DNA from: Planctomycetota bacterium
Lineage (GTDB): Bacteria > Planctomycetota > Planctomycetia > Planctomycetales > Planctomycetaceae
Reading direction: 5' to 3'
NCBI GenBank assembly: GCA_003388505.1
Contig: QQVO01000058.1
Location: forward strand, 1 to 64,000
Length of the DNA: 64,000 nt
This document shows positions 1 to 64,000 of this stretch, one piece after another. Positions within the stretch are counted from its first letter, which is position 1. Each line of letters opens with the position of its first letter. A model generated the notes under the pieces. That model saw only the letters and a list, made by a program, of their open reading frames with translations, did no database searches and was not told where the DNA came from. The translations under genes and the position numbers were made by a program.

Positions 1-112
1 GGGCCCGTTCCACCGAGTCGAGCATACGCTCGACGAACTGATCCGCTTGGGCGTGGATCCGCCGCTTGAACTCCTCCACCTGCTCGAGCGACAATTTCGG
101 CAATGCATCCAT
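1..112 (-). CDS. N-terminal fragment of an unknown protein, cut by the window edge
   Basis: Reading the minus strand from an ATG at 112 gives an open frame to the window edge (at least 37 residues). It begins MDALPKLSLEQVEEFKRRIH and is rich in charged helical residues. A strong ribosome binding site (GGAGGAA) lies about 8 bases upstream of the ATG, which supports a real start. The function cannot be judged from this piece. It follows the GIY-YIG gene on the same strand. Confidence 0.5.
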   Translation of the reverse strand, partial: MDALPKLSLEQVEEFKRRIHAQADQFVERMLDSVERA

Positions 113-560
113 TCCAGGTTCCTCCGTAATCGGTTGTGGAAACAGAAAACGTGAAACCCGTTTTACCTATTCCCCCCAAATAGCGCCAGTCAAAATTGCC
201 GCACCCCCCGTCGCCCATGAGTTCCGATCACATTGTATCCACGATCCTGCAATTCGTCAGCCAGAGCAGCTTCGAGCGCACCAACAATATCACGCACTGG
301 TTTGTGTAAGTCGAATGTTTCCTGTTCGGGAAAGATCGGGCCAATCGCGAGCATCTCAAATGTGCATTGCGACGGTTGGACGTTGATTCTACGGAGTTGT
401 TTTCCGAGTGCGTTGCCCTTTGCGGTCGCCCGGAAGTCGAGATGTTGACCAATGCGAGTGAAGGGAGATGCCGCATTCGCCGATGAGCTATCCCCGGTTC
501 GGCCAACGTAGAGGTAACGATCTTCATTCTGGCGTATGTCCCAGACGTAAATCCAGAATC

Positions 561-570
561 CCCGTTCAAG
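561..570 (+). repeat. Target-site duplication, left copy
   Basis: CCCGTTCAAG directly abuts the left terminal repeat of the MITE and recurs without mismatch at 840-849 next to the right terminal repeat. On the minus strand it encodes part of LLER in the interrupted GIY-YIG gene. Confidence 0.85.
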
Positions 571-839
571 CACGGCAATCGCACGTTCAAACTTTCAAAG
601 TGAGCAACTTTCTCTGGTAGATCCTGCAATCAAGAGAAGTCGGTGCTTGCCAGCCGGAGGTCGACTGCGAAAATGGCGGCCCGAAAAACGGCGCCCCGCC
701 GGTTTCGCGTTGTCGCCTGCGAAAAGACGGGCGACCATTTTCGCGGTGTCCAACTGACTGCCAAGCGTCGAACCGGAACGACAGCGCGGAATTGTCAGAT
801 TTGCACCGAAAAGTTCCGGTTCGACGTGCGATTGCCGTG
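571..839. mobile_element. 269-bp MITE-like element with 16-bp terminal inverted repeats
   Basis: The left end reads CACGGCAATCGCACGT (571-586) and the right end is its exact reverse complement (824-839). The element is bordered by a perfect 10-bp direct repeat, CCCGTTCAAG, at 561-570 and 840-849, as expected for a target-site duplication. It has no plausible transposase. A near-perfect internal inverted repeat pairs GCGAAAATGG near 668 with CCATTTTCGC near 735. Sixteen-base ends with a 10-bp duplication resemble non-autonomous relatives of IS4-type elements, but that family assignment is inference. The host gene reads through cleanly when the element is excised in silico. Confidence 0.85.
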
Positions 840-915
840 CCCGTTCAAGGAGCGTGCCGTCGAACGTCATCGAATATGAATTCAGCATGGTGGCTTTCGT
901 AGCATAACGTCCAAG

Positions 916-1098
916 TTAGCTGGCTGATTTGCGCAACCTACGGTTTTCTTGCACATCTTCCATGCTCACGACACGATCTGCATGTTCGCTTTGGGACACC
1001 CTGAGGCGTTCCATCCACTTCTTCAAATCGCCGTTGCATTGATCGAGAATCTTCTGCCGTGCCTGATAAACATCTTCAACAATCGGATCGTCAACCAT
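916..1098 (-). CDS. Putative antitoxin partner of the PIN toxin
   Basis: A 60-residue acidic/basic helical protein beginning MVDDPIVEDVYQARQKIL. It overlaps the 3' end of the PIN-domain gene by 8 bases (ATG at 1098, PIN stop at 1091), so the two are translationally coupled. Small proteins with a DPIVEDV..AR start are commonly found next to PIN genes in planctomycetes and cyanobacteria and are taken as antitoxins; I know of no direct proof for this one. The order is toxin first, antitoxin second, the reverse of most type II modules. No DNA-binding motif is obvious. Confidence 0.65.
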   Translation of the reverse strand: MVDDPIVEDVYQARQKILDQCNGDLKKWMERLRVSQSEHADRVVSMEDVQENRRLRKSAS

Positions 1099-1582
1099 GA
1101 TCGTCTTCCTCGGTTGATTCGAGCAACTCTTCGGGCGTCACAATGACAGGCGTGAAACGGCCCAACTCGGTGTTTGCATCCACCAATCGACGAATTGTTT
1201 CGCCATTCGCGATGTGCCGACAATTCCATGTTACCAAATAATCCATCTCGTAGGCGACGGCAAAGGCGATGTGCAGCAAGTCAGCCCTTGCCCGGCCGAG
1301 TAGCCCAAGGCGGTCATCGTAGGAGTCAACCAAGGCTGCGACGTCATCAGAAAGCTCCAGAATGGGCAAGCCGTCGACGAGTTGTTTCCGGCGATCAGCA
1401 GCATCCCGATCGCCTGCATGGATTTCATCGAGGACGGCTTCCGAAATGTAGAGGTCGAAACGATCGGATGCGGTGCGCCACCATTCATGCGTCATCTGTT
1501 GGTGAGCGGCGATAATCAGATCTCGGCTGGGGAAAGCCGCCAAATAGCTGGGAATCGTCGTTTCAAGATAGAGGGACGGCAT
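1091..1582 (-). CDS. PIN-domain toxin, VapC-like
   Basis: A 163-residue PIN-domain protein, predicted to be a Mg-dependent ribonuclease toxin. Its N-terminus, LYLETTIPSYL, is a common PIN variant in which glutamate takes the place of the first aspartate. The second acidic site is in EAVLDEI, and the C-terminal block ADLLHIAFAVAYEMDYLVTW matches the conserved DxxH region with the end of the fold following (WNCRHIAN). The length is normal for the family. It forms a two-gene operon with the small gene overlapping its 3' end. Confident for the fold; the toxin role is inferred from the pairing. Confidence 0.85.
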   Translation of the reverse strand: MPSLYLETTIPSYLAAFPSRDLIIAAHQQMTHEWWRTASDRFDLYISEAVLDEIHAGDRDAADRRKQLVDGLPILELSDDVAALVDSYDDRLGLLGRARADLLHIAFAVAYEMDYLVTWNCRHIANGETIRRLVDANTELGRFTPVIVTPEELLESTEEDDHG

Positions 1583-1781
1583 TGAAACTCATTCCATCGA
1601 AAATGTTGGTGAAGGGCGATGGCGTATGGTTACGGGACTTGGAAAGAGGAAGTTTCCGCCTATCACCTATAGGCCGCAGATTGGCGGCCTCACGCGCAGG
1701 CAGCGAGTCGTCGGACGTCGCATTGTCTCGGCCAGTTGCGTCGTCGTCACGACTCACGCCGCGTGATAGGCCGCCCCTGCC
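1583..1781. other. Non-coding stretch between PIN toxin and integrase relic
   Basis: No convincing reading frame. A short palindrome around GGCCGC...GCGGCC lies near 1672-1690. I see no promoter I would defend, although the PIN gene must be transcribed leftwards from here. Confidence 0.4.
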
Positions 1782-1920
1782 TCATGCGCCGGGGGGTCCG
1801 TTGGCCAGCCCATCGGCTGGGCTGCGGACTCCGCGTCCGCCCCGGTTCAACACGTGCGTGTAGATCATGGTGGTGAGCACGTCCTTGTGGCCGAGGGGTT
1901 CTTGCACGGCGCGACACTCG
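1782..1920 (-). pseudogene. C-terminal relic of an integron-type tyrosine recombinase
   Basis: In the minus frame ending at TGA 1782-1784 the translation runs [20 protein letters not shown] and continues [15 protein letters not shown] before the stop. This is the box II LGH histidine, the MIYTHVL block with the nucleophilic tyrosine, and the GGxGVRSP tail characteristic of IntI-like integrases. Upstream the frame runs into the 3' end of the DUF4058 gene (stop at 1929), so everything N-terminal, including the catalytic arginine region, is gone. It cannot be active. It marks past site-specific recombination in this accessory stretch. Confidence 0.75.
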
Positions 1921-1928
1921 CCGATGCC

Positions 1929-2708
1929 TCACTTGCCGGATTCCGCAGACAGTTCTTCCTGCCGGCGTCCGAGTTCGGCGCGGTCCTCCGGTTCCAGCGG
2001 CGGGCGGAGGGGCTGAGTATAGTCGAGATCGTAGCGGCCGCGCTCGCGGACTTCGTCAATCAGCGGCTGCAACTCGAGCGTGACGTCGTCGTCGGTCGGG
2101 CGTAGCGGAATCCGGATCGTCGGCAACGGCTGCCAGAGCGGCATCGCGTAGAGTTCCACCCGGTCCCGCTTCGTCGCGCGGAACACGCAGGCCTGATACG
2201 TCGTCAGATGCGACGGGGGAGTCTTCCACTCCGGCGCAAGAAGTTCGCGTGTGCCGGTGCGCGTCAGATCGATCTCGACGAAGTTCACGCCGCCTTCGAC
2301 GCACTCGCGTCGTTTCTGCTGATACTGGTCCCGTCCGTCTCCGGGACGATTGTTCGTCGGGCTGAGGAATTCGATGACCGTCACCACCTGGCGACCAGAG
2401 GCGACGTCGATAATCTCGATGAACGTCTGCGTCATTTCGTATTCGGGCATGTGCACGACCAGCGGCTCAGCGACTACAACGCCTCCTTCTTCTTCCACGA
2501 CCGCCACGTCCGGCATGATGAACCGGTGCGACGGGTCCGTGGGATCTTCCTTCTCGACGATCACCCGTTTCTGAGCCCGGGCTCGCAGGTCAGAGTTCAG
2601 CCTTGGCTGAAGGGCGTCCCGAGCATAGATCGCAAGCGCAGCGTGGACATCGTCCCATTCGCGCTCCAGGTACGGGTCCGTTCCGGGAAAAGGGCTGCGG
2701 TCGGCCAT
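1929..2708 (-). CDS. DUF4058 family protein (first copy)
   Basis: A 259-residue protein starting MADRSPFPGTDPYLE, the hallmark opening of DUF4058. The central VIEFLSPTNN strand resembles the E-x-x-S strand of restriction-endonuclease-like folds such as Uma2. DUF4058 proteins have no proven function. It lies downstream of the duplicated metH 3' end and directly upstream of the integrase relic. It is only distantly similar to the neighbouring DUF4058 gene, so the two are not a recent tandem copy of each other. The start is the ATG at 2708. Confidence 0.85.
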   Translation of the reverse strand: MADRSPFPGTDPYLEREWDDVHAALAIYARDALQPRLNSDLRARAQKRVIVEKEDPTDPSHRFIMPDVAVVEEEGGVVVAEPLVVHMPEYEMTQTFIEIIDVASGRQVVTVIEFLSPTNNRPGDGRDQYQQKRRECVEGGVNFVEIDLTRTGTRELLAPEWKTPPSHLTTYQACVFRATKRDRVELYAMPLWQPLPTIRIPLRPTDDDVTLELQPLIDEVRERGRYDLDYTQPLRPPLEPEDRAELGRRQEELSAESGK

Positions 2709-2762
2709 CTCTCTTTACCACTCGAAGTCCGAATCGTCTCACCGGCATTGTACCGCAGTCGG

Positions 2763-2826
2763 CTACGGATCGTATCCCGGATTCGGCCCCAGCCAACGCT
2801 CCGCATCCCGCACGCTCATCCCGGTC
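2763..2826 (-). pseudogene. Duplicated 3' end of metH
   Basis: On the minus strand this segment encodes [15 protein letters not shown] followed by PGYDP and a TAG stop, the last 20 or so residues of MetH with one change (Leu to Pro). At DNA level 2764-2826 matches 3675-3737 with only 3 mismatches in 63 bases. Weaker similarity continues past both stop codons. The intact metH stands 850 bp away on the same strand, with the second DUF4058 gene between the two copies. Confidence 0.9.
2764..2826. repeat. 63-bp direct repeat, copy A (partner at 3675-3737)
   Basis: Direct repeat of 60/63 identical bases flanking the DUF4058 gene at 2860-3597. It behaves like the duplicated homology arms of a single-crossover insertion, or like attL/attR of an element that inserted at the 3' end of metH. 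Confidence 0.85.
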
Positions 2827-2859
2827 TACGGCGGCGACTTCGCACTCGATCAAAGCCCT

Positions 2860-3597
2860 CTAAATCTCGCCCGACACCTGCGACTTCCATGGTTCCGGAA
2901 ATCCACGCCATGTCTGCTCGTATGTCTCTTCCAGCGGCGTCTGCACGTACCACTCGGTGTCGAGGAATAACGGCATATGAGGCAGCACCTCGCCCACCTG
3001 CAGCGGCTCCACCCACGCGGTCGGTTCCAGGCCCGCCTGATACGATGCCAGCGTCAGCGGTGATTCGGCAGAACCGTCGATCTGTTCCCCCGTCAACTGC
3101 TCCCAGATCGCCGCGTGAATCCCCTGCGGATCGAGCGATCCCGGCGGAAACAGATCGACGACCAGCACGTGACAGCCGTGCTCGATCGCCGCCGTCGCCT
3201 TGTCGACGAACGCGTGCAGGCGCGGGCGGCTGTCCTTGTTGCCGCGAGAGACGATCTCGATCAGCGCCACCACACGATCCCCTTCCGACGAGCGAATCAC
3301 AACGTGGTCCTGCTTGCCGACGTACAGAGGCTCCTGAGCCCGCGACGTCAGACTGACCTGCGGAGGATGGTCGGCAACGGCGATCGCACCGGATTCCGCC
3401 CACGGCACTGCCGGCTCCGCGTGTGAGCGAAGCATCAGCACATCCGGTTCCGCGTCCCCGATGATCTGCTCGCCCGCCGCGTAGAAGCCCGCAGGCAGGA
3501 TGCCGTCGTTCAGGCGGTCGCTCAGCTTGTAGACCCACGAGTTGTGGAAGTGATGAAACATGCCGGCTCGGACGCGCGACCAATCATGAACAGGCAT
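2860..3597 (-). CDS. DUF4058 family protein (second copy, between metH tails)
   Basis: A 245-residue protein of the other common DUF4058 type, beginning MPVHDWSRVRAGMFHHFH, with the core strand VALIEIVSRGNK matching the position of VIEFLSPTNN in its neighbour. Function unknown; a nuclease-like fold is suggested by the shared core. It sits 76 bases downstream of metH and is followed by a duplicated metH tail, so it is best read as a cassette inserted at the metH 3' end. ATG at 3597. Confidence 0.85.
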   Translation of the reverse strand: MPVHDWSRVRAGMFHHFHNSWVYKLSDRLNDGILPAGFYAAGEQIIGDAEPDVLMLRSHAEPAVPWAESGAIAVADHPPQVSLTSRAQEPLYVGKQDHVVIRSSEGDRVVALIEIVSRGNKDSRPRLHAFVDKATAAIEHGCHVLVVDLFPPGSLDPQGIHAAIWEQLTGEQIDGSAESPLTLASYQAGLEPTAWVEPLQVGEVLPHMPLFLDTEWYVQTPLEETYEQTWRGFPEPWKSQVSGEI

Positions 3598-3673
3598 GGT
3601 TCTTCAACACGGACTATCGAGTTTTCCGGGAATCGCAGGCAGAACAGCGTCACTGCCATTGTAACGCCGAGAG

Positions 3674-6600
3674 TTACGGATCGTATCCCAGATTCGGCCC
3701 CAGCCAACGCTCTGCATCCCGCACACTCATCCCGGTCCGCTTCGCGTAGCTCTCCACCTGGTCGCGCGTGATGCGGTCCACCGCGAAGTAACGCGCCTCC
3801 GGGTGGGCGAAGTACAACCCGCTCACCGAGGCGGCGGGCATCATGGCGAAGCTCTCCGTCAGCGAAATACCGGCGTTCTGCTCAGCGGCGAGCAGATCAA
3901 ACAGGTCTCGCTTCCGGGTGTGGTCCGGACAGGCGGGATAGCCGAAAGCGGGACGGATGCCGCGGTACTTCTCGGCAATCAAATCCCTGTTCGACAGGTT
4001 CTCGCTCCCTCCATAACCCCATTCGCGGCGCACGCGCTGGTGAAGATACTCAGCAAACGCCTCGGCCAGCCGGTCGGCCAGCGCCTTCGCCATAATCGAC
4101 TGATAATCGTCATGCTCGGCCTCGAACCCGGCGGCAAACTCCTCGCACCCGATCCCCGCCGTGACGGCGAACGCCCCCACGTAATCGGTCCGCCCGCTCT
4201 CGACGGGAGCAATGTAGTCCGCAAGCGATCGGAAATCGGCCTGACCCTGCCGCTCCCACTGCTGGCGCAGCATCGGAAAGCGGGTCAGGGGACCAGAGTC
4301 GAGGGCTGAGAGCCGAGAAGCAAGGGGCGAAGAATCTTCCGTGAGACTCTTGACCTCTTCCGGACGGGCGCGGCTCGTTGCGTCCACTTCCCTGCGTTCC
4401 GGCGACCAGACAATTACGTCGTCGCCCTCGGAGTTGGCCGGCCAGAAACCGTACACGCCGCGCGCGGAGAGGCGTTTTTCCGCGATGATCCGGTCGAGCA
4501 GACGATTCGCGTCGTCGAAGAGCTTCTTCGCTTCCTCGCCGCACTGCGGATCCTCGAGAATGCGAGGGTACTTCCCTTTGAGTTCCCAGGTGAGGAAGAA
4601 CGGCGACCAGTCGATGTACTCGCGGAGCGTCTCCAGCGACAGGTCGTCGATCACGCGCGTGCCGAGGAACGAGGGCTCGTCGATCTGCTGACTCTTCCAC
4701 TCGCAGCGAAACCGGCGGGCAAACGCCTCTTCGTACGAAACCAGTTTGCGATCCTGCCTGTCCGAGTAGTTGCGGCGGTCGCGTTCCTGGACTTCGCTGT
4801 TCTGCGCCGCAAACTCCTCCCGCCGATCGGGGTCCATCAGTTTTTCGACCACCGGCACGCTCAACGATGCATCTTTGACGTGCAGTACCGGCCGCTCGTA
4901 TTGGGGAGCGATTTTGACCGCCGTGTGGCGCGCGCTGGTCGTTGCACCACCGATCAGCAGCGGGACTTCGAATTCCAGACGCTTCATCTCGCGGGCCACG
5001 TGGACCATTTCATCGAGCGAGGGCGTAATGAGCCCGGAAAGCCCAATGATGTCCGCCTCTTTCTCGACGGCGACTTCGAGAATCTTCTCGGCCGGAACCA
5101 TGACGCCCAGATCGATCACATCGAAGTTGTTGCACCGCAGAACGACGCCCACGATGTTCTTCCCGATGTCATGCACATCCCCTTTAACGGTCGCGAGAAC
5201 GACTGTCCCACGCCCCCGGGTTGCAGCCCGTGGGCCGTCCGCGCGCTCCGCCTCCATAAACGGCTCGAGGTAAGCCACCGCCTTCTTCATCACCCGCGCC
5301 GACTTGACGACCTGCGGCAGAAACATCTTCCCCGCCCCGAAGAGTTCCCCAACAACGCTCATGCCGTCCATCAAAGGCCCCTGGATGACATTCAGCGGTC
5401 GCCCGTATTTCTGCCGCGCCTCCTCGGTGTCGTCATCGATATGGTCGGCGATCCCCTTCAACAGCGCGTGCTTGAGACGCTCTTCGACGGGAGCGCTTCG
5501 CCACTCGGCCTGCGCCGGTCGCTCCTCGTCGCGGCTCTTCGGTCTGACGGTCGCCGCGAACTCGACCAGGCGTTCCGTCGCGTCTTCCCGCCGATTGAGC
5601 AGCACGTCCTCGATGTGCTCCAGCAGCGTCTTGTCGATCTCCTCATAGACTTCAAGCTGGCCGGCGTTAACGATCGCCATGTCGAGCCCGGCCTGAATCG
5701 CGTGGTACAGAAAAGCGGCATTCATCGCCTCCCGCACGACGTCATTCCCGCGAAAGGAAAACGAGACGTTGCTGACGCCGCCCGATGTCTTGGCGCCGGG
5801 ACAACTCTCCTTGATTCGCCGCACGGCCTCAAAGAATTCGACCGCGTAATTGTTATGCTCCTCCATCCCCGTGGCGACGGTCAGGATGTTCGGATCGAAG
5901 ATGATGTCCTCCGGCGGAAAGCCGGCCTGTTCCGTCAGCAATCGGTAGGCCCGCTGGCAGATCTCCAGCTTACGATCGGCCGTGACGGCCTGGCCCTCCT
6001 CATCGAACGCCATCACGACGGCCGCCGCCCCGTACCGGCGAATAAGCCGCGCCTGTTCAAGGAATTTCTCTTCCCCCTCCTTCAGCGAAATCGAATTGAC
6101 GACTCCCTTGCCTTGCACGCACTTCAGCCCGGCTTCCAAGACCTCCCAGTTCGATGAGTCGATCATGATCGGCACGGGAATCCCGCCGTCGTCGCTCACC
6201 AGCCACAGGTACTTCTCCATACAGCGGGGCGAGTCCAGCAGCCCTTCGTCCATGTTGACGTCGAGCATGTTGGCGCCGTTTTCCACCTGGTCGCGGGCCA
6301 CGCCGAGCGCCTCGTCGTACTTCTCCTCTTTAATCAGCCGGGCGAACTTCCGCGAACCGGTGACGTTCGAGCGTTCCCCGATCATGAAGAAGTTGGATTC
6401 CGGCCGGATCTCGTAACGCTCCAGTCCTGAAAACGCTGTGAAACGCGGCCGGTCGGGAATCGTTCGCGGCTTCAATCCTTCAACGGCCTCAACAACGTGG
6501 CGGATGTACTCCGGATCGGTTCCGCAGCAACCGCCGACGATGTTGACCCACCCGTTCTCGGCGAACTCACGAATGAATCCCCGGAACTCTTTGGCGTTGG

Positions 6601-7468
6601 AGTCGAAGCCCCCCATGCCGTCCGGAAGACCGGCGTTCGGATAGCAAACGACGGGTTGCGCGGCGATGTCCGCGACCGCCTCAATGTAGGGCCGCATCTG
6701 TTTCGGCCCGAGGGAGCAGTTCAGTCCGGCGGCGAACATCGGGAAGTGCTCTACAGACGTATAGAACGCCTCCACTGTCTGCGCCGTTAGGGTACGGCCG
6801 CCCGCGAAGATCGTTCCCGAAACGATGACCGGGATGTCCAAATCGTACTGCTCGAGGTGACGCGCGATTGCAAACAGGCACGCCTTCATATTCAGCGTGT
6901 CGAAACTGGTCTCTGGCAGCAGCAGGTCCACGCCGCCGTCGATCAGACCCCGCACCTGCTCGGCATACGACGCAACCATGTCGTCGTACTGGATCGGGCG
7001 CGTTCCGGGCTGGTCCGCGTTGAGCGAGAGTTGGACGTTCGTGGGGCCGATGCTGCCCGCCACAAAACGCGGCTTCGCCGGATTCTGCCGCGTGAACTCG
7101 TCAGCGACGCCTTTCGCCCTTTCGGCGGCCGCCTTATTGACCTCGTAGGTCAGGTCGCCGAGCTGAAACTCCTGAAGACTGATGACGCTGGCGCCGAACG
7201 TGTTCGTCTCGACGATGTCGGCCCCTGCCTCGAGATAGTCGCGATGGATTTCATCGATCAGGGCCGGTTGCGTCAGGCAGAGAAGATCGTGGGCGTTCTT
7301 CAGATCGACCGGGTGGTCTGTGAAGCGGTCGCCGCGGTAATCGGCCTCGCCCAGCCCTTTTTGAAACAGTAATGCACCGAACGACCCATCCAGAACAAGG
7401 ATTCTCTCACTCAGGAGTTCATGGAGCCGTTCACGAATCGGAGATGTTTGTTGCGTTTCTTTGACCAT
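3674..7468 (-). CDS. metH: Cobalamin-dependent methionine synthase
   Basis: A 1264-residue MetH that transfers the methyl group of 5-methyl-THF to homocysteine through cobalamin. All four modules are present: homocysteine domain with zinc cysteines near residues 250 (GLNCS) and 314-315 (GGCCGT); pterin domain ([20 protein letters not shown]); B12 domain with [10 protein letters not shown], His near 766; and the C-terminal reactivation domain ending at the stop 3674. An unusual stretch of about 40 residues (roughly 1020-1062, containing [14 protein letters not shown]) precedes the RQQ motif and is absent from E. coli MetH; it looks like repeat DNA captured in frame. ATG at 7468 has an AAGAGGAG ribosome site. 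It clusters with metF and ahcY. Confidence 0.97.
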
Positions 7469-7587
7469 ACTCCTCTTTTAGCAGAATGCTGCATGAGCGA
7501 CACCGTACGCTCGGAGCAGGTTCGAGCAAGATCCTCGATTCAAGTCACTGAGCGCCGCGAAATGTCCCGGAAAGGCTGTGCTCCACA

Positions 7588-7932
7588 CTATTCGGTGCGA
7601 ACCCGATACCCGATCTGTTCGAGGATCGCGCGGACGCGATCAACCTGCCGGCCCTGAATCTCGATGACGTTTTCTGCGATTGAACCACCCGCGCCGCACG
7701 CAGCCTGGAGACGCCGCAACAGTGCGGGGAAATCGCTTTCCGTCGCCGAAAGCCCCCGCACCACCGTCACCTGCTTGCCCTTCTTCCGCTTCTCAATTGT
7801 CAGCTTCGCGGTCTGCTTTTCGGGCGGCAGGAAAGTCGGCTCATCCGGAGGACAGGCGCATTCCTCCTCCGGTTCTCCGCAACGTTTACAGCGCGGCGGA
7901 CGATCAAACTCGGTGCCCGCAAACAGTCGCAT
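7588..7932 (-). CDS. yciH: SUI1/eIF1-like translation factor (YciH family)
   Basis: A 114-residue protein with a SUI1 domain from about residue 42 (LTIEKRKKGKQVTVVRGL) through GAGGSIAENVIEIQG to the end. The N-terminal part carries CKRCGEPEEECAC, a probable zinc ribbon found in many bacterial members. The archaeal and eukaryotic homologues act in start-codon selection; in bacteria YciH affects initiation fidelity and stress translation, but the role here is not established. It is transcribed leftwards, 119 bp upstream of metH, and could share its transcript. Confidence 0.9.
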   Translation of the reverse strand: MRLFAGTEFDRPPRCKRCGEPEEECACPPDEPTFLPPEKQTAKLTIEKRKKGKQVTVVRGLSATESDFPALLRRLQAACGAGGSIAENVIEIQGRQVDRVRAILEQIGYRVRTE

Positions 7933-7985
7933 TCTGACTCACCTGCGATACAGCACAATGGTTCGCGAACCCGCAAAACGTCTTG

Positions 7986-9236
7986 TCACGTTCGCCGACG
8001 TTCGGCCAGACCCGTCCAGCGACCGATCAGAACGATCGCATTGGAATCGACATGCCGGACGAAGAACAAGAAAGGTCGGTCTGCCTTGACTTCCACGCGT
8101 TCCCCACCGCCGAAACCGCCTTTGCCTCGCGTGGCGACTCCGGCGCGCGTCCCGTTTTCGTCTACATCGACTAACACCGATTGCAGAATGCCCTGCAAAT
8201 ACAGAGGTTGTGACGACGAGATGCCTGTCAGATCCGCGTCTTCAAGTGAGAACAGGCTCTTCAGTCCCGCCGCCCGCAAGGGCCCCGTCAAGTCGCTGTC
8301 TGAGTGCACGGAAAACCTGGGAAGCTTGAGCGTCACGAGCGGCCTTGAGCCGGGCCTCCCGCCAAAACCACCCCGTACGTTGTCGTCGTCATCTGCAACC
8401 GTTCTAGAGAGTTCAGCAATCCATGTTGCAACCGCCTTCGTACTCAAGCCATCTTCGATGGAGGCCAGGCCGTCGATTTCCTTCGGAACGACCAGCACCA
8501 TCGTGAGGGAATCTCCTTCGTAAGGAATCTCGACAACCTGCGCACCCTCGATCTCCGTATAAGCGAATTGACTCTTCTGCTGCATCATCTGCACGGCGCG
8601 CGTTTTCGTTCGGTTGAGATGAAACGGCGTCGTCGTCGTCATCGCCGCATTGAACGGCCGCTCCCACTTGGCGTCGAGCAACATGATATTGGTCAGAATC
8701 AGGCACGTGTCGGGTTCAAGCCATCCGGGCGGAACGAGATCGTCAACCCGGCCGCCGCTCACCCGAATCGCCCATTGATTGGCCACGCGTCGAATATCCC
8801 TGCGCCGCGCGAAGCGCACTCTGACGATTTCAGCGCCGAACTGATCGTTGAGCGCAGCTTCGAACTCTCCGCGCGGAGGGCGAATCATCGCGTCAATCCA
8901 CATGCGATTGATGGACTGCCACTGCTCGGCGGGATCTGTTGTAGACAGGCTCTCCGCCAACTCGCTGATGGCGTTGACCATGTCGACCTCGTCACCAGAG
9001 GGATCGAGCAGGCGGTCGAGTTCGTCAGCGGTCAGACGGCTCGCGCCCAGGCGGAGCATCGCCAACTGCGTACAGAGGCTGACCGGCGAGACTGCGACGT
9101 CGCGCTCGGACTCGTTCGCCAGCATGCGATACAGATCACATCCCACTCGATTGCAGGCATCGGGGGCGCTTTCCGCCCTCACTGCTGTTGCCCCGGCCAC
9201 CAGGAGCAGCGCGACAAACAGGCTGTTCGCTCTCAT
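7986..9236 (-). CDS. Secreted serpin-type protease inhibitor
   Basis: A 416-residue serpin with an N-terminal signal peptide (cleavage probably after VRA). Serpin landmarks include SPVSLCTQLAMLRLGAS near the start, the breach-region TTTTPFHLN, the hinge VDENGTRAGVAT and the C-terminal ADRPFLFFVRH...IVLIGR. The reactive loop is glycine- and arginine-rich (ATRGKGGFGGG), atypical for a canonical P1 site, so target specificity is unclear. A Gly-rich insertion, NVRGGFGGRPGSR, lies in the middle. It probably inhibits serine or cysteine proteases outside the cell. ATG at 9236. Confidence 0.92.
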   Translation of the reverse strand: MRANSLFVALLLVAGATAVRAESAPDACNRVGCDLYRMLANESERDVAVSPVSLCTQLAMLRLGASRLTADELDRLLDPSGDEVDMVNAISELAESLSTTDPAEQWQSINRMWIDAMIRPPRGEFEAALNDQFGAEIVRVRFARRRDIRRVANQWAIRVSGGRVDDLVPPGWLEPDTCLILTNIMLLDAKWERPFNAAMTTTTPFHLNRTKTRAVQMMQQKSQFAYTEIEGAQVVEIPYEGDSLTMVLVVPKEIDGLASIEDGLSTKAVATWIAELSRTVADDDDNVRGGFGGRPGSRPLVTLKLPRFSVHSDSDLTGPLRAAGLKSLFSLEDADLTGISSSQPLYLQGILQSVLVDVDENGTRAGVATRGKGGFGGGERVEVKADRPFLFFVRHVDSNAIVLIGRWTGLAERRRT

Positions 9237-9340
9237 AACTCACACCACTGCAGGTCGAATCTCGTCTGATTGATTCAATTATGTAGAGATTTCTGGAGAT
9301 TAACTCTGCGTTGACACAAATCACTCCCCGTCAAGCACCT

Positions 9341-10075
9341 TCACCCGCACGTTCCGATGCCGCACAGACTGATCGATAGAGTCACCCCCGCCGTGGACCT
9401 GCAATGCAATGCGGCCTTCATCTTCGGCGTGAACGTCCGTGTCCTGAAAGTCCATGAAACGCACACCGTTGAACCAGGTGATGATTCGCGGCGGATTGCC
9501 GCGATGCGGGCGCGAAGCTCATTCCTTTCGCCGTGCGTCCACAATTCGGGCCACTGTTCGGCCGTGATGGGGCAGGAGAAGTCGGCTTCCTTGACCTGAA
9601 TATGCGTCACGTCGTCGGTGATGTCGTAGTTGCGAAGATGCAATCCCCCCGGGAGGCCCTCGCCGTAGATTCCGGCGAGATTTCCATTGTCGTGGTAGTC
9701 GACCATGTACTGGTAGGCCTGACCGCGCTCATTGCTTCGCAGAAACAGTCCGCTGTCGGGACCGTAGTCGCTCTTCATCTCGACGATGACTTCGAAGTCC
9801 CCGAACTTGCGATCGGTCAGGATAATGCCGCCGTTGCCCGGGATGTCCTGGCTGCCGACAATCGCCCCGTCTTCTAACCGCCACTTCCCGCCGCTGGTAT
9901 GCATGCTGACTCGACTGTGCCCGGTCTGGGTACTGACATGCCAGCCTGCGAGTGACTTGCCGTCGAAGATGACCTCGAAGCCCTCGTCGCTGAGGTCTTC
10001 CTTGGGAAGGTCTTCAGCGCCAATTCTCGGAGTACATACGGCAACAAGGGTGAACACAAGAATTGAGCGCTTCAT
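9341..10075 (-). CDS. DUF1080 (3-keto-disaccharide hydrolase-like) protein, frameshifted near C-terminus
   Basis: A secreted DUF1080 protein. The start is the ATG at 10075, which opens the signal peptide MKRSILVFTLVAVCTPRIGA; an upstream TTG at 10114 is unlikely. The family has a concanavalin-like fold; some members cleave 3-keto-glucosides. The fold is clear through FDGKSLAGWHV, GIILTDRKFGDFEV and SGLFLRSNERG. After ...WTHGERNELRARIA the frame goes wrong (near 9500). The next frame gives GNPPRIITWFNGVRFMDFQD and continues to a normal end, LDGE, with stop at 9321. One missing base in a GC run explains it. It is either a real pseudogene or a sequencing error. Confidence 0.85.
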   Translation of the reverse strand: MKRSILVFTLVAVCTPRIGAEDLPKEDLSDEGFEVIFDGKSLAGWHVSTQTGHSRVSMHTSGGKWRLEDGAIVGSQDIPGNGGIILTDRKFGDFEVIVEMKSDYGPDSGLFLRSNERGQAYQYMVDYHDNGNLAGIYGEGLPGGLHLRNYDITDDVTHIQVKEADFSCPITAEQWPELWTHGERNELRARIAAIRRESSPGSTVCVSWTFRTRTFTPKMKAALHCRSTAGVTLSISLCGIGTCG

Positions 10076-10123
10076 AGAGTTCGCCCCTGCTTGGTTCGGC
10101 CAGTGTGTCGTCAAAAACAGAGT

Positions 10124-11005
10124 CTACTCGCAACTCGTTTCCACGCCCAGCGCGTCCAGAATCCGCTCGCACGCCTGCGACTTGTTCAGCACATAGAAAT
10201 GCATGCCCGGCGCGCCGGCGTCGATCAACTCGCGGCACTGCCGGATCGCGTGTTCGACGCCGATTTCAAACTGCGCTTCCTTGTCGTCCTGGACCGCTTC
10301 CAACCGGGACGCCAGTTCGTCCGGGAAAATCGCGCCGCACATCGCTGTGATCCGCTTGATGCGGGCAAATTCCGTGATCGGCATGATGCCCGGAATCAGC
10401 GGCACGCGTATGCCGGCTTGTTCATAAGCCTCGCGGAATCGGAAAAAATTCTCGTTGACGAAGAATAGCTGCGTGAACACCGCATCCGCGCCGGCGTCAA
10501 CTTTGCGCTTCAGATTCGTCAGGTCGGTCTCCGGGTCCGGCGCTTCCTGATGCTTTTCCGGATAACCGGCGACGCCGATGCCGAATTCCTTCGATTGCTC
10601 CCGGATCAGGGCGACGAGTTCATTGGCATAGGTCAGTCCCCCCTCCGCCGGCCGGAATTCCTCCATTCCCTGTGGGGGGTCGCCCCGCAGCGCCATGATA
10701 TTGCCGATGCCCGCCGCCGCCGCCGAATCAAGCCATTCGCGAAGTTCATCCCGGGACGAGCCGACGCATGTAAAGTGAGCCGTCGCCGGCAACTCAAAAC
10801 GCTCTTGAATCTCGCGACAGATGTCGATCGTTCGCAGCCGCGTCGTGCCGCCGGCCCCGTAGGTGCACGAGATGAATGCCGGTCGATACGGCGTGAGACG
10901 CTCAATCGTTTCCCACAGCGCCGCGTCGCCTTTGGGGGTTTTCGGGGGAAAGACTTCGATCGAAAGGCCGAATTCGCCGGGCTGGTAGATTTCCGAGATC
11001 CGCAT
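10124..11005 (-). CDS. metF: Methylenetetrahydrofolate reductase
   Basis: A 293-residue MetF, the FAD enzyme that makes 5-methyl-THF for MetH. The start is the ATG at 11005 ([20 protein letters not shown]), with an AGGAGC ribosome site; the frame is open further upstream but that part is not homologous. Family motifs include the catalytic Glu in [35 protein letters not shown] and FVNENFFRF. It diverges from ahcY across a 203-bp gap, so folate-methyl supply, methyl transfer (metH) and homocysteine recycling (ahcY) are grouped within 9 kb. Confidence 0.96.
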
Positions 11006-11208
11006 GCTGCTCCTATCAGGTTCCGCTCGTTTTTCTGCACCAACGCGCGATGCAACTGTCAACTTCCGGGTCAGCATACTATAGTAACACGCCATTGGGG
11101 AAAAACGGTCGCCGCGGAAAAGGACGTACGCGTCTCCTCCGCACACGCGACGGTCTCTCCACCGCACGATTTCGTCGAACGAGCAAGAAAGAACGGATCA
11201 CTGAATTT
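11006..11208. promoter_or_regulatory. Divergent promoter region between metF and ahcY
   Basis: This 203-bp gap must hold the promoters of both genes. A TTGACA occurs on the metF strand (complement of 11057-11062) but lacks a good -10 at 17 bp. On the ahcY strand a TATAGT lies at 11080-11085 without a good -35. I could not recognise a SAM or SAH riboswitch, although the genes on both sides would be natural targets. Confidence 0.3.
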
Positions 11209-12537
11209 ATGCCAACCACGCAAGCACTGCCGTACAAAGTCAAGAATCTCGATCTGGCAGACCTCGGCCGCAAAGAAATCGAATTGGCCGAAGTCGAGAT
11301 GCCCGGACTGATGGCGCTGCGCGAAAAGTACGGGGCGTCCAAACCGCTGCATGGGGCCAGGATCGCCGGCTGCCTCCACATGACCGTCCAGACCGCGGTG
11401 CTGATGGAGACGCTGATCGAACTCGGCGCCGAAGTCCGCTGGTCGAGTTGCAACATCTTCTCGACGCAGGACCACGCCGCGGCCGCAATGGCCGCCGCCG
11501 ATATCCCCACGTTCGCCTGGAAGGGCGAGACGAACGAAGAGTTCGACTGGTGCATCGAGCAGACGCTCGTCTGGCCCGACGGGCAGCCGCTTAACCTCAT
11601 CCTCGACGATGGCGGCGACCTGACAGCCATGGTGCACGAGAAGTACCCCGAAATGCTCGCGGGCATCAAGGGACTCACCGAAGAAACCACCACGGGCGTG
11701 CACCGGCTTTACCAGATGCATTCCAACGGCAAACTCGGAACCCCCGCCATCAATGTCAACGACTCGGTGACGAAGAGCAAATTCGACAATCTCTACGGTT
11801 GCCGCGAATCACTGGCGGACGGCATCAAGCGCGCCACCGACATCATGGTCGCTGGCAAAGTGGTCGTTGTCTGCGGCTACGGCGACGTCGGCAAAGGCTG
11901 CGCCGACGCCATGAAGGGACTCGGCGCCCGCGTCGTCGTCACCGAGATCGACCCCATCTGTGCGCTGCAGGCGGCGATGGAAGGCTATGAAGTCACCACA
12001 ATGGAGGACATCGCCCCCACCGGCGATATCTTCGTGACCACCACCGGCTGCCGCGACGTCGTCCGCGGCGAGCACATGGACGCAATGAAGCACAACGCCA
12101 TCGTCTGCAACATCGGACACTTCGATCTGGAGATCGACGTCGCGTATCTCAACGGCCGCAGCGACGTCGAACGCGTCCGCGTTAAAACCGATGCAGACGT
12201 CGGTGGTCCCGTCGACAAGTACACTTATCCGGACGGCAAATCACTGTTGCTCCTGGCGGAAGGTCGCCTCGTCAACCTCGGTTGCGCCACGGGGCATCCG
12301 TCGTTCGTCATGTCCAACAGCTTCACCAACCAGGTGATGGGCCAGATCGAACTCTGGACCCGCGGCGACGAGTACCCCATCGGCGTCCACGTCCTGCCCA
12401 AGCACCTCGACGAAGAGGTCGCCCGCCTGCATCTCGGCAAGTTGGGCGTGAAGCTGACGAAACTGACGCAGGACCAGGCCGACTACCTCGGCATCCCCGT
12501 CGACGGCCCGTTCAAGCCGGAGCACTACCGGTACTGA
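11209..12537 (+). CDS. ahcY: Adenosylhomocysteinase (SAH hydrolase)
   Basis: A 442-residue enzyme that splits S-adenosylhomocysteine into adenosine and homocysteine. Start chosen at ATG 11209 ([20 protein letters not shown]), because homology begins there although the frame is open from 11050. Motifs: [28 protein letters not shown], the NAD-binding [14 protein letters not shown] near residue 220, [11 protein letters not shown], and the C-terminal pair ending KPEHYRY that completes the partner's NAD site. It is followed after 12 bp by a small membrane protein gene and a terminator. Confidence 0.97.
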
Positions 12538-12549
12538 GCAGGTAAACTT

Positions 12550-12849
12550 ATGCCACGTGAAAACGCGAGTTCACGGCGGGGAGAGTCAACACGGACAGTG
12601 GTCTTCATTCTGGCCATCGTTGGACTCGGATCACTTCTTCTTTGTGGAGCGATCGGTGCAGTCGCTGTCGGACTACCCGCTTGGCAACAGGCGCGAGAAG
12701 CCGCGCGTCGTCAGGAAGCGCGGAGGAATCTTCGGGAGATCAACCGCGCACTGGAACAGTACCACGACACACCCGCCGGTGGCCCGGTGAACGACACCCT
12801 GGACAACGCCGATCAGGAAGTCGAACCGGCCACTGCGGAATCCCCATGA
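12550..12849 (+). CDS. Small single-pass membrane protein with pilin-like tail
   Basis: A 99-residue protein with one transmembrane helix (VVFILAIVGLGSLLLCGAIG, about residues 17-36). It is followed by QQAREAARRQEARRNLREIN and LEQYHD, which strongly echo the AREAARR..CKNNLKQ..ALHNYHD start of DUF1559 pseudopilin-like proteins. It lacks the large C-terminal domain, so it is either a truncated member or a minimal relative. Twelve bases after ahcY and overlapping the next small ORF by ATGA, so it is surely on the ahcY transcript. Function unknown. Confidence 0.75.
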   Translation: MPRENASSRRGESTRTVVFILAIVGLGSLLLCGAIGAVAVGLPAWQQAREAARRQEARRNLREINRALEQYHDTPAGGPVNDTLDNADQEVEPATAESP

Positions 12850-12941
12850 CCAGGCGCCGCAGCGTGCCGCGCTATCTGCGGGAAAAACGCGCGTCTCGGA
12901 TGCGGGGCAGTCGAATCAAGAACCGCATTCCAGCAAGGTAG
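12846..12941 (+). CDS. Tiny very basic protein (31 residues)
   Basis: An ATG that overlaps the preceding stop (ATGA) opens a 31-codon frame starting MTRRRSVPRYLREKRASRMR and ending at TAG 12939-12941, immediately before the terminator stem. About 40 percent of residues are Arg or Lys, as in small ribosome- or nucleic-acid-associated proteins; I do not recognise the family. The stop-start overlap and its place as last gene before the terminator favour a real gene. Confidence 0.45.
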   Translation: MTRRRSVPRYLREKRASRMRGSRIKNRIPAR

Positions 12942-12967
12942 GGCCGACTGTGCCGGCCCTGTTTTGT
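12940..12967 (+). terminator. Rho-independent terminator of the ahcY operon
   Basis: A perfect 7-bp stem, AGGGCCG (12940-12946) with CGGCCCT (12954-12960), 7-base loop, followed by GTTTTGTT. It closes the ahcY, small membrane protein and basic peptide transcript. Confidence 0.8.
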
Positions 12968-13046
12968 TGTATCAACAACTGATGTCGTGCCCGCTCAGTA
13001 TGCCGGATACAATCGGGCATGTCCTGCGCCAGGTCGGGAATCGCAC

Positions 13047-13265
13047 ATGCTCAGTCGCGAGAGCCTTGAAGAGTACCGCCGGATGACGGTCGCCGAGCGG
13101 TCCGTGCTGGTGATGGAGATGATCCGTGACGGACAGCGGGCTCTGCTCACCGGGCCCCCGGAGATCGTCGATCGCCGCTTTGAACTGCTCCGGCGACAGA
13201 ACGACGAACGCAACCGCCGCATGCTCAAGGCCATCGCCCGCACAAAGCGACCGGAGGACGAATGA
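13047..13265 (+). CDS. Small conserved-type hypothetical protein
   Basis: A 72-residue helical, highly charged protein beginning MLSRESLEEYRRMTVAERSV; the ATG at 13047 is preferred over the upstream in-frame start at 12987 because the N-terminal extension is of non-coding character. I do not recognise a functional family; similar short proteins with an EYRRMT..ER motif followed by a RRFELLRRQNDERNRR helix occur in planctomycete genomes as I recall. Standalone gene after a terminator. Confidence 0.55.
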   Translation: MLSRESLEEYRRMTVAERSVLVMEMIRDGQRALLTGPPEIVDRRFELLRRQNDERNRRMLKAIARTKRPEDE

Positions 13266-13317
13266 GCGACCTGCCTCAATCCTCCGCGTCTCCGCGACTC
13301 CGTGGTGACCAATCCGG
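13262..13317. repeat. Dispersed 'accacggagacgcgga' type repeat
   Basis: CCTCCGCGTCTCCGCGACTCC GTGGTGACCAATCC on the plus strand is the reverse orientation of the CCACGGAGTCGCGGAGACGCGG type seen elsewhere in this window. It fills the space between two convergent genes. Confidence 0.6.
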
Positions 13318-14133
13318 TTAATCAGCCGAAACGCACGCTAATTCGGCGGCCGCGGCTTCAATCTCGACGGGCCCCAGCGCCGTCAACTCGTCCGCGAATC
13401 CGATCAGCAGCGCCAGGTCAGCGATGTGGTTGATCTGCCGCGGCACACCCTGTGAGAGTTCGTGCAGGGCCGAAAGCGTCTCCTCGGAAAAAGGGCACTC
13501 GTCGCGACCGGCGAGGCGCAAACGATGCCGCACGTAAGCAGCCGTTTCTTCCGGAGAAAATGGATGCAGCGTCGTCCGGACGGAGACGCGCGCGCTCAGG
13601 CCGCCGACACGCCTGATAACGGTCAGCAACTGCGGTTGCCCGATCAACACCAGAGAGACAAGACAGCCGGCCGCCTCGCTGAGGTTCAGCAGAAGCTGGA
13701 GCGTCTGGAAGTGGGGCGCGTCGAGCAGGTGCGCTTCGTCGACGCATACGATGACGCGTTTTTCCTCGTCAGCCATCTGTCGCAGCCGGTGTTCCACGCG
13801 GATGGCGATTCGGCCCGCAGCGCTGTCTTCCTCGCCTGGATCAACGCCGAGCCTCGCCGCAATGTCACCCAAAAGTGCGTCCGCCGTAAGCCGCGGATAG
13901 ACAACTTGCGCGATCGCGTACTTCTCTGCCGCAAGACCGTCCGTCAGAACTCGGGAGAGATACGTCTTGCCCAATCCGTGATCGCCCACCAGCAGCCCGC
14001 ATTGCTCCCCCCGCTCGATCAGGTAGCGCAGCTTCAACAGCGCTCCCTCATGCGATCCGGCGGCGAAATAGCAGCGGCTGCCGCAATCACTGCCAAACGG
14101 CGCCTGTTGTAGCCGCCAGTACGGTTCGTACAT
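13318..14133 (-). CDS. ExeA/GspA-like AAA ATPase
   Basis: A 271-residue AAA ATPase of the ExeA/MshM family, starting MYEPYWRLQQAPFGSD at ATG 14133, which has a GAAGGA ribosome site. An in-frame TTG at 14208 overlaps the upstream stop and is the alternative start. Walker A is GDHGLGKTYL (about 55-64), Walker B VIVCVDEAH. The C-terminal ELSQGVPRQINHIADLAL is the usual sensor-2 region. ExeA proteins work with ExeB to assemble secretion or pilus machinery through peptidoglycan; here the overlapping upstream gene is a membrane protein of ExeB-like layout. Confidence 0.85.
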   Translation of the reverse strand: MYEPYWRLQQAPFGSDCGSRCYFAAGSHEGALLKLRYLIERGEQCGLLVGDHGLGKTYLSRVLTDGLAAEKYAIAQVVYPRLTADALLGDIAARLGVDPGEEDSAAGRIAIRVEHRLRQMADEEKRVIVCVDEAHLLDAPHFQTLQLLLNLSEAAGCLVSLVLIGQPQLLTVIRRVGGLSARVSVRTTLHPFSPEETAAYVRHRLRLAGRDECPFSEETLSALHELSQGVPRQINHIADLALLIGFADELTALGPVEIEAAAAELACVSAD

Positions 14134-14204
14134 GTCCAGTCCTTCGGGCTGGTCGGCTGTGACGATTCGGGCCGCGAATCGGTTTCGGTTCGCGGACGTC
14201 GTGT

Positions 14205-14582
14205 TCAATGGCCGGCCGGTTCGAAATCTTCAATCACACCAGACAGCCAGACCGCAGGAGAATCGTCCTCCTGCCGGGCAGGCCGGTACTCGAGCCTCTG
14301 GATCGCATCCGGTTCGGCCTCCGCGAGCGGAACCACGGCCATTGGCGTCGCGCGGGCCGGGGCGGCAGGCGGCAATTCCTCTGGTTCTACCGCCGCGACT
14401 TCAGACGACGGTGCTCTCAGGCTCGTAAACCGCATCGATTCCAGAGAGTCCTCCGCAACCTCCAGTTCCCGGCCGCCGGAAGCCCGCCAGAAGCAGAAAC
14501 CGGCGACCGCGACACATGCAATCACGAACACCTCCCGCTGCCTGAGCAACGGCAGAAGCGACGCCAGCAGTTTCGTCGACAT
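14205..14582 (-). CDS. Single-pass membrane protein, possible ExeB/GspB-like partner
   Basis: About 125 residues from ATG 14582 (MSTKLLASLLPLLRQREVF). One transmembrane helix (VFVIACVAVAGFCFW), then a Glu/Pro/Ala-rich periplasmic linker and a short C-terminal segment, AVWLSGVIEDFE. This layout (short cytoplasmic tail, one helix, Pro-rich region) is that of ExeB/GspB, and the stop overlaps a possible TTG start of the ExeA-like gene. Sequence alone would not identify it; the role is inferred from position. An ATG at 14615 is an alternative start. Confidence 0.6.
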   Translation of the reverse strand: MSTKLLASLLPLLRQREVFVIACVAVAGFCFWRASGGRELEVAEDSLESMRFTSLRAPSSEVAAVEPEELPPAAPARATPMAVVPLAEAEPDAIQRLEYRPARQEDDSPAVWLSGVIEDFEPAGH

Positions 14583-14783
14583 GAGGCTCTGCTTCCCTGT
14601 CAGCGCGGATCGCATCCGATCAGGCCAGAATTGACCTGTTGTCCTTGTATCGGCGGCAAACAGTATGGAACCGCAGGGTTTTGCCGGTTTTTCCGGTTGT
14701 GACGGCGGTTTTGCAGCCGGGCCGAATGCGTCGAGGCGTTCGGCGGCCTCGAAGCCGGGTGCAACGGTCGGTACAACAGGGGA

Positions 14784-15887
14784 ATGTCACAGCCGCCCGA
14801 AACCATTGACCATCCGGCGACGCGGACTGCGGGCCGTCTCATCACCGAGTTGAGCCGCGAGGAAACGGCCGCCTGGTGCGCCGCAGCGGGACAACCGGCG
14901 TATCGCGCCGATCAGATCCGGCAGTGGCTTTACCGCCGCCGCGCGTCGAGTTTCGACGCCATGCGGGACCTCCCCGCGAAACTGCGTGAACGTCTGGCGG
15001 GCGATTTCCGCCTGTTCGCCTCGGACGTGGTCCGGCATCAGGTCGCGCAGGACCGAACCGAAAAGCTGCTCCTGCGGCTGAGCGACGGTGAAGACGTTGA
15101 GTGCGTTCTGATGCGGGAACCGGGCCGCGTCACACTTTGTATCAGCACACAAGTCGGTTGCGCCATGGGGTGCGTGTTCTGCGCCAGCGGCCTGCTCGGC
15201 GTCAAGCGGAACCTGACGACTGGCGAAATTCTTGAGCAGGTTCTCCGCCTCGACCGGCTGCTGGCCGACGACGAGCGGATCACAAACATCGTTGTGATGG
15301 GGATGGGAGAACCGCTGGCCAACCTGCAGAACCTCCTGCCGGCCCTCGAGACGCTCCGCGCCGACGACGGCTTCGGACTGGGGGCGCGACGGATCACCGT
15401 CTCCACAGTCGGACTGCCTGCGAAAATGCGCGAACTTGCTGCGCGGGGGACGCCGTACAACCTCGCGGTCTCGTTACATGCCCCCAATGACGAATTGCGG
15501 ACGCAGATCGTGCCGGTCAACGCCGGCATCGGGATTGACTCCATACTCGCCGCGGCGGATGACTACTTCGAGCGCACGGGGCGCCGCGTGACCTACGAAT
15601 ACGTCCTGCTGCAGGGCGTCAACGATGAGACGTCGCATGCCCTGCAACTGGCCGATCTCCTCTGGGGCCGAAATGCACACGTGAACGTCATACCAATGAA
15701 TTCCGTCGCGGCCGTCGAATTGCACGGGTCATCGAACGATCGCGCCGGCCGCTTCGTGGGAACGCTGTCGTCGCGAGGGATCAACGTCACGGTCCGCAAA
15801 CGGAAGGGGGCCGACATCGACGCCGCCTGCGGCCAGTTGCGACTCCACGAACTGACTGCTCCCCACGGCAACGCACCGTCGTCCTGA
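14784..15887 (+). CDS. rlmN: 23S rRNA (adenine-2503-C2)-methyltransferase
   Basis: A 367-residue radical SAM enzyme that methylates C2 of A2503 in 23S rRNA (and A37 of some tRNAs). The iron-sulfur motif is CAMGCVFC (C-x3-C-x2-C). Other landmarks are the N-terminal YRADQIRQWLYRR accessory domain, GMGEPLANL, ITVSTVGLP and NLAVSLHAPND. The resolving cysteine is in the C-terminal ADIDAACGQL. Nothing in its neighbourhood is functionally linked. Confidence 0.96.
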   Translation: MSQPPETIDHPATRTAGRLITELSREETAAWCAAAGQPAYRADQIRQWLYRRRASSFDAMRDLPAKLRERLAGDFRLFASDVVRHQVAQDRTEKLLLRLSDGEDVECVLMREPGRVTLCISTQVGCAMGCVFCASGLLGVKRNLTTGEILEQVLRLDRLLADDERITNIVVMGMGEPLANLQNLLPALETLRADDGFGLGARRITVSTVGLPAKMRELAARGTPYNLAVSLHAPNDELRTQIVPVNAGIGIDSILAAADDYFERTGRRVTYEYVLLQGVNDETSHALQLADLLWGRNAHVNVIPMNSVAAVELHGSSNDRAGRFVGTLSSRGINVTVRKRKGADIDAACGQLRLHELTAPHGNAPSS

Positions 15888-16381
15888 CCAAAACCCACGG
15901 GCCGCGGCCCGTCGTTTACACACATCTCTCGTTCCCATTCGAGTGACGCTTCGAGAGATTCGAATGGGACGCGGATGACCACGGATTGGACCGATTTTCG
16001 CTGATTGCTTTCTTGTGTGTCGATGCGATGCGCGTCTCAATCAATGCGGCCTCGTCGCTGCCGCCTCTTGAGGAATACCCCGCGAAATCCGTGTTGATCC
16101 GTCAAATCCGCCGAAATCCGTGTCCTGTTCGAAAATCCCTTGGGCCCGATTCCTCGGTGCCGGGCCCAAGCCGAGTTGCGTGTAACTGACAGCGCCGCGG
16201 CCCGTGCTACTCGCGTGCAGAATCTTGTTGTCCTGCATAAATTGATGCGCTGGCCCGTAGCACACGCTGGCAGGGGGCGCCAACCGCCTCTCCGATCAGC
16301 GGGACGCACGCAAGGCTGCGTGCGCTACGTGGTTGGGTCGAGGGCAACGCTCGCGCTGGGGATTCCCAGCAGCCAACCAAG
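15888..16381. other. 494-bp gap made of dispersed repeat fragments
   Basis: No gene. It holds pieces of a repeat reading CCACGGATT..ACGGATT / AATCCGTGTTGATCCGTCAAATCCGC (15975-16000 and 16082-16125) and an arginine-rich GC block from 16190 on with CGTAGCACACGC..GCGTGCGCTACG pairing possibilities. Translations of these pieces give the RISADLTDQHGF strings typical of intergenic repeats. Ends of both flanking genes point in (convergent), which suits a repeat sink. Confidence 0.5.
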
Positions 16382-17182
16382 TCAATTCAATGCGATCTCC
16401 ACAAGCCGCGACTCCCGCGCCGCCGCCGCCAAGTCGATCAACCGCCGCGACCGCGCCTCCAGGTCGCGCCCCCCGAGCAAACAATACAACCGCTCCGCCT
16501 TCAGGCCATGCCGCATCGCCGCGCGATATCTCTTCTCCCGGCAGAGCAGGGCGGCCAGCCGCAGCCGGGCTTCCGCTTCCTCTCGCATGGCGCAGTTCGA
16601 CCTCGCCAGGCGAACGGCGCGGCGGAAAAGCCGCGCCGCAGCGACGGGCCTGCCTCGTTCGGCCTGAAGTCCCCCTTGAGCAAGACGAACATGCACCGAC
16701 TCGCTCGACTGTGCAACACGCTCCGCGCTTCGCAGCAGGTCATCCGCTCGGCGTGCGTCTCCGGCGGCGGCGGCTGTCGCTGCCAGGTTGACCAGCGTGG
16801 AGGCTGAGAGAGAACCGCTTGACTCCAACTCGAACCGAATCGCCCGCTGCTCACAGCGCTGCGCGTCGACGCCTCGCCCTACCCGGTGATAGATCCGCGC
16901 CTGCAGATTCAGACTGCGTGCAACGGTCTCGGCATCGCCGTCGCTGCGGGCTTCCACGGAAGCCGCTTCAAGCACGGCCAGTGCCTCTGCGTCTCTGCAG
17001 ACGTCAGTCAGGAATTGGCCGAATGCAACCTTTGCCGCAGCCGATGGAACAGACTCGGTTGCAGCTCGATAGAGTCGCTCCGCAGCGGCGAGGTCACCGC
17101 TGCGAATGAGACGCCGGGTCTTGGACCAGAGCTGATCGACGAAGAGCGACGGTCGCCGGGCTTGCTCAATCACAATCGACAT
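16382..17182 (-). CDS. Tetratricopeptide-like repeat protein
   Basis: A 266-residue, almost entirely helical protein with at least four TPR-like helical pairs, for example LAAAERLYRAATESVPSAAA, AVARIYHRVGR-type segments and PVAAARLFRRAVRLARSN. No signal peptide or membrane segment. It is probably a cytoplasmic protein-protein scaffold; partner unknown. It is followed by the repeat-filled gap and preceded by the DUF1559 pair on the same strand, separated by 154 bp. Confidence 0.7.
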   Translation of the reverse strand: MSIVIEQARRPSLFVDQLWSKTRRLIRSGDLAAAERLYRAATESVPSAAAKVAFGQFLTDVCRDAEALAVLEAASVEARSDGDAETVARSLNLQARIYHRVGRGVDAQRCEQRAIRFELESSGSLSASTLVNLAATAAAAGDARRADDLLRSAERVAQSSESVHVRLAQGGLQAERGRPVAAARLFRRAVRLARSNCAMREEAEARLRLAALLCREKRYRAAMRHGLKAERLYCLLGGRDLEARSRRLIDLAAAARESRLVEIALN

Positions 17183-17336
17183 CCCTTTCCGGGCGGATTG
17201 TGAGAGCGCATTTCGCGCGGCACAGCCAATCGCGGCTGTTGTGCGCGGAATCGTTTCGCGACCTGAGATAGATTGAGTTTCAACGCGACGCGGACTGTTG
17301 TCAACAAATTTTCGGGACGTTGTGGTTCGGAATCTC

Positions 17337-18419
17337 TCAGAAGTCTGTTTGGAGCACGTTTTCGCCGCCGTCCGGTGTGCTGATCGCCTTGAGGACGTCC
17401 TGGTCGATTTCTCCGCTGACGGTGCGGACAGAGCCGTCGCACATCACGAAGTTGACAAGGCGCTCGGCCGATGATTGCTGCCACGGACCACAAAACTGAT
17501 GGGAATTCGCTCCGATTCCCTTCGCCGGGTCGCGGAGATTGACGGGATCACCCCAGGCGCGGAATTCCGAGATGACTTCCCCGGCGAGGATGGTGTGAGT
17601 CGCTCCGTCTGCTATTTGATCCAGTGACGTCGGCTCACCGGCACGCAGGACACGACTGTTGCCGGCGTAGTGGGCGGCCGCGTATCCATCGGGCGTCGAT
17701 TCGTGAGACATCCCGCCGTGCAGATGCCGGAGACCCGGATTGCTGAGGGGGCTGACCACAGTCTGAAATTGCTCCGCGTGGCGTTGAGCCCGCCAGGGCT
17801 GATCGAGGTCAATCTGCCGATAGAGTTGTGCCTCATCGAGCCAGGGGAGGAGGTGAGTGGCCCAACTGTGCATCGGGACGCCTGTTCGGGAAAACGTTCC
17901 TCCGGCCGGAAACGCTTGCCATACGTCGTGGTAGTTGTGTGCGGCCAATGCGATTTGTTTCAGGTTGTTTCTGGACTGTGTACGCGTTGCTGCTTCGCGC
18001 CCGGACGTGACGAGCGGTTCCGGAGACGCGGCCAGCCAGGCGAGTTGGTGGACGACACCCACAATGGCGATGCCGGCTATGAACAATACCAAGATGAGAC
18101 CGATCAGGCGGGCGGTCGATGCGGCGCTCCAAGCGGGCTCGGATTCCGATCGGGAAGCACGTGCCGAGCGAATCTGCCGACTTACGACGAGATGCAGGCC
18201 GGTTGCGAACAACGCCAGGCACACCGCAAACGTGAACCAGCCGGACGGAGAGAACCGGACGTGGGGCAGAACGCGGCCGAGATAGAGAATCCAGCCGCAC
18301 AGCAGCAAAACGACACTCTGAAACGCGGCGGTGTGACCGAGGCATGCCAAGCCGAGAACGATCACCGCGAAAACAATTACGGAGATCACCGTTCGCCGGA
18401 TTGTGCGGTCATCCGCCAT
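17337..18419 (-). CDS. DUF1559 pseudopilin-like membrane protein
   Basis: A 360-residue DUF1559 protein from ATG 18419 (MADDRTIRRTVISVIVFAVI). It has four hydrophobic segments in the N-terminal half, then the family signature SRNNLKQIALAAHNYHDVWQAFPAGG, then the SWATHLLPWLDEAQLY block, and near the end the NFVMCDGSVRTVSGEID motif (H-x9-DG-like). DUF1559 is massively expanded in planctomycetes; the fold resembles type II secretion pseudopilins, function unknown. Unusually, the signature helix follows several extra membrane helices. It overlaps the upstream gene by 11 bases. Confidence 0.88.
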   Translation of the reverse strand: MADDRTIRRTVISVIVFAVIVLGLACLGHTAAFQSVVLLLCGWILYLGRVLPHVRFSPSGWFTFAVCLALFATGLHLVVSRQIRSARASRSESEPAWSAASTARLIGLILVLFIAGIAIVGVVHQLAWLAASPEPLVTSGREAATRTQSRNNLKQIALAAHNYHDVWQAFPAGGTFSRTGVPMHSWATHLLPWLDEAQLYRQIDLDQPWRAQRHAEQFQTVVSPLSNPGLRHLHGGMSHESTPDGYAAAHYAGNSRVLRAGEPTSLDQIADGATHTILAGEVISEFRAWGDPVNLRDPAKGIGANSHQFCGPWQQSSAERLVNFVMCDGSVRTVSGEIDQDVLKAISTPDGGENVLQTDF

Positions 18420-19185
18420 CGCCGCGGTCCGGAGAATTATTGGCCAATGCTTTGACTGTTCCGACCGGTTGAGTTTCGATTGAACCGTCTGTGTAGAGGA
18501 TCCATTGCTTGCCGTCCCCGTAGACGGCGTTTTCGAAGGCGAGCACTTCGCGCTCGCGTCCCGCCCGGCGGCTGGGAACGTAGTGGTATCGAATGTCGAG
18601 GTCGCCCGGTTGACGCCAGAAATCTTCCGAGAACTGGGCGGACTCGGGCGACTCAGGAAACGCAGCGTCGTGCGCAGCGGCGTGCCCCCAGAGTGCTGAC
18701 CGGAGTGCATCGAGGCTTCGCCGGCGCTCTTCGTCGGTCACGACAGGCTCGGGCGCAAGTTTCGGAGAATCGGGCTGCTGTTGCGAAGCGAGTTGGTAGG
18801 TGAAGCCGTTCTTTTCCCAGGCGCCGGGCGTCATGAGTTCGCGCGCGCCGGAGATCATTGTGAGCACGACGAGGAACAACAGTCCCCAGAGAATCGTTCC
18901 CGAGAGAGCGCCGCGATAGGTCAGTTTCGGCCAGCGGGGGAAGTCTTTGGCCAACCCGTTCCAGAGACCTTTGATTCCCCAGGCAGAGACGAGCGTGAGG
19001 ACGAGGAAGAAGGAAACGGTCTGGATGCGGAGCGAGGCGATGTCGGTCAGCCGGATGGACGGCATCCCCGCGTGGACTCGGGGCGTGCAGACGGCGAGCG
19101 ACATCGTGACGACGATGAGGGCGAATTGTCGCGAGAGCCGCGACGGCAACCACAACCTGCGGATGATCTGCCTGCGGTGCGACAT
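18409..19185 (-). CDS. Membrane protein with pseudopilin-like C-terminus
   Basis: A 258-residue protein with an N-terminal hydrophobic signal and two further transmembrane helices (SFFLVLTLVSAWGI; GTILWGLLFLVVLTMI). The C-terminal soluble half contains AFENAVYGDGKQWILYTDGS, resembling the end of pseudopilin-type DUF1559 proteins. It is translationally coupled to the downstream DUF1559 gene, so the two may form one membrane assembly. Function unknown. Confidence 0.7.
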   Translation of the reverse strand: MSHRRQIIRRLWLPSRLSRQFALIVVTMSLAVCTPRVHAGMPSIRLTDIASLRIQTVSFFLVLTLVSAWGIKGLWNGLAKDFPRWPKLTYRGALSGTILWGLLFLVVLTMISGARELMTPGAWEKNGFTYQLASQQQPDSPKLAPEPVVTDEERRRSLDALRSALWGHAAAHDAAFPESPESAQFSEDFWRQPGDLDIRYHYVPSRRAGREREVLAFENAVYGDGKQWILYTDGSIETQPVGTVKALANNSPDRGDGG

Positions 19186-19305
19186 GAGCGGCTCACCGGC
19201 GCACGTGAACTGTTGCGAGTTTCTTCATTGTCTGCGAATCGCACTGATGAAGCCAGTGGGACGCGGCAATCAGAACACTTGACACGATTCACTTCTCAGC
19301 GGGGT

Positions 19306-19722
19306 TCATTTCTTCTCCTTCACCGGGGGACTCTGTCTCTTGAGGACAACCTTGTGCCCTTCAATGACGGAATTCCTGTCCAATTCCTCGGTATGGGGTT
19401 TGAAGCCACCCGCTCTTACTATCAAGACAACGGGAGATCCAGCTGGGTCAGGTGCAACTGACCCGGAGATCACAAAGCTTCCGTCAGCACGGCTTACCGC
19501 GGAGGGTTTACGCGTCACTTGGCCCGGATCATCGAGAAATAGGCTCGCATTCGCGACTGGCGCTCCAGATTCATCGACGACCGTGCCTTCAATGCCAACG
19601 TATGCGTCACATCCCGCACACAGGAGATGGCTGAATAATGCAACGCTCGCTGTTGCGACCCTGACGCAACCCTTGCAACGCGCAAGAAATGCGATACTGC
19701 CCGGTGACGTGTTGAAACGCAT
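19306..19722 (-). CDS. Lipoprotein with carboxypeptidase regulatory-like domain
   Basis: About 138 residues from ATG 19722, which has a GGGAG ribosome site; the ORF's earlier ATG (19764) lies inside an RHS relic. The signal contains a lipobox-like LLCAGC, so the mature protein is probably a lipid-anchored envelope protein. The rest, IEGTVVDESGAPVANASLFL...ADGSFVISG, is a CarboxypepD_reg-like beta-sandwich widely used in surface proteins. Role unknown. Confidence 0.75.
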   Translation of the reverse strand: MRFNTSPGSIAFLARCKGCVRVATASVALFSHLLCAGCDAYVGIEGTVVDESGAPVANASLFLDDPGQVTRKPSAVSRADGSFVISGSVAPDPAGSPVVLIVRAGGFKPHTEELDRNSVIEGHKVVLKRQSPPVKEKK

Positions 19723-19739
19723 GGTTACTCCCAGCGATG

Positions 19740-19870
19740 TTGCATAGCGTCCGGCCGTCGTCATCGTAGACTGACGTTACCGGTTGCCGAGCCAATTCAT
19801 GCTGGCGACGACTCGGTTGCGGTCGTCGACCAACGTTTTTCGGTTGCCCAACGCATTAACTTGGGCCACA
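19740..19870 (-). pseudogene. RHS/YD-repeat relic
   Basis: One minus-strand frame encodes VNALGNRKTLVDDRNRVVAS then MNWLGNR and a stop at 19777; the next frame continues VTSVYDDDGRTL. Joined, this is two consecutive YD repeats (LGNR..T.V(Y)D..NRVVAS). One lost tyrosine and one frameshift show decay. It is a remnant of a large RHS-type surface or toxin protein. Confidence 0.65.
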
Positions 19871-20044
19871 CTTCGCACGGTCGCGAACGACGAATCTCCA
19901 CCAGACCGAAAGATTGCGGCAGGTTCGAGTTCCGGCGTCCGCAAATTCAGAAACAAGAGTGACCTGCCCGCTCTTGATCTTCCAGGGGGCTCCCTCTTCG
20001 GGCACGTCGAGTGGTCGTTGACTGCATTGTAGCGTACCGGCGAC

Positions 20045-20084
20045 AAAAAAACGCCGCGAGGGCGTGTGTGCTCTCGCGGCGTTT
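20045..20084 (-). terminator. Rho-independent terminator of the TlpA-like gene
   Basis: On the minus strand a perfect 10-bp stem ACGCCGCGAG / CTCGCGGCGT (20051-20060 with 20073-20082) is followed by a run of T (A7 at 20045-20051 on the plus strand), 27 bases after the stop codon at 20111. Confidence 0.88.
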
Positions 20085-20110
20085 GCGGTCTTGGGCGGCG
20101 TTGCAGCCGG

Positions 20111-21313
20111 TTATTCGCCGGCAGGGTCGTCGGACTTGAAGATTTCGTCGAGGTGCATGGTGAGTTCGTCGCCTCGGGCCCGAATGGTGATGACCTTGCC
20201 GTCCTTGCCGACGAGGATCGCCTGCGGGATGCCGGTGATGCCGTAGTAGGAGGCGTTGGGATTGCCTTCGACGCCCCGGTTCTCGGCTTCGGGTTCGATG
20301 AGGGTCATCCACGGCACGGGCTCGTTCTCGAGGAATTCGACGACCGTTTCGGGTTCCTCATCGAGGTTGACGCCGACGACTTCGAATCCCTGATCGTGGT
20401 ACTTCTCGTAATTCTCGCGGATGTTGGGGAACTCTTCGATGCAGTAGCCGCACCAGGTGGCCCAGAAGTCAACGAGGACGACTTTGCCCTTCAGGTCCTT
20501 GATGTCGAAGGGTTCGCCGTCGAGCGTGGTGCCGGTGATCTTGATTTCGTTGCCGGGGAGGTCCAGGCGGCGGGCGGCGCCGCGCATCGATTCGGCGTAG
20601 GCGGCGAGCTGGGGATCCTCGGCGGATTCAATGTACTTGGCGAAGAGATTGTAGGCGTCGACGGCGAGTTCGGGATTGGAGTACTCCAGCCCACTTGCGG
20701 TCTGCATGGCGATGCCGAGGTGGTCGCCTTCGATCGGGCCGTCCTGCAGGTAGGCGGCGACGTCGTCGATCAACTGCTGCTGTTCTTCGCCGGAAAGCGC
20801 GGGCACCTGCTGGACGCGGCCGAGCAGAGCGAGCTTCCTGCCTTCGGCGGCAACGGCGGGACGCTCGTCTTTGGAGATCGCGACGGCGAATTCCTGGCGC
20901 TTTTCGGCGGCGTCCTCAACGCCGAGGCGATCGAGCAACGTCAGCACGCCGAACTTGAGTTGGACCGCCTGGAGCATGGTCTCCTCGTCCAGTTCGAGGG
21001 CGAGGATCTTGTCGGTTGATTCGTTGATCTTGCTGAAGTGTTCGAGGAAAGCATCGGGAGAACGGCTTTCGGGCGTCATCCGCATGAAGCGGCGGATGAG
21101 GAGAGAAACTTCTTCCGACGAGGCCTCTTCCGGCACGGCATAGGGATCGACTTCTTCCTCCTCTGCTTCCGGCTGGTCGGAGTCCTGTGCTTCGGGTTGG
21201 GGAGAGTCCTGACGGGACTCGTCGTCGGCCAGAACGTGGTGACTTGCGAACCCAAGCACGGCGACGGCGGCCGTGAGCAGGGTCCAGGTTCGGAGTGATT
21301 GCAGTTGCAGCAT
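20111..21313 (-). CDS. Exported TlpA/ResA-like thioredoxin protein
   Basis: A 400-residue protein with signal peptide (cleavage near VLA-DD), a Glu-rich low-complexity stretch (about 32-65), a helical middle domain, and a C-terminal TlpA/AhpC-type thioredoxin domain with WCGYC near residue 286-290 and the cis-Pro loop GITGIPQAILV. It is predicted to act as a periplasmic or membrane-proximal thiol-disulfide oxidoreductase. The long helical middle region is typical of planctomycete versions. Followed by a strong terminator. ATG 21313. Confidence 0.88.
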   Translation of the reverse strand: MLQLQSLRTWTLLTAAVAVLGFASHHVLADDESRQDSPQPEAQDSDQPEAEEEEVDPYAVPEEASSEEVSLLIRRFMRMTPESRSPDAFLEHFSKINESTDKILALELDEETMLQAVQLKFGVLTLLDRLGVEDAAEKRQEFAVAISKDERPAVAAEGRKLALLGRVQQVPALSGEEQQQLIDDVAAYLQDGPIEGDHLGIAMQTASGLEYSNPELAVDAYNLFAKYIESAEDPQLAAYAESMRGAARRLDLPGNEIKITGTTLDGEPFDIKDLKGKVVLVDFWATWCGYCIEEFPNIRENYEKYHDQGFEVVGVNLDEEPETVVEFLENEPVPWMTLIEPEAENRGVEGNPNASYYGITGIPQAILVGKDGKVITIRARGDELTMHLDEIFKSDDPAGE

Positions 21314-21776
21314 ATTATCTCACTTCGTCTCAGGGAGAGTGACTGGCGATTGCGTCCCGCGGACGCCATCGATTTTAACGAGGCAGAACCTCGGACCGTG
21401 CGAGCTGCCGGTTGCTGGACGCATCGGCGGGCTGACGCCGCGCCGCTCGCCTGGATAGTTCCCGTTGGTCGCTGATGCTTGACTCAAGTGCAATGACTTC
21501 CGGGACAAAGGTAACCTAGGCGGGCCGGCCGGTGCGGTCGGTGGGTTGTTTCACAAAGAGCAGGCGGCTTGCGGGTCTTGCTCGCAGTCCGAACGGTATC
21601 CACTATGATGCCAATCATAGAAAGTGCGCGCCCGCTGGTGCACCCCGGAATTCCCATAAACGTGCGGAATTCCCCATGTTGCCGCCGCCGGCGGGAGCGG
21701 GGAGTTGACACTGAGCGGGAGTTCACCGTTGGTTTTTCACGAGAAACTGAAACTGCTCCTTTGACGGATCGCATCC
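21314..21776. other. 463-bp divergent intergenic region with one REP-like hairpin
   Basis: It lies between the divergent thioredoxin and prlC genes and should contain both promoters. One copy of the GGGCTGACGCC hairpin repeat is at 21425-21454. The rest holds no frame with coding character. Confidence 0.4.
21425..21454 (+). repeat. REP-like hairpin repeat (copy 1)
   Basis: CGGC-G-GGC-TGAC-GCC-GC-GCCG followed by CTCGCCT. Outer stem CGGC/GCCG. The same core with different but still paired outer stems recurs at 25490, 57432, 57776 and, in decayed form, 59801. Confidence 0.75.
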
Positions 21777-23852
21777 ATGCCGCAGACAGGAAACCCGCTG
21801 CTCGAGACCGCAGGACTCCCGCCGTTTGACCGGATCACGGCGGAACACGTCGTCCCCGCAGTGCGTGAGGTGCTCGGCGAGTGCGAGACGCGGATGAGCG
21901 AAATGGAGCAGGCGATTGAGCCTCGCTGGGAGCGGGTGATTGCGCCGCTGGAGGAGATCGGGCGGAGGCTGGAGCATAGCTGGGGGCCGGTGACGCATTT
22001 GTTCGGGGTGAAGAACTCGGACGAATTGCGGGCCGCGTACGAAGAGGTGCTGCCGGAGGTGGTGGCGTTCGGGTTGCGGGTGCGGCAGAGCGAACCGGTG
22101 TACAAGGCGTTGAAAGGGATTCGTGAGGGCGCGGAGTGGGACAAGCTTGACGAAGCACAGCAGCGAATCGTCGAGCGAAAACTGCTCTCGGCGGAGCTGT
22201 CGGGAATCGGACTGAAGGGCGAGGCGCGGACGCGGTTCAACGAGATTGAAAAAGAACTGTCGAAGCTGGGGAGCGACTTCTCGAATCACGTGCTGGACGC
22301 GACGAAGGCTTACTCGCTGATCATCACGGACTCCGGCGACGCCGAAGGTTTGCCGATGAGTCTGCGTCGATTGACGTCGCAATCGTACAACGAACACAAA
22401 GGGGAAGGTGACCCGGAGTCGACGCCGGAAGACGGTCCGTGGCGAGTTTCACTCGATCAACCGATTCTGGTCCCGTTCCTGAAGCATTGCCGGAACCGCA
22501 AACTTCGTGAGGACGTGTACCGGGCGCATCTGACGCGGGCATCGTCGGGCGAACTGGACAATGCGCCGCTCTGCCGGAGAATTCTGGAATTACGCCGCGA
22601 GGAGGCGGGCCTGCTCGGCTACGAGACGTACGCCGAGATGAGCCTGGCCGAGAAAATGGCGCCCAACGTCGACGCCGTGCTGTCGATGCTGGAGCAGTTG
22701 CGGTCGTCGTCGTGGGATCCGGCGAACGAAGACCTGCAGGAGGTCCACGAGTTGGCGCTCGCTTCAGGGGAGAGCGAGCCTCCCGCGCACTGGGACATTG
22801 CGTACTGGGCGGAGCGGCTGAGGGAGCGGAAGTTTCAGTTCAGTGATGAGGAACTGCGGCCCTACTTTCCGCACGAGCGGGTGTTAAGCGGCCTGTTCTC
22901 CCTGGCGGAACGATTATTCGGAATCGAAGTCGTCGACGCGGATGAGGAGGCTCCGCGATGGCATCCGGACGTGCGCTACTTCAAGGTGCTGGATGAGTCG
23001 GGCGAGCAGATCGCGGCGTTCTACTACGACCCGTATTCACGGCCTGAGAACAAACGGGGCGGGGCCTGGATGGGCGACTGCCTCTCACGATGCCGCGTGA
23101 ACGGCGAACTTCAGTTGCCGGTGGCTTATCTGGTCTGCAACGGAACACCGCCGGCGGGCGGCAAGCCGGCGCTGATGACGTTTCGCGAGGTGGAGACGCT
23201 GTTCCACGAGTTCGGGCACGGCCTGCAGCATATGCTGACGCGCGTGGACTATGCGGACGCATCCGGCATCAGCGGCGTGGAGTGGGACGCGGTCGAGTTG
23301 CCGAGCCAGTTCATGGAGAACTGGTGCTACCACAAGCCGACTGTGACCGGGATGACGGCCCACATCGAAACCGGCGAACCGCTGCCCGACGAGCTGTTCG
23401 AGAAGATCTGCGCTGCGAGAACGTTTCGCGCCGGTTCCGACATGCTGCGGCAGTTGACGTTCGGAATGACGGATCTGGAATTGCACTCGCGGTTCGATCC
23501 GACGGGCGAGGAAACGATCTTCGACGTGCAGCGGCGGATTATGGAGAAGACGGCGGTGCTGCCGATGCTCCCGGAAGACCGATTCCTGTGCTCATTCCAG
23601 CACATTTTCTCCGGCGGATATGCAGCCGGTTATTACAGCTACAAGTGGGCGGAAGTCTTGAGCGCCGATGCGTTCGGAGCGTTTGTGGAGGCGGGACTGG
23701 ACAACGAGGCCGCGGTGCAGGAGGTGGGACGCAGATTTCGCGACACGGTGCTTGCCTCCGGCGGAGGACGGCATCCGATGGACGTGTTTCGCGACTTCCG
23801 GGGCCGCGAGCCCGACCCGGAGGCGCTGCTTAAGCAGTACGATCTTTTGTGA
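21777..23852 (+). CDS. prlC: Oligopeptidase A, M3 family zinc metallopeptidase
   Basis: A 691-residue M3 peptidase that cleaves short peptides in the cytoplasm. The zinc motif HEFGH is near residue 476-480 ([14 protein letters not shown]), and the third ligand lies in [17 protein letters not shown]. Other family blocks are [10 protein letters not shown] near the N-terminus, LAEKMAP, and [20 protein letters not shown] near the C-terminus. Full length. nadC begins directly after its stop, so the two are co-transcribed. Confidence 0.94.
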
Positions 23853-23876
23853 TTGGCCAGGAACTGGAATTGCGCC

Positions 23877-24776
23877 GTGACCGCGGAGGCGAGGCCTGTG
23901 GAATTCGGCCCGGCGGAATGCGAGGCGGCGCGGCCGCTCGTCTCTTTGGCGCTGCGCGAGGATCTCGGTGACCGGGGGGATGTGACGTCGCGGATCTTTC
24001 CCCTGCGGACCGAGCGAGCATCGGTCGCCGTGGTTGCGCGAGAGCGCGGCGTTCTCTCGGGGCTTCCATTGCTGGCGATGGTGGCGGAAGAAGTCGATCG
24101 TGAGATTCAGATCGACGAGCGATTGGCGGACGGACGGCGCCTCTCTGAAGACGACGTAATCGCAGTGTTGAGCGGTTCTCCTCGGACTCTGCTGAGTGCG
24201 GAACGGACGGCGCTCAACTTCCTGACGCATCTGAGCGGGATCGCGACGTTAACGGAGAGATACGTATCGGCCGTGACGGGAACGCGGGCGAAGATTCTCG
24301 ATACGCGGAAGACATTGCCGGGCTGGCGGGTGCTGGAGAAGTACGCCGTGCGTTGCGGGGGAGGGACGAATCACCGTATGGGCCTGCACGACGGTGTGTT
24401 GATCAAGGACAACCATTTAGCCGCGTTGCCGGAGGGTGTCTCGCTGGCGGATGCCGTTCGCACGGCGCGGAATGAGGCGCCGGCCGGGATGACTGTCGAA
24501 GTGGAGGTCGACTCAATCTCACAATTGACGGAAGTGCTGCCCGCAAGGCCGGATATCGTGCTCCTGGACAACATGCGGTTGGGAGGATTGGTCGAGGCCG
24601 TGACGCTGCGGAACCAGGTCGCGCCGGACGTGCTGCTGGAGGCCTCGGGAGGCGTGACGCTGGAGACGGTCCGCGGGATCGCCGAGACGGGAGTCGACCG
24701 GATCAGCATCGGCGGGTTGACGCATTCGGCGCGTGCGCTGGATCTCGGTTTCGACTGGCGGGCGGAAGAGGGGTAG
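23877..24776 (+). CDS. nadC: Nicotinate-nucleotide pyrophosphorylase (carboxylating)
   Basis: About 299 residues. Converts quinolinate plus PRPP to nicotinate mononucleotide in de novo NAD synthesis. Motifs: LREDLGDRGDVTSR, ERTALNFLTHLSGIAT, TRKTLPGWRVLEKYAV, GGGTNHRMGLHDGVLIKDNH, and DRISIGGLTHSA at the C-terminus. The frame is open from a TTG at 23853 immediately after the prlC stop; the GTG at 23877 has an AGGA 14 bases upstream and is a fair alternative, which I prefer. No nadA or nadB nearby. Confidence 0.93.
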   Translation: MTAEARPVEFGPAECEAARPLVSLALREDLGDRGDVTSRIFPLRTERASVAVVARERGVLSGLPLLAMVAEEVDREIQIDERLADGRRLSEDDVIAVLSGSPRTLLSAERTALNFLTHLSGIATLTERYVSAVTGTRAKILDTRKTLPGWRVLEKYAVRCGGGTNHRMGLHDGVLIKDNHLAALPEGVSLADAVRTARNEAPAGMTVEVEVDSISQLTEVLPARPDIVLLDNMRLGGLVEAVTLRNQVAPDVLLEASGGVTLETVRGIAETGVDRISIGGLTHSARALDLGFDWRAEEG

Positions 24777-24798
24777 CAGGTCTGTACGAATGGTTGCG

Positions 24799-24827
24799 CG
24801 GCTCAACAGGAGCTGCGCGCTCCCACG
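24799..24827 (+). repeat. Half-copy of a GAGCCG/GGGAGGGC hairpin repeat
   Basis: CGGCTCAACAGGAGC followed by TGCGCGCTCCCACG matches the right arm of the long hairpin at 27482-27547. It occupies the convergent gap between nadC and the bifunctional nuclease gene. Confidence 0.45.
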
Positions 24828-24860
24828 CTTGCCCAGTCTTGTGCTCGTCTGCTCGCGGAG

Positions 24861-25247
24861 TCAGGCGACTTCTCCGAGGACTTCGTCGTCGACGAAAATC
24901 GGGAGCGGTGGGTCGTAATGGACGGCGAGGGCGATGGCGTCGCTGGGGCGGCTGTCGATTTCGATCAGTTCCCCGTCTTTGCGGACGCGAATGACGGCGA
25001 AGTAGGTGTGGTCCTGCAGATTGTTGATGACGATGTCTTCGGCTTGACCGCCGAGTTCTTCGATCGCGCTCTTCAGCAGGTCGTGTGTGAGAGGCCGCTG
25101 CGGCACAACGCCCTGGACGCGGCGGTCGATGCTGGTGGCTTCAAAGATGCCGATGAGAATGGGGAACGAACGGTCGCCGTTGACTTCGCGGAGAAACACG
25201 ACCTGTTGATCGTTGATCTCGCTGATGATGATCCGCGCTAACTCCAT
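24861..25247 (-). CDS. Bifunctional nuclease (BFN/DUF151) domain protein
   Basis: A 128-residue BFN-domain protein from ATG 25247 (MELARIIISEINDQQVVFLR). Two in-frame GTG codons just upstream (25253, 25259) are alternatives. Conserved blocks are FPILIGIFEATSI, RPLTHDLLKSAIEELGG and IDSRPSDAIALAV. Plant members have RNase and DNase activity; the bacterial role is not established. No partner gene is evident. Confidence 0.88.
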   Translation of the reverse strand: MELARIIISEINDQQVVFLREVNGDRSFPILIGIFEATSIDRRVQGVVPQRPLTHDLLKSAIEELGGQAEDIVINNLQDHTYFAVIRVRKDGELIEIDSRPSDAIALAVHYDPPLPIFVDDEVLGEVA

Positions 25248-25551
25248 GTGCACGAGCACGGCGTCGCCTTTTCTGACGATGGTCTCGGGAGGCCTCGACG
25301 GCGTTCAAGCACTCAACCGCATTGACGGGGCTTTCCACGCGCTTGGCCATGAGCATAGCAGCGACGGTGGAGTCGTCCAATCGACATGGGCGGAGAAGCG
25401 CTGGGGGGCAAGAGGCGGCTGCCAAGAGCGACTGCCGACGCAGAGTCGCACCGCACGGGAAAGTGTGAGCCGCCGGTGGGAGGTTCTAACGGCGGGCTGA
25501 CGCCCGCCGCCGCTTGCCTGTGGGAAAAAGAAACCGGCGAATCGCCTCACG
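25248..25551. other. 304-bp gap with a REP-like hairpin (25490-25520)
   Basis: A perfect palindrome CGGCGGGC-TGAC-GCCCGCCG followed by CCGCTTGCCT (copy 2 of the hairpin repeat) lies 31 bp downstream of the vWA gene's stop (minus strand). It could serve as its terminator, although no T-run follows. The rest shows no coding signal. Confidence 0.5.
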
Positions 25552-26586
25552 CTACGGATCGGAATCGTCGTCTGCGACGGGCTGGACGTCGTCGCCCGCT
25601 TCACCATTCGCGGAGACGAAATGGTAGGAGCCGTTGTTCTGGTCGGCGATCTGTTGCATGAAGTCGGCCGCGCGTTCGTCGCCGCCGAAGCTGACGGTGT
25701 TGATGCTGACCTTGTTGCGGTTCATCTGCTTGACGCGATCGATGACGCGGTACTTGAAGGCGCCGTCGGTCAGGAAGTAAACGACGTCCGGTTTGAGGCG
25801 GAGGGCAAGCAGCAGGGCGTCTTCAGGTTCGGTCGTTCCGCCGGCTTTGAATCCGGCCATCCAGCGAAGATAGTTGAGCTGGTTCTCTTTCGTCGCATGC
25901 ATGAGCCGATCGGCCGGCATGGGAAAGGTCTCATCATTGAAGTAGACGATGAAGAATTGTTGATCCGAGTCCATCTGCGTGACGCACTTGAGGATCTCCA
26001 GCTTGGTTCGTCCGAGCAGCGTTTTTCCCTGACCCTGAAACGGTCGGCGCATGCTGCCCGACGCGTCGACGACGAAGACAAACTTCTTGCCGGCGGCCGT
26101 GAGCCCGAAGAACGAACTGCCGCTGCCGTCGCCAGCGGCGTCGCCGTCGCCAGAGCCGTCGCCGGCGTTGTCGAGTGACCCGTCTCCTCCGCCAAGAGGC
26201 CGCACGGGCGCCGCCAGGTTGGCGGTTTCGAGTGCGTTCGCTCGCGGGAGCGGCTCTTCCACCCGGAAGTCGGTATCAGCGAGGGGAGACGCATCCGCAG
26301 CGCCGGTGACGAGGGGCACGCGGGCGAGGCTGCTGCCGCCGGCTTCGGCCTCGGCGCTCTCCAGGCTGACAGCGGTCGTAAAAGCGTCCGCAGCCCGGCT
26401 GGGATCTGACCAGACGGTGTTGACGGCAGGAGCGGCGGGACTTCCCGGTTGACCGAACGCGATGAGGCCGAACAGGACGATCAGGCACAGGTGGGCGCAG
26501 GTCGAGGCCGTGACCGCGTAAGCGGTGTGACGGCTCGCACCGGCGGAGCCGGCGGCGGGACGGATTGTGCGCCACCAGTTGATCAA
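25552..26586 (-). CDS. Membrane-anchored von Willebrand factor A domain protein
   Basis: A 344-residue protein. One transmembrane helix near residues 30-46 (AHLCLIVLFGLIAFGQ), a long Ala/Glu/Gly/Asp-rich linker (to about 160, including GDGSGDGDAAGDGSG), then a vWA domain with the MIDAS motif DASGS in KFVFVVDASGSMRR. The threonine and aspartate of the second and third metal loops are in GGTTEPEDAL and YFLTDGAF. Likely binds a ligand through Mg outside the membrane. Such proteins abound in planctomycetes; partner unknown. Confidence 0.85.
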   Translation of the reverse strand: MINWWRTIRPAAGSAGASRHTAYAVTASTCAHLCLIVLFGLIAFGQPGSPAAPAVNTVWSDPSRAADAFTTAVSLESAEAEAGGSSLARVPLVTGAADASPLADTDFRVEEPLPRANALETANLAAPVRPLGGGDGSLDNAGDGSGDGDAAGDGSGSSFFGLTAAGKKFVFVVDASGSMRRPFQGQGKTLLGRTKLEILKCVTQMDSDQQFFIVYFNDETFPMPADRLMHATKENQLNYLRWMAGFKAGGTTEPEDALLLALRLKPDVVYFLTDGAFKYRVIDRVKQMNRNKVSINTVSFGGDERAADFMQQIADQNNGSYHFVSANGEAGDDVQPVADDDSDP

Positions 26587-26987
26587 GATCGGTCGCTTCT
26601 GGAGAATCGGACGGTCGATGCGGCTGCGGAATTACGGGTGTTCCCGCAACGCGACTCTTCCCTGAGATCGACTGTCCGCCGCATCGAGTCCGGACAAAAC
26701 CGCGACTTCAGCGTACCAACCGGCAAAGGCGTGAGCAAAGGAGAATTGCGCCGAGAAGGACGGGAGGCGGGCGAAAGTTCCGGTCGGTCACTGCGGCCAG
26801 GTGACACGATTCGAGGTTTAAGGGTGAGCGATTCTCGCGGTTTTGTGGGTTGGAAGGGCGTTCGAAACGGGCCGCGGATCGGGTGGATGCGGCATGGTGG
26901 GCGTGGGCGAGCGTCCCATCGAACGATTACAATGAAACAGCGGATGAATCCGGTCCGAGACCACACAATGTACGGCCATGTCACAAG
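26587..26987. other. 401-bp divergent intergenic region
   Basis: It lies between the vWA gene and the DCC protein gene. I see no coding frame with family resemblance and no member of the hairpin repeats. Both flanking genes need promoters here; no clear -35/-10 pair was found. Confidence 0.35.
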
Positions 26988-27425
26988 ATGAACGCCCCAT
27001 TGCAGACAACTGAACCGCAGACGGTTGCCGCAACGCAGCCGGTGATGTTTTTTGACGGAGTGTGCGGGCTGTGCAACCGCTCGGTCGATTTTGTGCTGGC
27101 GCGGGATACGCGGGGCGTGTTTTTGTACTCACCGTTGCAGGGAGAGACGGCGGAGCGACTGCTGACGGAGAACGATCGCCAGGAGTTGGGGACGCTGGTG
27201 CTGGCGGAGGGAGAGCAGCGATATCGGCGGTCGTCGGCCGTGGTGCGAATTTTGCTGAAGCTGGGGGGCGTTTGGAAACTTCTGGGGGCGCTCTTGTGGT
27301 GCGTGCCGAAACCGTTGCGTGATCTGGGTTACAGATGCGTGGCGGCGAATCGTTATCGTCTGTTCGGCAAGAAAGAGTTCTGTCGCATGCCGACACCGGA
27401 AGAGCAGGCGCGGTTTCTGCCTTGA
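26988..27425 (+). CDS. DCC family thiol-disulfide oxidoreductase (DUF393)
   Basis: A 145-residue protein from ATG 26988. The open frame extends to 26850, but homology begins at QPVMFFDGVCGLCNRSVDFV, which contains the DGxCxxC redox motif. Further landmarks are FLYSPLQGETA, SSAVVRIL and the C-terminal FGKKEFCRMPT. DCC proteins have a thioredoxin-like fold and probable thiol redox activity; substrates unknown. A flavoprotein gene follows on the same strand after a hairpin. Confidence 0.88.
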   Translation: MNAPLQTTEPQTVAATQPVMFFDGVCGLCNRSVDFVLARDTRGVFLYSPLQGETAERLLTENDRQELGTLVLAEGEQRYRRSSAVVRILLKLGGVWKLLGALLWCVPKPLRDLGYRCVAANRYRLFGKKEFCRMPTPEEQARFLP

Positions 27426-27481
27426 GCCGGAGGACCAGCGAAACAGCGGAGGACTCGAAGAATGGCGTCGGTTGCAAGATC

Positions 27482-27547
27482 CGGGAGGGCGAAGCTCCTG
27501 CTGAGCCGCGGTCGCTGAATCGGCTCGGCGGGAGCCGCGCCCTCCCG
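27482..27547 (+). repeat. 66-bp near-perfect hairpin between two redox genes
   Basis: Left arm CGGGAGGGCGAAGCTCC then TGCTGAGCCG; right arm CGGCTCGGCGGGAGC then CGCGCCCTCCCG; loop of about 12. The arms pair almost throughout. It lies 56 bp past the DCC gene and ends 27 bp before the flavoprotein start. Candidate processing or termination site; no T-run follows. Confidence 0.7.
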
Positions 27548-27574
27548 TGTTGATCCAACTCGGGGAGCGGCTCG

Positions 27575-28810
27575 TTGGCGGAACAACCGCACATCGCAAT
27601 CATCGGCGCCGGGCCGATCGGGTTGGAAGCAACGCTGTATGCGACGCAACGCGGGTATCGGGTGACCCTTTTCGAGCGGGGCGGAGTGGCGTCCCACGTG
27701 CGTCACTGGGGGCACGTGCGGCTCTTCAGTCCGTTCGGGATGAACAGTTCCGAGTGGGGCAGGGCGGCGCTGGCCGGGTCGGGAGTCGAACTGCCGGACG
27801 CAGACGCGTTGCTGACGGGGCGAGAGTTCATCGATGCGTATCTGCAGCCGCTGTCCGAGTTGCCGGCCGTCCGCGAGGCGCTGGAGCCGGATGTCGACGT
27901 GCTCAAGGTGAGCCGCGTTCATTTGACCAAGGGAGATCTGATCGGATCACCGGAGCGCGGACGTGATCCGTTTCTGCTGCTCGTGAATGATCGAGTCTCC
28001 GGCGAGAGGACCGAGCTTGCTGATATCGTGCTCGATTGCTCGGGCGTCTACCGGCATCACAACTGGCTCGGGAAGGGTGGGATTCCGTGTCCGGGTGAAT
28101 CGGATCGGGAGTACGAGATCGAGTACTTCCTGACTCGACGCGGCATCCAGACCGGCGATCAGAACTACCTGGAGAAGTATGGTGGAAAGTGGACGCTGGT
28201 CGTTGGAGGAGGGTATTCAGCGGCGACGTCTGTCGCGGAGTTGGCCGAGTTGGCGAATCGAGTGCCTGGTACGAAGATCGTCTGGGTCACTCGACATGAT
28301 GCGACGACTCCGATTCGACCGATTGAAGATGACTCACTTCCTGAGCGGGCGCGTCTGACTGCGGTGGCCAATGAGTTGGCTCTCGACGAGTCTTCGCCTG
28401 TCACCTGGATTCCGAGCAGCACGGTTCATCGACTGAATCGGCCCGAGACCGGATTCGGCTTTGAAGCAATGCTCGATTCACCCCCGGGACGGCCGTCGAA
28501 GGTCAACGTCGATGAGATCATCGCCAGCGTTGGCTATCGGCCGGATCGGTCACTCTACGAGGAGTTGCAGGTCCACGAATGCTATGCGACGCAGGGGCCG
28601 ATGAAGCTGGCGGCGAAGCTACTGGGGGAAACCTCGGCCGACTGCCTTGATCAGACTTCCCACGGCGCGAATGTGCTCCGGAACCCGGAGCCGAACTTCT
28701 TCATTCTCGGCGCGAAGAGCTACGGGCGGAACTCAAACTTCCTGATTCGCGCCGGGCTGCAGCAGATTGTGGATGTGTTCACGCTGATCGAACGGGAGAC
28801 GACAGACTGA
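27575..28810 (+). CDS. FAD/NAD(P)-binding oxidoreductase
   Basis: A 411-residue flavoprotein starting at TTG 27575, supported by a GGGGAG ribosome site 8 bases upstream. The FAD-binding GxGxxG is IAIIGAGPIGLEATLYATQRG (about residues 7-26); a second Rossmann motif, TLVVGGGYSAATSVAEL (about 200-216), probably binds NAD(P)H. The C-terminal part has SVGYRPDRSLYEELQVHE and ILGAKSYGRNSNFLIRAG. It resembles lysine/ornithine monooxygenase-like and thioredoxin-reductase-like enzymes; the substrate is unknown. Possibly works with the DCC protein upstream. Confidence 0.82.
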   Translation: MAEQPHIAIIGAGPIGLEATLYATQRGYRVTLFERGGVASHVRHWGHVRLFSPFGMNSSEWGRAALAGSGVELPDADALLTGREFIDAYLQPLSELPAVREALEPDVDVLKVSRVHLTKGDLIGSPERGRDPFLLLVNDRVSGERTELADIVLDCSGVYRHHNWLGKGGIPCPGESDREYEIEYFLTRRGIQTGDQNYLEKYGGKWTLVVGGGYSAATSVAELAELANRVPGTKIVWVTRHDATTPIRPIEDDSLPERARLTAVANELALDESSPVTWIPSSTVHRLNRPETGFGFEAMLDSPPGRPSKVNVDEIIASVGYRPDRSLYEELQVHECYATQGPMKLAAKLLGETSADCLDQTSHGANVLRNPEPNFFILGAKSYGRNSNFLIRAGLQQIVDVFTLIERETTD

Positions 28811-28887
28811 CAACAAGGGGGGCTTAACCTTGCAGGCTCCGAACGAGTAGAATCAGTCAGCGGACCCGATTGTCACAAGGAACTCCA

Positions 28888-29484
28888 ATGGCCAGCGCAG
28901 TTGATATCCGGCCGATGACGACGGAAGAGTTTCTCCAGCGCGATGCCGAAGCGCCAGAGGACGTGGTTCTGGAGTTGATCCGCGGAGAGCTTCGGGAGTA
29001 TCCCATGACTGTTCGCACGGCGGTGCATTCAATCTGCGTGAGTCGTTTCAGTCGCGAACTGCTCAACTGGTTGGACGAGCATCCGGAACGAAGCGGGGAT
29101 GTCGCGTGCGGTGAGGTGGGCTGCCGTATCGAGCAGGACCCCGATACGACAGTGGGGCTCGACGTGGCGTATTTTGAGGGGGTAACAGCAGACCTACAGT
29201 CTGGCGGAAGTCGCTATTTCGACGGCCCGCCCGTCATCGCAGTGGAGGTGCTGTCCCCCTCCGATACGCATGAGAGACTGAGCGAACGCATCCGTCTGTT
29301 GCTGACGGCCGGTACGAGGCAGGTCTGGGTGGCCGATCCTGAGTTCCGCACAGTGACTGTTCACCGCTCCGATGCGGAGCCGCAGTTGTTTGCAGCCGGC
29401 GCGACGCTGACCGGAACGCCGGAACTGGAAGGCTTCGAGTGCCGGGTGGAACGGTTGTTCAGCCGGGTCCGGGTCGGCGAGTAA
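28888..29484 (+). CDS. Uma2 family endonuclease-fold protein
   Basis: A 198-residue Uma2 (DUF820) protein; ATG 28888 has an AAGGAAC ribosome site, better than the TTG at 28870. It contains MTTEEFLQRD, then the PD-(D/E)XK-like core GLDVAYFEG...VIAVEVLSPSDTHERLSERIR and the RQVWVADPEFRTVTVHR strand. Nuclease activity is presumed from the fold only. Common in planctomycetes and cyanobacteria in many copies. Confidence 0.87.
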   Translation: MASAVDIRPMTTEEFLQRDAEAPEDVVLELIRGELREYPMTVRTAVHSICVSRFSRELLNWLDEHPERSGDVACGEVGCRIEQDPDTTVGLDVAYFEGVTADLQSGGSRYFDGPPVIAVEVLSPSDTHERLSERIRLLLTAGTRQVWVADPEFRTVTVHRSDAEPQLFAAGATLTGTPELEGFECRVERLFSRVRVGE

Positions 29485-29486
29485 AC

Positions 29487-29603
29487 GTGATTGTTCCGGA
29501 AAGAACACCGGCGATTGTCCGCGCGTCTCGCTCACTGATCCGGATCGGGTTGGAGGAGATGGTGGATCTGCTCGAGCGTACTGATCACGACGGGGACCAA
29601 TGA
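29487..29603 (+). CDS. 38-codon small ORF coupled to the DUF1963 gene
   Basis: GTG at 29487 opens a frame of 38 residues (VIVPERTPAIVRASRSLIRI ...) whose TGA (29601-29603) overlaps the ATG of the next gene (ATGA). The C-terminal half is acidic (LEEMVDLLERTDHDGDQ). The start lacks a strong ribosome site, so it may be read by coupling from the Uma2 gene two bases upstream. No family is recognised. Its place in front of a radical SAM operon makes it worth testing as a short peptide gene; it has no Cys, and no Gly-rich leader border. Confidence 0.35.
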   Translation: MIVPERTPAIVRASRSLIRIGLEEMVDLLERTDHDGDQ

Positions 29604-30511
29604 CAAACAATCATCGATTGATCAAATCCGACTCAAAGAAACACCATCCTGAACTCGATTTCGAGGCTCTTGAGGCGGTTTACGAGGACTCCCCGCGCAC
29701 CGAAAGGTTGTCGGGTGAGCAGATCAGCGGTCCCTTCGAAGTGTACTCCGTCGAGACGCTTCGCGATCGGCACGGGGTTCGCGTCGAACCGGCCGCAGCA
29801 TGCGATATCTTTGTTCTTGCAAAGGGAGAGCCGGAGGATCGCTCGCTGACGAAGGTCCGCGGAATTCCGTATTGGCCGGCACAAAACGCCTGGCCGCATT
29901 CAGAGTCGCAGAAGCCGTACCGATTCCTGGCTCAGTTCAATTTCGCCGATTCTCAGGATCTCGTAGGCGATATTCCTGGCGAGGTTCTTCTACTTCTGAC
30001 ACCCGATGTCGAAGACTGGCTGCAAGATGCTGAGGACAATCTGCGGTATGAGTGGGTGAGTATTACCGAAGACGATCTGGTCTCGCATGACGATTGGAAT
30101 GCGATCGCCGGTGAGGATCGAACTTCTTGGTACGGCGTCATTCATCGGACTGCAGACTATCCTGCTGCTTACGAAGGCGAGCCGTCGGTCTATGATCGGT
30201 TTCTGTCCATGAATGTTCGCCAGCCGTACAACCTGCCGGTCGTTGACGCGGTCAAGATTGGGGGAGTGCCGCACTGGATTCAGGGAGAAGACTCGCCGGG
30301 AGGACGCTTCCTCTGTCAACTGACGTCAGTGCAGGCTACTCCTGAGGTTCGATTTCCTTGGGTGAATGTCGAAACTCCGATGTCGATGAAGTTCCGCGAC
30401 ACTAACAGCATTTACTACGACGACAATTCTCTGTGCTTTTACGACATGGGAACGCTCACTGTGTTCCTCATGAAAGATGGAACGCTTCGAACGTGCTTTC
30501 AGTTCTACTGA
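29600..30511 (+). CDS. DUF1963 (YwqG-like) protein
   Basis: A 303-residue DUF1963 protein. Family blocks include KVRGIPYWPAQNAWPH, PYRFLAQFNFAD, KIGGVPHWIQGED and FRDTNSIYYDDN with GTLTVFLMKDG near the end. YwqG of Bacillus has a known fold but no settled function; members often lie near toxin-immunity loci. Here the next gene, a radical SAM enzyme, starts 7 bases after the stop, so they form an operon. Confidence 0.85.
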   Translation: MTNNHRLIKSDSKKHHPELDFEALEAVYEDSPRTERLSGEQISGPFEVYSVETLRDRHGVRVEPAAACDIFVLAKGEPEDRSLTKVRGIPYWPAQNAWPHSESQKPYRFLAQFNFADSQDLVGDIPGEVLLLLTPDVEDWLQDAEDNLRYEWVSITEDDLVSHDDWNAIAGEDRTSWYGVIHRTADYPAAYEGEPSVYDRFLSMNVRQPYNLPVVDAVKIGGVPHWIQGEDSPGGRFLCQLTSVQATPEVRFPWVNVETPMSMKFRDTNSIYYDDNSLCFYDMGTLTVFLMKDGTLRTCFQFY

Positions 30512-30518
30512 GGACTCG

Positions 30519-31412
30519 ATGCCTTTTGGTGACACCTCCCCGCGCGTCGCACTGACCGACCTCGACGAACTCTGGTTTCAGGTGTCGGGGACGTTGTGCA
30601 ACCTGGAGTGCACTCACTGTTTCATCAGTTGCAGCCCGAAGAACGACGCCTTCGGGTATCTCTCGCTGGAAACAGTCGAGCGGCGGCTGGAGGAATCCCG
30701 GTCGCTCGGCGTCAAGGAATACTACTTCACCGGCGGCGAGCCGTTCTTGAATCGCGAGATGGTTCCAATTCTGGAGAAGACGCTGGAGTATGGCCCGGCG
30801 ACCGTGCTCACCAATGGAACTGTGCTGAAACCCGAATGGCTCGAGCGGCTCCGCGCGGCCGAGGAGGCGTCGACCTATTGTCTGGAGTTTCGCGTCTCGA
30901 TCGATGGGCCGACGCCGGAGATCAACGATCCGATTCGTGGCGAGCGGACGTTCGAACGCGCGATGAAGGGAGTCGCACTGCTGGTCGAGTACGGCTTTCT
31001 CCCGATCATCACGATGACCCGCACCTGGGACGAACGCGATGACGGTGAGATCCTGGGGGACTTTCGCAACGTGCTGGCCGAGCACGGCTACACGCGGGCC
31101 CGTCTGAAGGTGCTGCCGCGGCTGAAGATCGGAGCGGAAGCGCAGCGGACATGCGGCTACGAACCGTATGAGCGAGTGACGCCCGAGATGATGGAGGATT
31201 ACGACTCGAGCCAGCTCATTTGCAGTCACAGCCGGATTGTGACCGACCGCGGCGTACACGTCTGCCCGATATTGATTGATTCGCCCGACTCACTGATGGG
31301 AGCGACGCTCGAAGAGAGTCTCACGCCTTATCCGCTCCGACACGGCGCCTGCTATACTTGCTACCTGTATGGGGCGATCTGCACGAATCCGTCGGCAGGC
31401 GCACGAGAATAG
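30519..31412 (+). CDS. Radical SAM enzyme with C-terminal cysteine cluster
   Basis: A 297-residue radical SAM protein from ATG 30519 (GAGGA ribosome site). The [4Fe-4S] motif is CNLECTHC (C-x3-C-x2-C) near residue 27-34, preceded by LWFQVSGT and followed by EYYFTGGEPFLN. The C-terminal region has further cysteines in LICSHS, VHVCPIL and GACYTCYLYGAIC, a pattern like a shortened SPASM/twitch domain that could bind auxiliary clusters. SPASM enzymes modify peptides or proteins. No classic RiPP precursor is visible. Part of the operon 29600-32694. Confidence 0.85.
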   Translation: MPFGDTSPRVALTDLDELWFQVSGTLCNLECTHCFISCSPKNDAFGYLSLETVERRLEESRSLGVKEYYFTGGEPFLNREMVPILEKTLEYGPATVLTNGTVLKPEWLERLRAAEEASTYCLEFRVSIDGPTPEINDPIRGERTFERAMKGVALLVEYGFLPIITMTRTWDERDDGEILGDFRNVLAEHGYTRARLKVLPRLKIGAEAQRTCGYEPYERVTPEMMEDYDSSQLICSHSRIVTDRGVHVCPILIDSPDSLMGATLEESLTPYPLRHGACYTCYLYGAICTNPSAGARE

Positions 31413-31421
31413 GAGGTTGCG

Positions 31422-31775
31422 ATGGGCGTCACCTATATTGAGGGAACGGTCACCGGTTCGAATGCCAAACAAGAGGCGGTGCGTTTCCTTGTTGATAGCG
31501 GGGCACAGTACACGTTGTTGCCGGAAGCGACCTGGAAGGCAATCGATCTCACGCCGAAGCGCCGGCAGGCATTCTCATTGGTGGACGGTACGGTCATTGA
31601 GAGAGACATGTCGGAGTGTATCCTGACCCTGCCACAGGGAGAGGGCCACACACCGGTGATTCTTGGGGAACCTGGCGATGATCAACCGCTGCTGGGAGTC
31701 ATCACGCTTGAGGAGTTGGGGCTCGTGCTCAACCCGTTCAGTCGCACACTGCAGCCGATGCAGATGATGCTGTGA
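31422..31775 (+). CDS. Retropepsin-like (clan AA) aspartic protease
   Basis: A 117-residue single-domain aspartic protease. The catalytic DSGA is in FLVDSGAQYTLLP (Asp near residue 24), and the family's second hydrophobic-Gly strand is LLGVITLEELGLVL. It must act as a dimer, as retropepsins do. No transmembrane segment. It starts 9 bp after the radical SAM gene and ends 4 bp before the phosphoesterase gene. Bacterial members are poorly understood; maturation of a co-encoded peptide is one possibility. Confidence 0.85.
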   Translation: MGVTYIEGTVTGSNAKQEAVRFLVDSGAQYTLLPEATWKAIDLTPKRRQAFSLVDGTVIERDMSECILTLPQGEGHTPVILGEPGDDQPLLGVITLEELGLVLNPFSRTLQPMQMML

Positions 31776-31779
31776 CGCT

Positions 31780-32694
31780 ATGTTTCGTGTGCCAGCCGTC
31801 GATCGTCCGGCACGCCACCAATCGCAATTTTCTCGCCTCATGACTCTGGCCTTCTTCGGCGGCGTCTACAACAACTACCTCGCACTCGAGGCGGCGATTC
31901 TCGATGCGCGGCGGCGCGGGGCGGAGCGGATGTTCTGTCTCGGCGATCTCGGCGCGTTCGGACCGCACCCGGATCGCGTGTTTCCGCTGTTGATCGACAA
32001 CGGCGTCGAGTGCATCCAGGGCAACTACGACAACTCGATCGGCAAAGACCTGAACGACTGCCAGTGCGGCTACACCGATCCGCGGGACAACTACTTCGCG
32101 CAGATCAGTTACGAGTACACATACGAAAGCACGAGCGAGCCAAACCGCCGCTGGATGCGGGACCTGCCGGGCGAACTGCGATTTGAGATCGACGGCGTGC
32201 GGTTTCTCTTGTGTCATGGCAGCCCGCGGAAAACCAACGAGTTCCTGTGGGAATCGACGACGAGCACGCAGTTTCTGGAAAAGCTGGCCCGTGAGTACGA
32301 CGCGGACGTGATCCTGGGAACGCACACGGGAATTCACTGGGTGAGACAGTGGAGGGCGGAGAGCGGTGAGTTGAATGATGGAAGCGCCGGCGGTCAGGGA
32401 GTGTTCGTCAATGTCGGCGTACTCGGCCGGCCGGAGAATGATGGGCGAACAAACGTGTGGTACACGCTGCTGAGGCTCGGCGGGGGGAGCGAATTCGGAA
32501 GTCGGAATGGCGAAGTCGGAGTTTCGCGGGTCGAAGTTGAATTCGTCCCGCTCGAGTATGATCACAACCGGCTGGCGCGTGAGATGGCCGAGGTGGGGCT
32601 GCCGGAAGAGTTCATCGAGACCATCCAGACCGGCTGGTGGACGACTTGCCTGGAGATTCTGCCCGGAAAAGAGCGTCGAAAAGGGCGATTCTGA
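31780..32694 (+). CDS. Metallophosphoesterase-like protein with a degenerate first metal motif
   Basis: A 304-residue calcineurin-like phosphoesterase fold (ATG 31780; ATG 31840 is an alternative). The usual DxHGN strand is replaced by FFGGVYNNYLAL, while GDLGAFGPHP, GNYDNSIG, CHGSPRKT and GTHTGIHW correspond to the GDxxDxG, GNHD, GHxH-type blocks. With the DxH pair missing, normal two-metal chemistry is doubtful. A Gly/Ser stretch (GGGSEFGSRNGEVGV) is encoded by DNA of dispersed-repeat type (near 32490-32530). Last gene of the radical SAM operon. Confidence 0.8.
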   Translation: MFRVPAVDRPARHQSQFSRLMTLAFFGGVYNNYLALEAAILDARRRGAERMFCLGDLGAFGPHPDRVFPLLIDNGVECIQGNYDNSIGKDLNDCQCGYTDPRDNYFAQISYEYTYESTSEPNRRWMRDLPGELRFEIDGVRFLLCHGSPRKTNEFLWESTTSTQFLEKLAREYDADVILGTHTGIHWVRQWRAESGELNDGSAGGQGVFVNVGVLGRPENDGRTNVWYTLLRLGGGSEFGSRNGEVGVSRVEVEFVPLEYDHNRLAREMAEVGLPEEFIETIQTGWWTTCLEILPGKERRKGRF

Positions 32695-32821
32695 ACATCG
32701 AATTCTCGATTTTGGCTAACCTTGAAGCCTTAAGTACGAATAATGACCCGGCGAACCGCGCAGCGTCAGCTCGCGGATCAGCGATCGTGCACCCATCATC
32801 CAGCAATCGGAGGAGACGCAG

Positions 32822-33514
32822 ATGCAGCTTGTCCTGCTGACCGCACTCCTGGCGGGCGGCGGTACGGCCGACGCCGAGCCGGGTTTCGATAACGCAGCCG
32901 ACGCGGCCGCCGTCATCGCACCCCAACTCCAGACCGGGACGCTGATCTTCAGCGAAGGGGACTGCCTCGCGATCAAGGCGTATTCCGCCGGACCGTTTAC
33001 GCATGTGGCGGCGGTCGTGATACGAGGTGATGAGCCCTGGGTCTATGACTCGATGAACGGCGTCGGCGTCCGGAAGCTGACGCTCGAACGGTATCTGGCG
33101 TCGCAGGTTCCGGATGAGATCCACCTGTTTCACCCATCGCGGCGGCTGACTGATGAGGAGTCGCGCGAGCTGGAAACCGCACTGGAGGACCGGCTGGGAA
33201 CGCCCTATGCCGTGATGCATCATGTCACCGGGAACCGCTCCGAGAAGGGGGTTCATTGCGCAGAGTACGTCACCGATGCGCTGATGTCGGTCGGTCTGAT
33301 CCGCGCAGAACGTCCGCCGAAGGTCTCCCCGGCGAGTCTGGCGGAGGGAATCACAAAGAACGAGATCTACACCAACGGCGTCACAATTCAGGTGGCGCGT
33401 CCCGAGCCGACGCCGCCGGACGATGCGAGCTGGTGCGGGCGGATGTGGTTCGACACGAAGCTCTGCTGCACGCGCTGTTGCGACCAATTGACGGGGTGGT
33501 TCCTCTGCCGGTAG
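32822..33514 (+). CDS. Exported YiiX/YebB-like NlpC/P60-fold cysteine hydrolase
   Basis: A 230-residue protein with short signal peptide (cleavage near ADA-EP), GGAGGAG-type ribosome site, and permuted papain fold. The histidine is in AGPFTHVAAVV, the catalytic cysteine in GVHCAEYVTDAL (Cys near 147), and the polar residue after LGTPYAVMHHV. The family hydrolyses amide or ester bonds in peptidoglycan or lipids. The C-terminus is Cys-rich (CGRMWFDTKLCCTRCCDQ), unusual and perhaps disulfide-bonded or metal-binding. It has its own start 127 bp after the phosphoesterase gene. Confidence 0.82.
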   Translation: MQLVLLTALLAGGGTADAEPGFDNAADAAAVIAPQLQTGTLIFSEGDCLAIKAYSAGPFTHVAAVVIRGDEPWVYDSMNGVGVRKLTLERYLASQVPDEIHLFHPSRRLTDEESRELETALEDRLGTPYAVMHHVTGNRSEKGVHCAEYVTDALMSVGLIRAERPPKVSPASLAEGITKNEIYTNGVTIQVARPEPTPPDDASWCGRMWFDTKLCCTRCCDQLTGWFLCR

Positions 33515-33572
33515 TGTCTCTCAGGAGTCGATTCACCGCAGATTCACAACCGCCCGACGACGCAACGGTCTC

Positions 33573-34973
33573 ATGCTCTCCAGGTGCTGCCTCACGGCCG
33601 TCGTCTGTCTGTTCGCCGCCTGCTCTTCGGTGCTTGCGGACGAAACAGCATCTCTGCCGTTGCTGTTTCGCGATGCGGACGACGTTGAAGGCGACACTTA
33701 CGGACGTATCGAATTCCGGGCGAATCCTTTGCGGGATCTGGGCCGCGCGGAGAATTATCCGCCGTACGTGGATGCCGGCTGCTTCGTGCCGCGCGAGGCG
33801 GGCGGGTTCTGGATGTACGGGTGGACGAACTTTTCCGACGCGGGGGAGTTCAGCGAGACCAACCCGCTGCGTGTGATTCGCTGCTGGACGGTCGACGGAC
33901 AGTCGTTTCACGATCCGGAGACGGTCTTCTCCGAGACGGGACAACGCTGGCTGGGGTATGCGAACATCGTGCATCGTCCGGCGGACGGCGCGATGTTCCT
34001 GTTCGCGTGGTCACGCGGGAGTCCGGGAGCGGCCGTCCACGTGTATTCGAGCAAAGACGGTTCGAGTTGGGAGCGCCGCGCCTCGCCCGCCTACACCGAC
34101 CACGACGCCTGCTTTTTCTTGTGGTCTGAAGAGACAGAACGGTTCGTCAACTTCCAGACGACCTACCAGCGATGGGACAAGCGTTACCCGGACAACATCG
34201 GCGGCCGCATCCGGCGCGTGCTGAGCCTGCGAACCAGCGCCGACGGCGTGGCCTGGGAACCCGACCTGAATGTCGGTTTCTCGGGCCCGTATCGAAGCGC
34301 CGACGAATTGATCGTTCCGGATGAGAACGACCCTCGGGAACTGGAGTTCTACCGGGTCGTCGTCTTTCCGGTGCAGGGCAAGCCTGCGGGGCTGCTCAGC
34401 CGGTATGCACCGTCGCCTCAGATCGCGAACACGCGGGAAGGGACGAAACACGGCCCGGGCCTGGGGGTGGAGTGGTTTTTCTGCCGGGAGGGCTGGCAGG
34501 TCCGCCGGCCGTATCGGGACACCGAGGCGCTTCCGGCTGAGCGTCCGTGGATGCCGCGACATGCACCCTTGGAAGTCGATAGGACGCTCCGCTTCTACAA
34601 TCCGCACGATCAACGAGTTGTCGGAATCCGGAGCGACCGGGTGTTTCATGCGTACTGCCGGGCGAATGGAGAATTTTCCACGCCGAGTTTCAAAATGCAG
34701 GCGTCCGGCCTGTCGATCAATGTCGATGCGGACGCCTACGATTCCTACGTCATGGTCGAAATCCAGGACTCCGCCGGCGAAGTCATCGACGGATTCGAGA
34801 AGGAGAGGTGCGTGTGGAAGGGAACCGATTCTCGAAACCTGCGGCTGGAATGGAACGGCCAATCAGCCGCCCGTCTGACGGGCGAAGTCGTTCGGCTGCG
34901 GGTTTATCTGCGAAACGCCGCGGTGTACAGCGTTCGCACGGCTTCTGCCGCTGCCTCTGATCTCGGGGAGTAG
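33573..34973 (+). CDS. Secreted beta-propeller protein, glycoside-hydrolase-like
   Basis: A 466-residue exported protein (signal MLSRCCLTAVVCLFAACSSVLA, cleavage near VLA). Repeated blade-like segments (GFWMYGWTNFSD, WLGYANIVHRPADGAMFLFA, HVYSSKDGSSWER, VLSLRTSADGVAWEP) suggest a five-bladed propeller as in GH43/GH32 or sialidase-like proteins. A C-terminal beta-sandwich follows (about 345-460). Catalytic acids cannot be assigned from sequence alone. Probably binds or cleaves a polysaccharide. Confidence 0.7.
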   Translation: MLSRCCLTAVVCLFAACSSVLADETASLPLLFRDADDVEGDTYGRIEFRANPLRDLGRAENYPPYVDAGCFVPREAGGFWMYGWTNFSDAGEFSETNPLRVIRCWTVDGQSFHDPETVFSETGQRWLGYANIVHRPADGAMFLFAWSRGSPGAAVHVYSSKDGSSWERRASPAYTDHDACFFLWSEETERFVNFQTTYQRWDKRYPDNIGGRIRRVLSLRTSADGVAWEPDLNVGFSGPYRSADELIVPDENDPRELEFYRVVVFPVQGKPAGLLSRYAPSPQIANTREGTKHGPGLGVEWFFCREGWQVRRPYRDTEALPAERPWMPRHAPLEVDRTLRFYNPHDQRVVGIRSDRVFHAYCRANGEFSTPSFKMQASGLSINVDADAYDSYVMVEIQDSAGEVIDGFEKERCVWKGTDSRNLRLEWNGQSAARLTGEVVRLRVYLRNAAVYSVRTASAAASDLGE

Positions 34974-35053
34974 CCGTTCGGCGGTTCAGGACAAGCCACA
35001 GAGTTCGCGGCTGTGACCTTGCCGGCGTGTGTGCACGGGTTCTGCGATCTTGT

Positions 35054-36301
35054 TCAGGCGCCCTTGAATATCCGGTTGTCGCGCAGGCAGTCGGCGAGGC
35101 GGCGGTAGGTCTCGCTGAGTTGCTGTCGGGACCGACTCAGGCCGAGCGCGGCCAGGATTCTTCGGGCGAGCGGGCCGTTGTCGAGGATCACGTCCAAGCA
35201 GGATCGGGATTGCGTGTTCAGCGGGGCGAGTTGAGTTTCGACGTCATTGAATACATGTTTCCACAAGTCTCCGATTGTGATTGGTCCGTTGCTAATGCCG
35301 AAGTGCCGGAGGTAATCGGGATCCGATACGACGGCCTCGTCGGCGTCGCGGATGGCGGACAGCAGGACGGCTTCGAGAGGTTCGATGGCGACGGCTTGCT
35401 GGGCGGCAGCGTCGGTCCAGTGTTCGGCCGTGAGGAGTTTCAAGAGTCCGACGATCAGTTCGGCGACGGCGAGATCGGCCGCGGGGCATTCCTGAACGTC
35501 AAGGACTCGAATCTCGATCGTGTTGCGGCTGAAGCGGGCAATTGCACCACGGGAGTTGAGGAATTCGTCCTGCAGAATGCCTTGAGGATCGAGCGAAGCG
35601 ATCTCCGCATACATGGGCCGGAAGATCTGCTGCCGGTATTCCTCCTGTGAGAACGCCTGTTCCGGGATGACTCGGCCGGCGACCGAAGGGACGCGTCGCG
35701 AATTGCCACGATAGACCTCCATGCGATTGTCGAGGAGACCGGTTGCGCGGCCGTCGATGATCGGGGAACTGGCAGCCAAGGCGGGGAGCAACGGCAGCGC
35801 CAGGCGAATGGCCGCGTGCAGGCGTGCGAACTCGGCGTCGTCGGCAAAGGGCAGGTTGATGTGCATGCTCTGCAGGTTGGCCCAACCGTGCCCGCGACAG
35901 TCGAAGATGCGGTTGTAGGCTTCGTAGATGGGGCTGTCGTCGTGGGGCCAAAGTTTGAATTCACGATCGGGCTCCATCCAGGGGTGCATGGCCGTCGGGA
36001 GCAGGCGGCAGCCGAGCGGATCAAGCAGCGTGTTGATTCTGTCGACGTTGTCAGCAAACAGCGAGGGCAGGGGGCAGAGCGCTTGGGCGGGACCGTTGGT
36101 TTTGAGTTCGACGACGTGGAGCGCGAGTTCATTGGACCAGGCGATCGGGCCGTTCTCATAGTCCGCGCCGTAGACGCCAAGCGCAGAGCGGAGGAGTTCA
36201 TCGGCGACGGGCCGCACGTCGAGCGACTCGGAGTCGACGATCATGTATTCGAGTTCGATGCCGAAGGCTTCAAACAAACGGAGGCGGCGCGGAGAACTCA
36301 T
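35054..36301 (-). CDS. GCS2-type glutamate-cysteine ligase family protein
   Basis: A 415-residue carboxylate-amine ligase of the GCS2/YbdK type. N-terminal FEAFGIELEYMIVDSES, middle NLQSMHINLPFADD and NTIEIRVLDVQECP are the metal/ATP and substrate blocks of the glutamine-synthetase-like fold. The family joins a carboxylate (often glutamate) to an amine. It starts 7 bp after the RLAN/ATP-grasp gene and is the last gene of the leftward operon from the AmpG-like permease. A second amide ligase beside an ATP-grasp ligase points to a peptide-like product rather than plain glutathione synthesis; there is no gshB nearby. Confidence 0.87.
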   Translation of the reverse strand: MSSPRRLRLFEAFGIELEYMIVDSESLDVRPVADELLRSALGVYGADYENGPIAWSNELALHVVELKTNGPAQALCPLPSLFADNVDRINTLLDPLGCRLLPTAMHPWMEPDREFKLWPHDDSPIYEAYNRIFDCRGHGWANLQSMHINLPFADDAEFARLHAAIRLALPLLPALAASSPIIDGRATGLLDNRMEVYRGNSRRVPSVAGRVIPEQAFSQEEYRQQIFRPMYAEIASLDPQGILQDEFLNSRGAIARFSRNTIEIRVLDVQECPAADLAVAELIVGLLKLLTAEHWTDAAAQQAVAIEPLEAVLLSAIRDADEAVVSDPDYLRHFGISNGPITIGDLWKHVFNDVETQLAPLNTQSRSCLDVILDNGPLARRILAALGLSRSRQQLSETYRRLADCLRDNRIFKGA

Positions 36302-36308
36302 GGCTGAT

Positions 36309-37787
36309 TCAGGCCTCGAACACCCCGGATTTGCGCCGTTCGATGCGGTTGAGGAAGACTTCCATGACGCGTTCGTAGAGTGAATCGCGGAGGATCAGGT
36401 CTTCGTATCCGGCGTCGATGTTGGGATTGTCGTTGATTTCGATGACATAGAAATTGCCGCCCGACTGTTTGACGTCGACGCCGTAGAGTCCGTCGCCGAT
36501 CAGGTTGGCCGCTTTGAGTGCAATGGAGACCGCCTTGCGCGGGGCGACTTCGACGGGGATCGTCTCGGAGCGACCGTAGCGGGCGTCGCCGTTTTCTTCC
36601 TGCTGAATGATCTGCCAGTGCCCCTTCGCCATGAAGTACTTGCAGGCATAGATCGGTTTGCGGTCGAGGATTCCGATCCTCCAGTCGAAGTCAGTCGGCA
36701 GGAACTCCTGGGCGACGAGCAGCTCCGACTCGCCCAGGAAGTCGGGCGCGAGGAGGTCGAGCATGTCGCGAGATTCGATTTTGATGACTCCCTGCGAGAA
36801 GGCGCTGTCGGGCTTCTTGACGACGCAGGGGAATCCGAGGGCCTCTTCGATGGTGGCGATGTTCTCCCGGTGCAGGACCACCGTGCGGGGCATCGGCAGT
36901 TTGTGTCGGTTGAGGAGTTCCGCGAGAAAGACCTTGTTGGTACAGCGGGCGATCGACTGCGGGTCGTCGATCACGACGAGGCCTTCTGAAGCCGCGCGGC
37001 GGGCGAAGCGGTAGGTGTGATGATTGACGGCAGTCGTCTCACGAATGAAGAGGGCGTCGAACTCGGAGAGGCGGGCGTAGTCGTCCTTGGTGATCAGTTC
37101 GGTTGATATCCCGAGCGAGAGGGCGGCTTTGGAGAATTTCTTGAGAGCGGCCTCGTCGGAGGGAGCGTTGTCGGCCTCCTGCGGATCCCAGAGGATCGCC
37201 AGGTCGAAGCGCGTCGGTTTCTGTTTCCGTCGGGGCACGGCGCGGCCGGAAAAGTGGCGGCGGGCCGCTTCGGCCACAAAGTCCCTGTGACCCTGTGGAA
37301 CGTCGCTGCCGCCAATCGCCTTCACGCTGCGCAACTGCCAGGGTCCACCGTTGGGGCGGGCGAAACGGACGCGAAGCAGCGGCGCCTGAAAGAGATTGAA
37401 CAGGTGCATCGCCAGACGGTCGTAACGCTTGGCGACATTGCGTCCGAAATAGACGCTGAGAGTGAACTCACGGGACTGCAGCGCGCTGAGGCTGCGCTGA
37501 ATGAGTTCGTCGAGTTCGTCGCTCACCAGCCGCATCATCGAGCGGGACTTCAGATCCTGCAGCGTCTGGATATCGGGGAGCGGCTTTTGTCCCCGCGCCT
37601 CCGCCAGCAGCGAGACGTAGTAACCTGTCGACTGATACTTGTAGGACCGGCCAAGGTTGAGGATCTTGACGCCCCGCAGATCGCTGTAGCGGGGTTCGGT
37701 GAGATACGACCAGGCGTCGACGACATCGACGCCGGGGATGTCGAACGGCCAGTCCTTCGGCGAGTTGACGACGATGAGCGGTGGCAT
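36309..37787 (-). CDS. RimK-like ATP-grasp ligase with RLAN N-terminal domain
   Basis: A 492-residue protein. The first 190 residues or so match the RimK-like ATP-grasp N-terminal (RLAN) domain (MPPLIVVNSPKDWPFDIPGV, YYVSLLAEARGQKPLP). The C-terminal two thirds are ATP-grasp: FIRETTAVNHHTYRFARRA, ATP-binding FPCVVKKPDSAFSQGV, and the metal-binding YVIEINDNPNIDAGYED. RimK enzymes ligate amino acids, usually glutamate, onto a carboxylate or protein tail. Gaps of 26 bp to the C39 gene upstream and 7 bp to the GCS2 gene downstream define an operon. The acceptor substrate is unknown. Confidence 0.9.
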   Translation of the reverse strand: MPPLIVVNSPKDWPFDIPGVDVVDAWSYLTEPRYSDLRGVKILNLGRSYKYQSTGYYVSLLAEARGQKPLPDIQTLQDLKSRSMMRLVSDELDELIQRSLSALQSREFTLSVYFGRNVAKRYDRLAMHLFNLFQAPLLRVRFARPNGGPWQLRSVKAIGGSDVPQGHRDFVAEAARRHFSGRAVPRRKQKPTRFDLAILWDPQEADNAPSDEAALKKFSKAALSLGISTELITKDDYARLSEFDALFIRETTAVNHHTYRFARRAASEGLVVIDDPQSIARCTNKVFLAELLNRHKLPMPRTVVLHRENIATIEEALGFPCVVKKPDSAFSQGVIKIESRDMLDLLAPDFLGESELLVAQEFLPTDFDWRIGILDRKPIYACKYFMAKGHWQIIQQEENGDARYGRSETIPVEVAPRKAVSIALKAANLIGDGLYGVDVKQSGGNFYVIEINDNPNIDAGYEDLILRDSLYERVMEVFLNRIERRKSGVFEA

Positions 37788-37813
37788 GGAGGAGGTCCGG
37801 TGGGCGGGATCGA

Positions 37814-38545
37814 TCAGTGAGCGGGGGGGCTGCCGCGAACCCGTTTGGGCTCGATCGCCAGCAGATTGGCGTCGAAGGTGACGATGCCGAGCATAATGGC
37901 GCAGATCAGCCGGTCGAGGGGGATGGTGTATTTGCGGGTGTGGCCTGCGAGCGGGTTGGGGTGCAGCGGATCGGCCACCAGAACGGCGCGTTCGATCGAA
38001 TCGTAACCGCAGAGCACGACGAAGTGTCCCTGCGGGTCGCCTCGAACGTCGTCCGGGCGGGCGGGATCTCCGAACTCGCGCGGCTCGCCGTAGAGGTACG
38101 TTGATGAGAGGCCGGTGAGGATGGGAACTCCGCGCTTGAGGTAACGCCGCAGCAGGGTGCCGGTCAGGTCGTCCATGCGAATGGCGCCGCCGCTGCGAAG
38201 GAAGTCCAGGTACGCGCCGGTCGCAATCTGGAGTCTGGCGTTCTGTTTCACATCGGCCTGGGCGCGAAGCTTTTGCTGCAGAGGCGGCGCGCCGTCTCGA
38301 AACCAGGTGGGATCGAAGACGTACAGGTTGTACGTGTGAATGGTCACCTGATACCCGCGCGCGAGGGCGTGATTGCCAAGCAGGGCCGCGAGAGTTCCGC
38401 CGTCTTCAAGGCGGGCTGTCTGCTCGATGACGTCCTTCAGGGGGAGTTCGTCGCCGAAAAAGCGATAGACAGCCTGCAGGCAGGTGGGACCGCAGGTCGT
38501 GAAGTCGGGTTGGGCGGCGATATCGAAGTGAAGCGCGCTCTCCAT
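37814..38545 (-). CDS. C39-like papain-fold cysteine peptidase
   Basis: A 243-residue protein starting at ATG 38545 (MESALHFDIAAQPDFTTCGP), which has an AGGGA ribosome site. The catalytic set is complete: Gln12 (oxyanion), Cys18 in TTCGPTCLQAV, His near 175 in GHFVVLCGYDS and Asp near 190 in VADPLHP. C39 peptidases cut leader peptides at double-glycine sites when fused to ABC exporters; this one stands alone with no transmembrane domain. Its location with two amide ligases suggests hydrolysis or transfer on the peptide they make. Confidence 0.85.
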   Translation of the reverse strand: MESALHFDIAAQPDFTTCGPTCLQAVYRFFGDELPLKDVIEQTARLEDGGTLAALLGNHALARGYQVTIHTYNLYVFDPTWFRDGAPPLQQKLRAQADVKQNARLQIATGAYLDFLRSGGAIRMDDLTGTLLRRYLKRGVPILTGLSSTYLYGEPREFGDPARPDDVRGDPQGHFVVLCGYDSIERAVLVADPLHPNPLAGHTRKYTIPLDRLICAIMLGIVTFDANLLAIEPKRVRGSPPAH

Positions 38546-38754
38546 GCGGTCCCTGTCGGAACGGGTCGCCGGCAGAGCCGTCCGTTGCAGGCGCCGGAAC
38601 CGCAGTCGGTTCACGGGACGCCACGCTGACGCAGTTGCGCATGCCGGCGACGATGCGGAATGATAAATCGAGTTCGCCGGAAAGCAAGCGGGGCGGCATA
38701 CGTTTCGGCGGCCGGTTGGAGCGACGAGGTCCGGGCAACGTTGGGTTGTCGTCG

Positions 38755-40008
38755 TCAATCGGACTCACTTGAAGACGGTATCAGCGATCGACGCGTGGCG
38801 GTCGTTCGATGAATGAGAGCGAGTATCGGCAACGCCGCGAGCGATGCGGCCGCCATGGCGGCGAGGCTTCCTCCGTAGCCGGCGGCGGCGATCAGTTTGC
38901 CGACGGCAAACGCGGCCCAGGCTTCGCAGGCGTTGATGGCGCCCATGAAGGCGCTGAACTGCGTGGCGGCCGTACTTGGCCAGGTGAGATCCATCAGCAG
39001 CGCGAACGATGAGGCGGTGAGCAGTCCGACGCCCAGGGCGTTGGTGCAGAGCAGCGCAACCAGCGGAAAATGGCCGATTCTGCCGGCAAACTCCCAGCCG
39101 GCGGCCACGGCGGTGACATTGAGCGCGACGAGCACCAGAGAGATCGCCACGATGCGCACGTGCCCGTAACGATCGGCCAGCCAGCCGCCGGCGAGCGACC
39201 CGGCGACCATGCCGGCCGGCAGGGGGACCGCTTGGAGGATGCCGACGGCGTCTTCGGAGAAACCGCTGTCAATCAGCAGGGGGCCGGTGACAGCGCCGAG
39301 GGCTTCGAAGCCGGCGCCTCCGATGAGGGCGAAGGCCAGCCCCAGCCAGGTCCACGGCAAGCGCATCGCGTCGGCGAGGGCGATCGTGAATCGCCGGGCC
39401 TGTCGGTGTTCTGTGGGCTGCAGATCGCGAGGGAGACGTGCACTCCAGACGAAGACAGCGGAGACGGCCGTGGTGCAGGCGAGTGTCGCAACGACGCCGG
39501 CTTGCCCCAGGCGGTCGAAGACGATCAGCGCGCCCCCGCCGAGAAGGGCGCGGCCCAGGAGGGTGCCGGCCTGCATCCACCCGTTGAGCCGGCCGCGCTC
39601 ATTGGAGTCGGTGACGCGAATACAGAGCGCGTCGATGGCGGCGTCCTGTGTGGCGGCGGCGAAGGCGTGCAGCAGCAGCCACCTGAGGATGACGTCCCGC
39701 TGCGACCCGAGATCGAGCCAGGCCAGCGGCAGCAGGGTGAGGACCATGACGGCCTGCGCGGCGAGAATCCAGTGTTTGAGCGTCCAGAAACGGGACTGGC
39801 AGACATCGACTACCGGCGCCCAGAGGAACTTGAGGGTCCAGGGCAGAACGAGGAGAGCGGTGAAGCTGGTGACGTCCTCGACGTCGACGCCTCGGGAACG
39901 CATCCGGGCGGGAAGGGCGTACCAGATAAAGCCGACCGGCGCGCCTTCACTGAAATAGAGGGCGGTGAAGAGAATGCGACGACCGACGGGATGGGCGAGA
40001 AAATCCAT
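38755..40008 (-). CDS. AmpG-like MFS permease
   Basis: A 417-residue twelve-helix transporter. The start LFTALYFSEGAPVGFIWYAL followed by PARMRSRGVDVEDVTSF and VLPWTLKFLWAPVVD is the AmpG (muropeptide permease)/PAT-type signature, and TQDAAIDALCIRV matches its second conserved block. AmpG imports anhydro-muropeptides. First gene of the leftward ligase operon, 209 bp before the C39 gene. A peptide-type substrate fits the neighbours, but direction and cargo are unknown. Confidence 0.85.
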   Translation of the reverse strand: MDFLAHPVGRRILFTALYFSEGAPVGFIWYALPARMRSRGVDVEDVTSFTALLVLPWTLKFLWAPVVDVCQSRFWTLKHWILAAQAVMVLTLLPLAWLDLGSQRDVILRWLLLHAFAAATQDAAIDALCIRVTDSNERGRLNGWMQAGTLLGRALLGGGALIVFDRLGQAGVVATLACTTAVSAVFVWSARLPRDLQPTEHRQARRFTIALADAMRLPWTWLGLAFALIGGAGFEALGAVTGPLLIDSGFSEDAVGILQAVPLPAGMVAGSLAGGWLADRYGHVRIVAISLVLVALNVTAVAAGWEFAGRIGHFPLVALLCTNALGVGLLTASSFALLMDLTWPSTAATQFSAFMGAINACEAWAAFAVGKLIAAAGYGGSLAAMAAASLAALPILALIHRTTATRRSLIPSSSESD

Positions 40009-40120
40009 GGAGGCGATTGCGCCGCACGCTGGTTGAAGTCCGTGTGGATGTTATACAACTGCCGCCGTGCGCGTCTTTCAAACCGAACGTGCGATTCATT
40101 GACGACAACAGGATGGCGTG
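40009..40120. promoter_or_regulatory. Divergent promoter gap of the ligase cluster
   Basis: A 112-bp space separates the ATG of the permease gene (minus) from the ATG of the GNAT-nitrilase gene (plus). Both transcripts of the cluster must start near here, so they may be co-regulated. No operator palindrome is convincing by eye. Confidence 0.4.
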
Positions 40121-41698
40121 ATGGCGAAGGTTCCCAACGAGCCGAAAATCGATCTGAAGGAGTACGAGTGGAAGATCGAAGTTCGCAGCTTGCGTCTGGA
40201 AGACTATGACGCGCTCGTGGCGATGCAGGAGACGTGTTTTCCCGGGATGAAGCCCTGGGAGCGAGAGCAATTCGAGAGCCAGTTGTCGATTTTTCCGGAA
40301 GGGCAACTGTGCGTGGAGGTGGACGGCAAGCTGGCGGCTTCGTCAAGCAGCCTGATCCTCGAGTACGACCCGAACATGGCCTGGCACAACTGGAAAGCGG
40401 TGGCCGACGGCGGCTACATCCGCAACCACAACCGCCGGGGGGACACCTTGTACGGGATCGAAATCATGGTCGATCCCGAGTATCGCGGAATGAAACTCTC
40501 GCGACGGCTGTACGACGCGCGGAAGGCGCTCTGCCGGGACCGGAATCTGGCGCGAATCATCATCGGGGGGCGGATCCCGGGATACGGGGCGCACGCAGAC
40601 GAGATGTCGGCCCGCGAGTACGTTGAAAACGTGATCGACAAGACGCTCTACGACCCGGTGCTGACGGCGCAGCTTGCCAACGGTTTTACGCTAAAGGGTC
40701 TGATTGCGGACTACATGCCCTCGGACACGGAGTCGCGGGGATTCGCAACGTTTTGTGAGTGGGTGAATTTCGATTACCGGCGGGGCGCGAAGCGGCGATA
40801 TCATCATCCGGTCGAGCCGATTCGAATCACGGTGGTGCAATACCAGATGCGAACGGTGAAGTCATTCGACGAGTTTGCACAGCAGTGCGAGTTCTTCATC
40901 GACACGGCCTCCGAGTATAAGTCGGACTTCGTACTCTTTCCGGAACTCATCACGACTCAACTGCTCTCCTGCATGCCGCAGTCGCGGCCGGGCGAGGCGG
41001 CGCGGCAGTTGCACGAATTCACGCCGCAGTATCTCGATTTCTTCACGGAAATGTCGGTGAAGTACAACGTGAACATCATCGGGGGGTCGCACTTCGTGGT
41101 GGAAGAGGACGTGCTGCATAACATCGCCTACCTGTTCCGCCGGGACGGCACGCTGGGCAAGCAGTACAAGATCCACATCACGCCGAGCGAGCGGAAATGG
41201 TGGGGGGTGACTCCCGGCGAACGGGTGCAGGTGTTCGACACCGACTGCGGGGTCGTTTCGATTCTGATCTGCTACGACATCGAGTTCCCCGAACTGGTGC
41301 GGATCGCGGCGCAGAAGGGGGCACAGATCATTTTCTGCCCGTTCAACACCGACACGCGGCACGGTTATCTCCGCGTGCGGAACTGCGCGATGGCGCGGTG
41401 CGTGGAGAACCATGTGTACGTGGCGGTCGCCGGATGTACGGGAAATCTCCCCTTCGTCGAAAACTCGGACATCCATTACGCGCAGTCGGCCGTGTTTACC
41501 CCGGCCGACGCGGAATTCGCGCGGGATGCGGTCGCGGCCGAATGCAACGCCAACATCGAGACGATGATCATTCATGACGTCGACCTGGAACTGCTCCGCC
41601 GACACCGTGACAGCGGATCGGTGCAGAACTGGAACGACCGCCGGCGGGATCTGTACAAGGTCGTCTACATGGAAGACGGCCAGCGTCACGAGGTTTGA
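40121..41698 (+). CDS. GNAT acetyltransferase fused to carbon-nitrogen hydrolase
   Basis: A 525-residue two-domain protein (ATG 40121; a GTG directly before it is equivalent). Residues about 20-215 are a GNAT domain with [20 protein letters not shown] as the acetyl-CoA loop region. Residues about 235-515 are a nitrilase-family hydrolase with Glu in LFPELITT (near 274), Lys in [13 protein letters not shown] (near 350) and Cys in [11 protein letters not shown] (near 384), so the catalytic triad is intact. The same fusion is known from Bacillus YhcX-type proteins; substrates are unknown. It diverges from the ligase operon. Confidence 0.92.
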
Positions 41699-41755
41699 CG
41701 TTGGATCGGAGGGCTGGGGCGCGCAGCCTTTCCGGCGCCGCCCCGTATTCCGGTG

Positions 41756-42499
41756 TCAGCCTTCACTGAGATCGGCTTCGACGATGTTTTCGGCGAAGCT
41801 CCGGTAGGCTTCGCCGATCTGGCGGGCCATCGAGTCGGGGTAGGCGTGGAAGTCGCCGTTCTTGAGGGCGGTGACGACGATCTCACCCACCAGTTCGGGC
41901 GGTTCGGCGATTTCGCTGAGGCCGGCGGAATCTCCCATGTCGGTCGCGATGGGGCCGGGGTGGACGCTGACGACGGCCGTGCCCTGTTCGGCGAGTTGGA
42001 CGCGGAGCGCCTGCGTGATGGAGTAGGCGGCTGCTTTCGAAGCGCAGTAAGTCGTGAACTGTGGAAAGCATTTCATCGAGACGACGGAATTGAGCTGCAC
42101 AAGCGCGCCGCCTCCGTTTGCCTTCAGAACGGGGGCGAACGCGCGGGCGAAGTGAATCAACCCGTACACGTTCACGTCCATTTCAAACTGCAGGGCGTCG
42201 AGCGCGTCGTCGGAAAAGATCGTTTCGGTGCGAAGAACGCCGGCGTTGTTGATCGCGAGCGAGACGTCGCTTGCGGTTTTTGCGGCGGCTTGGATGGTGT
42301 CCGGTTTGGTCAGGTCCAGAGGCAGCGGGACGACCCGGTCGCCGTGCTGATCGATGAGCGGTTGCGCTGAGGCCGTGTCGCGGACGGCCGCATAGACCCT
42401 GGCGGCGCCGTGCTGGATCAGCGAGTTCGTAATGGCCTTCCCGATGCCCCGATTGGCGCCGGTGACCAGCGCGGTTTTTCCCTTAACGTCAAAGCTCAT
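41756..42499 (-). CDS. Short-chain dehydrogenase/reductase
   Basis: A 247-residue classical SDR. NAD(P)-binding [10 protein letters not shown] (about 13-22), NNAGVLR, catalytic Ser in QLNSVVSMK, and YCASK supplying the YxxxK pair. It has the [10 protein letters not shown] loop. The substrate cannot be predicted. Convergent with the GNAT-nitrilase gene. Confidence 0.92.
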
Positions 42500-42544
42500 G
42501 GAAAATCTGTCCGTTTGGGCGACCTGGTGGGCAGGATTTCGTAC

Positions 42545-42582
42545 GAAACAGAACCCCGGCTTCCAGCAGAAACAGGGGTTCT
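42545..42582 (-). terminator. Possible terminator after the thioredoxin-fold gene
   Basis: An 8-bp stem AGAACCCC/GGGGTTCT (42550-42557 with 42575-42582) with a 17-base loop lies 22 bp downstream of the stop at 42604 on the minus strand, followed by GTTTCGT. The T-run is weak. Confidence 0.45.
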
Positions 42583-42603
42583 CATGCTGCAGGACGGGCT
42601 CGG

Positions 42604-43947
42604 TTATCTGGCAGCCTCGGTCACGACTTCGTCGAGTTCGAGCAGCCCTCGGTCGCGATCGACTTCATAGAAGCCGGTCTTGTAGTGGATCACGGTTCCC
42701 TCTGGACCGATGACGACCCAGAGAGGGAGTTCCTCGTCAAAGCGGGTCGGGTCGCCGAAAGCCTTGAGAACCGAGCCGTCGTGGTCGCCCACGATTTCGT
42801 AACTGAGGTTCATGAAGTCCTTCAGCTTGCGGATCGAACGCCGCGCAGCGCCGGCCGTTTCCTCTGCCCTGAGACGCGGATCGGTCGACACTCCATAAAC
42901 GACAACGTTGTCGTCTTCGTGACGGCTGGAGAGGAAGTCAAGGTAGCCGACCTGCCCGTAAGGGGTTTCCAGCACTTCGTTGCGATAATCCCAGAAGTGC
43001 AGCACGACTGTCTTGCCCGCGTATTGTTCGGGGTCAACGGCCGTCCCATCCAACTCGGTGAGCGTGAATTCCGGGGCTTCCTTCCCGACCATCTGCTGTG
43101 CCAAATCCGCGACGGAGGCGGCGCGTTGCTTCTGGGCTCTCACGTCCCGGGCGATGACGGTTGCGAGTTGCTCGAAGGGAGTCTCGGCGGCGAGTGACTG
43201 CAGGTTTTCCAGTGCGGCTTCGGCAAGATCGAGTTGTGCCGGTGAAAGCGCGTAGGAACGGTCGTCCTCGTCACGGTTGAGGGACGCCTGCAGAGCGAGC
43301 AGTGCGTCGGTTGCCCCCGCGGCGCGCTCGGCGACGTCGCTTTCGAGCGGATTCTGAGAAACGAGTTCCCAGGTCAACTCGAAGAGGTCGCCCTGGCCGA
43401 GAGTCAGCCTCTGAAACCCCGAGAGAATGATGCCGGTCGATTCGGCCACGTCGACCGTGTAGCTGCGACTGCGGCCCGAGGGGGAGACGTTGACCTGCCA
43501 GGCGGTTTGCCCTTTGATTTCCCGACTGCGGATGACTGTGTACCGCGCCTCTCCCTCTGTCCATTCGGCTTCATCGGCAAGTTTCGAGGGCTGCTGAAAC
43601 AGCGGAACGGGCAGGCTGAGCAGGGCAGGGCGCTCGTCGTGAACGTAGAGCACACGGACGGCCGGACCGGTGACGTCAACGGGCGTGGCGGAGAAGAGGC
43701 GCTGACCGAAGCGTTCCGGCCAGGGCATCGCAGTGCGGCGATCCTCTTCGACCTGAAAAAAGACCATCGTCGGCTCGCCGTCCTGTTCGGTCACCAGGCA
43801 GTGGATCTCAAATTCCTTGACGGGAACACGATCGCCGTTGCGGTCGGTCTGGACCAGTTGGCCCTTGTATTCGAGTTGGGTGACGTCGCCGGAGTCTGCA
43901 AGAAGCAGTGAGGCGGCGAGCAGAGCGACGGTGGAAAAAGTCGACAT
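42604..43947 (-). CDS. Exported protein with cysteine-less AhpC/TlpA-like domain
   Basis: About 447 residues from ATG 43947 (signal [20 protein letters not shown]). The N-terminal half (about 20-290) is a planctomycete-type domain without a recognised family. The C-terminal part, [20 protein letters not shown]...[13 protein letters not shown], is a thioredoxin fold of the AhpC/TSA group in which the WCxxC is replaced by WDYRN. It therefore cannot do dithiol chemistry; a binding or structural role is likely. The frame extends upstream to 44076 without coding character. Confidence 0.8.
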
Positions 43948-44398
43948 TGCGAGGAAACTCCATCTGCCCGGTCCGGGCTTTGTGTCTGTACGTTTCGCGA
44001 GGAAACTCGCATTCAAACATGCGGGGTTCGACCTTCGTCGCGGCTCAGTCGTTCCGTAAGGAAATGCCCGCCGCAACCGAAATTCGTTTCGGCCGCGTCG
44101 TAGGTCAGCCGATTGTCAGGTGGAGTCATCATCGTTTCTCGGAGACGGGGCGGCAAGCCAGGTGGCGGGGTGTTCGAGTGCGAATCAACGTTGCGAAATC
44201 TCTCACGAGGATTCCCGCCTGGAGCCCCTGCCTGCGGGCTGCACACAATGCTTGGGGCGTGATTCACACTTCCTTAATCAGATTCGTTGACGGCATGCAT
44301 CGGGAGGTCTACGCTGACTTAACGAATCCGGGGTGGTGTTGTGCGCTCAGGGCTCGGCGGCGAGTTGGGCGCACGGCACATAACACGACGTGAGAATC
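43948..44398. other. 451-bp divergent intergenic region
   Basis: No gene is recognised. A 12-bp direct repeat, GCGAGGAAACTC, occurs at about 43949 and 43999. Both neighbours start outwards from here. A long frame on the plus strand (43908-44393) has no protein-like composition. Confidence 0.35.
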
Positions 44399-45505
44399 AT
44401 GGGCAAACCGCAGGCTGGGTGGAAGATTCCGTATTTCGTGCTCGCGCTGGCCGTCGTTGCGGCGACCTGCTGGACGGTTCGGGGAACCCGTGCGCAGGAC
44501 GACGACGACAAGCCAGAAGGTCCGCAACAGGCGGTGATTGAGCGCTTGCCGCTCGTGCTCCGCGACCCACAGACTTACCGATCGCCGATGCATCTGGAGC
44601 CGATTACGTCGATCGACGTTGTGGCGCAGATCGACGGCGTGGTGAGCAGCGTGATGTTCAAAGCAGGCGACAAGGCGTCGGCGCGGGCGGAGGCGGTGCG
44701 ACTGGAGTCGGAGGAGCGTCAGTTGGAACTCGACTTGGCGCGGTCGCGGTTCCAGGCTGCGCAGATTGAACAGAGGACGGCAGGTGAGGGCGCCAATCAG
44801 GAGTTGATCGAGGCGAAGCTGGACATTGCCAGAAACGAGTTGAAACTCGCGGAGCACCGACTCGATCAGGCCATCAGCTACATCCCGTTTGACGGGCAGG
44901 TCACCTGGGTGCATGTGGTTCCCGGGCAGTTCGTGCGGGCGGGGGATCCGGTGATGACGGTCGCGGATCTTTCAAAGCTGATGGTCGCAGTCCCCGTGGA
45001 GCGGAGCGAGGTGCAGCCCGGAGACACCTTGGAATTAAAGGTGGAGGACGCTTCGGTCTCCGCCAAGGTGGAGGACGTCCATCCACTGCTGGAGCGGTTC
45101 GAACCGTTGCGCGACCTGTTCCTTTCGATCGCGACGGCGCGGGCCGTCATCGACAATTCGAACGGCGCCTACAGCCCGGGGCAGACGGTCTATTCCGACC
45201 TCATCCCGCGCCATCCGGTGAGCGAAGTGCCGACGATCGCGCTGGGCAACACGGACGACGGCGCCCGGCGGGTCCAGGTGATTCGCGAGGGCTTTGTGCG
45301 CGATGTCCCGGTTGTTCTGCTGGGACAATCGGGCGACGATTACGTATTCGTCGCCGGCCGATTCAGCGAACGTGATGAACTGGTGGTCAAGAGCAGCGAA
45401 GAACTGCTGGACGGGATGCGGGTCGTCCAGGGGCCCGACGCGAATCCGGCCAATCCAGCCAACCGCACCCCCGACCGCTCCCGACTGCCCGACGACGGCT
45501 TTTAG
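44399..45505 (+). CDS. HlyD/RND-type periplasmic adaptor (membrane fusion protein)
   Basis: A 368-residue exported adaptor from ATG 44399. Signal/anchor IPYFVLALAVVAATCW; the lipoyl-like half TSIDVVAQIDGVVSSVMFKAG; a short coiled-coil hairpin (LESEERQLELDLARSRFQAA...IARNELKLAEHRLDQA); the other lipoyl half YIPFDGQVTWVHVVPGQFVR; then a beta-barrel. Adaptors of this type link inner-membrane pumps to outer-membrane exits, but no pump gene is adjacent. An acidic run (QDDDDK) follows the signal. Confidence 0.85.
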   Translation: MGKPQAGWKIPYFVLALAVVAATCWTVRGTRAQDDDDKPEGPQQAVIERLPLVLRDPQTYRSPMHLEPITSIDVVAQIDGVVSSVMFKAGDKASARAEAVRLESEERQLELDLARSRFQAAQIEQRTAGEGANQELIEAKLDIARNELKLAEHRLDQAISYIPFDGQVTWVHVVPGQFVRAGDPVMTVADLSKLMVAVPVERSEVQPGDTLELKVEDASVSAKVEDVHPLLERFEPLRDLFLSIATARAVIDNSNGAYSPGQTVYSDLIPRHPVSEVPTIALGNTDDGARRVQVIREGFVRDVPVVLLGQSGDDYVFVAGRFSERDELVVKSSEELLDGMRVVQGPDANPANPANRTPDRSRLPDDGF

Positions 45506-45887
45506 CGAGGCAGGGCCCCGGACGATGCGAGCGACCGCTCGCCGGCGGGACGCCGCTCCCGTTGGTCGCTCCCGCCCCGGTCACCGGTGGGTGACATGAC
45601 GCTTGACGCCGCAAGACCTCTCTCAGGCCGCTTCAACGCCGCACCGAGCAGAATCCGGGTGCCGATGGGCGGTTGCATACGATATAGTGAATGAGCGCGG
45701 CCTGCGTTGTCGGGGGCGCTCATGATTCGATCGAGGCGGGGCCTCGTGCCCGCTCTCGCATGATCTCACCCGAAACCAGGGGTGTCGCAGCGCGTCTCGA
45801 CATCGCGTTGATTCGAGGCGGTCACCCACTTCGACCGCATGTCAACACGTATTCGCGCCGATTCAGGCGAGAAGCTGGAGTATTACC
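45506..45887. other. 382-bp gap before the kinase gene
   Basis: The 5' part (45528-45575) is a GC-rich palindromic stretch GAGCGACCGCTCGCCGGCGG...TTGGTCGCTC of repeat character. A TATAGT at 45683-45688 could be a -10 for the kinase gene, with no clear -35. No coding frame. Confidence 0.4.
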
Positions 45888-47384
45888 GTGTCGGATTCGA
45901 ATTCCACTCTCGACGGTTTCGAACTGCTCAACTGCATCGCGACGGGAAACGTGTCGCAGGTCTGGGAGGTGAAGGAGATATCGTCCGGGCAGTCGTACGC
46001 CATGAAACTGTTGCTGGAAGAGGCGTTGGCCGATCCGGACTGGAAGGCGCAACTGAAGCATGAGGCCAACGTCGGCCGCTCGGTCGAACACCCGAATGTG
46101 ATTACGGTGTACGACACGAAGATTTCAAAGAAAGCCGCGTACTTCACGATGGAGCTGTTTCGCGGTGCGAACCTGAAGTCGATGATCCGGGGGGAACTGG
46201 GCGGAGCGCAGGTTCGCGCTCAAAAGATCATCGAATGCGTGGCGCAGGGTTTGGCCGCGCTGCACGAGAAAGGCTGGGTCCACAAGGACATCAAACCGGA
46301 CAATATCCTGGTGACCCGTGGATCGGAGGTGCGGGTGATCGATTTCTCGCTGTCGTGCCGCGCGGAGGGGGGCTTAGCCAAGGTGCTCGGCAGCAAGAAG
46401 AAGCGCGTGATTCAAGGGACTCGCTCCTATATCGCACCGGAATTGATTCGCAAAGAGCCGACGACGAAGTCGGCCGACATGTACAGCCTGGGGATCACGC
46501 TGTACGAAATCCTCGTCGGTCGGCCGCCGTTCGTGATTGGAAATCCGAACGAGCTTCTGATGGCGCACATCCAGGAGAGGCCGGAACCGCCGTCGACGTA
46601 CAACTCGAATGTCACTCCGGAACTTGAATCGCTTGTGCTGCGGATGCTGGCCAAGAAGCCGGAAGACCGGCCTGCCAGCATGCAGGAGTTGTGCGCCGAG
46701 GTGCGATCGATCAACTTCTTCAAGGGAGACCCGCTGGAGTTTCATCGGGTGAAGGCGGCGGAGGCGGCCGATACGTTCAAAGATTCAATGGGCCACCGAT
46801 TGGACAGCAGGAGCGACGCCGAGCGGACGCCGGAGGAACGGGAAGCGGCCGCGGCGGTGGCTCGCGAACGGGCGGCCCAGAAGGCGAAGATGAAGGCCGC
46901 GGCCGCGCAGTCTGGTTCCGCGGCGAAGGGCGCATCAAAGCAACCAGCCGCGCCGCCTCAAACTCCTCCGCCCGCCTCTGCACCGCAGCCAATGATGCCG
47001 GCCGGTTATCCAATGCCCGGCCATCCGATGCCGCCGCCGGGCTACATGCATCCGCCGGCGTTTCCGATGGCGCCGATGCCTCCGGGCGGAGGTTATCCAC
47101 CTCCACCGGGGTCTTATCCAGCGCAACCTCAACCTCCCGGTGGCGCGCCGCCTCCCGCAGGCGGTCCACCCGTTCCTCAGCCGGGCGGGCCTGGGGGAGG
47201 CCCTCCGCCCGCCGCGGCATCTGAAGCACCGTCAAGTTCAACGGAGCCGGCTCAGGAGGACCAGCAGGCGGGGGACGTGTCGTCTTCGAGTCGGCCCGTG
47301 CTTCCGCGCCGGAAAGCAAAAGGGCCAATCGACGAGGACGCGGCCGACCTCCCCTTCATGGACGAATTGCCGGACGTTATGTAG
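45888..47384 (+). CDS. Serine/threonine protein kinase with Pro-rich tail and altered DFG motif
   Basis: A 498-residue kinase starting at GTG 45888 (GGAG upstream). Catalytic lysine in YAMKLLL (near 39), HKDIKPDN loop (Asp near 132), YIAPELI as APE motif and ADMYSLGITLYEILVGRPPF as subdomain IX. Two oddities: the glycine loop is CIATGNVSQVWEV, without GxGxxG, and the DFG is DFS (VIDFSLSC). From about 290 the tail is Ala/Lys-rich then strongly Pro/Gly/Met-rich (to about 450), ending acidic. There is no transmembrane helix, so it is cytoplasmic. Likely active, since HRD-Asp and the metal Asp remain, but this is untested. Confidence 0.9.
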   Translation: MSDSNSTLDGFELLNCIATGNVSQVWEVKEISSGQSYAMKLLLEEALADPDWKAQLKHEANVGRSVEHPNVITVYDTKISKKAAYFTMELFRGANLKSMIRGELGGAQVRAQKIIECVAQGLAALHEKGWVHKDIKPDNILVTRGSEVRVIDFSLSCRAEGGLAKVLGSKKKRVIQGTRSYIAPELIRKEPTTKSADMYSLGITLYEILVGRPPFVIGNPNELLMAHIQERPEPPSTYNSNVTPELESLVLRMLAKKPEDRPASMQELCAEVRSINFFKGDPLEFHRVKAAEAADTFKDSMGHRLDSRSDAERTPEEREAAAAVARERAAQKAKMKAAAAQSGSAAKGASKQPAAPPQTPPPASAPQPMMPAGYPMPGHPMPPPGYMHPPAFPMAPMPPGGGYPPPPGSYPAQPQPPGGAPPPAGGPPVPQPGGPGGGPPPAAASEAPSSSTEPAQEDQQAGDVSSSSRPVLPRRKAKGPIDEDAADLPFMDELPDVM

Positions 47385-47479
47385 TTGTAGCCACACCACG
47401 AATCCGCGCTTTCGATCGGTTCCCGTCGAAGAACCCTGAACGCGATCCATTCCCATCGCTGTTGAAACGATGAATCCCC

Positions 47480-48469
47480 ATGACGAGCATGCGGCCGCTC
47501 CCGTTTGAACGGAAGATCTACGATCTCGAAACCCAACTCGAGCAACTCGGGGCGGAGCCGAATCCCTCGCCCGTCACCAAGGACGCGATTCGCACGATCC
47601 GCCGGCAGTTGAACGGCCTGAAACGGGAGATCTACGATAACCTCGACCCGTGGCAGATCGTTCAGGTGGCGCGCCACGAAGACCGGCCGCAGACGCTGGA
47701 TTATCTCGAGCTGCTGTTCGATGAGTTTATCGAACTGCATGGAGATAAAGCTTACAGCGACGATCGCGCGATCCTGACGGGATTCGCCAAACTCGACGAT
47801 CAGAAGCTGATGTTCATCGGGCAGCAGAAGGGTCGCAATCTGGAGGAACGCGAGGCGCACAACTACGGGATGGCCCATCCCGAAGGTTACCGGAAAGCGC
47901 TCGCCAAGATGCAGATCGCGGCGAAGTTTGGGCTGCCGGTGGTCTGCTTTATCGACACGGCCGGGGCATATCCGGGGATCGGCGCCGAAGAGCGCGGCCA
48001 GGCGTATCAGATCGCCCTGAACTTGCGAGAAATGGCGCGGACTCCGACGCCGATCGTCTGTGTGATCATCGGCGAAGGGGGCTCAGGGGGCGCCTTGGGG
48101 ATCGGCGTCGGAGATCACGTCGCCATCCTGCAGTTCGCATACTATTCGGTGATCAGCCCGGAGGGATGCGCGGGCATCCTGTGGAAGCATCAGAAGTACG
48201 CGGAGCGAGCCGCCCAGGCGCTGCGGTTCACCGCGAAGGATCTGCTCGAGTTCGGCATCGTCGACGAAATCATCGGCGAGCCGCTGGGAGGCGCTCATCG
48301 AGACCACCGACAGATGGCAACAGCGCTCAAGGCGTCGTTGAACGTCGCCATTCGGGAGTTGTCGGCTCTGCCGCAGGATCAGCTACTGGATCGCCGTTAC
48401 GAAAAGTTTCGGCGCATCGGCGTGTTTGAGGAGAATCCCGAAGCAGCGGCAGCGGTCGAATCGGCTTGA
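47480..48469 (+). CDS. accA: Acetyl-CoA carboxylase carboxyltransferase alpha subunit
   Basis: A 329-residue AccA, which together with AccD moves the carboxyl group from biotin-BCCP to acetyl-CoA in the first step of fatty acid synthesis. The N-terminal LPFERKIYDLETQLEQL helix, HGDKAYSDDRAI, the oxyanion-type loops CFIDTAGAYPGIGAEERGQ and IGEGGSGGALGI, and SPEGCAGILWK are all standard. Full length. accD is not in the window. The start is the ATG at 47480, with ATG 47489 as an alternative. Confidence 0.96.
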   Translation: MTSMRPLPFERKIYDLETQLEQLGAEPNPSPVTKDAIRTIRRQLNGLKREIYDNLDPWQIVQVARHEDRPQTLDYLELLFDEFIELHGDKAYSDDRAILTGFAKLDDQKLMFIGQQKGRNLEEREAHNYGMAHPEGYRKALAKMQIAAKFGLPVVCFIDTAGAYPGIGAEERGQAYQIALNLREMARTPTPIVCVIIGEGGSGGALGIGVGDHVAILQFAYYSVISPEGCAGILWKHQKYAERAAQALRFTAKDLLEFGIVDEIIGEPLGGAHRDHRQMATALKASLNVAIRELSALPQDQLLDRRYEKFRRIGVFEENPEAAAAVESA

Positions 48470-48484
48470 GCGAAACGCTCCGAT

Positions 48485-48766
48485 CGCTAGCCCGGATTAT
48501 TCACCACGGAGACACGGAGGAACTTGATCGTGCTTCTCACAATCACGGCGTCGCAGGACGCACGTATGTCCAGCGATCATGAATGAATCGTGGCGATTCG
48601 GCACAGTGCGGCCGCGTCGAATCGCGAAATCAACTTCTCCAGGATTCCATCGAAGACAGCACACAGTGTCGAACTTGCTGCGTCTGAAATTTCGCCGTAA
48701 GTTCTTTTCTCCGTGTCCTCTGTGTCTCTGTGGTGAAATCCTTGATGAATAATCCGCTCTAGCGGA
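48485..48766. repeat. Inverted-repeat element carrying CACCACGGAGACACGGAGG ends
   Basis: The left edge reads CGCTAG..CGGATTATTCA then CCACGGAGACACGGAGG (48485-48521). The right edge is the reverse complement: CACAGAGACACAGAGG, then GATTTCATCAAGG-type spacer, then GGATTATTCA..CTAGCG (48712-48766). The outer ends are inverted copies. It fills the convergent gap between accA and the GT39 gene, and the last bases supply the GT39 stop codon (TAG, 48759-48761). Confidence 0.7.
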
Positions 48767-50483
48767 CGATCTCGTCGCCCTCCACCTGTGAGTCGCTGTG
48801 GGCGGTCCTTGCAATCTCGTCCTTTGGGACGGCCAGGACGTAGTGCCTGCGGTGCTCGTCCAACAGGCGCGGGAGCTTCCCTTCCACTGCGGCCGTAACA
48901 ACCTCGTTCGTGCTCAACGGATGGAATCCGCAGGGAACTTCCGCGAGGCGATGCGTCGCAAGCTCGCTGATGGGAAGCGCGCCTTCTTCGAGAACGAGGA
49001 TCTGCGGCTCCGCGACGGCAGCCTCTTCCGGATGTTTGAAGCGGATGACCTTCGTCTCGTTTCGTGAAGAGAGCCGAATCCGCGTGGCGTGTGCCGGATC
49101 GCCGATCAATACAACGGGCTGAGCCGGATCGGCGTTGACCTCGTGCAGGCGGGCGATCACGCGGTCTCCAAAATCGGGAAGGACGAACGGAGAGATTCCC
49201 AGCGTTCCCAGCAGCACCGCCGCATGCCACACGACGCTCGTGGCAACGCCTTGTCCCGTGGAAGAGAACCGGCTGCTGAGCCGCCACAAGACCGGGACGG
49301 CGCAGGCTGCGAGAACCCCTGTGATGAGAACGGGGCTGCGACCGGACGCGCCCAGCACCGCCAGTGCGGCGCCGACAGCGAGGCAGGGCAGGGCACAGAG
49401 CAGCACCCAGCGCAGTGACGTGCGAATGATCCGCGAATCGCAGCGCGAAAGCAGCCCGCCGCAGACGATCGCCAACGCCGGGACCACCGGCAGTAGATAC
49501 CGCATGGTGACGTGATTGATGAACGAAGCGAGCACGCAGAACAGCAGGCTCCAGCCGAGCAGCAACTGAACGTGCGGCTGCCGGAGAATCGATCTGAACT
49601 GCCTGGACCGGGATCGCAGCCCGCGCGCGGCCGGGATCAACCAGGGGGACAGCGTGACGGCCAGCATTCCCAGGCACATCGGGAACTGGATGAGCGTCTG
49701 CCAGTGGCTGCGGGCAAAGCGGCCGTGGCCGACCTGATCGCGGGTGAACTGCTGGACCAGTTCCTCCTGATGCATTTGCGCCATCAGCACGAACCAGCTT
49801 GCACTCACGGCGGCACACATGATTCCGGCCGTGAGAAATGCCGCCCAATTGCGGCGGACGAGTTGCGGGGTTCGGATGAGCACGAACAGACTGGCGTATC
49901 CGACGAACGCAGCCGCCGGCAGACCCTTGCTCAGAACAGCCAGCGCGCCTCCGCCGTAGGCCAACAACAGCCAGCCGAGGGAGACCCGTTGCTGCTTGAG
50001 GATTCCAACGAATCCGGCCGTGCTGATCAGAATTGACAGCGCAAGGCAGATATCGGGGATAGACCGCGGGGCGCTGATCAGCAGGGCAGGGTGGCACATC
50101 GCGGCAACGGCGGCGAACAGGGCCGCCTTGCGCGACTCGAACGCAATCCACGCGGTCCACCAGCTCAGCGCGATCAATGCCGCACCGGCCAGGAGGAAAA
50201 CGATCCGCGAACCAAGCACGGAGACACCCACCGCGTGAAAGCCGGCCGTGACGAACCAGTAGGGGATGACCGGCTTCTTCAGCCGCAGCCCGCCGTCGGC
50301 CCGGCGGGGAGAGAGATAGTCTCCCGAGTCCAGCATTTCGAGCCCGGCGTCGACGTAATGCCGTTCGTCCGGATGGAACAGAACGTAGTCGGACGCGAGG
50401 GGAAAGAGGCAGACGAGAAACGTCAGCAGCAGCAGGGGCAGAATCGCCCCGCGCCAGAAACCCTGGCCCAGAGTTGCCAACAT
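48759..50483 (-). CDS. Glycosyltransferase family 39 (ArnT/PMT-like) membrane protein
   Basis: A 574-residue polytopic protein. The first periplasmic loop has the DE motif in LFHPDERHYVDAGLEML (near residues 35-50), then SPRRADGGLRLKKPVIPYWF. About ten to twelve hydrophobic helices follow and a soluble C-terminal domain of about 130 residues. GT39 enzymes move a sugar from a polyprenyl-phosphate donor to lipid A, protein or polymer outside the inner membrane. ArnT is the nearest known relative; acceptor unknown. A longer frame over the same DNA is a shadow. Confidence 0.88.
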   Translation of the reverse strand: MLATLGQGFWRGAILPLLLLTFLVCLFPLASDYVLFHPDERHYVDAGLEMLDSGDYLSPRRADGGLRLKKPVIPYWFVTAGFHAVGVSVLGSRIVFLLAGAALIALSWWTAWIAFESRKAALFAAVAAMCHPALLISAPRSIPDICLALSILISTAGFVGILKQQRVSLGWLLLAYGGGALAVLSKGLPAAAFVGYASLFVLIRTPQLVRRNWAAFLTAGIMCAAVSASWFVLMAQMHQEELVQQFTRDQVGHGRFARSHWQTLIQFPMCLGMLAVTLSPWLIPAARGLRSRSRQFRSILRQPHVQLLLGWSLLFCVLASFINHVTMRYLLPVVPALAIVCGGLLSRCDSRIIRTSLRWVLLCALPCLAVGAALAVLGASGRSPVLITGVLAACAVPVLWRLSSRFSSTGQGVATSVVWHAAVLLGTLGISPFVLPDFGDRVIARLHEVNADPAQPVVLIGDPAHATRIRLSSRNETKVIRFKHPEEAAVAEPQILVLEEGALPISELATHRLAEVPCGFHPLSTNEVVTAAVEGKLPRLLDEHRRHYVLAVPKDEIARTAHSDSQVEGDEIVR

Positions 50484-50887
50484 CAGCTTTCACCCAATCC
50501 ATCAGGCCGAGGCCGCGGGTCGCCTCCGGCGGTTTGCGTTCACTGTTTTTATCGGAGAGGACGGGGATCGGAGTTCAGTTTCGTGCGCCCAGACGGGTGA
50601 AAACGGGGTGTAATTCGGGGACGTGATCAAGCCGTGGCGTGTTGTTGGGACTTAAGAGTGGGATGAGGAAATTCCAGAGGCCTTGAGAATCGAGGCAACT
50701 CGGAAAAGCGAGTTAAATCAGGTGGCCGTTCGTTCGGCGCCGCTCGGTAGGGGTTTCGTTTTGTTGTGGGTGGTGAATTGGGGTAAATTCGGGAGTGCGG
50801 GCGAGGTTGGTCTCGCGAGTCGTCGTCGATTGATCCCTACTGTGCGATAGCGTGTTGCATGAATCTCCGTTGGCAGAACTCGGTGGA
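50484..50887. other. 404-bp gap before a lower-GC accessory patch
   Basis: No gene. A short hairpin AACTCG-GAAAAG-CGAGTT lies near 50697-50714. The DNA from here to about 52.6 kb looks less GC-rich than its surroundings. Confidence 0.35.
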
Positions 50888-51694
50888 ATGAAAGAGGAGT
50901 TGCCACTTCCTGGTGCCGTTTTTCTTGCTCCGCTTGAGGATGGGCGGTGTGGCTGTTGCAGCGTCCTAAGAGACTCCACCAACGTGAAGTCGCCGCGAAT
51001 GGGCCTGCCGAATGTTCTCGTTGCCGCGTGCAACTGGATTGGCGCTGAACCTCCCAGCATCTCCGATCGTGAGCTTCGTTCCATCCTTCACTTGAACCAC
51101 CATGGCTGGGAGGGCAAGCCGAAGATCGACTGGGTGTTTGAACCTCCGCCCGCAGAATTCAGGTTCTTGGGAGTTGTCAAACCGAACTGGCGCGAGCGAA
51201 GAATGCAGTCCGACAGCTTTGACTGCTGGGAGAACTTCCCGTTGCAGATCATGTTGCAATGGCGATGGGATAATGACCGGGAAGCCTTACTGGCTGAGGA
51301 AGCCAAGCGTGACTCGCATCGCACTCGACAGGATGAAGCCGAAGCCGTGGCTCGTAAGCAACATCTTGCGTCATTGACTCTTGATCGACTTCTGGCTGAT
51401 CGCCGCTTCTTGAACTGGGAAGAATCCCACAAGCCGGAGGTTGTCAGGGCAAGCCAGCAGATCTTCCAAGACGCTATCCGATCGATCCGAGCCCTCGGCT
51501 CGGAACCGAACGAAGGCGAAGTCTTCAGCTGTTTGCGTAGATGCATTGAACGTTTCAACGACCTCAATGAAGAGTATTCGCACTTCATCGAGACACTTGA
51601 GCGTGAACAGATTTGTGAATGCTTCGAGGAACTCGTTCACGCTGCTGGGTTCGGGCACCACGCAGGCCTCGCGGACCGATGGAGAGAATGGTGA
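50888..51694 (+). CDS. Hypothetical protein with Imm26-like N-terminus
   Basis: About 268 residues from ATG 50888 (GTG at 50852 is an alternative). The N-terminus, LPLPGAVFLAPLEDGRCGCC, resembles the G-x-vfaiPL-dGryg opening of Imm26-type immunity proteins. A helical C-terminal part follows, ending ECFEELVHAAGF. The middle contains a charged coiled region (AEEAKRDSHRTRQDEAEAVA). No signal or membrane helix. Orphan immunity-type genes are common in planctomycete and polymorphic-toxin contexts; the assignment is weak. Confidence 0.5.
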   Translation: MKEELPLPGAVFLAPLEDGRCGCCSVLRDSTNVKSPRMGLPNVLVAACNWIGAEPPSISDRELRSILHLNHHGWEGKPKIDWVFEPPPAEFRFLGVVKPNWRERRMQSDSFDCWENFPLQIMLQWRWDNDREALLAEEAKRDSHRTRQDEAEAVARKQHLASLTLDRLLADRRFLNWEESHKPEVVRASQQIFQDAIRSIRALGSEPNEGEVFSCLRRCIERFNDLNEEYSHFIETLEREQICECFEELVHAAGFGHHAGLADRWREW

Positions 51695-51860
51695 AGCGAC
51701 CGCCAACCGCACACGGACTGCAATGTCCGTCAACCTGCCGGATCGCCGTGCACGGCGACTGACGGATTTCAGTCGAGTAGAATCAACTCACGAAGCGTGG
51801 CCCGTCAGAAGCCGCATGAGCGGCGACGGCCGTGCGTACTCGTCATGCCCACAGAATCAA

Positions 51861-52276
51861 ATGGAAATCCGTCCGTTCCGAGAAGCTGACCGAGCTTCGG
51901 TCGTCGCTCTCTGGATTGAAGTATTCCCAGATCCGGCGCCGCATAACGAACTGGGCGGGGCAATCGACCACAAGATCAGCGTTGATGGTGGACTCTTTTT
52001 TGTCGCCGTCGATTCTGATTGCGTCTTGTTGGGAACGGTCATGGGTGGATACGACGGCCATCGTGGCTGGGTCTATTCGCTCGCAGTCGCTCCAGATCGC
52101 CGCCGCGTGCGCATCGGGGCGGCGCTCATGCACCGCATTGAAGAAGAACTGGCAAACCTCGGTTGCCCGAAGATCAATCTCCAGGTGCGTGGTGACAACG
52201 AAAAAATGTCGTCGCGTTCTATCGCCAACTTGGTTACCAGATTGAAGATCGCATCAGCCTGGGCAAGCTCACGTAG
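51861..52276 (+). CDS. GNAT acetyltransferase, frameshifted in an A-run
   Basis: GNAT domain from ATG 51861 (MEIRPFREADRASVVALWIE); GWVYSLAVAPDRRRVRIGAA is the acetyl-CoA binding region. At 52201-52206 (six A) the frame breaks: the +0 frame runs on to 52328 as unlike sequence, while the correct continuation in another frame reads VVAFYRQLGYQIEDRISLGK and stops at 52276. Seven A instead of six would restore GDNEKNVVAFYRQLGY. It is a pseudogene, a slippage-dependent gene, or an assembly error. Confidence 0.75.
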
Positions 52277-52668
52277 GAAAGGGCAAGAGGGGCACAACAC
52301 CGCAAGGCGGCTTCGCCGTCGCTGCTGAGCCGGTATGTCGTCTGCGAGCTGACTCCCACCACCACGTGCTGACGCGGTATCGCCGCTGGTTGTTCGCTTG
52401 TCGATCGCGTCGCAATAATGGTCAGTCGTGAGCCGAAGGTGCGCTGCCGAAGACCTCTCACCTGAAACGCGTCTGTTCTACAAGCTGCACGGGGCCGAAC
52501 GGGAGAGGAAGAACGTCTTTTGTCGACATCTGAAGCGCACGCACTGAATGAATTGCGAACATCGTCCCCGCTCGTTTACTGAGCGTCCGCCTGATAGGAT
52601 CGAACGATCAATCCAGCGCAGGGCGACGCACGCCGCTGTTGACTCGATTGGGGAGGAACATTCGGATC
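52277..52668. other. 392-bp gap, no supported gene
   Basis: It contains a short GC hairpin region near 52295-52332 (GCAAGGCGGCTTCGCCGTCGC) and a 41-codon frame from GTG near 52427 ending at TGA near 52550 (SPETRLFYKLHGAERER...), which I cannot match to a family. Confidence 0.35.
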
Positions 52669-53373
52669 ATGATTTCGCGAGAGTTGGCCGTAGTTGCGTT
52701 CCTTGCGATCGCGGCGCATGGCGTCCGCGCGGACGAGTCGGAGTTGATTGAACCGGTTCGGCCGTATGTTCGCGGCGTTGTGGACTCCATCGATTCGTTG
52801 CCGGCCGAGAGGAAGGACAAGCTGTCGCGTGTGGCGGAGTATATCGCCGCGCGGGTGGCGGACGGAGAGACCGCGAAGCTGGTCTTCATCTGCACACACA
52901 ATTCGCGGCGGAGTCATCTGTCACAGATCTGGTGCCAGACGGCAGCCGCCTATTACGGCGTGCCGCGCGTGGCGACCTATTCCGGAGGGACCGAGGCGAC
53001 GGCGTGCAACATCAGGACGATCCGCGCACTGCGGAGGGCGGGGCTGTCGGCGGTGGCGTCGACGGAGGGGGAGAACCCGGTCTACCTGGTGCAGTATTCG
53101 GAACTGCGGCCGCCGATCCGGGCATACTCCAAGGTGTATTCGCAAGAGGGCAACCCGACTTCGGAGTTCGCGGCGATGATGTGCTGTTCGGACGCCGACC
53201 GGGAATGCCCCGATGTGGCCGGAGCGGATGGCCGGTTTCCGTTGCATTACGAAGACCCGAAGGTCGCGGACAACACGCCTGAAGAAGCGCAGCGCTACGA
53301 CGAACGAAGTCTGGAGATCGCGCGGGAGATGTTCTTTTTGATGGCGGAGGTCTTGCGGCGGTTGGGGAATTGA
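52669..53373 (+). CDS. Exported low-molecular-weight phosphatase/arsenate-reductase-like protein
   Basis: A 234-residue protein from ATG 52669, with signal peptide (SRELAVVAFLAIAAHGVRADE). The P-loop is CTHNSRRS (Cys near 75), fitting the C-x-x-N-x-x-R-S/T loop of LMW tyrosine phosphatases and ArsC-type reductases. SGGTEATACNIRTI matches the region after the loop. The DP pair near the end (YEDPKVADNT) gives the catalytic Asp. Secretion is unusual for this fold. No ars genes are nearby. Confidence 0.85.
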   Translation: MISRELAVVAFLAIAAHGVRADESELIEPVRPYVRGVVDSIDSLPAERKDKLSRVAEYIAARVADGETAKLVFICTHNSRRSHLSQIWCQTAAAYYGVPRVATYSGGTEATACNIRTIRALRRAGLSAVASTEGENPVYLVQYSELRPPIRAYSKVYSQEGNPTSEFAAMMCCSDADRECPDVAGADGRFPLHYEDPKVADNTPEEAQRYDERSLEIAREMFFLMAEVLRRLGN

Positions 53374-53415
53374 CGCAGAGTCGCGGAGACGCGGAGGAGG
53401 ACGCAAAGGGAGGGC
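53370..53415 (+). repeat. Dispersed 'gcagagtcgcggagacgcgga' repeat
   Basis: TTGACGCAGAGTCGCGGAGA then CGCGGAGGAGGACGCAAAGG, a degenerate 8-9 base periodicity. It begins at the stop codon of the upstream gene (TGA at 53371-53373 is part of it). The same placement occurs at 55787-55840. Confidence 0.6.
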
Positions 53416-53520
53416 AGGGACTTGGAGTTCGCCTGCGGCGGCAGAAGCCAAAGTTAGACTACGCAAACGACTGACGCGGACGCGATGACAAAATCAGTTG
53501 TGGATCGGTCGAAGCACGTG

Positions 53521-54285
53521 ATGAGACGTCTGATTCAACGGCTTCTTCTGACGGCATTCCTGGTCCTGCAGGCCGGCGGTATTGCCTGTGCGGAGTCGTA
53601 CTTTGTCTCGCCGAGCGGTGATGATCGCGGCACTGGTTGGAATGACGATCCGTGGCGGACGATTCAGGCCGCGGTGAATCGGTTGAAGCCGGGCGATGAG
53701 CTGAATGTTCGAGGCGGGAAGTACCGCGAGCACGTCGATCTCGGGGTCTCGGGAACGGAGGCGCAGCCGATTACGATCCGGTCTCATCCGGGTGAACAGG
53801 CGACGCTGGATGGCGGGTCATTTCTGGCGCGCGATTGCAGCTATCTGCGGATCGAGGGTTTTCGCGTTGTGGGAACGCGGGGAAATCGGGCGGGAATCGA
53901 AGTGACGGGGAGCGGGGGATTCGTCGAGGTCGTCAACAACATCCTGTATGCTCCGCGCGGCCATTCGATCGTGTTCCTCAACCGGCCGCGAGAAACCGTG
54001 ATCGATTACAACTGCTACTTCACGCGGTCTGGCGAAACGCCCGGGAAGAATTCGATCATCGCCGACCCGCTCTTCGAGGACGTGGCGAAACACAATTTTC
54101 GGCTGCTGCCGGGAAGCCCGTGCATTGACGCGGGGGTGACTCTGCCGGGTGTGGCCAGAGATTTCGAGGGGACGGAGTTGTATTCGGGCGGGGAGGAAAA
54201 TGCGGACAGCCTGCCGGATATCGGCGCGTTCGAATTTGTTCGTGCAACTCAGGAAACGGGGGTCTCGCGACGGCTCGGCGAGTAA
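53521..54285 (+). CDS. Secreted right-handed beta-helix protein
   Basis: A 254-residue exported protein from ATG 53521 (signal MRRLIQRLLLTAFLVLQAGG, cleavage near CAE). The opening, YFVSPSGDDRGTGWNDDPWR followed by TIQAAVNRLKPGDEL, is typical of pectate-lyase-like or DUF1565 beta-helix proteins; parallel strand repeats follow (QPITIRSHPGEQATLDGG, YLRIEGFRVVGTRGN, GFVEVVNNILY). It ends with the LPDIGAFEF motif typical of such proteins. Probably a polysaccharide lyase or binder; no catalytic residues assigned. Confidence 0.82.
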   Translation: MRRLIQRLLLTAFLVLQAGGIACAESYFVSPSGDDRGTGWNDDPWRTIQAAVNRLKPGDELNVRGGKYREHVDLGVSGTEAQPITIRSHPGEQATLDGGSFLARDCSYLRIEGFRVVGTRGNRAGIEVTGSGGFVEVVNNILYAPRGHSIVFLNRPRETVIDYNCYFTRSGETPGKNSIIADPLFEDVAKHNFRLLPGSPCIDAGVTLPGVARDFEGTELYSGGEENADSLPDIGAFEFVRATQETGVSRRLGE

Positions 54286-54443
54286 AGGGTCAATGAATAG
54301 TCGCCGAGGCGCGGTTGAGGAGGCAGAGGGAGAGCAGGGGAGGGAAGGCTCGCTGAAGGAGCAATGATGTGGCAACTTCCCTGGTGATCCGTCACAATCG
54401 TAGTCTGTACTTGGGCCAACGCCTGCTTTGATGCGAGAGAGGT

Positions 54444-55787
54444 ATGCTGACTCTTCGTGGACAGATTCTTCCCACGGCTGCGCCGCTTGATCGGCGGTCG
54501 TTTCTGACTCTCGGCGCACTGCCTGCGGTCGGGCTCACGCTGCCGCAGTTGCTGGCGGCGCGGGATTCGGATCCGACGCGGCGCGACGTGTCGGTCATTC
54601 TCTTCTACATGGCGGGCGGGCCGTCGCACATTGACATGTACGACATGAAGCCGGGGCAGCCGGCTGAGATTCGCGGCCCGTTCTCGCCGGTCGAGACCAA
54701 TCTTTCCGGGTTGACCGTCTGTGATCTGATGCCGCGGCATGCGGCGATCGCCGACCGGCTGGCGGTGGTGCGGTCGATCACGCACGATCTGTCGGTGCAT
54801 GACGATGCGACGCACTGGCTGCAAACGGGGTACCCGTTGCTCAACGCGCGGCAGAAGGGGCAGCAGCATCCCAGCCAGGGATCGATTGTCTCGTACTTTC
54901 GAACAAATGACGCGGAGGCGATGCCGCCGTACGTCTGCATTCCGGAGGACTACCGCAGACATCTCGGATTCTACGAGCATGCCGCGTTCCTCAGCAGCCG
55001 GTACAACGCGCTGGATGCGGGGGGCGACCCGAGCCTGGGGAATTATCGCCCGCCCGATTTCGCACTGCCGGAAGAGATGACGCTCGACCGGGTGGAGGAT
55101 CGCCGCGATCTGTTCGGCGCGCTCGATCGATTGCATCAGAAGACGACGTCGCTGCCGCAATTCGCTGACCTGGATGACGTCCAGCAGCAGTCGTTTGAAC
55201 TGGTGTGCGGATCGCAGGCCCGCGAGGCGTTCGATGTTTCACAAGAATCGGACGAACTGCGCGAGTGGTACGGTCATCACGCCTACGGGCAGTCGGCATT
55301 GCTTGCGCGGCGGCTGGTCGAAGCGGGCGTCTCGTTCGTCACGGTCAATCTCTACGAAAAGGACGTCGACTGGTGGGACGACCATTACACGATCGAGAAG
55401 AACCTGCGTAAGCGGCTGCCCGCCTATGACCAGGCGCTGGCGGCGCTCGTTGAGGATCTCGACGCGCGAGGGATGAGCGACCAGGTGCTGGTGGCGGCGT
55501 TCGGTGAATTCGGACGGGGCCCACGGATCGACAACAACGCGGGCCGCGGCCACTGGCCGAAGGCGATGCACGCGGTGCTCAGCGGCGGCGGCCTCAAGTG
55601 CGGGCAGGTGATCGGCTCAACCACGTCAAACGGCGGCGAGCCTCACGATCGTCCGCTGCGACCGGGCGACCTGCTGGCGACGATGTATCACGCACTTGGC
55701 ATCGACCACACCGCAACGGTCCCGGATCTCCAGAACCGGCCGATCCCGATCCTGGAGGACGGGGAGCCGATTCAGGAACTGGTTTGA
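54444..55787 (+). CDS. DUF1501 family protein
   Basis: A 447-residue DUF1501 protein with an export signal of twin-arginine type (LDRRSFLTLGALPAVGLTLP). Landmarks are FYMAGGPSHIDMYDMKPG, LSVHDDATHWLQTGYP, VLVAAFGEFGRGPRID and the terminal ILEDGEPIQEL. The fold is related to alkaline phosphatases/sulfatases. In planctomycetes DUF1501 genes usually follow DUF1549/DUF1553 cytochrome-type genes; here it stands alone. Function unknown. Confidence 0.92.
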   Translation: MLTLRGQILPTAAPLDRRSFLTLGALPAVGLTLPQLLAARDSDPTRRDVSVILFYMAGGPSHIDMYDMKPGQPAEIRGPFSPVETNLSGLTVCDLMPRHAAIADRLAVVRSITHDLSVHDDATHWLQTGYPLLNARQKGQQHPSQGSIVSYFRTNDAEAMPPYVCIPEDYRRHLGFYEHAAFLSSRYNALDAGGDPSLGNYRPPDFALPEEMTLDRVEDRRDLFGALDRLHQKTTSLPQFADLDDVQQQSFELVCGSQAREAFDVSQESDELREWYGHHAYGQSALLARRLVEAGVSFVTVNLYEKDVDWWDDHYTIEKNLRKRLPAYDQALAALVEDLDARGMSDQVLVAAFGEFGRGPRIDNNAGRGHWPKAMHAVLSGGGLKCGQVIGSTTSNGGEPHDRPLRPGDLLATMYHALGIDHTATVPDLQNRPIPILEDGEPIQELV

Positions 55788-55795
55788 CGTGCGAC

Positions 55796-55840
55796 TTGAC
55801 GCAAGGGCGCGGAGACGCGGAGGAAGGCGCAAAGGAGAGG
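55796..55840 (+). repeat. Dispersed 'gcgcggagacgcggaggaaggcgcaaagg' repeat
   Basis: TTGACGCAAGGGCGCGGAGA then CGCGGAGGAAGGCGCAAAGG, near-identical in plan to 53370-53415. It lies in the convergent gap after the DUF1501 gene. Confidence 0.6.
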
Positions 55841-55895
55841 GGGCATCACCCGCTTCATTGTCATTCGTCATTTGAATTTCAACATTCGACATTCC

Positions 55896-56594
55896 CTACG
55901 TCCCAAGCTTCTGTTTGATGTAGTCGCTGGTGAGATGCTTGAGGACGTCGAGCGGTTCGCAGTTGTTGTCATCGCCATAGTCGATGTCGACGGGGCCGAT
56001 CGCTTTCGCGGCGCGGACGGCGGCTTTGTTGAGCTTTTTGTTCCGCTTGCCGACGCCCATCAGGGTGGTGAGCATCGATTCGCGGACCCACATCTCCTCG
56101 TCGTGGATTGATTTCCTGATGTGCTCGATCCGCTCCAGCAGGAAGTCGTCATCCATGCCGCGCGGATTCTTCTTGGAGAGTTCGTAGAGCAGGGAGTACC
56201 CGCAGCGGCGGCGGACTTCGTCTTGGCTGTTCATCCAGTCGCAGGCAAGATCGAAGGCGAACGGCGTTTTCGCGAGGGTGGCGTCGCACGAGGCGAAGAC
56301 GTGGGCCAGCATTCCTGCGCTGAGTTCTTCGACCTGCCGCTCGGCCTGTTCGCGCGTGACCTGTTTGGGATCGTCAATCAGCAGGCTGATGACCCTCGCG
56401 TCGTAGTAGTCGCTTTTCCAGAGCTGTCCGGCGAGCTTGTGGTCCTTGCCGATCTGCTTCGCCAGTTTGCGGAGCTGCGTGAGGCCGATGCCGTAGCTCT
56501 TGAGCGGGCGCGGCTTCTTCTTCCAGTGGGCGATGCCGCGCGCGTTCTGGTTCTCCTTGAGCAGCGTCATCACCTGTGATTTGGTCAACGGCAT
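55896..56594 (-). CDS. DNA alkylation repair protein, AlkD-like
   Basis: A 232-residue helical-repeat protein from ATG 56594 (MPLTKSQVMTLLKENQNARG). The HEAT-like repeats include KSYGIGLTQLRKLAKQIGKD, LWKSDYYDARVISLLIDDP and RRRCGYSLLYELSKK. This matches the AlkD group of alkylpurine glycosylases; in AlkD an Asp and Trp pair flank the damaged base, and candidates here are in ACDWMNSQDEVRRR. The lone gene is convergent with the DUF1501 gene. Confidence 0.82.
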   Translation of the reverse strand: MPLTKSQVMTLLKENQNARGIAHWKKKPRPLKSYGIGLTQLRKLAKQIGKDHKLAGQLWKSDYYDARVISLLIDDPKQVTREQAERQVEELSAGMLAHVFASCDATLAKTPFAFDLACDWMNSQDEVRRRCGYSLLYELSKKNPRGMDDDFLLERIEHIRKSIHDEEMWVRESMLTTLMGVGKRNKKLNKAAVRAAKAIGPVDIDYGDDNNCEPLDVLKHLTSDYIKQKLGT

Positions 56595-56781
56595 GATTGG
56601 CTCTCGTTGATGCTGCGGCTGAAGTCTTTCTTCTCTGGTTCGGCGATTAGAGCAGGGGGGACATGGCGGGAACAAGTGCGAGAGCCGGGCGTGCGAATCT
56701 CGACTGAGATTTGAATACGATGCAAGCTGGATGCCGGCGCTCGGTTGGAAATTCGGTCTGCGCGGCGCGAGGTACCGGTCT

Positions 56782-57345
56782 ATGAAACATCTGCTCGTCG
56801 CCGATCTCGAAGCGACCTGCTCGAACGACGGCTCCGTCCCGCGTGACGCGATGGAGACGATCGAAATCGGCGCGGTGATGGTGTCGGCGGAGAATCAGCA
56901 GCCAGTGGATGAGTTTCAGTCATTCGTGCGGCCGGTTCGTCACCGGAAACTGACCGACTTCTGCTGCGAGTTGACGAGTATCCGGCAAGCGGACGTTGAT
57001 TCCGCCCCGCTCTTCCCTGTCGCATTCGCTGACTTTCTGGCGTGGGCCGGTCGCTTTCCGGGGCACGTCTTCTGTTCCTGGGGTGATTACGACCCGGGCC
57101 AATTGCAGCAGGACTGCACGCACCACGGCGTGGCGTATCCGTTTGGGGATCGGCACATCAATCTGAAGGCAGAATTCGCGGCGGCGCAAGGCCGGCGCAG
57201 GAAATCGGGGCTCGCCGGTGCTCTCAAGCAGGTCGGCCTGTCGTTTTCCGGATCGCATCATCGCGGAATCGACGACGCACGGAATATCGTGCGACTGCTT
57301 CCGTTTATCTTCCCGCCGGACAACGGGACCGCAGACGCGAGTTGA
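56782..57345 (+). CDS. DEDDh 3'-5' exonuclease (KapD/ERI1-like)
   Basis: A 187-residue exonuclease from ATG 56782. The DEDDh residues are in VADLEATCS (D-x-E), CSWGDYDPGQL (D), and HHRGIDDARN (H...D). It resembles KapD and ERI1-type RNases with an inhibitor-of-KinA name history; likely trims RNA or DNA 3' ends. No operon partners. Confidence 0.9.
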   Translation: MKHLLVADLEATCSNDGSVPRDAMETIEIGAVMVSAENQQPVDEFQSFVRPVRHRKLTDFCCELTSIRQADVDSAPLFPVAFADFLAWAGRFPGHVFCSWGDYDPGQLQQDCTHHGVAYPFGDRHINLKAEFAAAQGRRRKSGLAGALKQVGLSFSGSHHRGIDDARNIVRLLPFIFPPDNGTADAS

Positions 57346-57431
57346 GCATCCGTCGTCTGATTCTTCGCTCGACGAGAGAGTCGGGGGAGGGGGGAGTGCG
57401 GTGACTTGGACCACGGATTGCTGGGGAGCAT

Positions 57432-57461
57432 CCGCGGGCTGACGCCGCGCGGCTCGCCTGG
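57432..57461 (+). repeat. REP-like hairpin repeat (copy 3)
   Basis: CCGC-G-GGC-TGAC-GCC-GC-GCGG followed by CTCGCCTGG. Confidence 0.75.
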
Positions 57462-57775
57462 CGATGGTATCGGGTCGCCGGTGAAAGTCGGCGGTGCGAA
57501 GCGTGAGACAGCCGGATGGTGGAGATTCGGTCTGGGCGGCCGCTCGCGATCAGCCTGGCAGCGGCGGCCGGCCTGGGCTCAGAAATGGCGTCCACACGGC
57601 GCAGCTTCAAGTCCCGCCGAGTCGAACATAACGGACATTATCGGACGTTGGGGGTTGAGAAACCCTCGGGAAAACCGGGGTTTCGCAGTCGGGGTCTCTT
57701 TGCCGCACGGACGCGGCGAGGGGGCCCCGCTGTGTGCGCGTACGAGACTGGCCGCCGATTGCCGGTCGGGACTAT

Positions 57776-57806
57776 CCGGGGGCTGACGCCGCCCGGCTCG
57801 CCTGTG
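57776..57806 (+). repeat. REP-like hairpin repeat (copy 4)
   Basis: CCGG-G-GGC-TGAC-GCC-GC-CCGG followed by CTCGCCTG. It ends 10 bp before the stop of the CvpA gene on the other strand. Confidence 0.75.
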
Positions 57807-57815
57807 GAAGTCTGC

Positions 57816-58946
57816 TCAGCGTATCTCACCAAGGGGTTGCTCGTCTCTGCGGGAGAGCTGCCGGACGATGCGGTCCTGCAGCGGGGTGGCCAGTGTGGTG
57901 CTCGGATCGGGATCCCGGGGGTCGCCCATCAGGTCGGCCCGGTAGTCTTCCAAGACGAGCAGCGCGATCTCGGGGGGGACATTGGCCAGTTGCTGTTCGA
58001 TGTCGCCCCGGATCATTTCCTGGGCCTTGGGATAGCTGGAGAAGGAACCCGCGATCTCCTGAAGCAGTGCCTCCCTACGGTCGGGAACGGGCGGTTCGGC
58101 CCCCTGCTCTCCGGGCCTCCGCATCAGCCAGTTGGAGATCGCGCCGAGCAGGTGCTCCGGCGGCTGATCGAGCAGATTGCGGAGCGAGGTGACGTCCTCG
58201 GGCTGGTCGGCCGAATCGAGAACCTGCATCAGGCGTTCGAGCAGGTCGGGACGCGACTCCGGCTCGGTCTGCTCGAGGGTCCGCAGCAGGACGCTCTGGA
58301 AGTCGTCCCGCACGTCGGCCGGCACGCGGGACATCAGATCGTCGAACTCACTCGGGAGCAGGACGGAGTTCTCATCGAATCCATGCGCCTCCCCATGGTC
58401 GTCGTCGGAATGGGCATGCTCGTGGTCGGCGTACTTCAGGGGCATGTCAGGCGAATCGAGCTGGTGGATGTACTTGTCGAGGGCGTCGCGGATTTTCTCC
58501 GGCATGACGGGATGCAGGCGGTCCATGATGACGGCGGCGGCGTACCCGCTGTGGGAGTGGCGGAGCATTTCCCGCGCGCCGTCGGAGACGGTGACGATGA
58601 AGAAGGTCGCCACCAGGCAGAGCGCGACCCCCTTGACGAAGCCGAGCAGCGCGCCGAGATGGCGGTTGAACTCGCCGAACTTGACCTTCTCGATCCAGTC
58701 AGTCAGCAGCCGGGCGACGCCGAACGAGATAAACGTGAACACGAGATAGGCGCCGATCATGACCACCCAGTTGTTCATGGGCGGTTCGAGCTTGACGTAG
58801 GGGCCGGCGGCGGCGGAGATCGACTCTGCAAAGACGAAGCAGAGGACGACGCCGGCGATGGCGGCGAGTTGCCAGACGGCGCCTTTGGAGGCCCCGCGGA
58901 TCGTCGTGTACGCCAGGACAGCCAGGACTACGATGTCGTACCACAT
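57816..58946 (-). CDS. CvpA family membrane protein
   Basis: A 376-residue protein. The N-terminal CvpA domain has four helices (MWYDIVVLAVLAYTTIRGAS, GAVWQLAAIAGVVLCFVFA, MIGAYLVFTFISFGVA, GFVKGVALCLVATFFIV). An extended soluble tail follows, containing a His/Asp-rich loop, HEHAHSDDDHGEAHG, near 175-190, which could bind metal, and helical segments to the end. CvpA is required for colicin V production and for envelope stress or bile resistance in enterobacteria; the tail is not part of the usual domain. Confidence 0.85.
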   Translation of the reverse strand: MWYDIVVLAVLAYTTIRGASKGAVWQLAAIAGVVLCFVFAESISAAAGPYVKLEPPMNNWVVMIGAYLVFTFISFGVARLLTDWIEKVKFGEFNRHLGALLGFVKGVALCLVATFFIVTVSDGAREMLRHSHSGYAAAVIMDRLHPVMPEKIRDALDKYIHQLDSPDMPLKYADHEHAHSDDDHGEAHGFDENSVLLPSEFDDLMSRVPADVRDDFQSVLLRTLEQTEPESRPDLLERLMQVLDSADQPEDVTSLRNLLDQPPEHLLGAISNWLMRRPGEQGAEPPVPDRREALLQEIAGSFSSYPKAQEMIRGDIEQQLANVPPEIALLVLEDYRADLMGDPRDPDPSTTLATPLQDRIVRQLSRRDEQPLGEIR

Positions 58947-59295
58947 GCAAACGCCCTTCCCTGAGCTGACAGAAAGCCGACTCCATTCATCCGCCGCGGC
59001 GTTCCGGAAGACGGCCGCGCAGCAGACAGTCCGGGAGTGTAGTCACAGTGGGCGAAACGGGTAAAGGCGTGTTTCCGCCGGACGGAGACCGCGCGCGAGA
59101 GACGGACCTTGCAGCATTCGGGTTCAACGCAAAGACGCGAAGATGCAAAGGGCCGGTATAAGGTGAACGCCAGTTTCGCGCCGTGATCTTTGCGCGCCTT
59201 CGCTACTTTGCGACTTTGCGTTGACAGATGCGAAGTGGGTTCCCCGTCCTGAACCACCTGAGACGACCGCTTACAGTTGAGGGCGTCAATCCGAA
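58947..59295. other. 349-bp gap with a 100-bp palindromic 'GCAAAG' repeat (59124-59224)
   Basis: The left arm TCAACGCAAAGACGCGAAG followed by ATGCAAAG, and the right arm CTTTGCGACTTTGCGTTGA, are inverted copies built from 8-9 base units (ACGCAAAG). The arms could fold into a long hairpin downstream of dtd (minus strand reading) or upstream of cvpA. No gene is present. Confidence 0.6.
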
Positions 59296-59745
59296 TCAGA
59301 ATTGCTTGCGGCTGTCGATGAGCAGAGTGACGGGGCCGTCGTTGACGAGTTCGACGTCCATCTGCGCCTGAAAGCGGCCGGTTTCGACCGGGATGCCCTG
59401 CCCCTGCAGTTCGGCGACGAAGCCCCGGTAGAGTTCGTCGGCCCTGTCCGGCGGCGCCGCGTGAATGAAACTCGGCCGTCGTCCCTTACGGCAATCGCCG
59501 TAGAGCGTGAACTGACTGACCGCAAGCACTGCTCCGTCGACGTCGGCCAGCGCGAGATTCATTTTCCCGTCGGAGTCCTCGAAGACTCGCAGGCCGGCGA
59601 TTTTTTGCGCCGTGTAGACGACGTCGTCCTGTGTGTCGTCCGACGAGACGCCGAGCAGGACCAGAAAGCCGCGGCCGATGCGGCCGACGACTTCGCCGTC
59701 GACCGTGACGCTGGCGGAGGAGACGCGTTGGACGACGGCGCGCAT
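59296..59745 (-). CDS. dtd: D-aminoacyl-tRNA deacylase
   Basis: A 149-residue DTD that hydrolyses D-amino acids (and glycine mischarged on tRNA-Ala) off t[23 protein letters not shown] at the start, SQFTLYGD as catalytic block, and [11 protein letters not shown] with the Gly-cisPro motif that selects against L-amino acids. Full length. Followed by the palindromic repeat. Confidence 0.96.
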
Positions 59746-59800
59746 GGTCGGTCTTCGGATTCGATGATTCGGCGGGAGCGGTGTTGTTCGTTCGCATCTG

Positions 59801-59827
59801 AGGGCTGACGCCGCGCGGCTCGCCTTG
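59801..59827 (+). repeat. REP-like hairpin repeat (copy 5, decayed stem)
   Basis: GAGGGCTGACGCCGCGCGG followed by CTCGCCTTGG. The 3' arm is kept but the 5' outer arm no longer pairs. It occupies the short space between the CPBP and dtd genes. Confidence 0.65.
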
Positions 59828-59837
59828 GAGCGCGCAT

Positions 59838-60884
59838 TCAGGGCTGCGGAAGTTCCTCGATCGAGACCAGGACCGGACGTAGCGTCAGCGATTCCCCGTT
59901 GCGCAGGACTTGAAGTCGGGTCGGTTGACCGGATTCATTCAGAGCCAGCCAGAGGTGGAATTCAAACGAGGAACGAATTCTGGTCCGGCCGACGTGGGTG
60001 ACGACATCGCCTGCCTGCAGCCCGACGTCGGCGGCGGGGCTCTCCGGAATCACCGCGGTGATGCGGCACCCTTCCGCATCGTCCTCCACGGTCACGCCCA
60101 GGACCGGGGCGAAGTAACCGATGATGAAGAGAACACCCAGCACACTCGTGGCCATCGTATTCTGCATGAAATGCACGAGCATCGGCGTCAGCAGCGTCTT
60201 CCGCCAGGCATACACTCCGCCCAAAGCGAGGCCCAAGATGAGAATATTCGTCAATTGCAGCCACTGGTAGTCGTGCAGCAAGGCAAAGATCAGCGCCTGC
60301 AGGCCGACGGCGACGACAAGGGACATGTGGCCGTAAAAGGCCCTGAGGATCATCCGGCGAAAGAACAGTTCCTCGCAGATTGGCGCCCAGAGGCAGGCCG
60401 ATCCGGCGAGCCAGAGGAAGGCCGGTACGCTTCGGGAGAAGACGATCTCCTCGAACTGCGCAGGGACTTCCGGTTCGTTCTCGAGAAACTGTGTGTAGAC
60501 CACCCCCAGAATCATGATGGTGACGATGACGCACAACCACACGCCGAAGGCAATTGCACACTCGATCAACACTTCGCCCCAGCGTAGCCGGTTGACGAAG
60601 ACCCGGGCCCCGGTGCGACGAATCGCCCAGACCGCATACAGGGGCGTAAAGACGAGGAGCAGGACCGATGCGACGAAGGGAACGACGCTCGACATCCACA
60701 GGGGATCGTCGACGAGGAGGATGTTGACAACGCGGTAGGCAATCATCGGCAGCAGGCCGATGAGCGCATACGGCAGGAGACGGCCGTCAACGGTGCGGGC
60801 AGTGGGCCGCGGGAGCTCCCCCTGCGCGTCGGCGAGCATCCCCTGCTCTTCACGGAGATTTTCAACGGTCAAATCGCTGTTCAT
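59838..60884 (-). CDS. CPBP intramembrane metalloprotease with C-terminal PDZ domain
   Basis: A 348-residue protein from ATG 60884 ([20 protein letters not shown]). About eight helices contain the CPBP (Abi/Rce1-like) motifs: EELFFRR in [14 protein letters not shown], and the His motifs FALLHDY and MLVHFMQN. The last 85 residues are a PDZ-like module ([20 protein letters not shown]). CPBP proteases process prenylated or signal-type substrates in the membrane; fusion to PDZ is uncommon and would let it recognise a C-terminal tail, as in site-2 proteases. Confidence 0.87.
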
Positions 60885-61109
60885 GCGGCGGGTTCGTCTG
60901 CAGCCTGCTCGGCGCCCTGCAACTCGGATTTCGGTCCTGGAGTTCACATCGTAAACGCGCCTGACGGATCCGGCCATTGCGGCCGCTTGCGTCGCGAATC
61001 GGACCGCTGTAGTTTGGCGTGTTCAAAGTGAGAATTCGTCGCACTTGCGGGCAAAGCGATCGTCGAAATCTCCTGCTGACTGCCCTTCTCTCTCCCAGAC
61101 GAGACACCT

Positions 61110-62375
61110 ATGAGCACCGATTCTGCCGTACGCACCGACTCCGTCGTACGGAACAAGCTGTTCGTGATGATGTTGATCGAGATCTTCATCTGGGGCGCCT
61201 GGCAGCCGAAGATCTTTGCCTACATGACGATGCTCGGCTTCGAAGACTGGCAGATCGGGCTGGGCGGCAGCGTATTCGCGATCGGTGCAATCCTGGGCAT
61301 CTTCTTCAGTAATCAGTTTGCGGACAGGAACTTCTCCGCCGAGCGGTTTCTGGCGGCGAGCCATTTGATCGCGGGAATTTGCCTCTTCGCTGCCTCCCAG
61401 GTGACGGACTTCGGTTTGTTCTTCCTGTTCTTCTGTGCATATGCGGTGGTTTACGTTCCGACCATTTCGGTGACGAACTCGATCGCGTTCGCGCACCTGA
61501 AGAATCCGGCGAACGAATTCGGCTTCGTTCGCGCGGGGGGAACGGTGGGGTGGGTCATGGCGTCATGGCCGTTTATCTTCTTGCTGGGAGAGGACGCCAG
61601 CGCGGGCCAGACGAAATGGATTCTGATCGTCGCCGGCATCGCGTCGCTGGCGATGGCGGCCTTCAGTCTGACGCTGCCGCACACGCCGCCGAACAAATCG
61701 GCCGGAGAAGGGGAAGGGCTCGCGTTGTTCAAGGCGCTGAAGCTGCTCGCCGTGCCGCACATCATGATTCTTTACGTCGTCACGCTGATCGACGCGACGA
61801 TTCACAACGGTTACTTCGTGCTCGTCGACCAGTACCTGAGTTACATCGGCTTTCCCGCCAACTGGAACATGGTCGTGATGAGTCTCGGACAGGTGGCCGA
61901 GATCGCCGCGATGCTGATTCTGGGCGCCGTCCTCAAGAAGCTGGGATGGAAAGTGACGATGATCGTCGGCGTGCTGGGACACGCGCTGCGATTTGCGTGC
62001 TTCGCATTCTTCCCGGACGCCCATTGGCTGATCATCGTCATTCAAGTGCTGCACGGCATCTGCTACGCCTTCTTCTTTGCCACCGTTTACATCTACGTCG
62101 ACGAGGTGTTCCCGCCGGACATCCGCTCCAGCGCGCAAGGATTGTTTAACCTGCTGATTCTCGGCATCGGTCTGCTCATCGCCAGCTTCGGTTTCGTGAA
62201 GATCCGTTCGCTGCTGACGGACGGGGACATCGTCGACTACCAGACGCTGTTTCTGATCCCGACGGGCATGGCCGTGGTGGGGATGCTGCTGCTTGCGTTT
62301 GTGTTCAATCCGCCCAAGGAGCACAGGACGGAGGATTTCGACGAGTCTGCGATCCCCGAACCGGCCGAGATGTAA
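61110..62375 (+). CDS. MFS transporter, nucleoside-permease type
   Basis: A 421-residue twelve-helix permease of the NupG/XapB-like group: LFVMMLIEIFIWGAWQPKIF, LGGSVFAIGAILGIFFSNQF ADR-type loop, and IYVDEVFPPDIRSSAQGL near the tenth helix. Likely H+-coupled uptake of nucleosides or a related small molecule. A second permease of the same group follows 26 bp downstream, so they are co-transcribed. Confidence 0.87.
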   Translation: MSTDSAVRTDSVVRNKLFVMMLIEIFIWGAWQPKIFAYMTMLGFEDWQIGLGGSVFAIGAILGIFFSNQFADRNFSAERFLAASHLIAGICLFAASQVTDFGLFFLFFCAYAVVYVPTISVTNSIAFAHLKNPANEFGFVRAGGTVGWVMASWPFIFLLGEDASAGQTKWILIVAGIASLAMAAFSLTLPHTPPNKSAGEGEGLALFKALKLLAVPHIMILYVVTLIDATIHNGYFVLVDQYLSYIGFPANWNMVVMSLGQVAEIAAMLILGAVLKKLGWKVTMIVGVLGHALRFACFAFFPDAHWLIIVIQVLHGICYAFFFATVYIYVDEVFPPDIRSSAQGLFNLLILGIGLLIASFGFVKIRSLLTDGDIVDYQTLFLIPTGMAVVGMLLLAFVFNPPKEHRTEDFDESAIPEPAEM

Positions 62376-62401
62376 CGACGTCGCAGTCAAAGTCCGGTCG
62401 C

Positions 62402-63781
62402 TTGACGCAAGCGGCAAAAGAGAATCCGGCTGTATGTGGCATGACCGAGCGACTCAGATGGCATCTCCGTTGGCGGCTGTCGGTGCTGTGGTTGCTCGAA
62501 TGGGGCATCACGGGGACGCTGCTGACGTATCTGTCGCTCTACTTTGAAGAAAACCAGTTGCCGCTGGCCGACGTCGGGCCGCTGATGGCGACCGGGGCGG
62601 TCGGCCTCTGGATCGCGCCGATTGTCGTCGGACAGGTCTGCGACCGGTGGATGCCCGCCGAGCGGTATCTGGCGCTGGCCCACTTCGTGGGAGGGATCGC
62701 ACTCCTGGCGATACCGATTGCCGTCGACGTGTATCGCGAAACTCACGCGAATTACCACGTGATCCTGGGGCTGTTCGGCGTCTACGCCGCCGCCTACGTA
62801 CCGACGATGGCCCTCGCCACGGCGCTCACCTTTCGTCACCTGCCCGATCCGAAACGGCACTTCGGCGGAGTGCGCGTGTGGGGGACGATCGGCTGGGTGC
62901 TGGCCGGCATCGGGCTCTCGCTGCGGCTGGAACAGCAGGAAGTCGAAGCGTGGCTGAGAGACAACTGGGAAGCCGCCGTTCCGGCCGTGGAATGGATCGA
63001 GACCGCCGCCCACTGGATTCCGTCTCCCTCCAGTGCCGATGCATTTCGCATCGCCGCGATCATGTCGTTCGCGCTGAGCACCTTCTGCGTCTTCCTGCCA
63101 CATACACCTCCGGCGCGAATTCCAAAGACGCGCGCCGCGCCCCTCGAAGTGCTAAAGCTGTTCGGGAGGCGGTCCTTCCTGCAGTTGATCGCGGCCAGTT
63201 TTCTGCTGGCGCTCGTGATCCCGCTCTACAACCTGGCCGCGCCGCCTTTGCTGAAGCAGTACGGCTTCCGGCAGGACTGGATTCCCGCGGTGATGACGAT
63301 CGGCCAGATCTCCGAACCCCCTGCCCTGCTGCTGCTCGCGCTGTTTCTGAGGAAGTTCGGGTTGAAGACAACCTTCGGAATCGGCATCGCGGCCTGGCTG
63401 GTCCGCTATCTGATTTTCGCCTTTGAACTGCCGGAAGCCCTGATCCTGTTCGGGATCGCACTCAACGGCATCTGCCACGTCTTTCTGGTGATCGTGATCC
63501 AGATCTTTCTGGACGCCGAGTGTCCGGCCGAACTCCGGAACAGCGTGCAGAACGTGTTCGCGTTTCTGACGCTCGGCGTCGCGATGCCGGTCGGCCTGAT
63601 GCTGTCCCAGCCTCTCATTGCGCGGTTCACTACGACCGGAGCAGATGGTGCCGGAGTGGTCGACTTCAGCGCGGTGTTTCTGGCGGCGTCGTTCGTCCTG
63701 GCGGCGCTGATGCTGGCCTTCTGGTGGTGGTTCAAGCCTGTCGAGTCAGAGACGTCGACTTCGCGATCCGCTCGCGATTAA
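62402..63781 (+). CDS. MFS transporter, nucleoside-permease type (second copy)
   Basis: A 459-residue permease starting at TTG 62402 or, alternatively, ATG 62441 (MTERLRWHLRWRLSVLWLLE). Similar helix plan to its neighbour: FEENQLPLADVGPLMATGAV, FGGVRVWGTIGWVLAGIGLS and FLDAECPAELRNSVQNVFAF. It has a longer cytoplasmic insertion between helices 5 and 6 (about 185-230). Two divergent paralogues in one operon may differ in substrate or form a heteromer; this is inference. Confidence 0.85.
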   Translation: MTQAAKENPAVCGMTERLRWHLRWRLSVLWLLEWGITGTLLTYLSLYFEENQLPLADVGPLMATGAVGLWIAPIVVGQVCDRWMPAERYLALAHFVGGIALLAIPIAVDVYRETHANYHVILGLFGVYAAAYVPTMALATALTFRHLPDPKRHFGGVRVWGTIGWVLAGIGLSLRLEQQEVEAWLRDNWEAAVPAVEWIETAAHWIPSPSSADAFRIAAIMSFALSTFCVFLPHTPPARIPKTRAAPLEVLKLFGRRSFLQLIAASFLLALVIPLYNLAAPPLLKQYGFRQDWIPAVMTIGQISEPPALLLLALFLRKFGLKTTFGIGIAAWLVRYLIFAFELPEALILFGIALNGICHVFLVIVIQIFLDAECPAELRNSVQNVFAFLTLGVAMPVGLMLSQPLIARFTTTGADGAGVVDFSAVFLAASFVLAALMLAFWWWFKPVESETSTSRSARD

Positions 63782-63789
63782 GACAAGCG

Positions 63790-63824
63790 ATTTGACGCGG
63801 AGACGCAAAAGCGCGGAGTCACAC
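63790..63824 (+). repeat. Dispersed 'gacgcggagacgcaaaagcgcgga' repeat
   Basis: TTTGACGCGGAGACGCAAAA then GCGCGGAGTCAC, with the ACGCGGAG unit of this family. A second, unrelated repeat type, CCGCGAAAATCCGCC, follows at 63847-63861. Confidence 0.55.
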
Positions 63825-63890
63825 ACAGCCGTTCATCTTCTTGTCCGCGAAAATCCGCCTTATCCGCGCCCTCCGCGGTCCATTCGGTCA

Positions 63891-64000
63891 TCACCTCCCC
63901 CGCCCCGTGATCGGATACACCTCGTCCTGGAAGCCAAACCCGCTGTGTTCGCCGGGGGGGACAAGACTGTCGACGAACGCTTCGTCGTCGTCCGTGATCT
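63891..64000 (-). CDS. C-terminal fragment of an unknown protein, cut by the window edge
   Basis: The minus frame from the window edge to TGA at 63891-63893 encodes ITDDDEAFVDSLVPPGEHSG followed by FGFQDEVYPITGRGR. It is acidic then turn-rich; I do not recognise the family. Composition and a clean stop support a real gene end. Confidence 0.5.
   Translation of the reverse strand, partial: ITDDDEAFVDSLVPPGEHSGFGFQDEVYPITGRGR

Follow-up and report, generated by a model that had tools for sequence, protein, structure and literature searches.

A DUF4058 gene between two copies of the metH 3' end in a planctomycete, and its probable entry by homologous recombination at the gene tail

The 3' end of the methionine synthase gene metH occurs twice in the 64,000 nucleotides of planctomycete DNA analysed here (the window), once on the gene itself and once beyond a small gene of the DUF4058 family (DUF4058-2). 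The case has parallels, the 3' ends of purN, sucC, a GH130 gene and other genes being likewise duplicated in related planctomycetes. We consider it probable that DUF4058-2 arrived on a piece of DNA bringing a metH tail of its own, and that the homologous recombination involved, one-sided or by a single crossover, left metH intact. The locus is made up as follows.

3674 to 7468 (-): metH (B12-dependent methionine synthase), the intact recipient; ORF of 1264 aa with five MetH Pfam domains
3675 to 3737 (-), homology 3650-3737: proximal tail, the 3' end now on metH; 60/63 identical to 2764-2826
2860 to 3597 (-): DUF4058-2, a type-2 DUF4058 gene and putative inserted cargo; PF13267, 29 bits
2827 to 2859 (-): 33-bp spacer from the DUF4058-2 stop to the distal tail, with the distal junction at the repeat end (2826); read from the sequence
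2764 to 2826 (-), homology 2739-2826, stop codon 2763-2765: distal tail, a second metH 3' end, presumably displaced; from the repeat comparison
1929 to 2708 (-): DUF4058-1, the next gene after the distal tail; PF13267, 200 bits
1782 to 1907 (-): integrase C-terminal relic, left out of the system; TIGR02249 positions 282-315 of 315, 48 bits

Alignment confirmed the direct repeat described in an earlier note on this DNA, with the end of MetH on both sides of DUF4058-2: an ungapped comparison at an offset of 911 matches 2764-2826 to 3675-3737 at 60 of 63 positions, and a local alignment extends the copies to 2739-2826 and 3650-3737 at 88%. The distal copy was recovered at E = 7e-25 in a search within its own genome, which rules out a chance origin of the repeat. 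Both copies encode the MetH C-terminus in frame (one ends ...NPGYDP*), with one non-synonymous and two synonymous differences within the 63 bp and further divergence 3' of the stop codon. Misassembly at this point appears unlikely, given three mismatches between the copies in 63 bases and more past the stop.

Both DUF4058 proteins exceed the PF13267 gathering cut-off of 25 bits (29 for DUF4058-2 and 199.6 for DUF4058-1), and the type 1 and type 2 profiles match each other at 99%. The two proteins share 21% over 147 residues (E = 0.15), so the earlier note was right to remark that the tail copies, at 60/63, are far less diverged than the proteins. An old tandem duplication of tail and DUF4058 gene together was rejected, with DUF4058-1 and DUF4058-2 in separate subfamilies and the tails 95% alike. 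The note had already found a simple old tandem duplication inadequate and had proposed, as one option, that a single crossover at the metH tail inserted a cassette; both views gain support from the empty site at purN, the cases at other genes and the synonymous bias set out below. Its description of the cassette as foreign finds no backing in composition, GC and GC3 of DUF4058-2 being close to the metH values. A scan of viral_contigs gave no relative of DUF4058-2, PADLOC matched neither DUF4058, and the name DUF4058 was absent from the literature searched. Separately, PADLOC returned a weak match for one of the cargo genes at sucC.

The best relative of DUF4058-2 in 150 genomes (51%) lies immediately behind metH in G024, without a tail copy and with 3.4 kb left before the contig end; relatives of DUF4058-1 are located elsewhere in that genome. 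This is a possible donor arrangement. The metH C-terminus was present in 161 of 231 loci, a count that includes overlapping copies of G000 and others, and in these loci, many with short downstream DNA, a metH tail copy occurs in the G000 copies only, the remaining matches being short or mostly past the stop. Within the available downstream DNA, a DUF4058 gene follows metH only in G000 and G024. In G013, a type-1 DUF4058 relative stands in front of metH. None of the 40 nearest genomes is congeneric, so that the empty site and the direction of insertion at metH are given by analogy only.

That analogy comes from purN, where an empty site makes the insertion visible. G136 and G148 are collinear up to purN and then again, for 2.4 kb, from the distal tail of G136 on. 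The purN locus of G148 is the empty site, and the insert in G136 consists of a replacement tail and a toxin-antitoxin pair, with the old tail downstream; this cargo has no match within the downstream DNA of G148. The purN tail repeat flanks an antitoxin-like ORF and a RelE/ParE-type toxin in both G136 and G165, and DUF4058-2 in G097. Between G136 and G165 the proximal tails are 97% and the cargo 93% alike, but the distal tails only 82%. For G097 and G166, the DUF4058-2 genes are 87% alike and the last 31 codons only 83%, hardly above the range of 70-81% for pairs with other cargo. It is mainly G136 and G165 that suggest that tails may travel with their cargo. The succession of a foreign-type in-frame tail, an ORF and a displaced native tail is found at purN of G136 and, by anatomy only, at metH, and by this parallel the proximal metH tail would be the one brought by the insert. 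From metH alone, 63 bp with three differences suit a carried tail and a local duplicate equally.

The differences between tail copies bear on their descent. Over seven pairs, 42 of 69 are synonymous, as compared with an expected fraction of 0.25 if changes were neutral (p = 5e-10) and of about 0.38, by our own estimate, if only one copy were constrained (p = 1e-4). Without purN the count is 16 of 29, a weak excess over the one-copy estimate (p = 0.045), and in G097 the excess is slight (3 versus 5). Such a predominance of synonymous changes suggests that the two copies of a pair probably diverged in different functional genes and were brought together later.

The same structure occurs at several independent sites, with DUF4058 genes, a toxin-antitoxin pair or other small genes between the duplicated gene tails. 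The order in G013 is sucC, two genes, a sucC tail, a DUF4058 relative and sucD (the last named by eye); in G319, 188 bp of the end of a GH130 gene are repeated around DUF4058-2; and in G271 and G268 the sequence repeated around DUF4058-2 is the end of an open frame, of 509 and 243 codons respectively. G355 differs in that the duplicated part is the start of the next gene and not a 3' end. The flanking repeats vary in length and sequence from site to site (63 bp at metH; between 38 and 195 bp for sucC, purN and GH130).

Direct repeats of varying length around the cargo would also result from staggered breaks: the strands of a gene end would be nicked some 60-190 bp apart by a nuclease, which might be DUF4058 itself, and once the cargo had been inserted, fill-in would copy the segment, so that both copies would be resident. 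The gene start duplicated in G355 and a weak alignment of the DUF4058 motif region with the Uma2 family are in keeping with such breaks, and metH and G097, taken alone, fit about equally well. We nevertheless regard this origin as unlikely: taken together, the tail differences are mostly synonymous, G136 and G165 have the same terminal tail with the same cargo while their displaced tails differ, and toxin-antitoxin cargo lies in the same structure without any DUF4058.

The frequency of tail cases was assessed in several ways. A first flank test covered 127 non-redundant DUF4058 genes of both types, with type 1 undersampled; a class search examined, among the matches listed, 27 loci (25 to 27 of them distinct from the earlier ones) and 42 genes in 40 stretches. 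A matched test on a different set of 127 DUF4058-2 genes, designed after the first cases were known and with genes of less than 300 bp of flank dropped, automatically scored 9 of 127 as compared with 0 of 210 ORFs. Once L135 and L426 (palindromic) and L455 (paralogs) were set aside, six loci at five sites remained. Tail cases thus occur at 6 of 127 DUF4058-2 loci versus 1 of 306 controls (p = 0.003), or versus 1 of 96 when neighbouring ORFs alone are taken (p = 0.24); excluding the window leaves 4 sites versus 1/306 (p = 0.027). The enrichment at DUF4058-2 is modest. Sorting by eye found one clear tail case in 0.8 Mb of G000, at a DUF1501 gene (L349) that went uncounted in the control DNA because its ORF is below the size limit, and none either in 0.4 Mb of G013 or in 1.07 Mb from 80 named loci of mixed phyla.

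Candidates rejected as gene tails included palindromic intergenic repeats (L135, L164, L426 and L145), adjoining related DUF4058 genes or DUF4058 N-termini (L174, L177, L178, L455 and L461) and a long repeat outside genes (L185). Three single cases were also left uncounted, namely L204 (behind metH in G054), L391 (upstream of an mraZ-like gene) and L243 (28 bp and weak, in G014), together with shadow-frame matches.

The 3' ends of genes are classical integration sites, and the earlier note had favoured the metH end as an attachment site, pointing to the integrase relic nearby. By this account an integrase, encoded nearby or acting in trans, would have integrated the cargo site-specifically at the metH 3' end; that a single purN site holds different cargo would agree with it. 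The relic, 857 bp from the metH tail repeat, matches an integron-type integrase (TIGR02249) over its final 34 residues, at 48 bits versus a whole-protein cut-off of 265. Searches were made with two queries, an integrase from this genome and the relic itself, so that distant recombinases could be missed. They found nothing in 83 kb from 13 loci (two purN loci of the empty type and 11 loci with repeats, one a weak case), nor in the 737 kb of 156 DUF4058 loci; 1.19 Mb of unselected DNA gave five matches in four loci. As about zero matches would be expected by chance in 83 kb, this demonstrates a lack of linkage and not avoidance. Nor do six insertion sites have a common core: the longest shared words of the 15 site pairs are within those of shuffles, two pairs being one base over the shuffle maximum. 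The break points vary as well, the distal purN copies beginning at 180, 161 and 151 bp upstream of the last base of the stop codon. With these results against it, site-specific integration seems to us very improbable.

DUF4058-2 could instead be a selfish nuclease element. It would cleave the gene ends of alleles still unoccupied and spread through repair that brings in its replacement tail. In anatomy the metH locus resembles the mORFs of fungal mitochondria (PMC3630166); tail cases are more frequent at DUF4058-2 than in the pooled control; and across 27 relatives E114, K121 and D148 do not vary and K133 hardly does. The relation to nucleases, however, rests on matches with the Uma2 profile at 51% and 88% probability over 36 and 31 aligned columns, the structure models of the two DUF4058 proteins (mean pLDDT 37 and 39) are too poor for use, and other cargo occupies the same structure; we judge the proposal quite improbable for the metH locus. 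Type-2 DUF4058 had no match in the PDB, and type 1 had five weak ones (E 0.85 to 1.3) to unrelated-looking proteins. As a separate observation, repeats at the 26 Uma2 loci of G000 lie only between tandem Uma2 genes. A broader conjecture, to which we give a small chance, is that type-2 DUF4058 proteins are nucleases of a bacterial selfish family that passes from one homologous gene 3' end to another, cutting the allele still unoccupied and providing a new tail, a chromosomal counterpart of the fungal mitochondrial endonuclease ORFs, with toxin-antitoxin pairs using the route without cutting.

For entry by homologous recombination, which we favour, we infer the transfer route, the identity of the incoming copy at metH and the enzymes used. 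The locus would have started as metH followed by DUF4058-1, on the best reading the earlier neighbour of metH. Incoming DNA, with a metH 3' end first and DUF4058-2 behind it, would have come from a relative with DUF4058-2 after metH. Homologous recombination within the metH tail would have linked the body of the resident gene to the tail brought in; the second junction would lie within the resident tail or just upstream of it, formed either through a single crossover of a circularised fragment or by illegitimate joining. In the outcome metH would keep a full 3' end, the resident tail would be shifted downstream, and the cargo would be gained without loss. Small genes would thereby gain a place behind essential genes while leaving these unbroken, and apparently would do so without their own recombinase. 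The findings provide a first genomic behaviour for DUF4058 and make a nuclease assay worthwhile; they also advise caution, in that the 3' ends of conserved genes may differ in descent from the gene bodies.

Minimal mobile elements of Neisseria resemble these loci in that a single position between conserved genes can hold different cargo, but are exchanged through homology on both sides and are not known to leave a tail copy. The metH/DUF4058-2 case fits a known kind of event, insertion with long target duplication (Nobusato et al., 2000, Gene, as relayed in PMC1643837 and PMC3031569). In those accounts, too, small selfish-type genes lie between long, variable direct repeats and were found by comparing related genomes; there the genes belong to restriction-modification systems of Helicobacter pylori, whereas the planctomycete inserts are DUF4058, toxin-antitoxin and other genes, located mostly at gene 3' ends, with repeat copies that diverged mainly at synonymous sites. 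Mobile endonuclease ORFs with replacement C-termini, described in PMC3630166 for Allomyces atp6 and Glomus atp6, atp9, cox2 and nad3, show the same series of gene body with foreign in-frame tail, ORF and displaced native tail; they encode LAGLIDADG or GIY-YIG endonucleases in organelles, whereas the cargo here is DUF4058, with no proven activity, or is free of DUF4058. In Escherichia coli, single crossovers of circular incoming DNA duplicated 109-950 bp of the lacZ end, as given in PMC3240628, and homology-facilitated illegitimate recombination as treated there likewise has one homologous anchor end and a partly duplicated anchor gene; that is a laboratory process, whereas the planctomycete case is inferred from genomes. 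Finally, in the type VI immunity gene arrays of Vibrio, successive additions are proposed in PMC5361080 to shift old 3' parts downstream, comparable to the order metH, DUF4058-2, tail, DUF4058-1; there the old effector is displaced, whereas here the housekeeping genes stay whole.

The 3' end of metH occurs twice in the window, on either side of a type-2 gene of the DUF4058 family (PF13267), with a type-1 gene beyond the second copy. In minus-strand order the features are:

3674-7468 (-), metH, first in order
2860-3597 (-), DUF4058-2 (type 2), after metH
2764-2826 (-), second copy of the metH 3' end, after DUF4058-2
1929-2708 (-), DUF4058-1 (type 1), last in order, beyond the tail copy

The earlier note had reported this duplication and held the tail to be far less diverged than the DUF4058 proteins, and both points are confirmed: 60 of 63 bases are identical between 2764-2826 and 3675-3737, while the two proteins align at 21% identity (their profiles match at 99% probability), so the DUF4058 kinds separated long before the tail was duplicated. 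The in-frame differences are two synonymous ones and one L to P change (P in the distal copy, displaced beyond the inserted gene), and past the stop codon similarity runs on for ∼25 bases at a lower level. A TACAATG word follows both metH stops (2739-2763, 3650-3674) as a putative -10 box for each DUF4058 gene. Thirty-five bp over the distal junction (2808-2842) match a coding-like stretch of contig C20 (86%, E = 2e-4).

Among the compared genomes, whose kinship labels are tool-assigned, none of the 40 nearest is of the same genus, and full-length metH relatives reach 68-69% identity at best. In G024 (metH protein 69% identical to that of the window's genome) a DUF4058-2 relative lies directly behind metH (51% identity, the highest in a search of 150 genomes); the 3.4 kb remaining to the contig end contain neither a tail copy nor DUF4058-1. 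The metH - DUF4058-2 order is thus found in another member of the family, a possible donor arrangement. Since these two genomes split, a 63-bp copy free of constraint would hardly have remained 95% identical.

The same structure recurs at other genes. Taking 127 DUF4058 genes from the family search, we looked for direct repeats between the two flanks of each and examined the matches, sorting repeats into tails, palindromes and paralogs by our own reading; the cases described are among the matches listed and sampled, and tail copies can be missed because many assemblies are fragmented. In G097 the DUF4058-2 start codon comes 17 bases after the end of purN, and beyond that gene and small ORFs there is a 105-bp copy of the purN tail (92%). 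In G117 a purN tail fragment lies on each side of DUF4058-2, and a more diverged purN is found on another contig. In G319 the end of a GH130 gene is repeated over 188 bp (89%) on both sides of DUF4058-2, with the distal copy frame-shifted, and in G271 and G268 the ends of 509- and 243-codon open frames, respectively, are repeated around it; at the G268 locus (L463) three copies of one gene-family tail possibly form a small array. In G013, two genes, a 38-bp copy of the sucC tail and a DUF4058 relative separate sucC from a putative sucD. By eye, G355 repeats 33 bp of the next gene's start instead of a gene end. Other cargo also occurs: in G136 and G165 an antitoxin-like ORF and a RelE/ParE-type toxin (families assigned from a scan of G136) stand behind purN and are followed by a copy of the purN tail with frame and stop preserved, and in the window's own genome the tail of a DUF1501 gene recurs as a 54-bp copy 655 bp downstream, with an ORF on the opposite strand in between. 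This last insert (L349:9020-9763, contig C5) has the same GC-rich palindrome at both ends in opposite orientation.

The empty-site comparison that the earlier note suggested for metH could be made at purN, where G148 is the empty site relative to G136. The two are collinear upstream of and in purN (90% over 1,050 bp) and again from the distal G136 tail on (86% over 2.4 kb), and nothing in the G148 downstream DNA matches the intervening stretch; the insert therefore consists of the terminal tail and the toxin-antitoxin pair, the old tail being the displaced one. The DNA behind the G117 element likewise matches that following purN in G070 (2.9 kb, 77%). Across five purN copies, agreement between genomes is 70-83% in the last 31 codons and 96-99% in the preceding 227 bp. 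Only G136 and G165, which have cargo in common, reach 97% in this tail; they are 97% alike in the purN body (codons 110-190), 93% in the cargo and 82% in the distal tails. For G097 and G166 (DUF4058-2 87% alike), purN tails are 83% alike, little above pairs with other cargo, and the tail-cargo link lacks support there.

A tail copied on the spot would be the alternative to one brought with the cargo. Across seven tail pairs (metH, three purN, GH130, sucC, DUF1501), 42 differences are synonymous and 27 non-synonymous (p = 5e-10 against a neutral expectation of 25% synonymous; p = 1e-4 against the ∼38% that we estimate for constraint on the attached copy alone). Without the purN pairs the count is 16 of 29 (p = 0.045); the metH pair alone (2 to 1) says little, and the G097 pair (3 to 5) has no clear excess. 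In sum, the codon pattern makes it seem that the copies diverged while both served as gene ends; arrival of the tail with the cargo accounts for this better than copying on the spot.

One-sided homologous recombination is the best account of these loci. A metH - DUF4058-1 locus would have received a metH tail plus DUF4058-2, the newest arrival adjoining the gene, with sucC in G013 in the same order; the direction at metH is inferred by analogy with purN. In the portion of PMC3240628 available, E. coli integrated incoming plasmid DNA mostly via single crossovers of circular molecules, with anchor gene duplications of 109-950 bp in sequenced clones, and the available part of PMC5361080 proposes related stepwise additions for Vibrio immunity arrays.

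The earlier note had favoured metH as an attachment site, pointing to the nearby integrase relic (1782-1907 (-)), which codes for the C-terminal end of an integron-type integrase. This reading is not supported. With one integrase of the window's genome and the relic as queries, no match was found in 13 loci (11 with repeats and two empty-type purN loci) or in 156 DUF4058 loci (737 kb, window excluded), against five matches in four loci of 1.19 Mb of unselected DNA; the genome itself has seven, including the relic, some of them fragments. Nor do the repeats of six sites share a word beyond shuffling level, except one 11-base and one 10-base word, each between a single pair. We take the relic to be a bystander and not part of an insertion system, though a recombinase in trans, or one too distant for the two queries, may have acted. 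Adjoining the relic are a PIN-domain-like protein (1091-1582 (-); PF13470, 20 bits, below cut-off) and, behind it, a small ORF (916-1098 (-)); another integrase tail of the genome (L492) has a PIN-like ORF (16 bits, below cut-off) ∼1 kb further on. A 127-aa ORF at 190-573 (-), for which neither Pfam (above cut-off) nor PADLOC gave a match, looks GIY-YIG-type by eye.

Since other cargo occurs too, DUF4058 is a frequent passenger, and its role as driver is unproven. An automatic test (repeats of at least 28 bp, E up to 1e-4, strongly palindromic ones filtered out) found flanking direct repeats at 9 of 127 DUF4058-2 genes, of which reading kept six loci at five sites, at none of 210 similar-size ORFs from G000 (the window's genome) and G013, and at 1 of 96 neighbouring ORFs in DUF4058 loci. 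The difference from the neighbours alone is not significant (p = 0.24); against the pooled controls (1/306) it is (p = 0.003 by loci, 0.009 by sites; 0.027 for the four sites without the window).

The name DUF4058 occurs nowhere in the 5.39 million papers searched. Its conserved region E...S..NK...K...D weakly matches Uma2, for which solved structures exist, one titled putative restriction endonuclease domain protein; this sequence likeness points towards a nuclease without proving it. The genome has 26 Uma2 matches, one of them at 28924-29451 (+) and three in tandem on contig C30. For restriction-modification genes of Helicobacter, insertion with long target duplication has been described (cited in the available parts of PMC1643837 and PMC3031569), and the fungal mitochondrial endonuclease ORFs with a foreign C-terminus, as far as the available text of PMC3630166 describes them, equal the tail-copy loci in anatomy.
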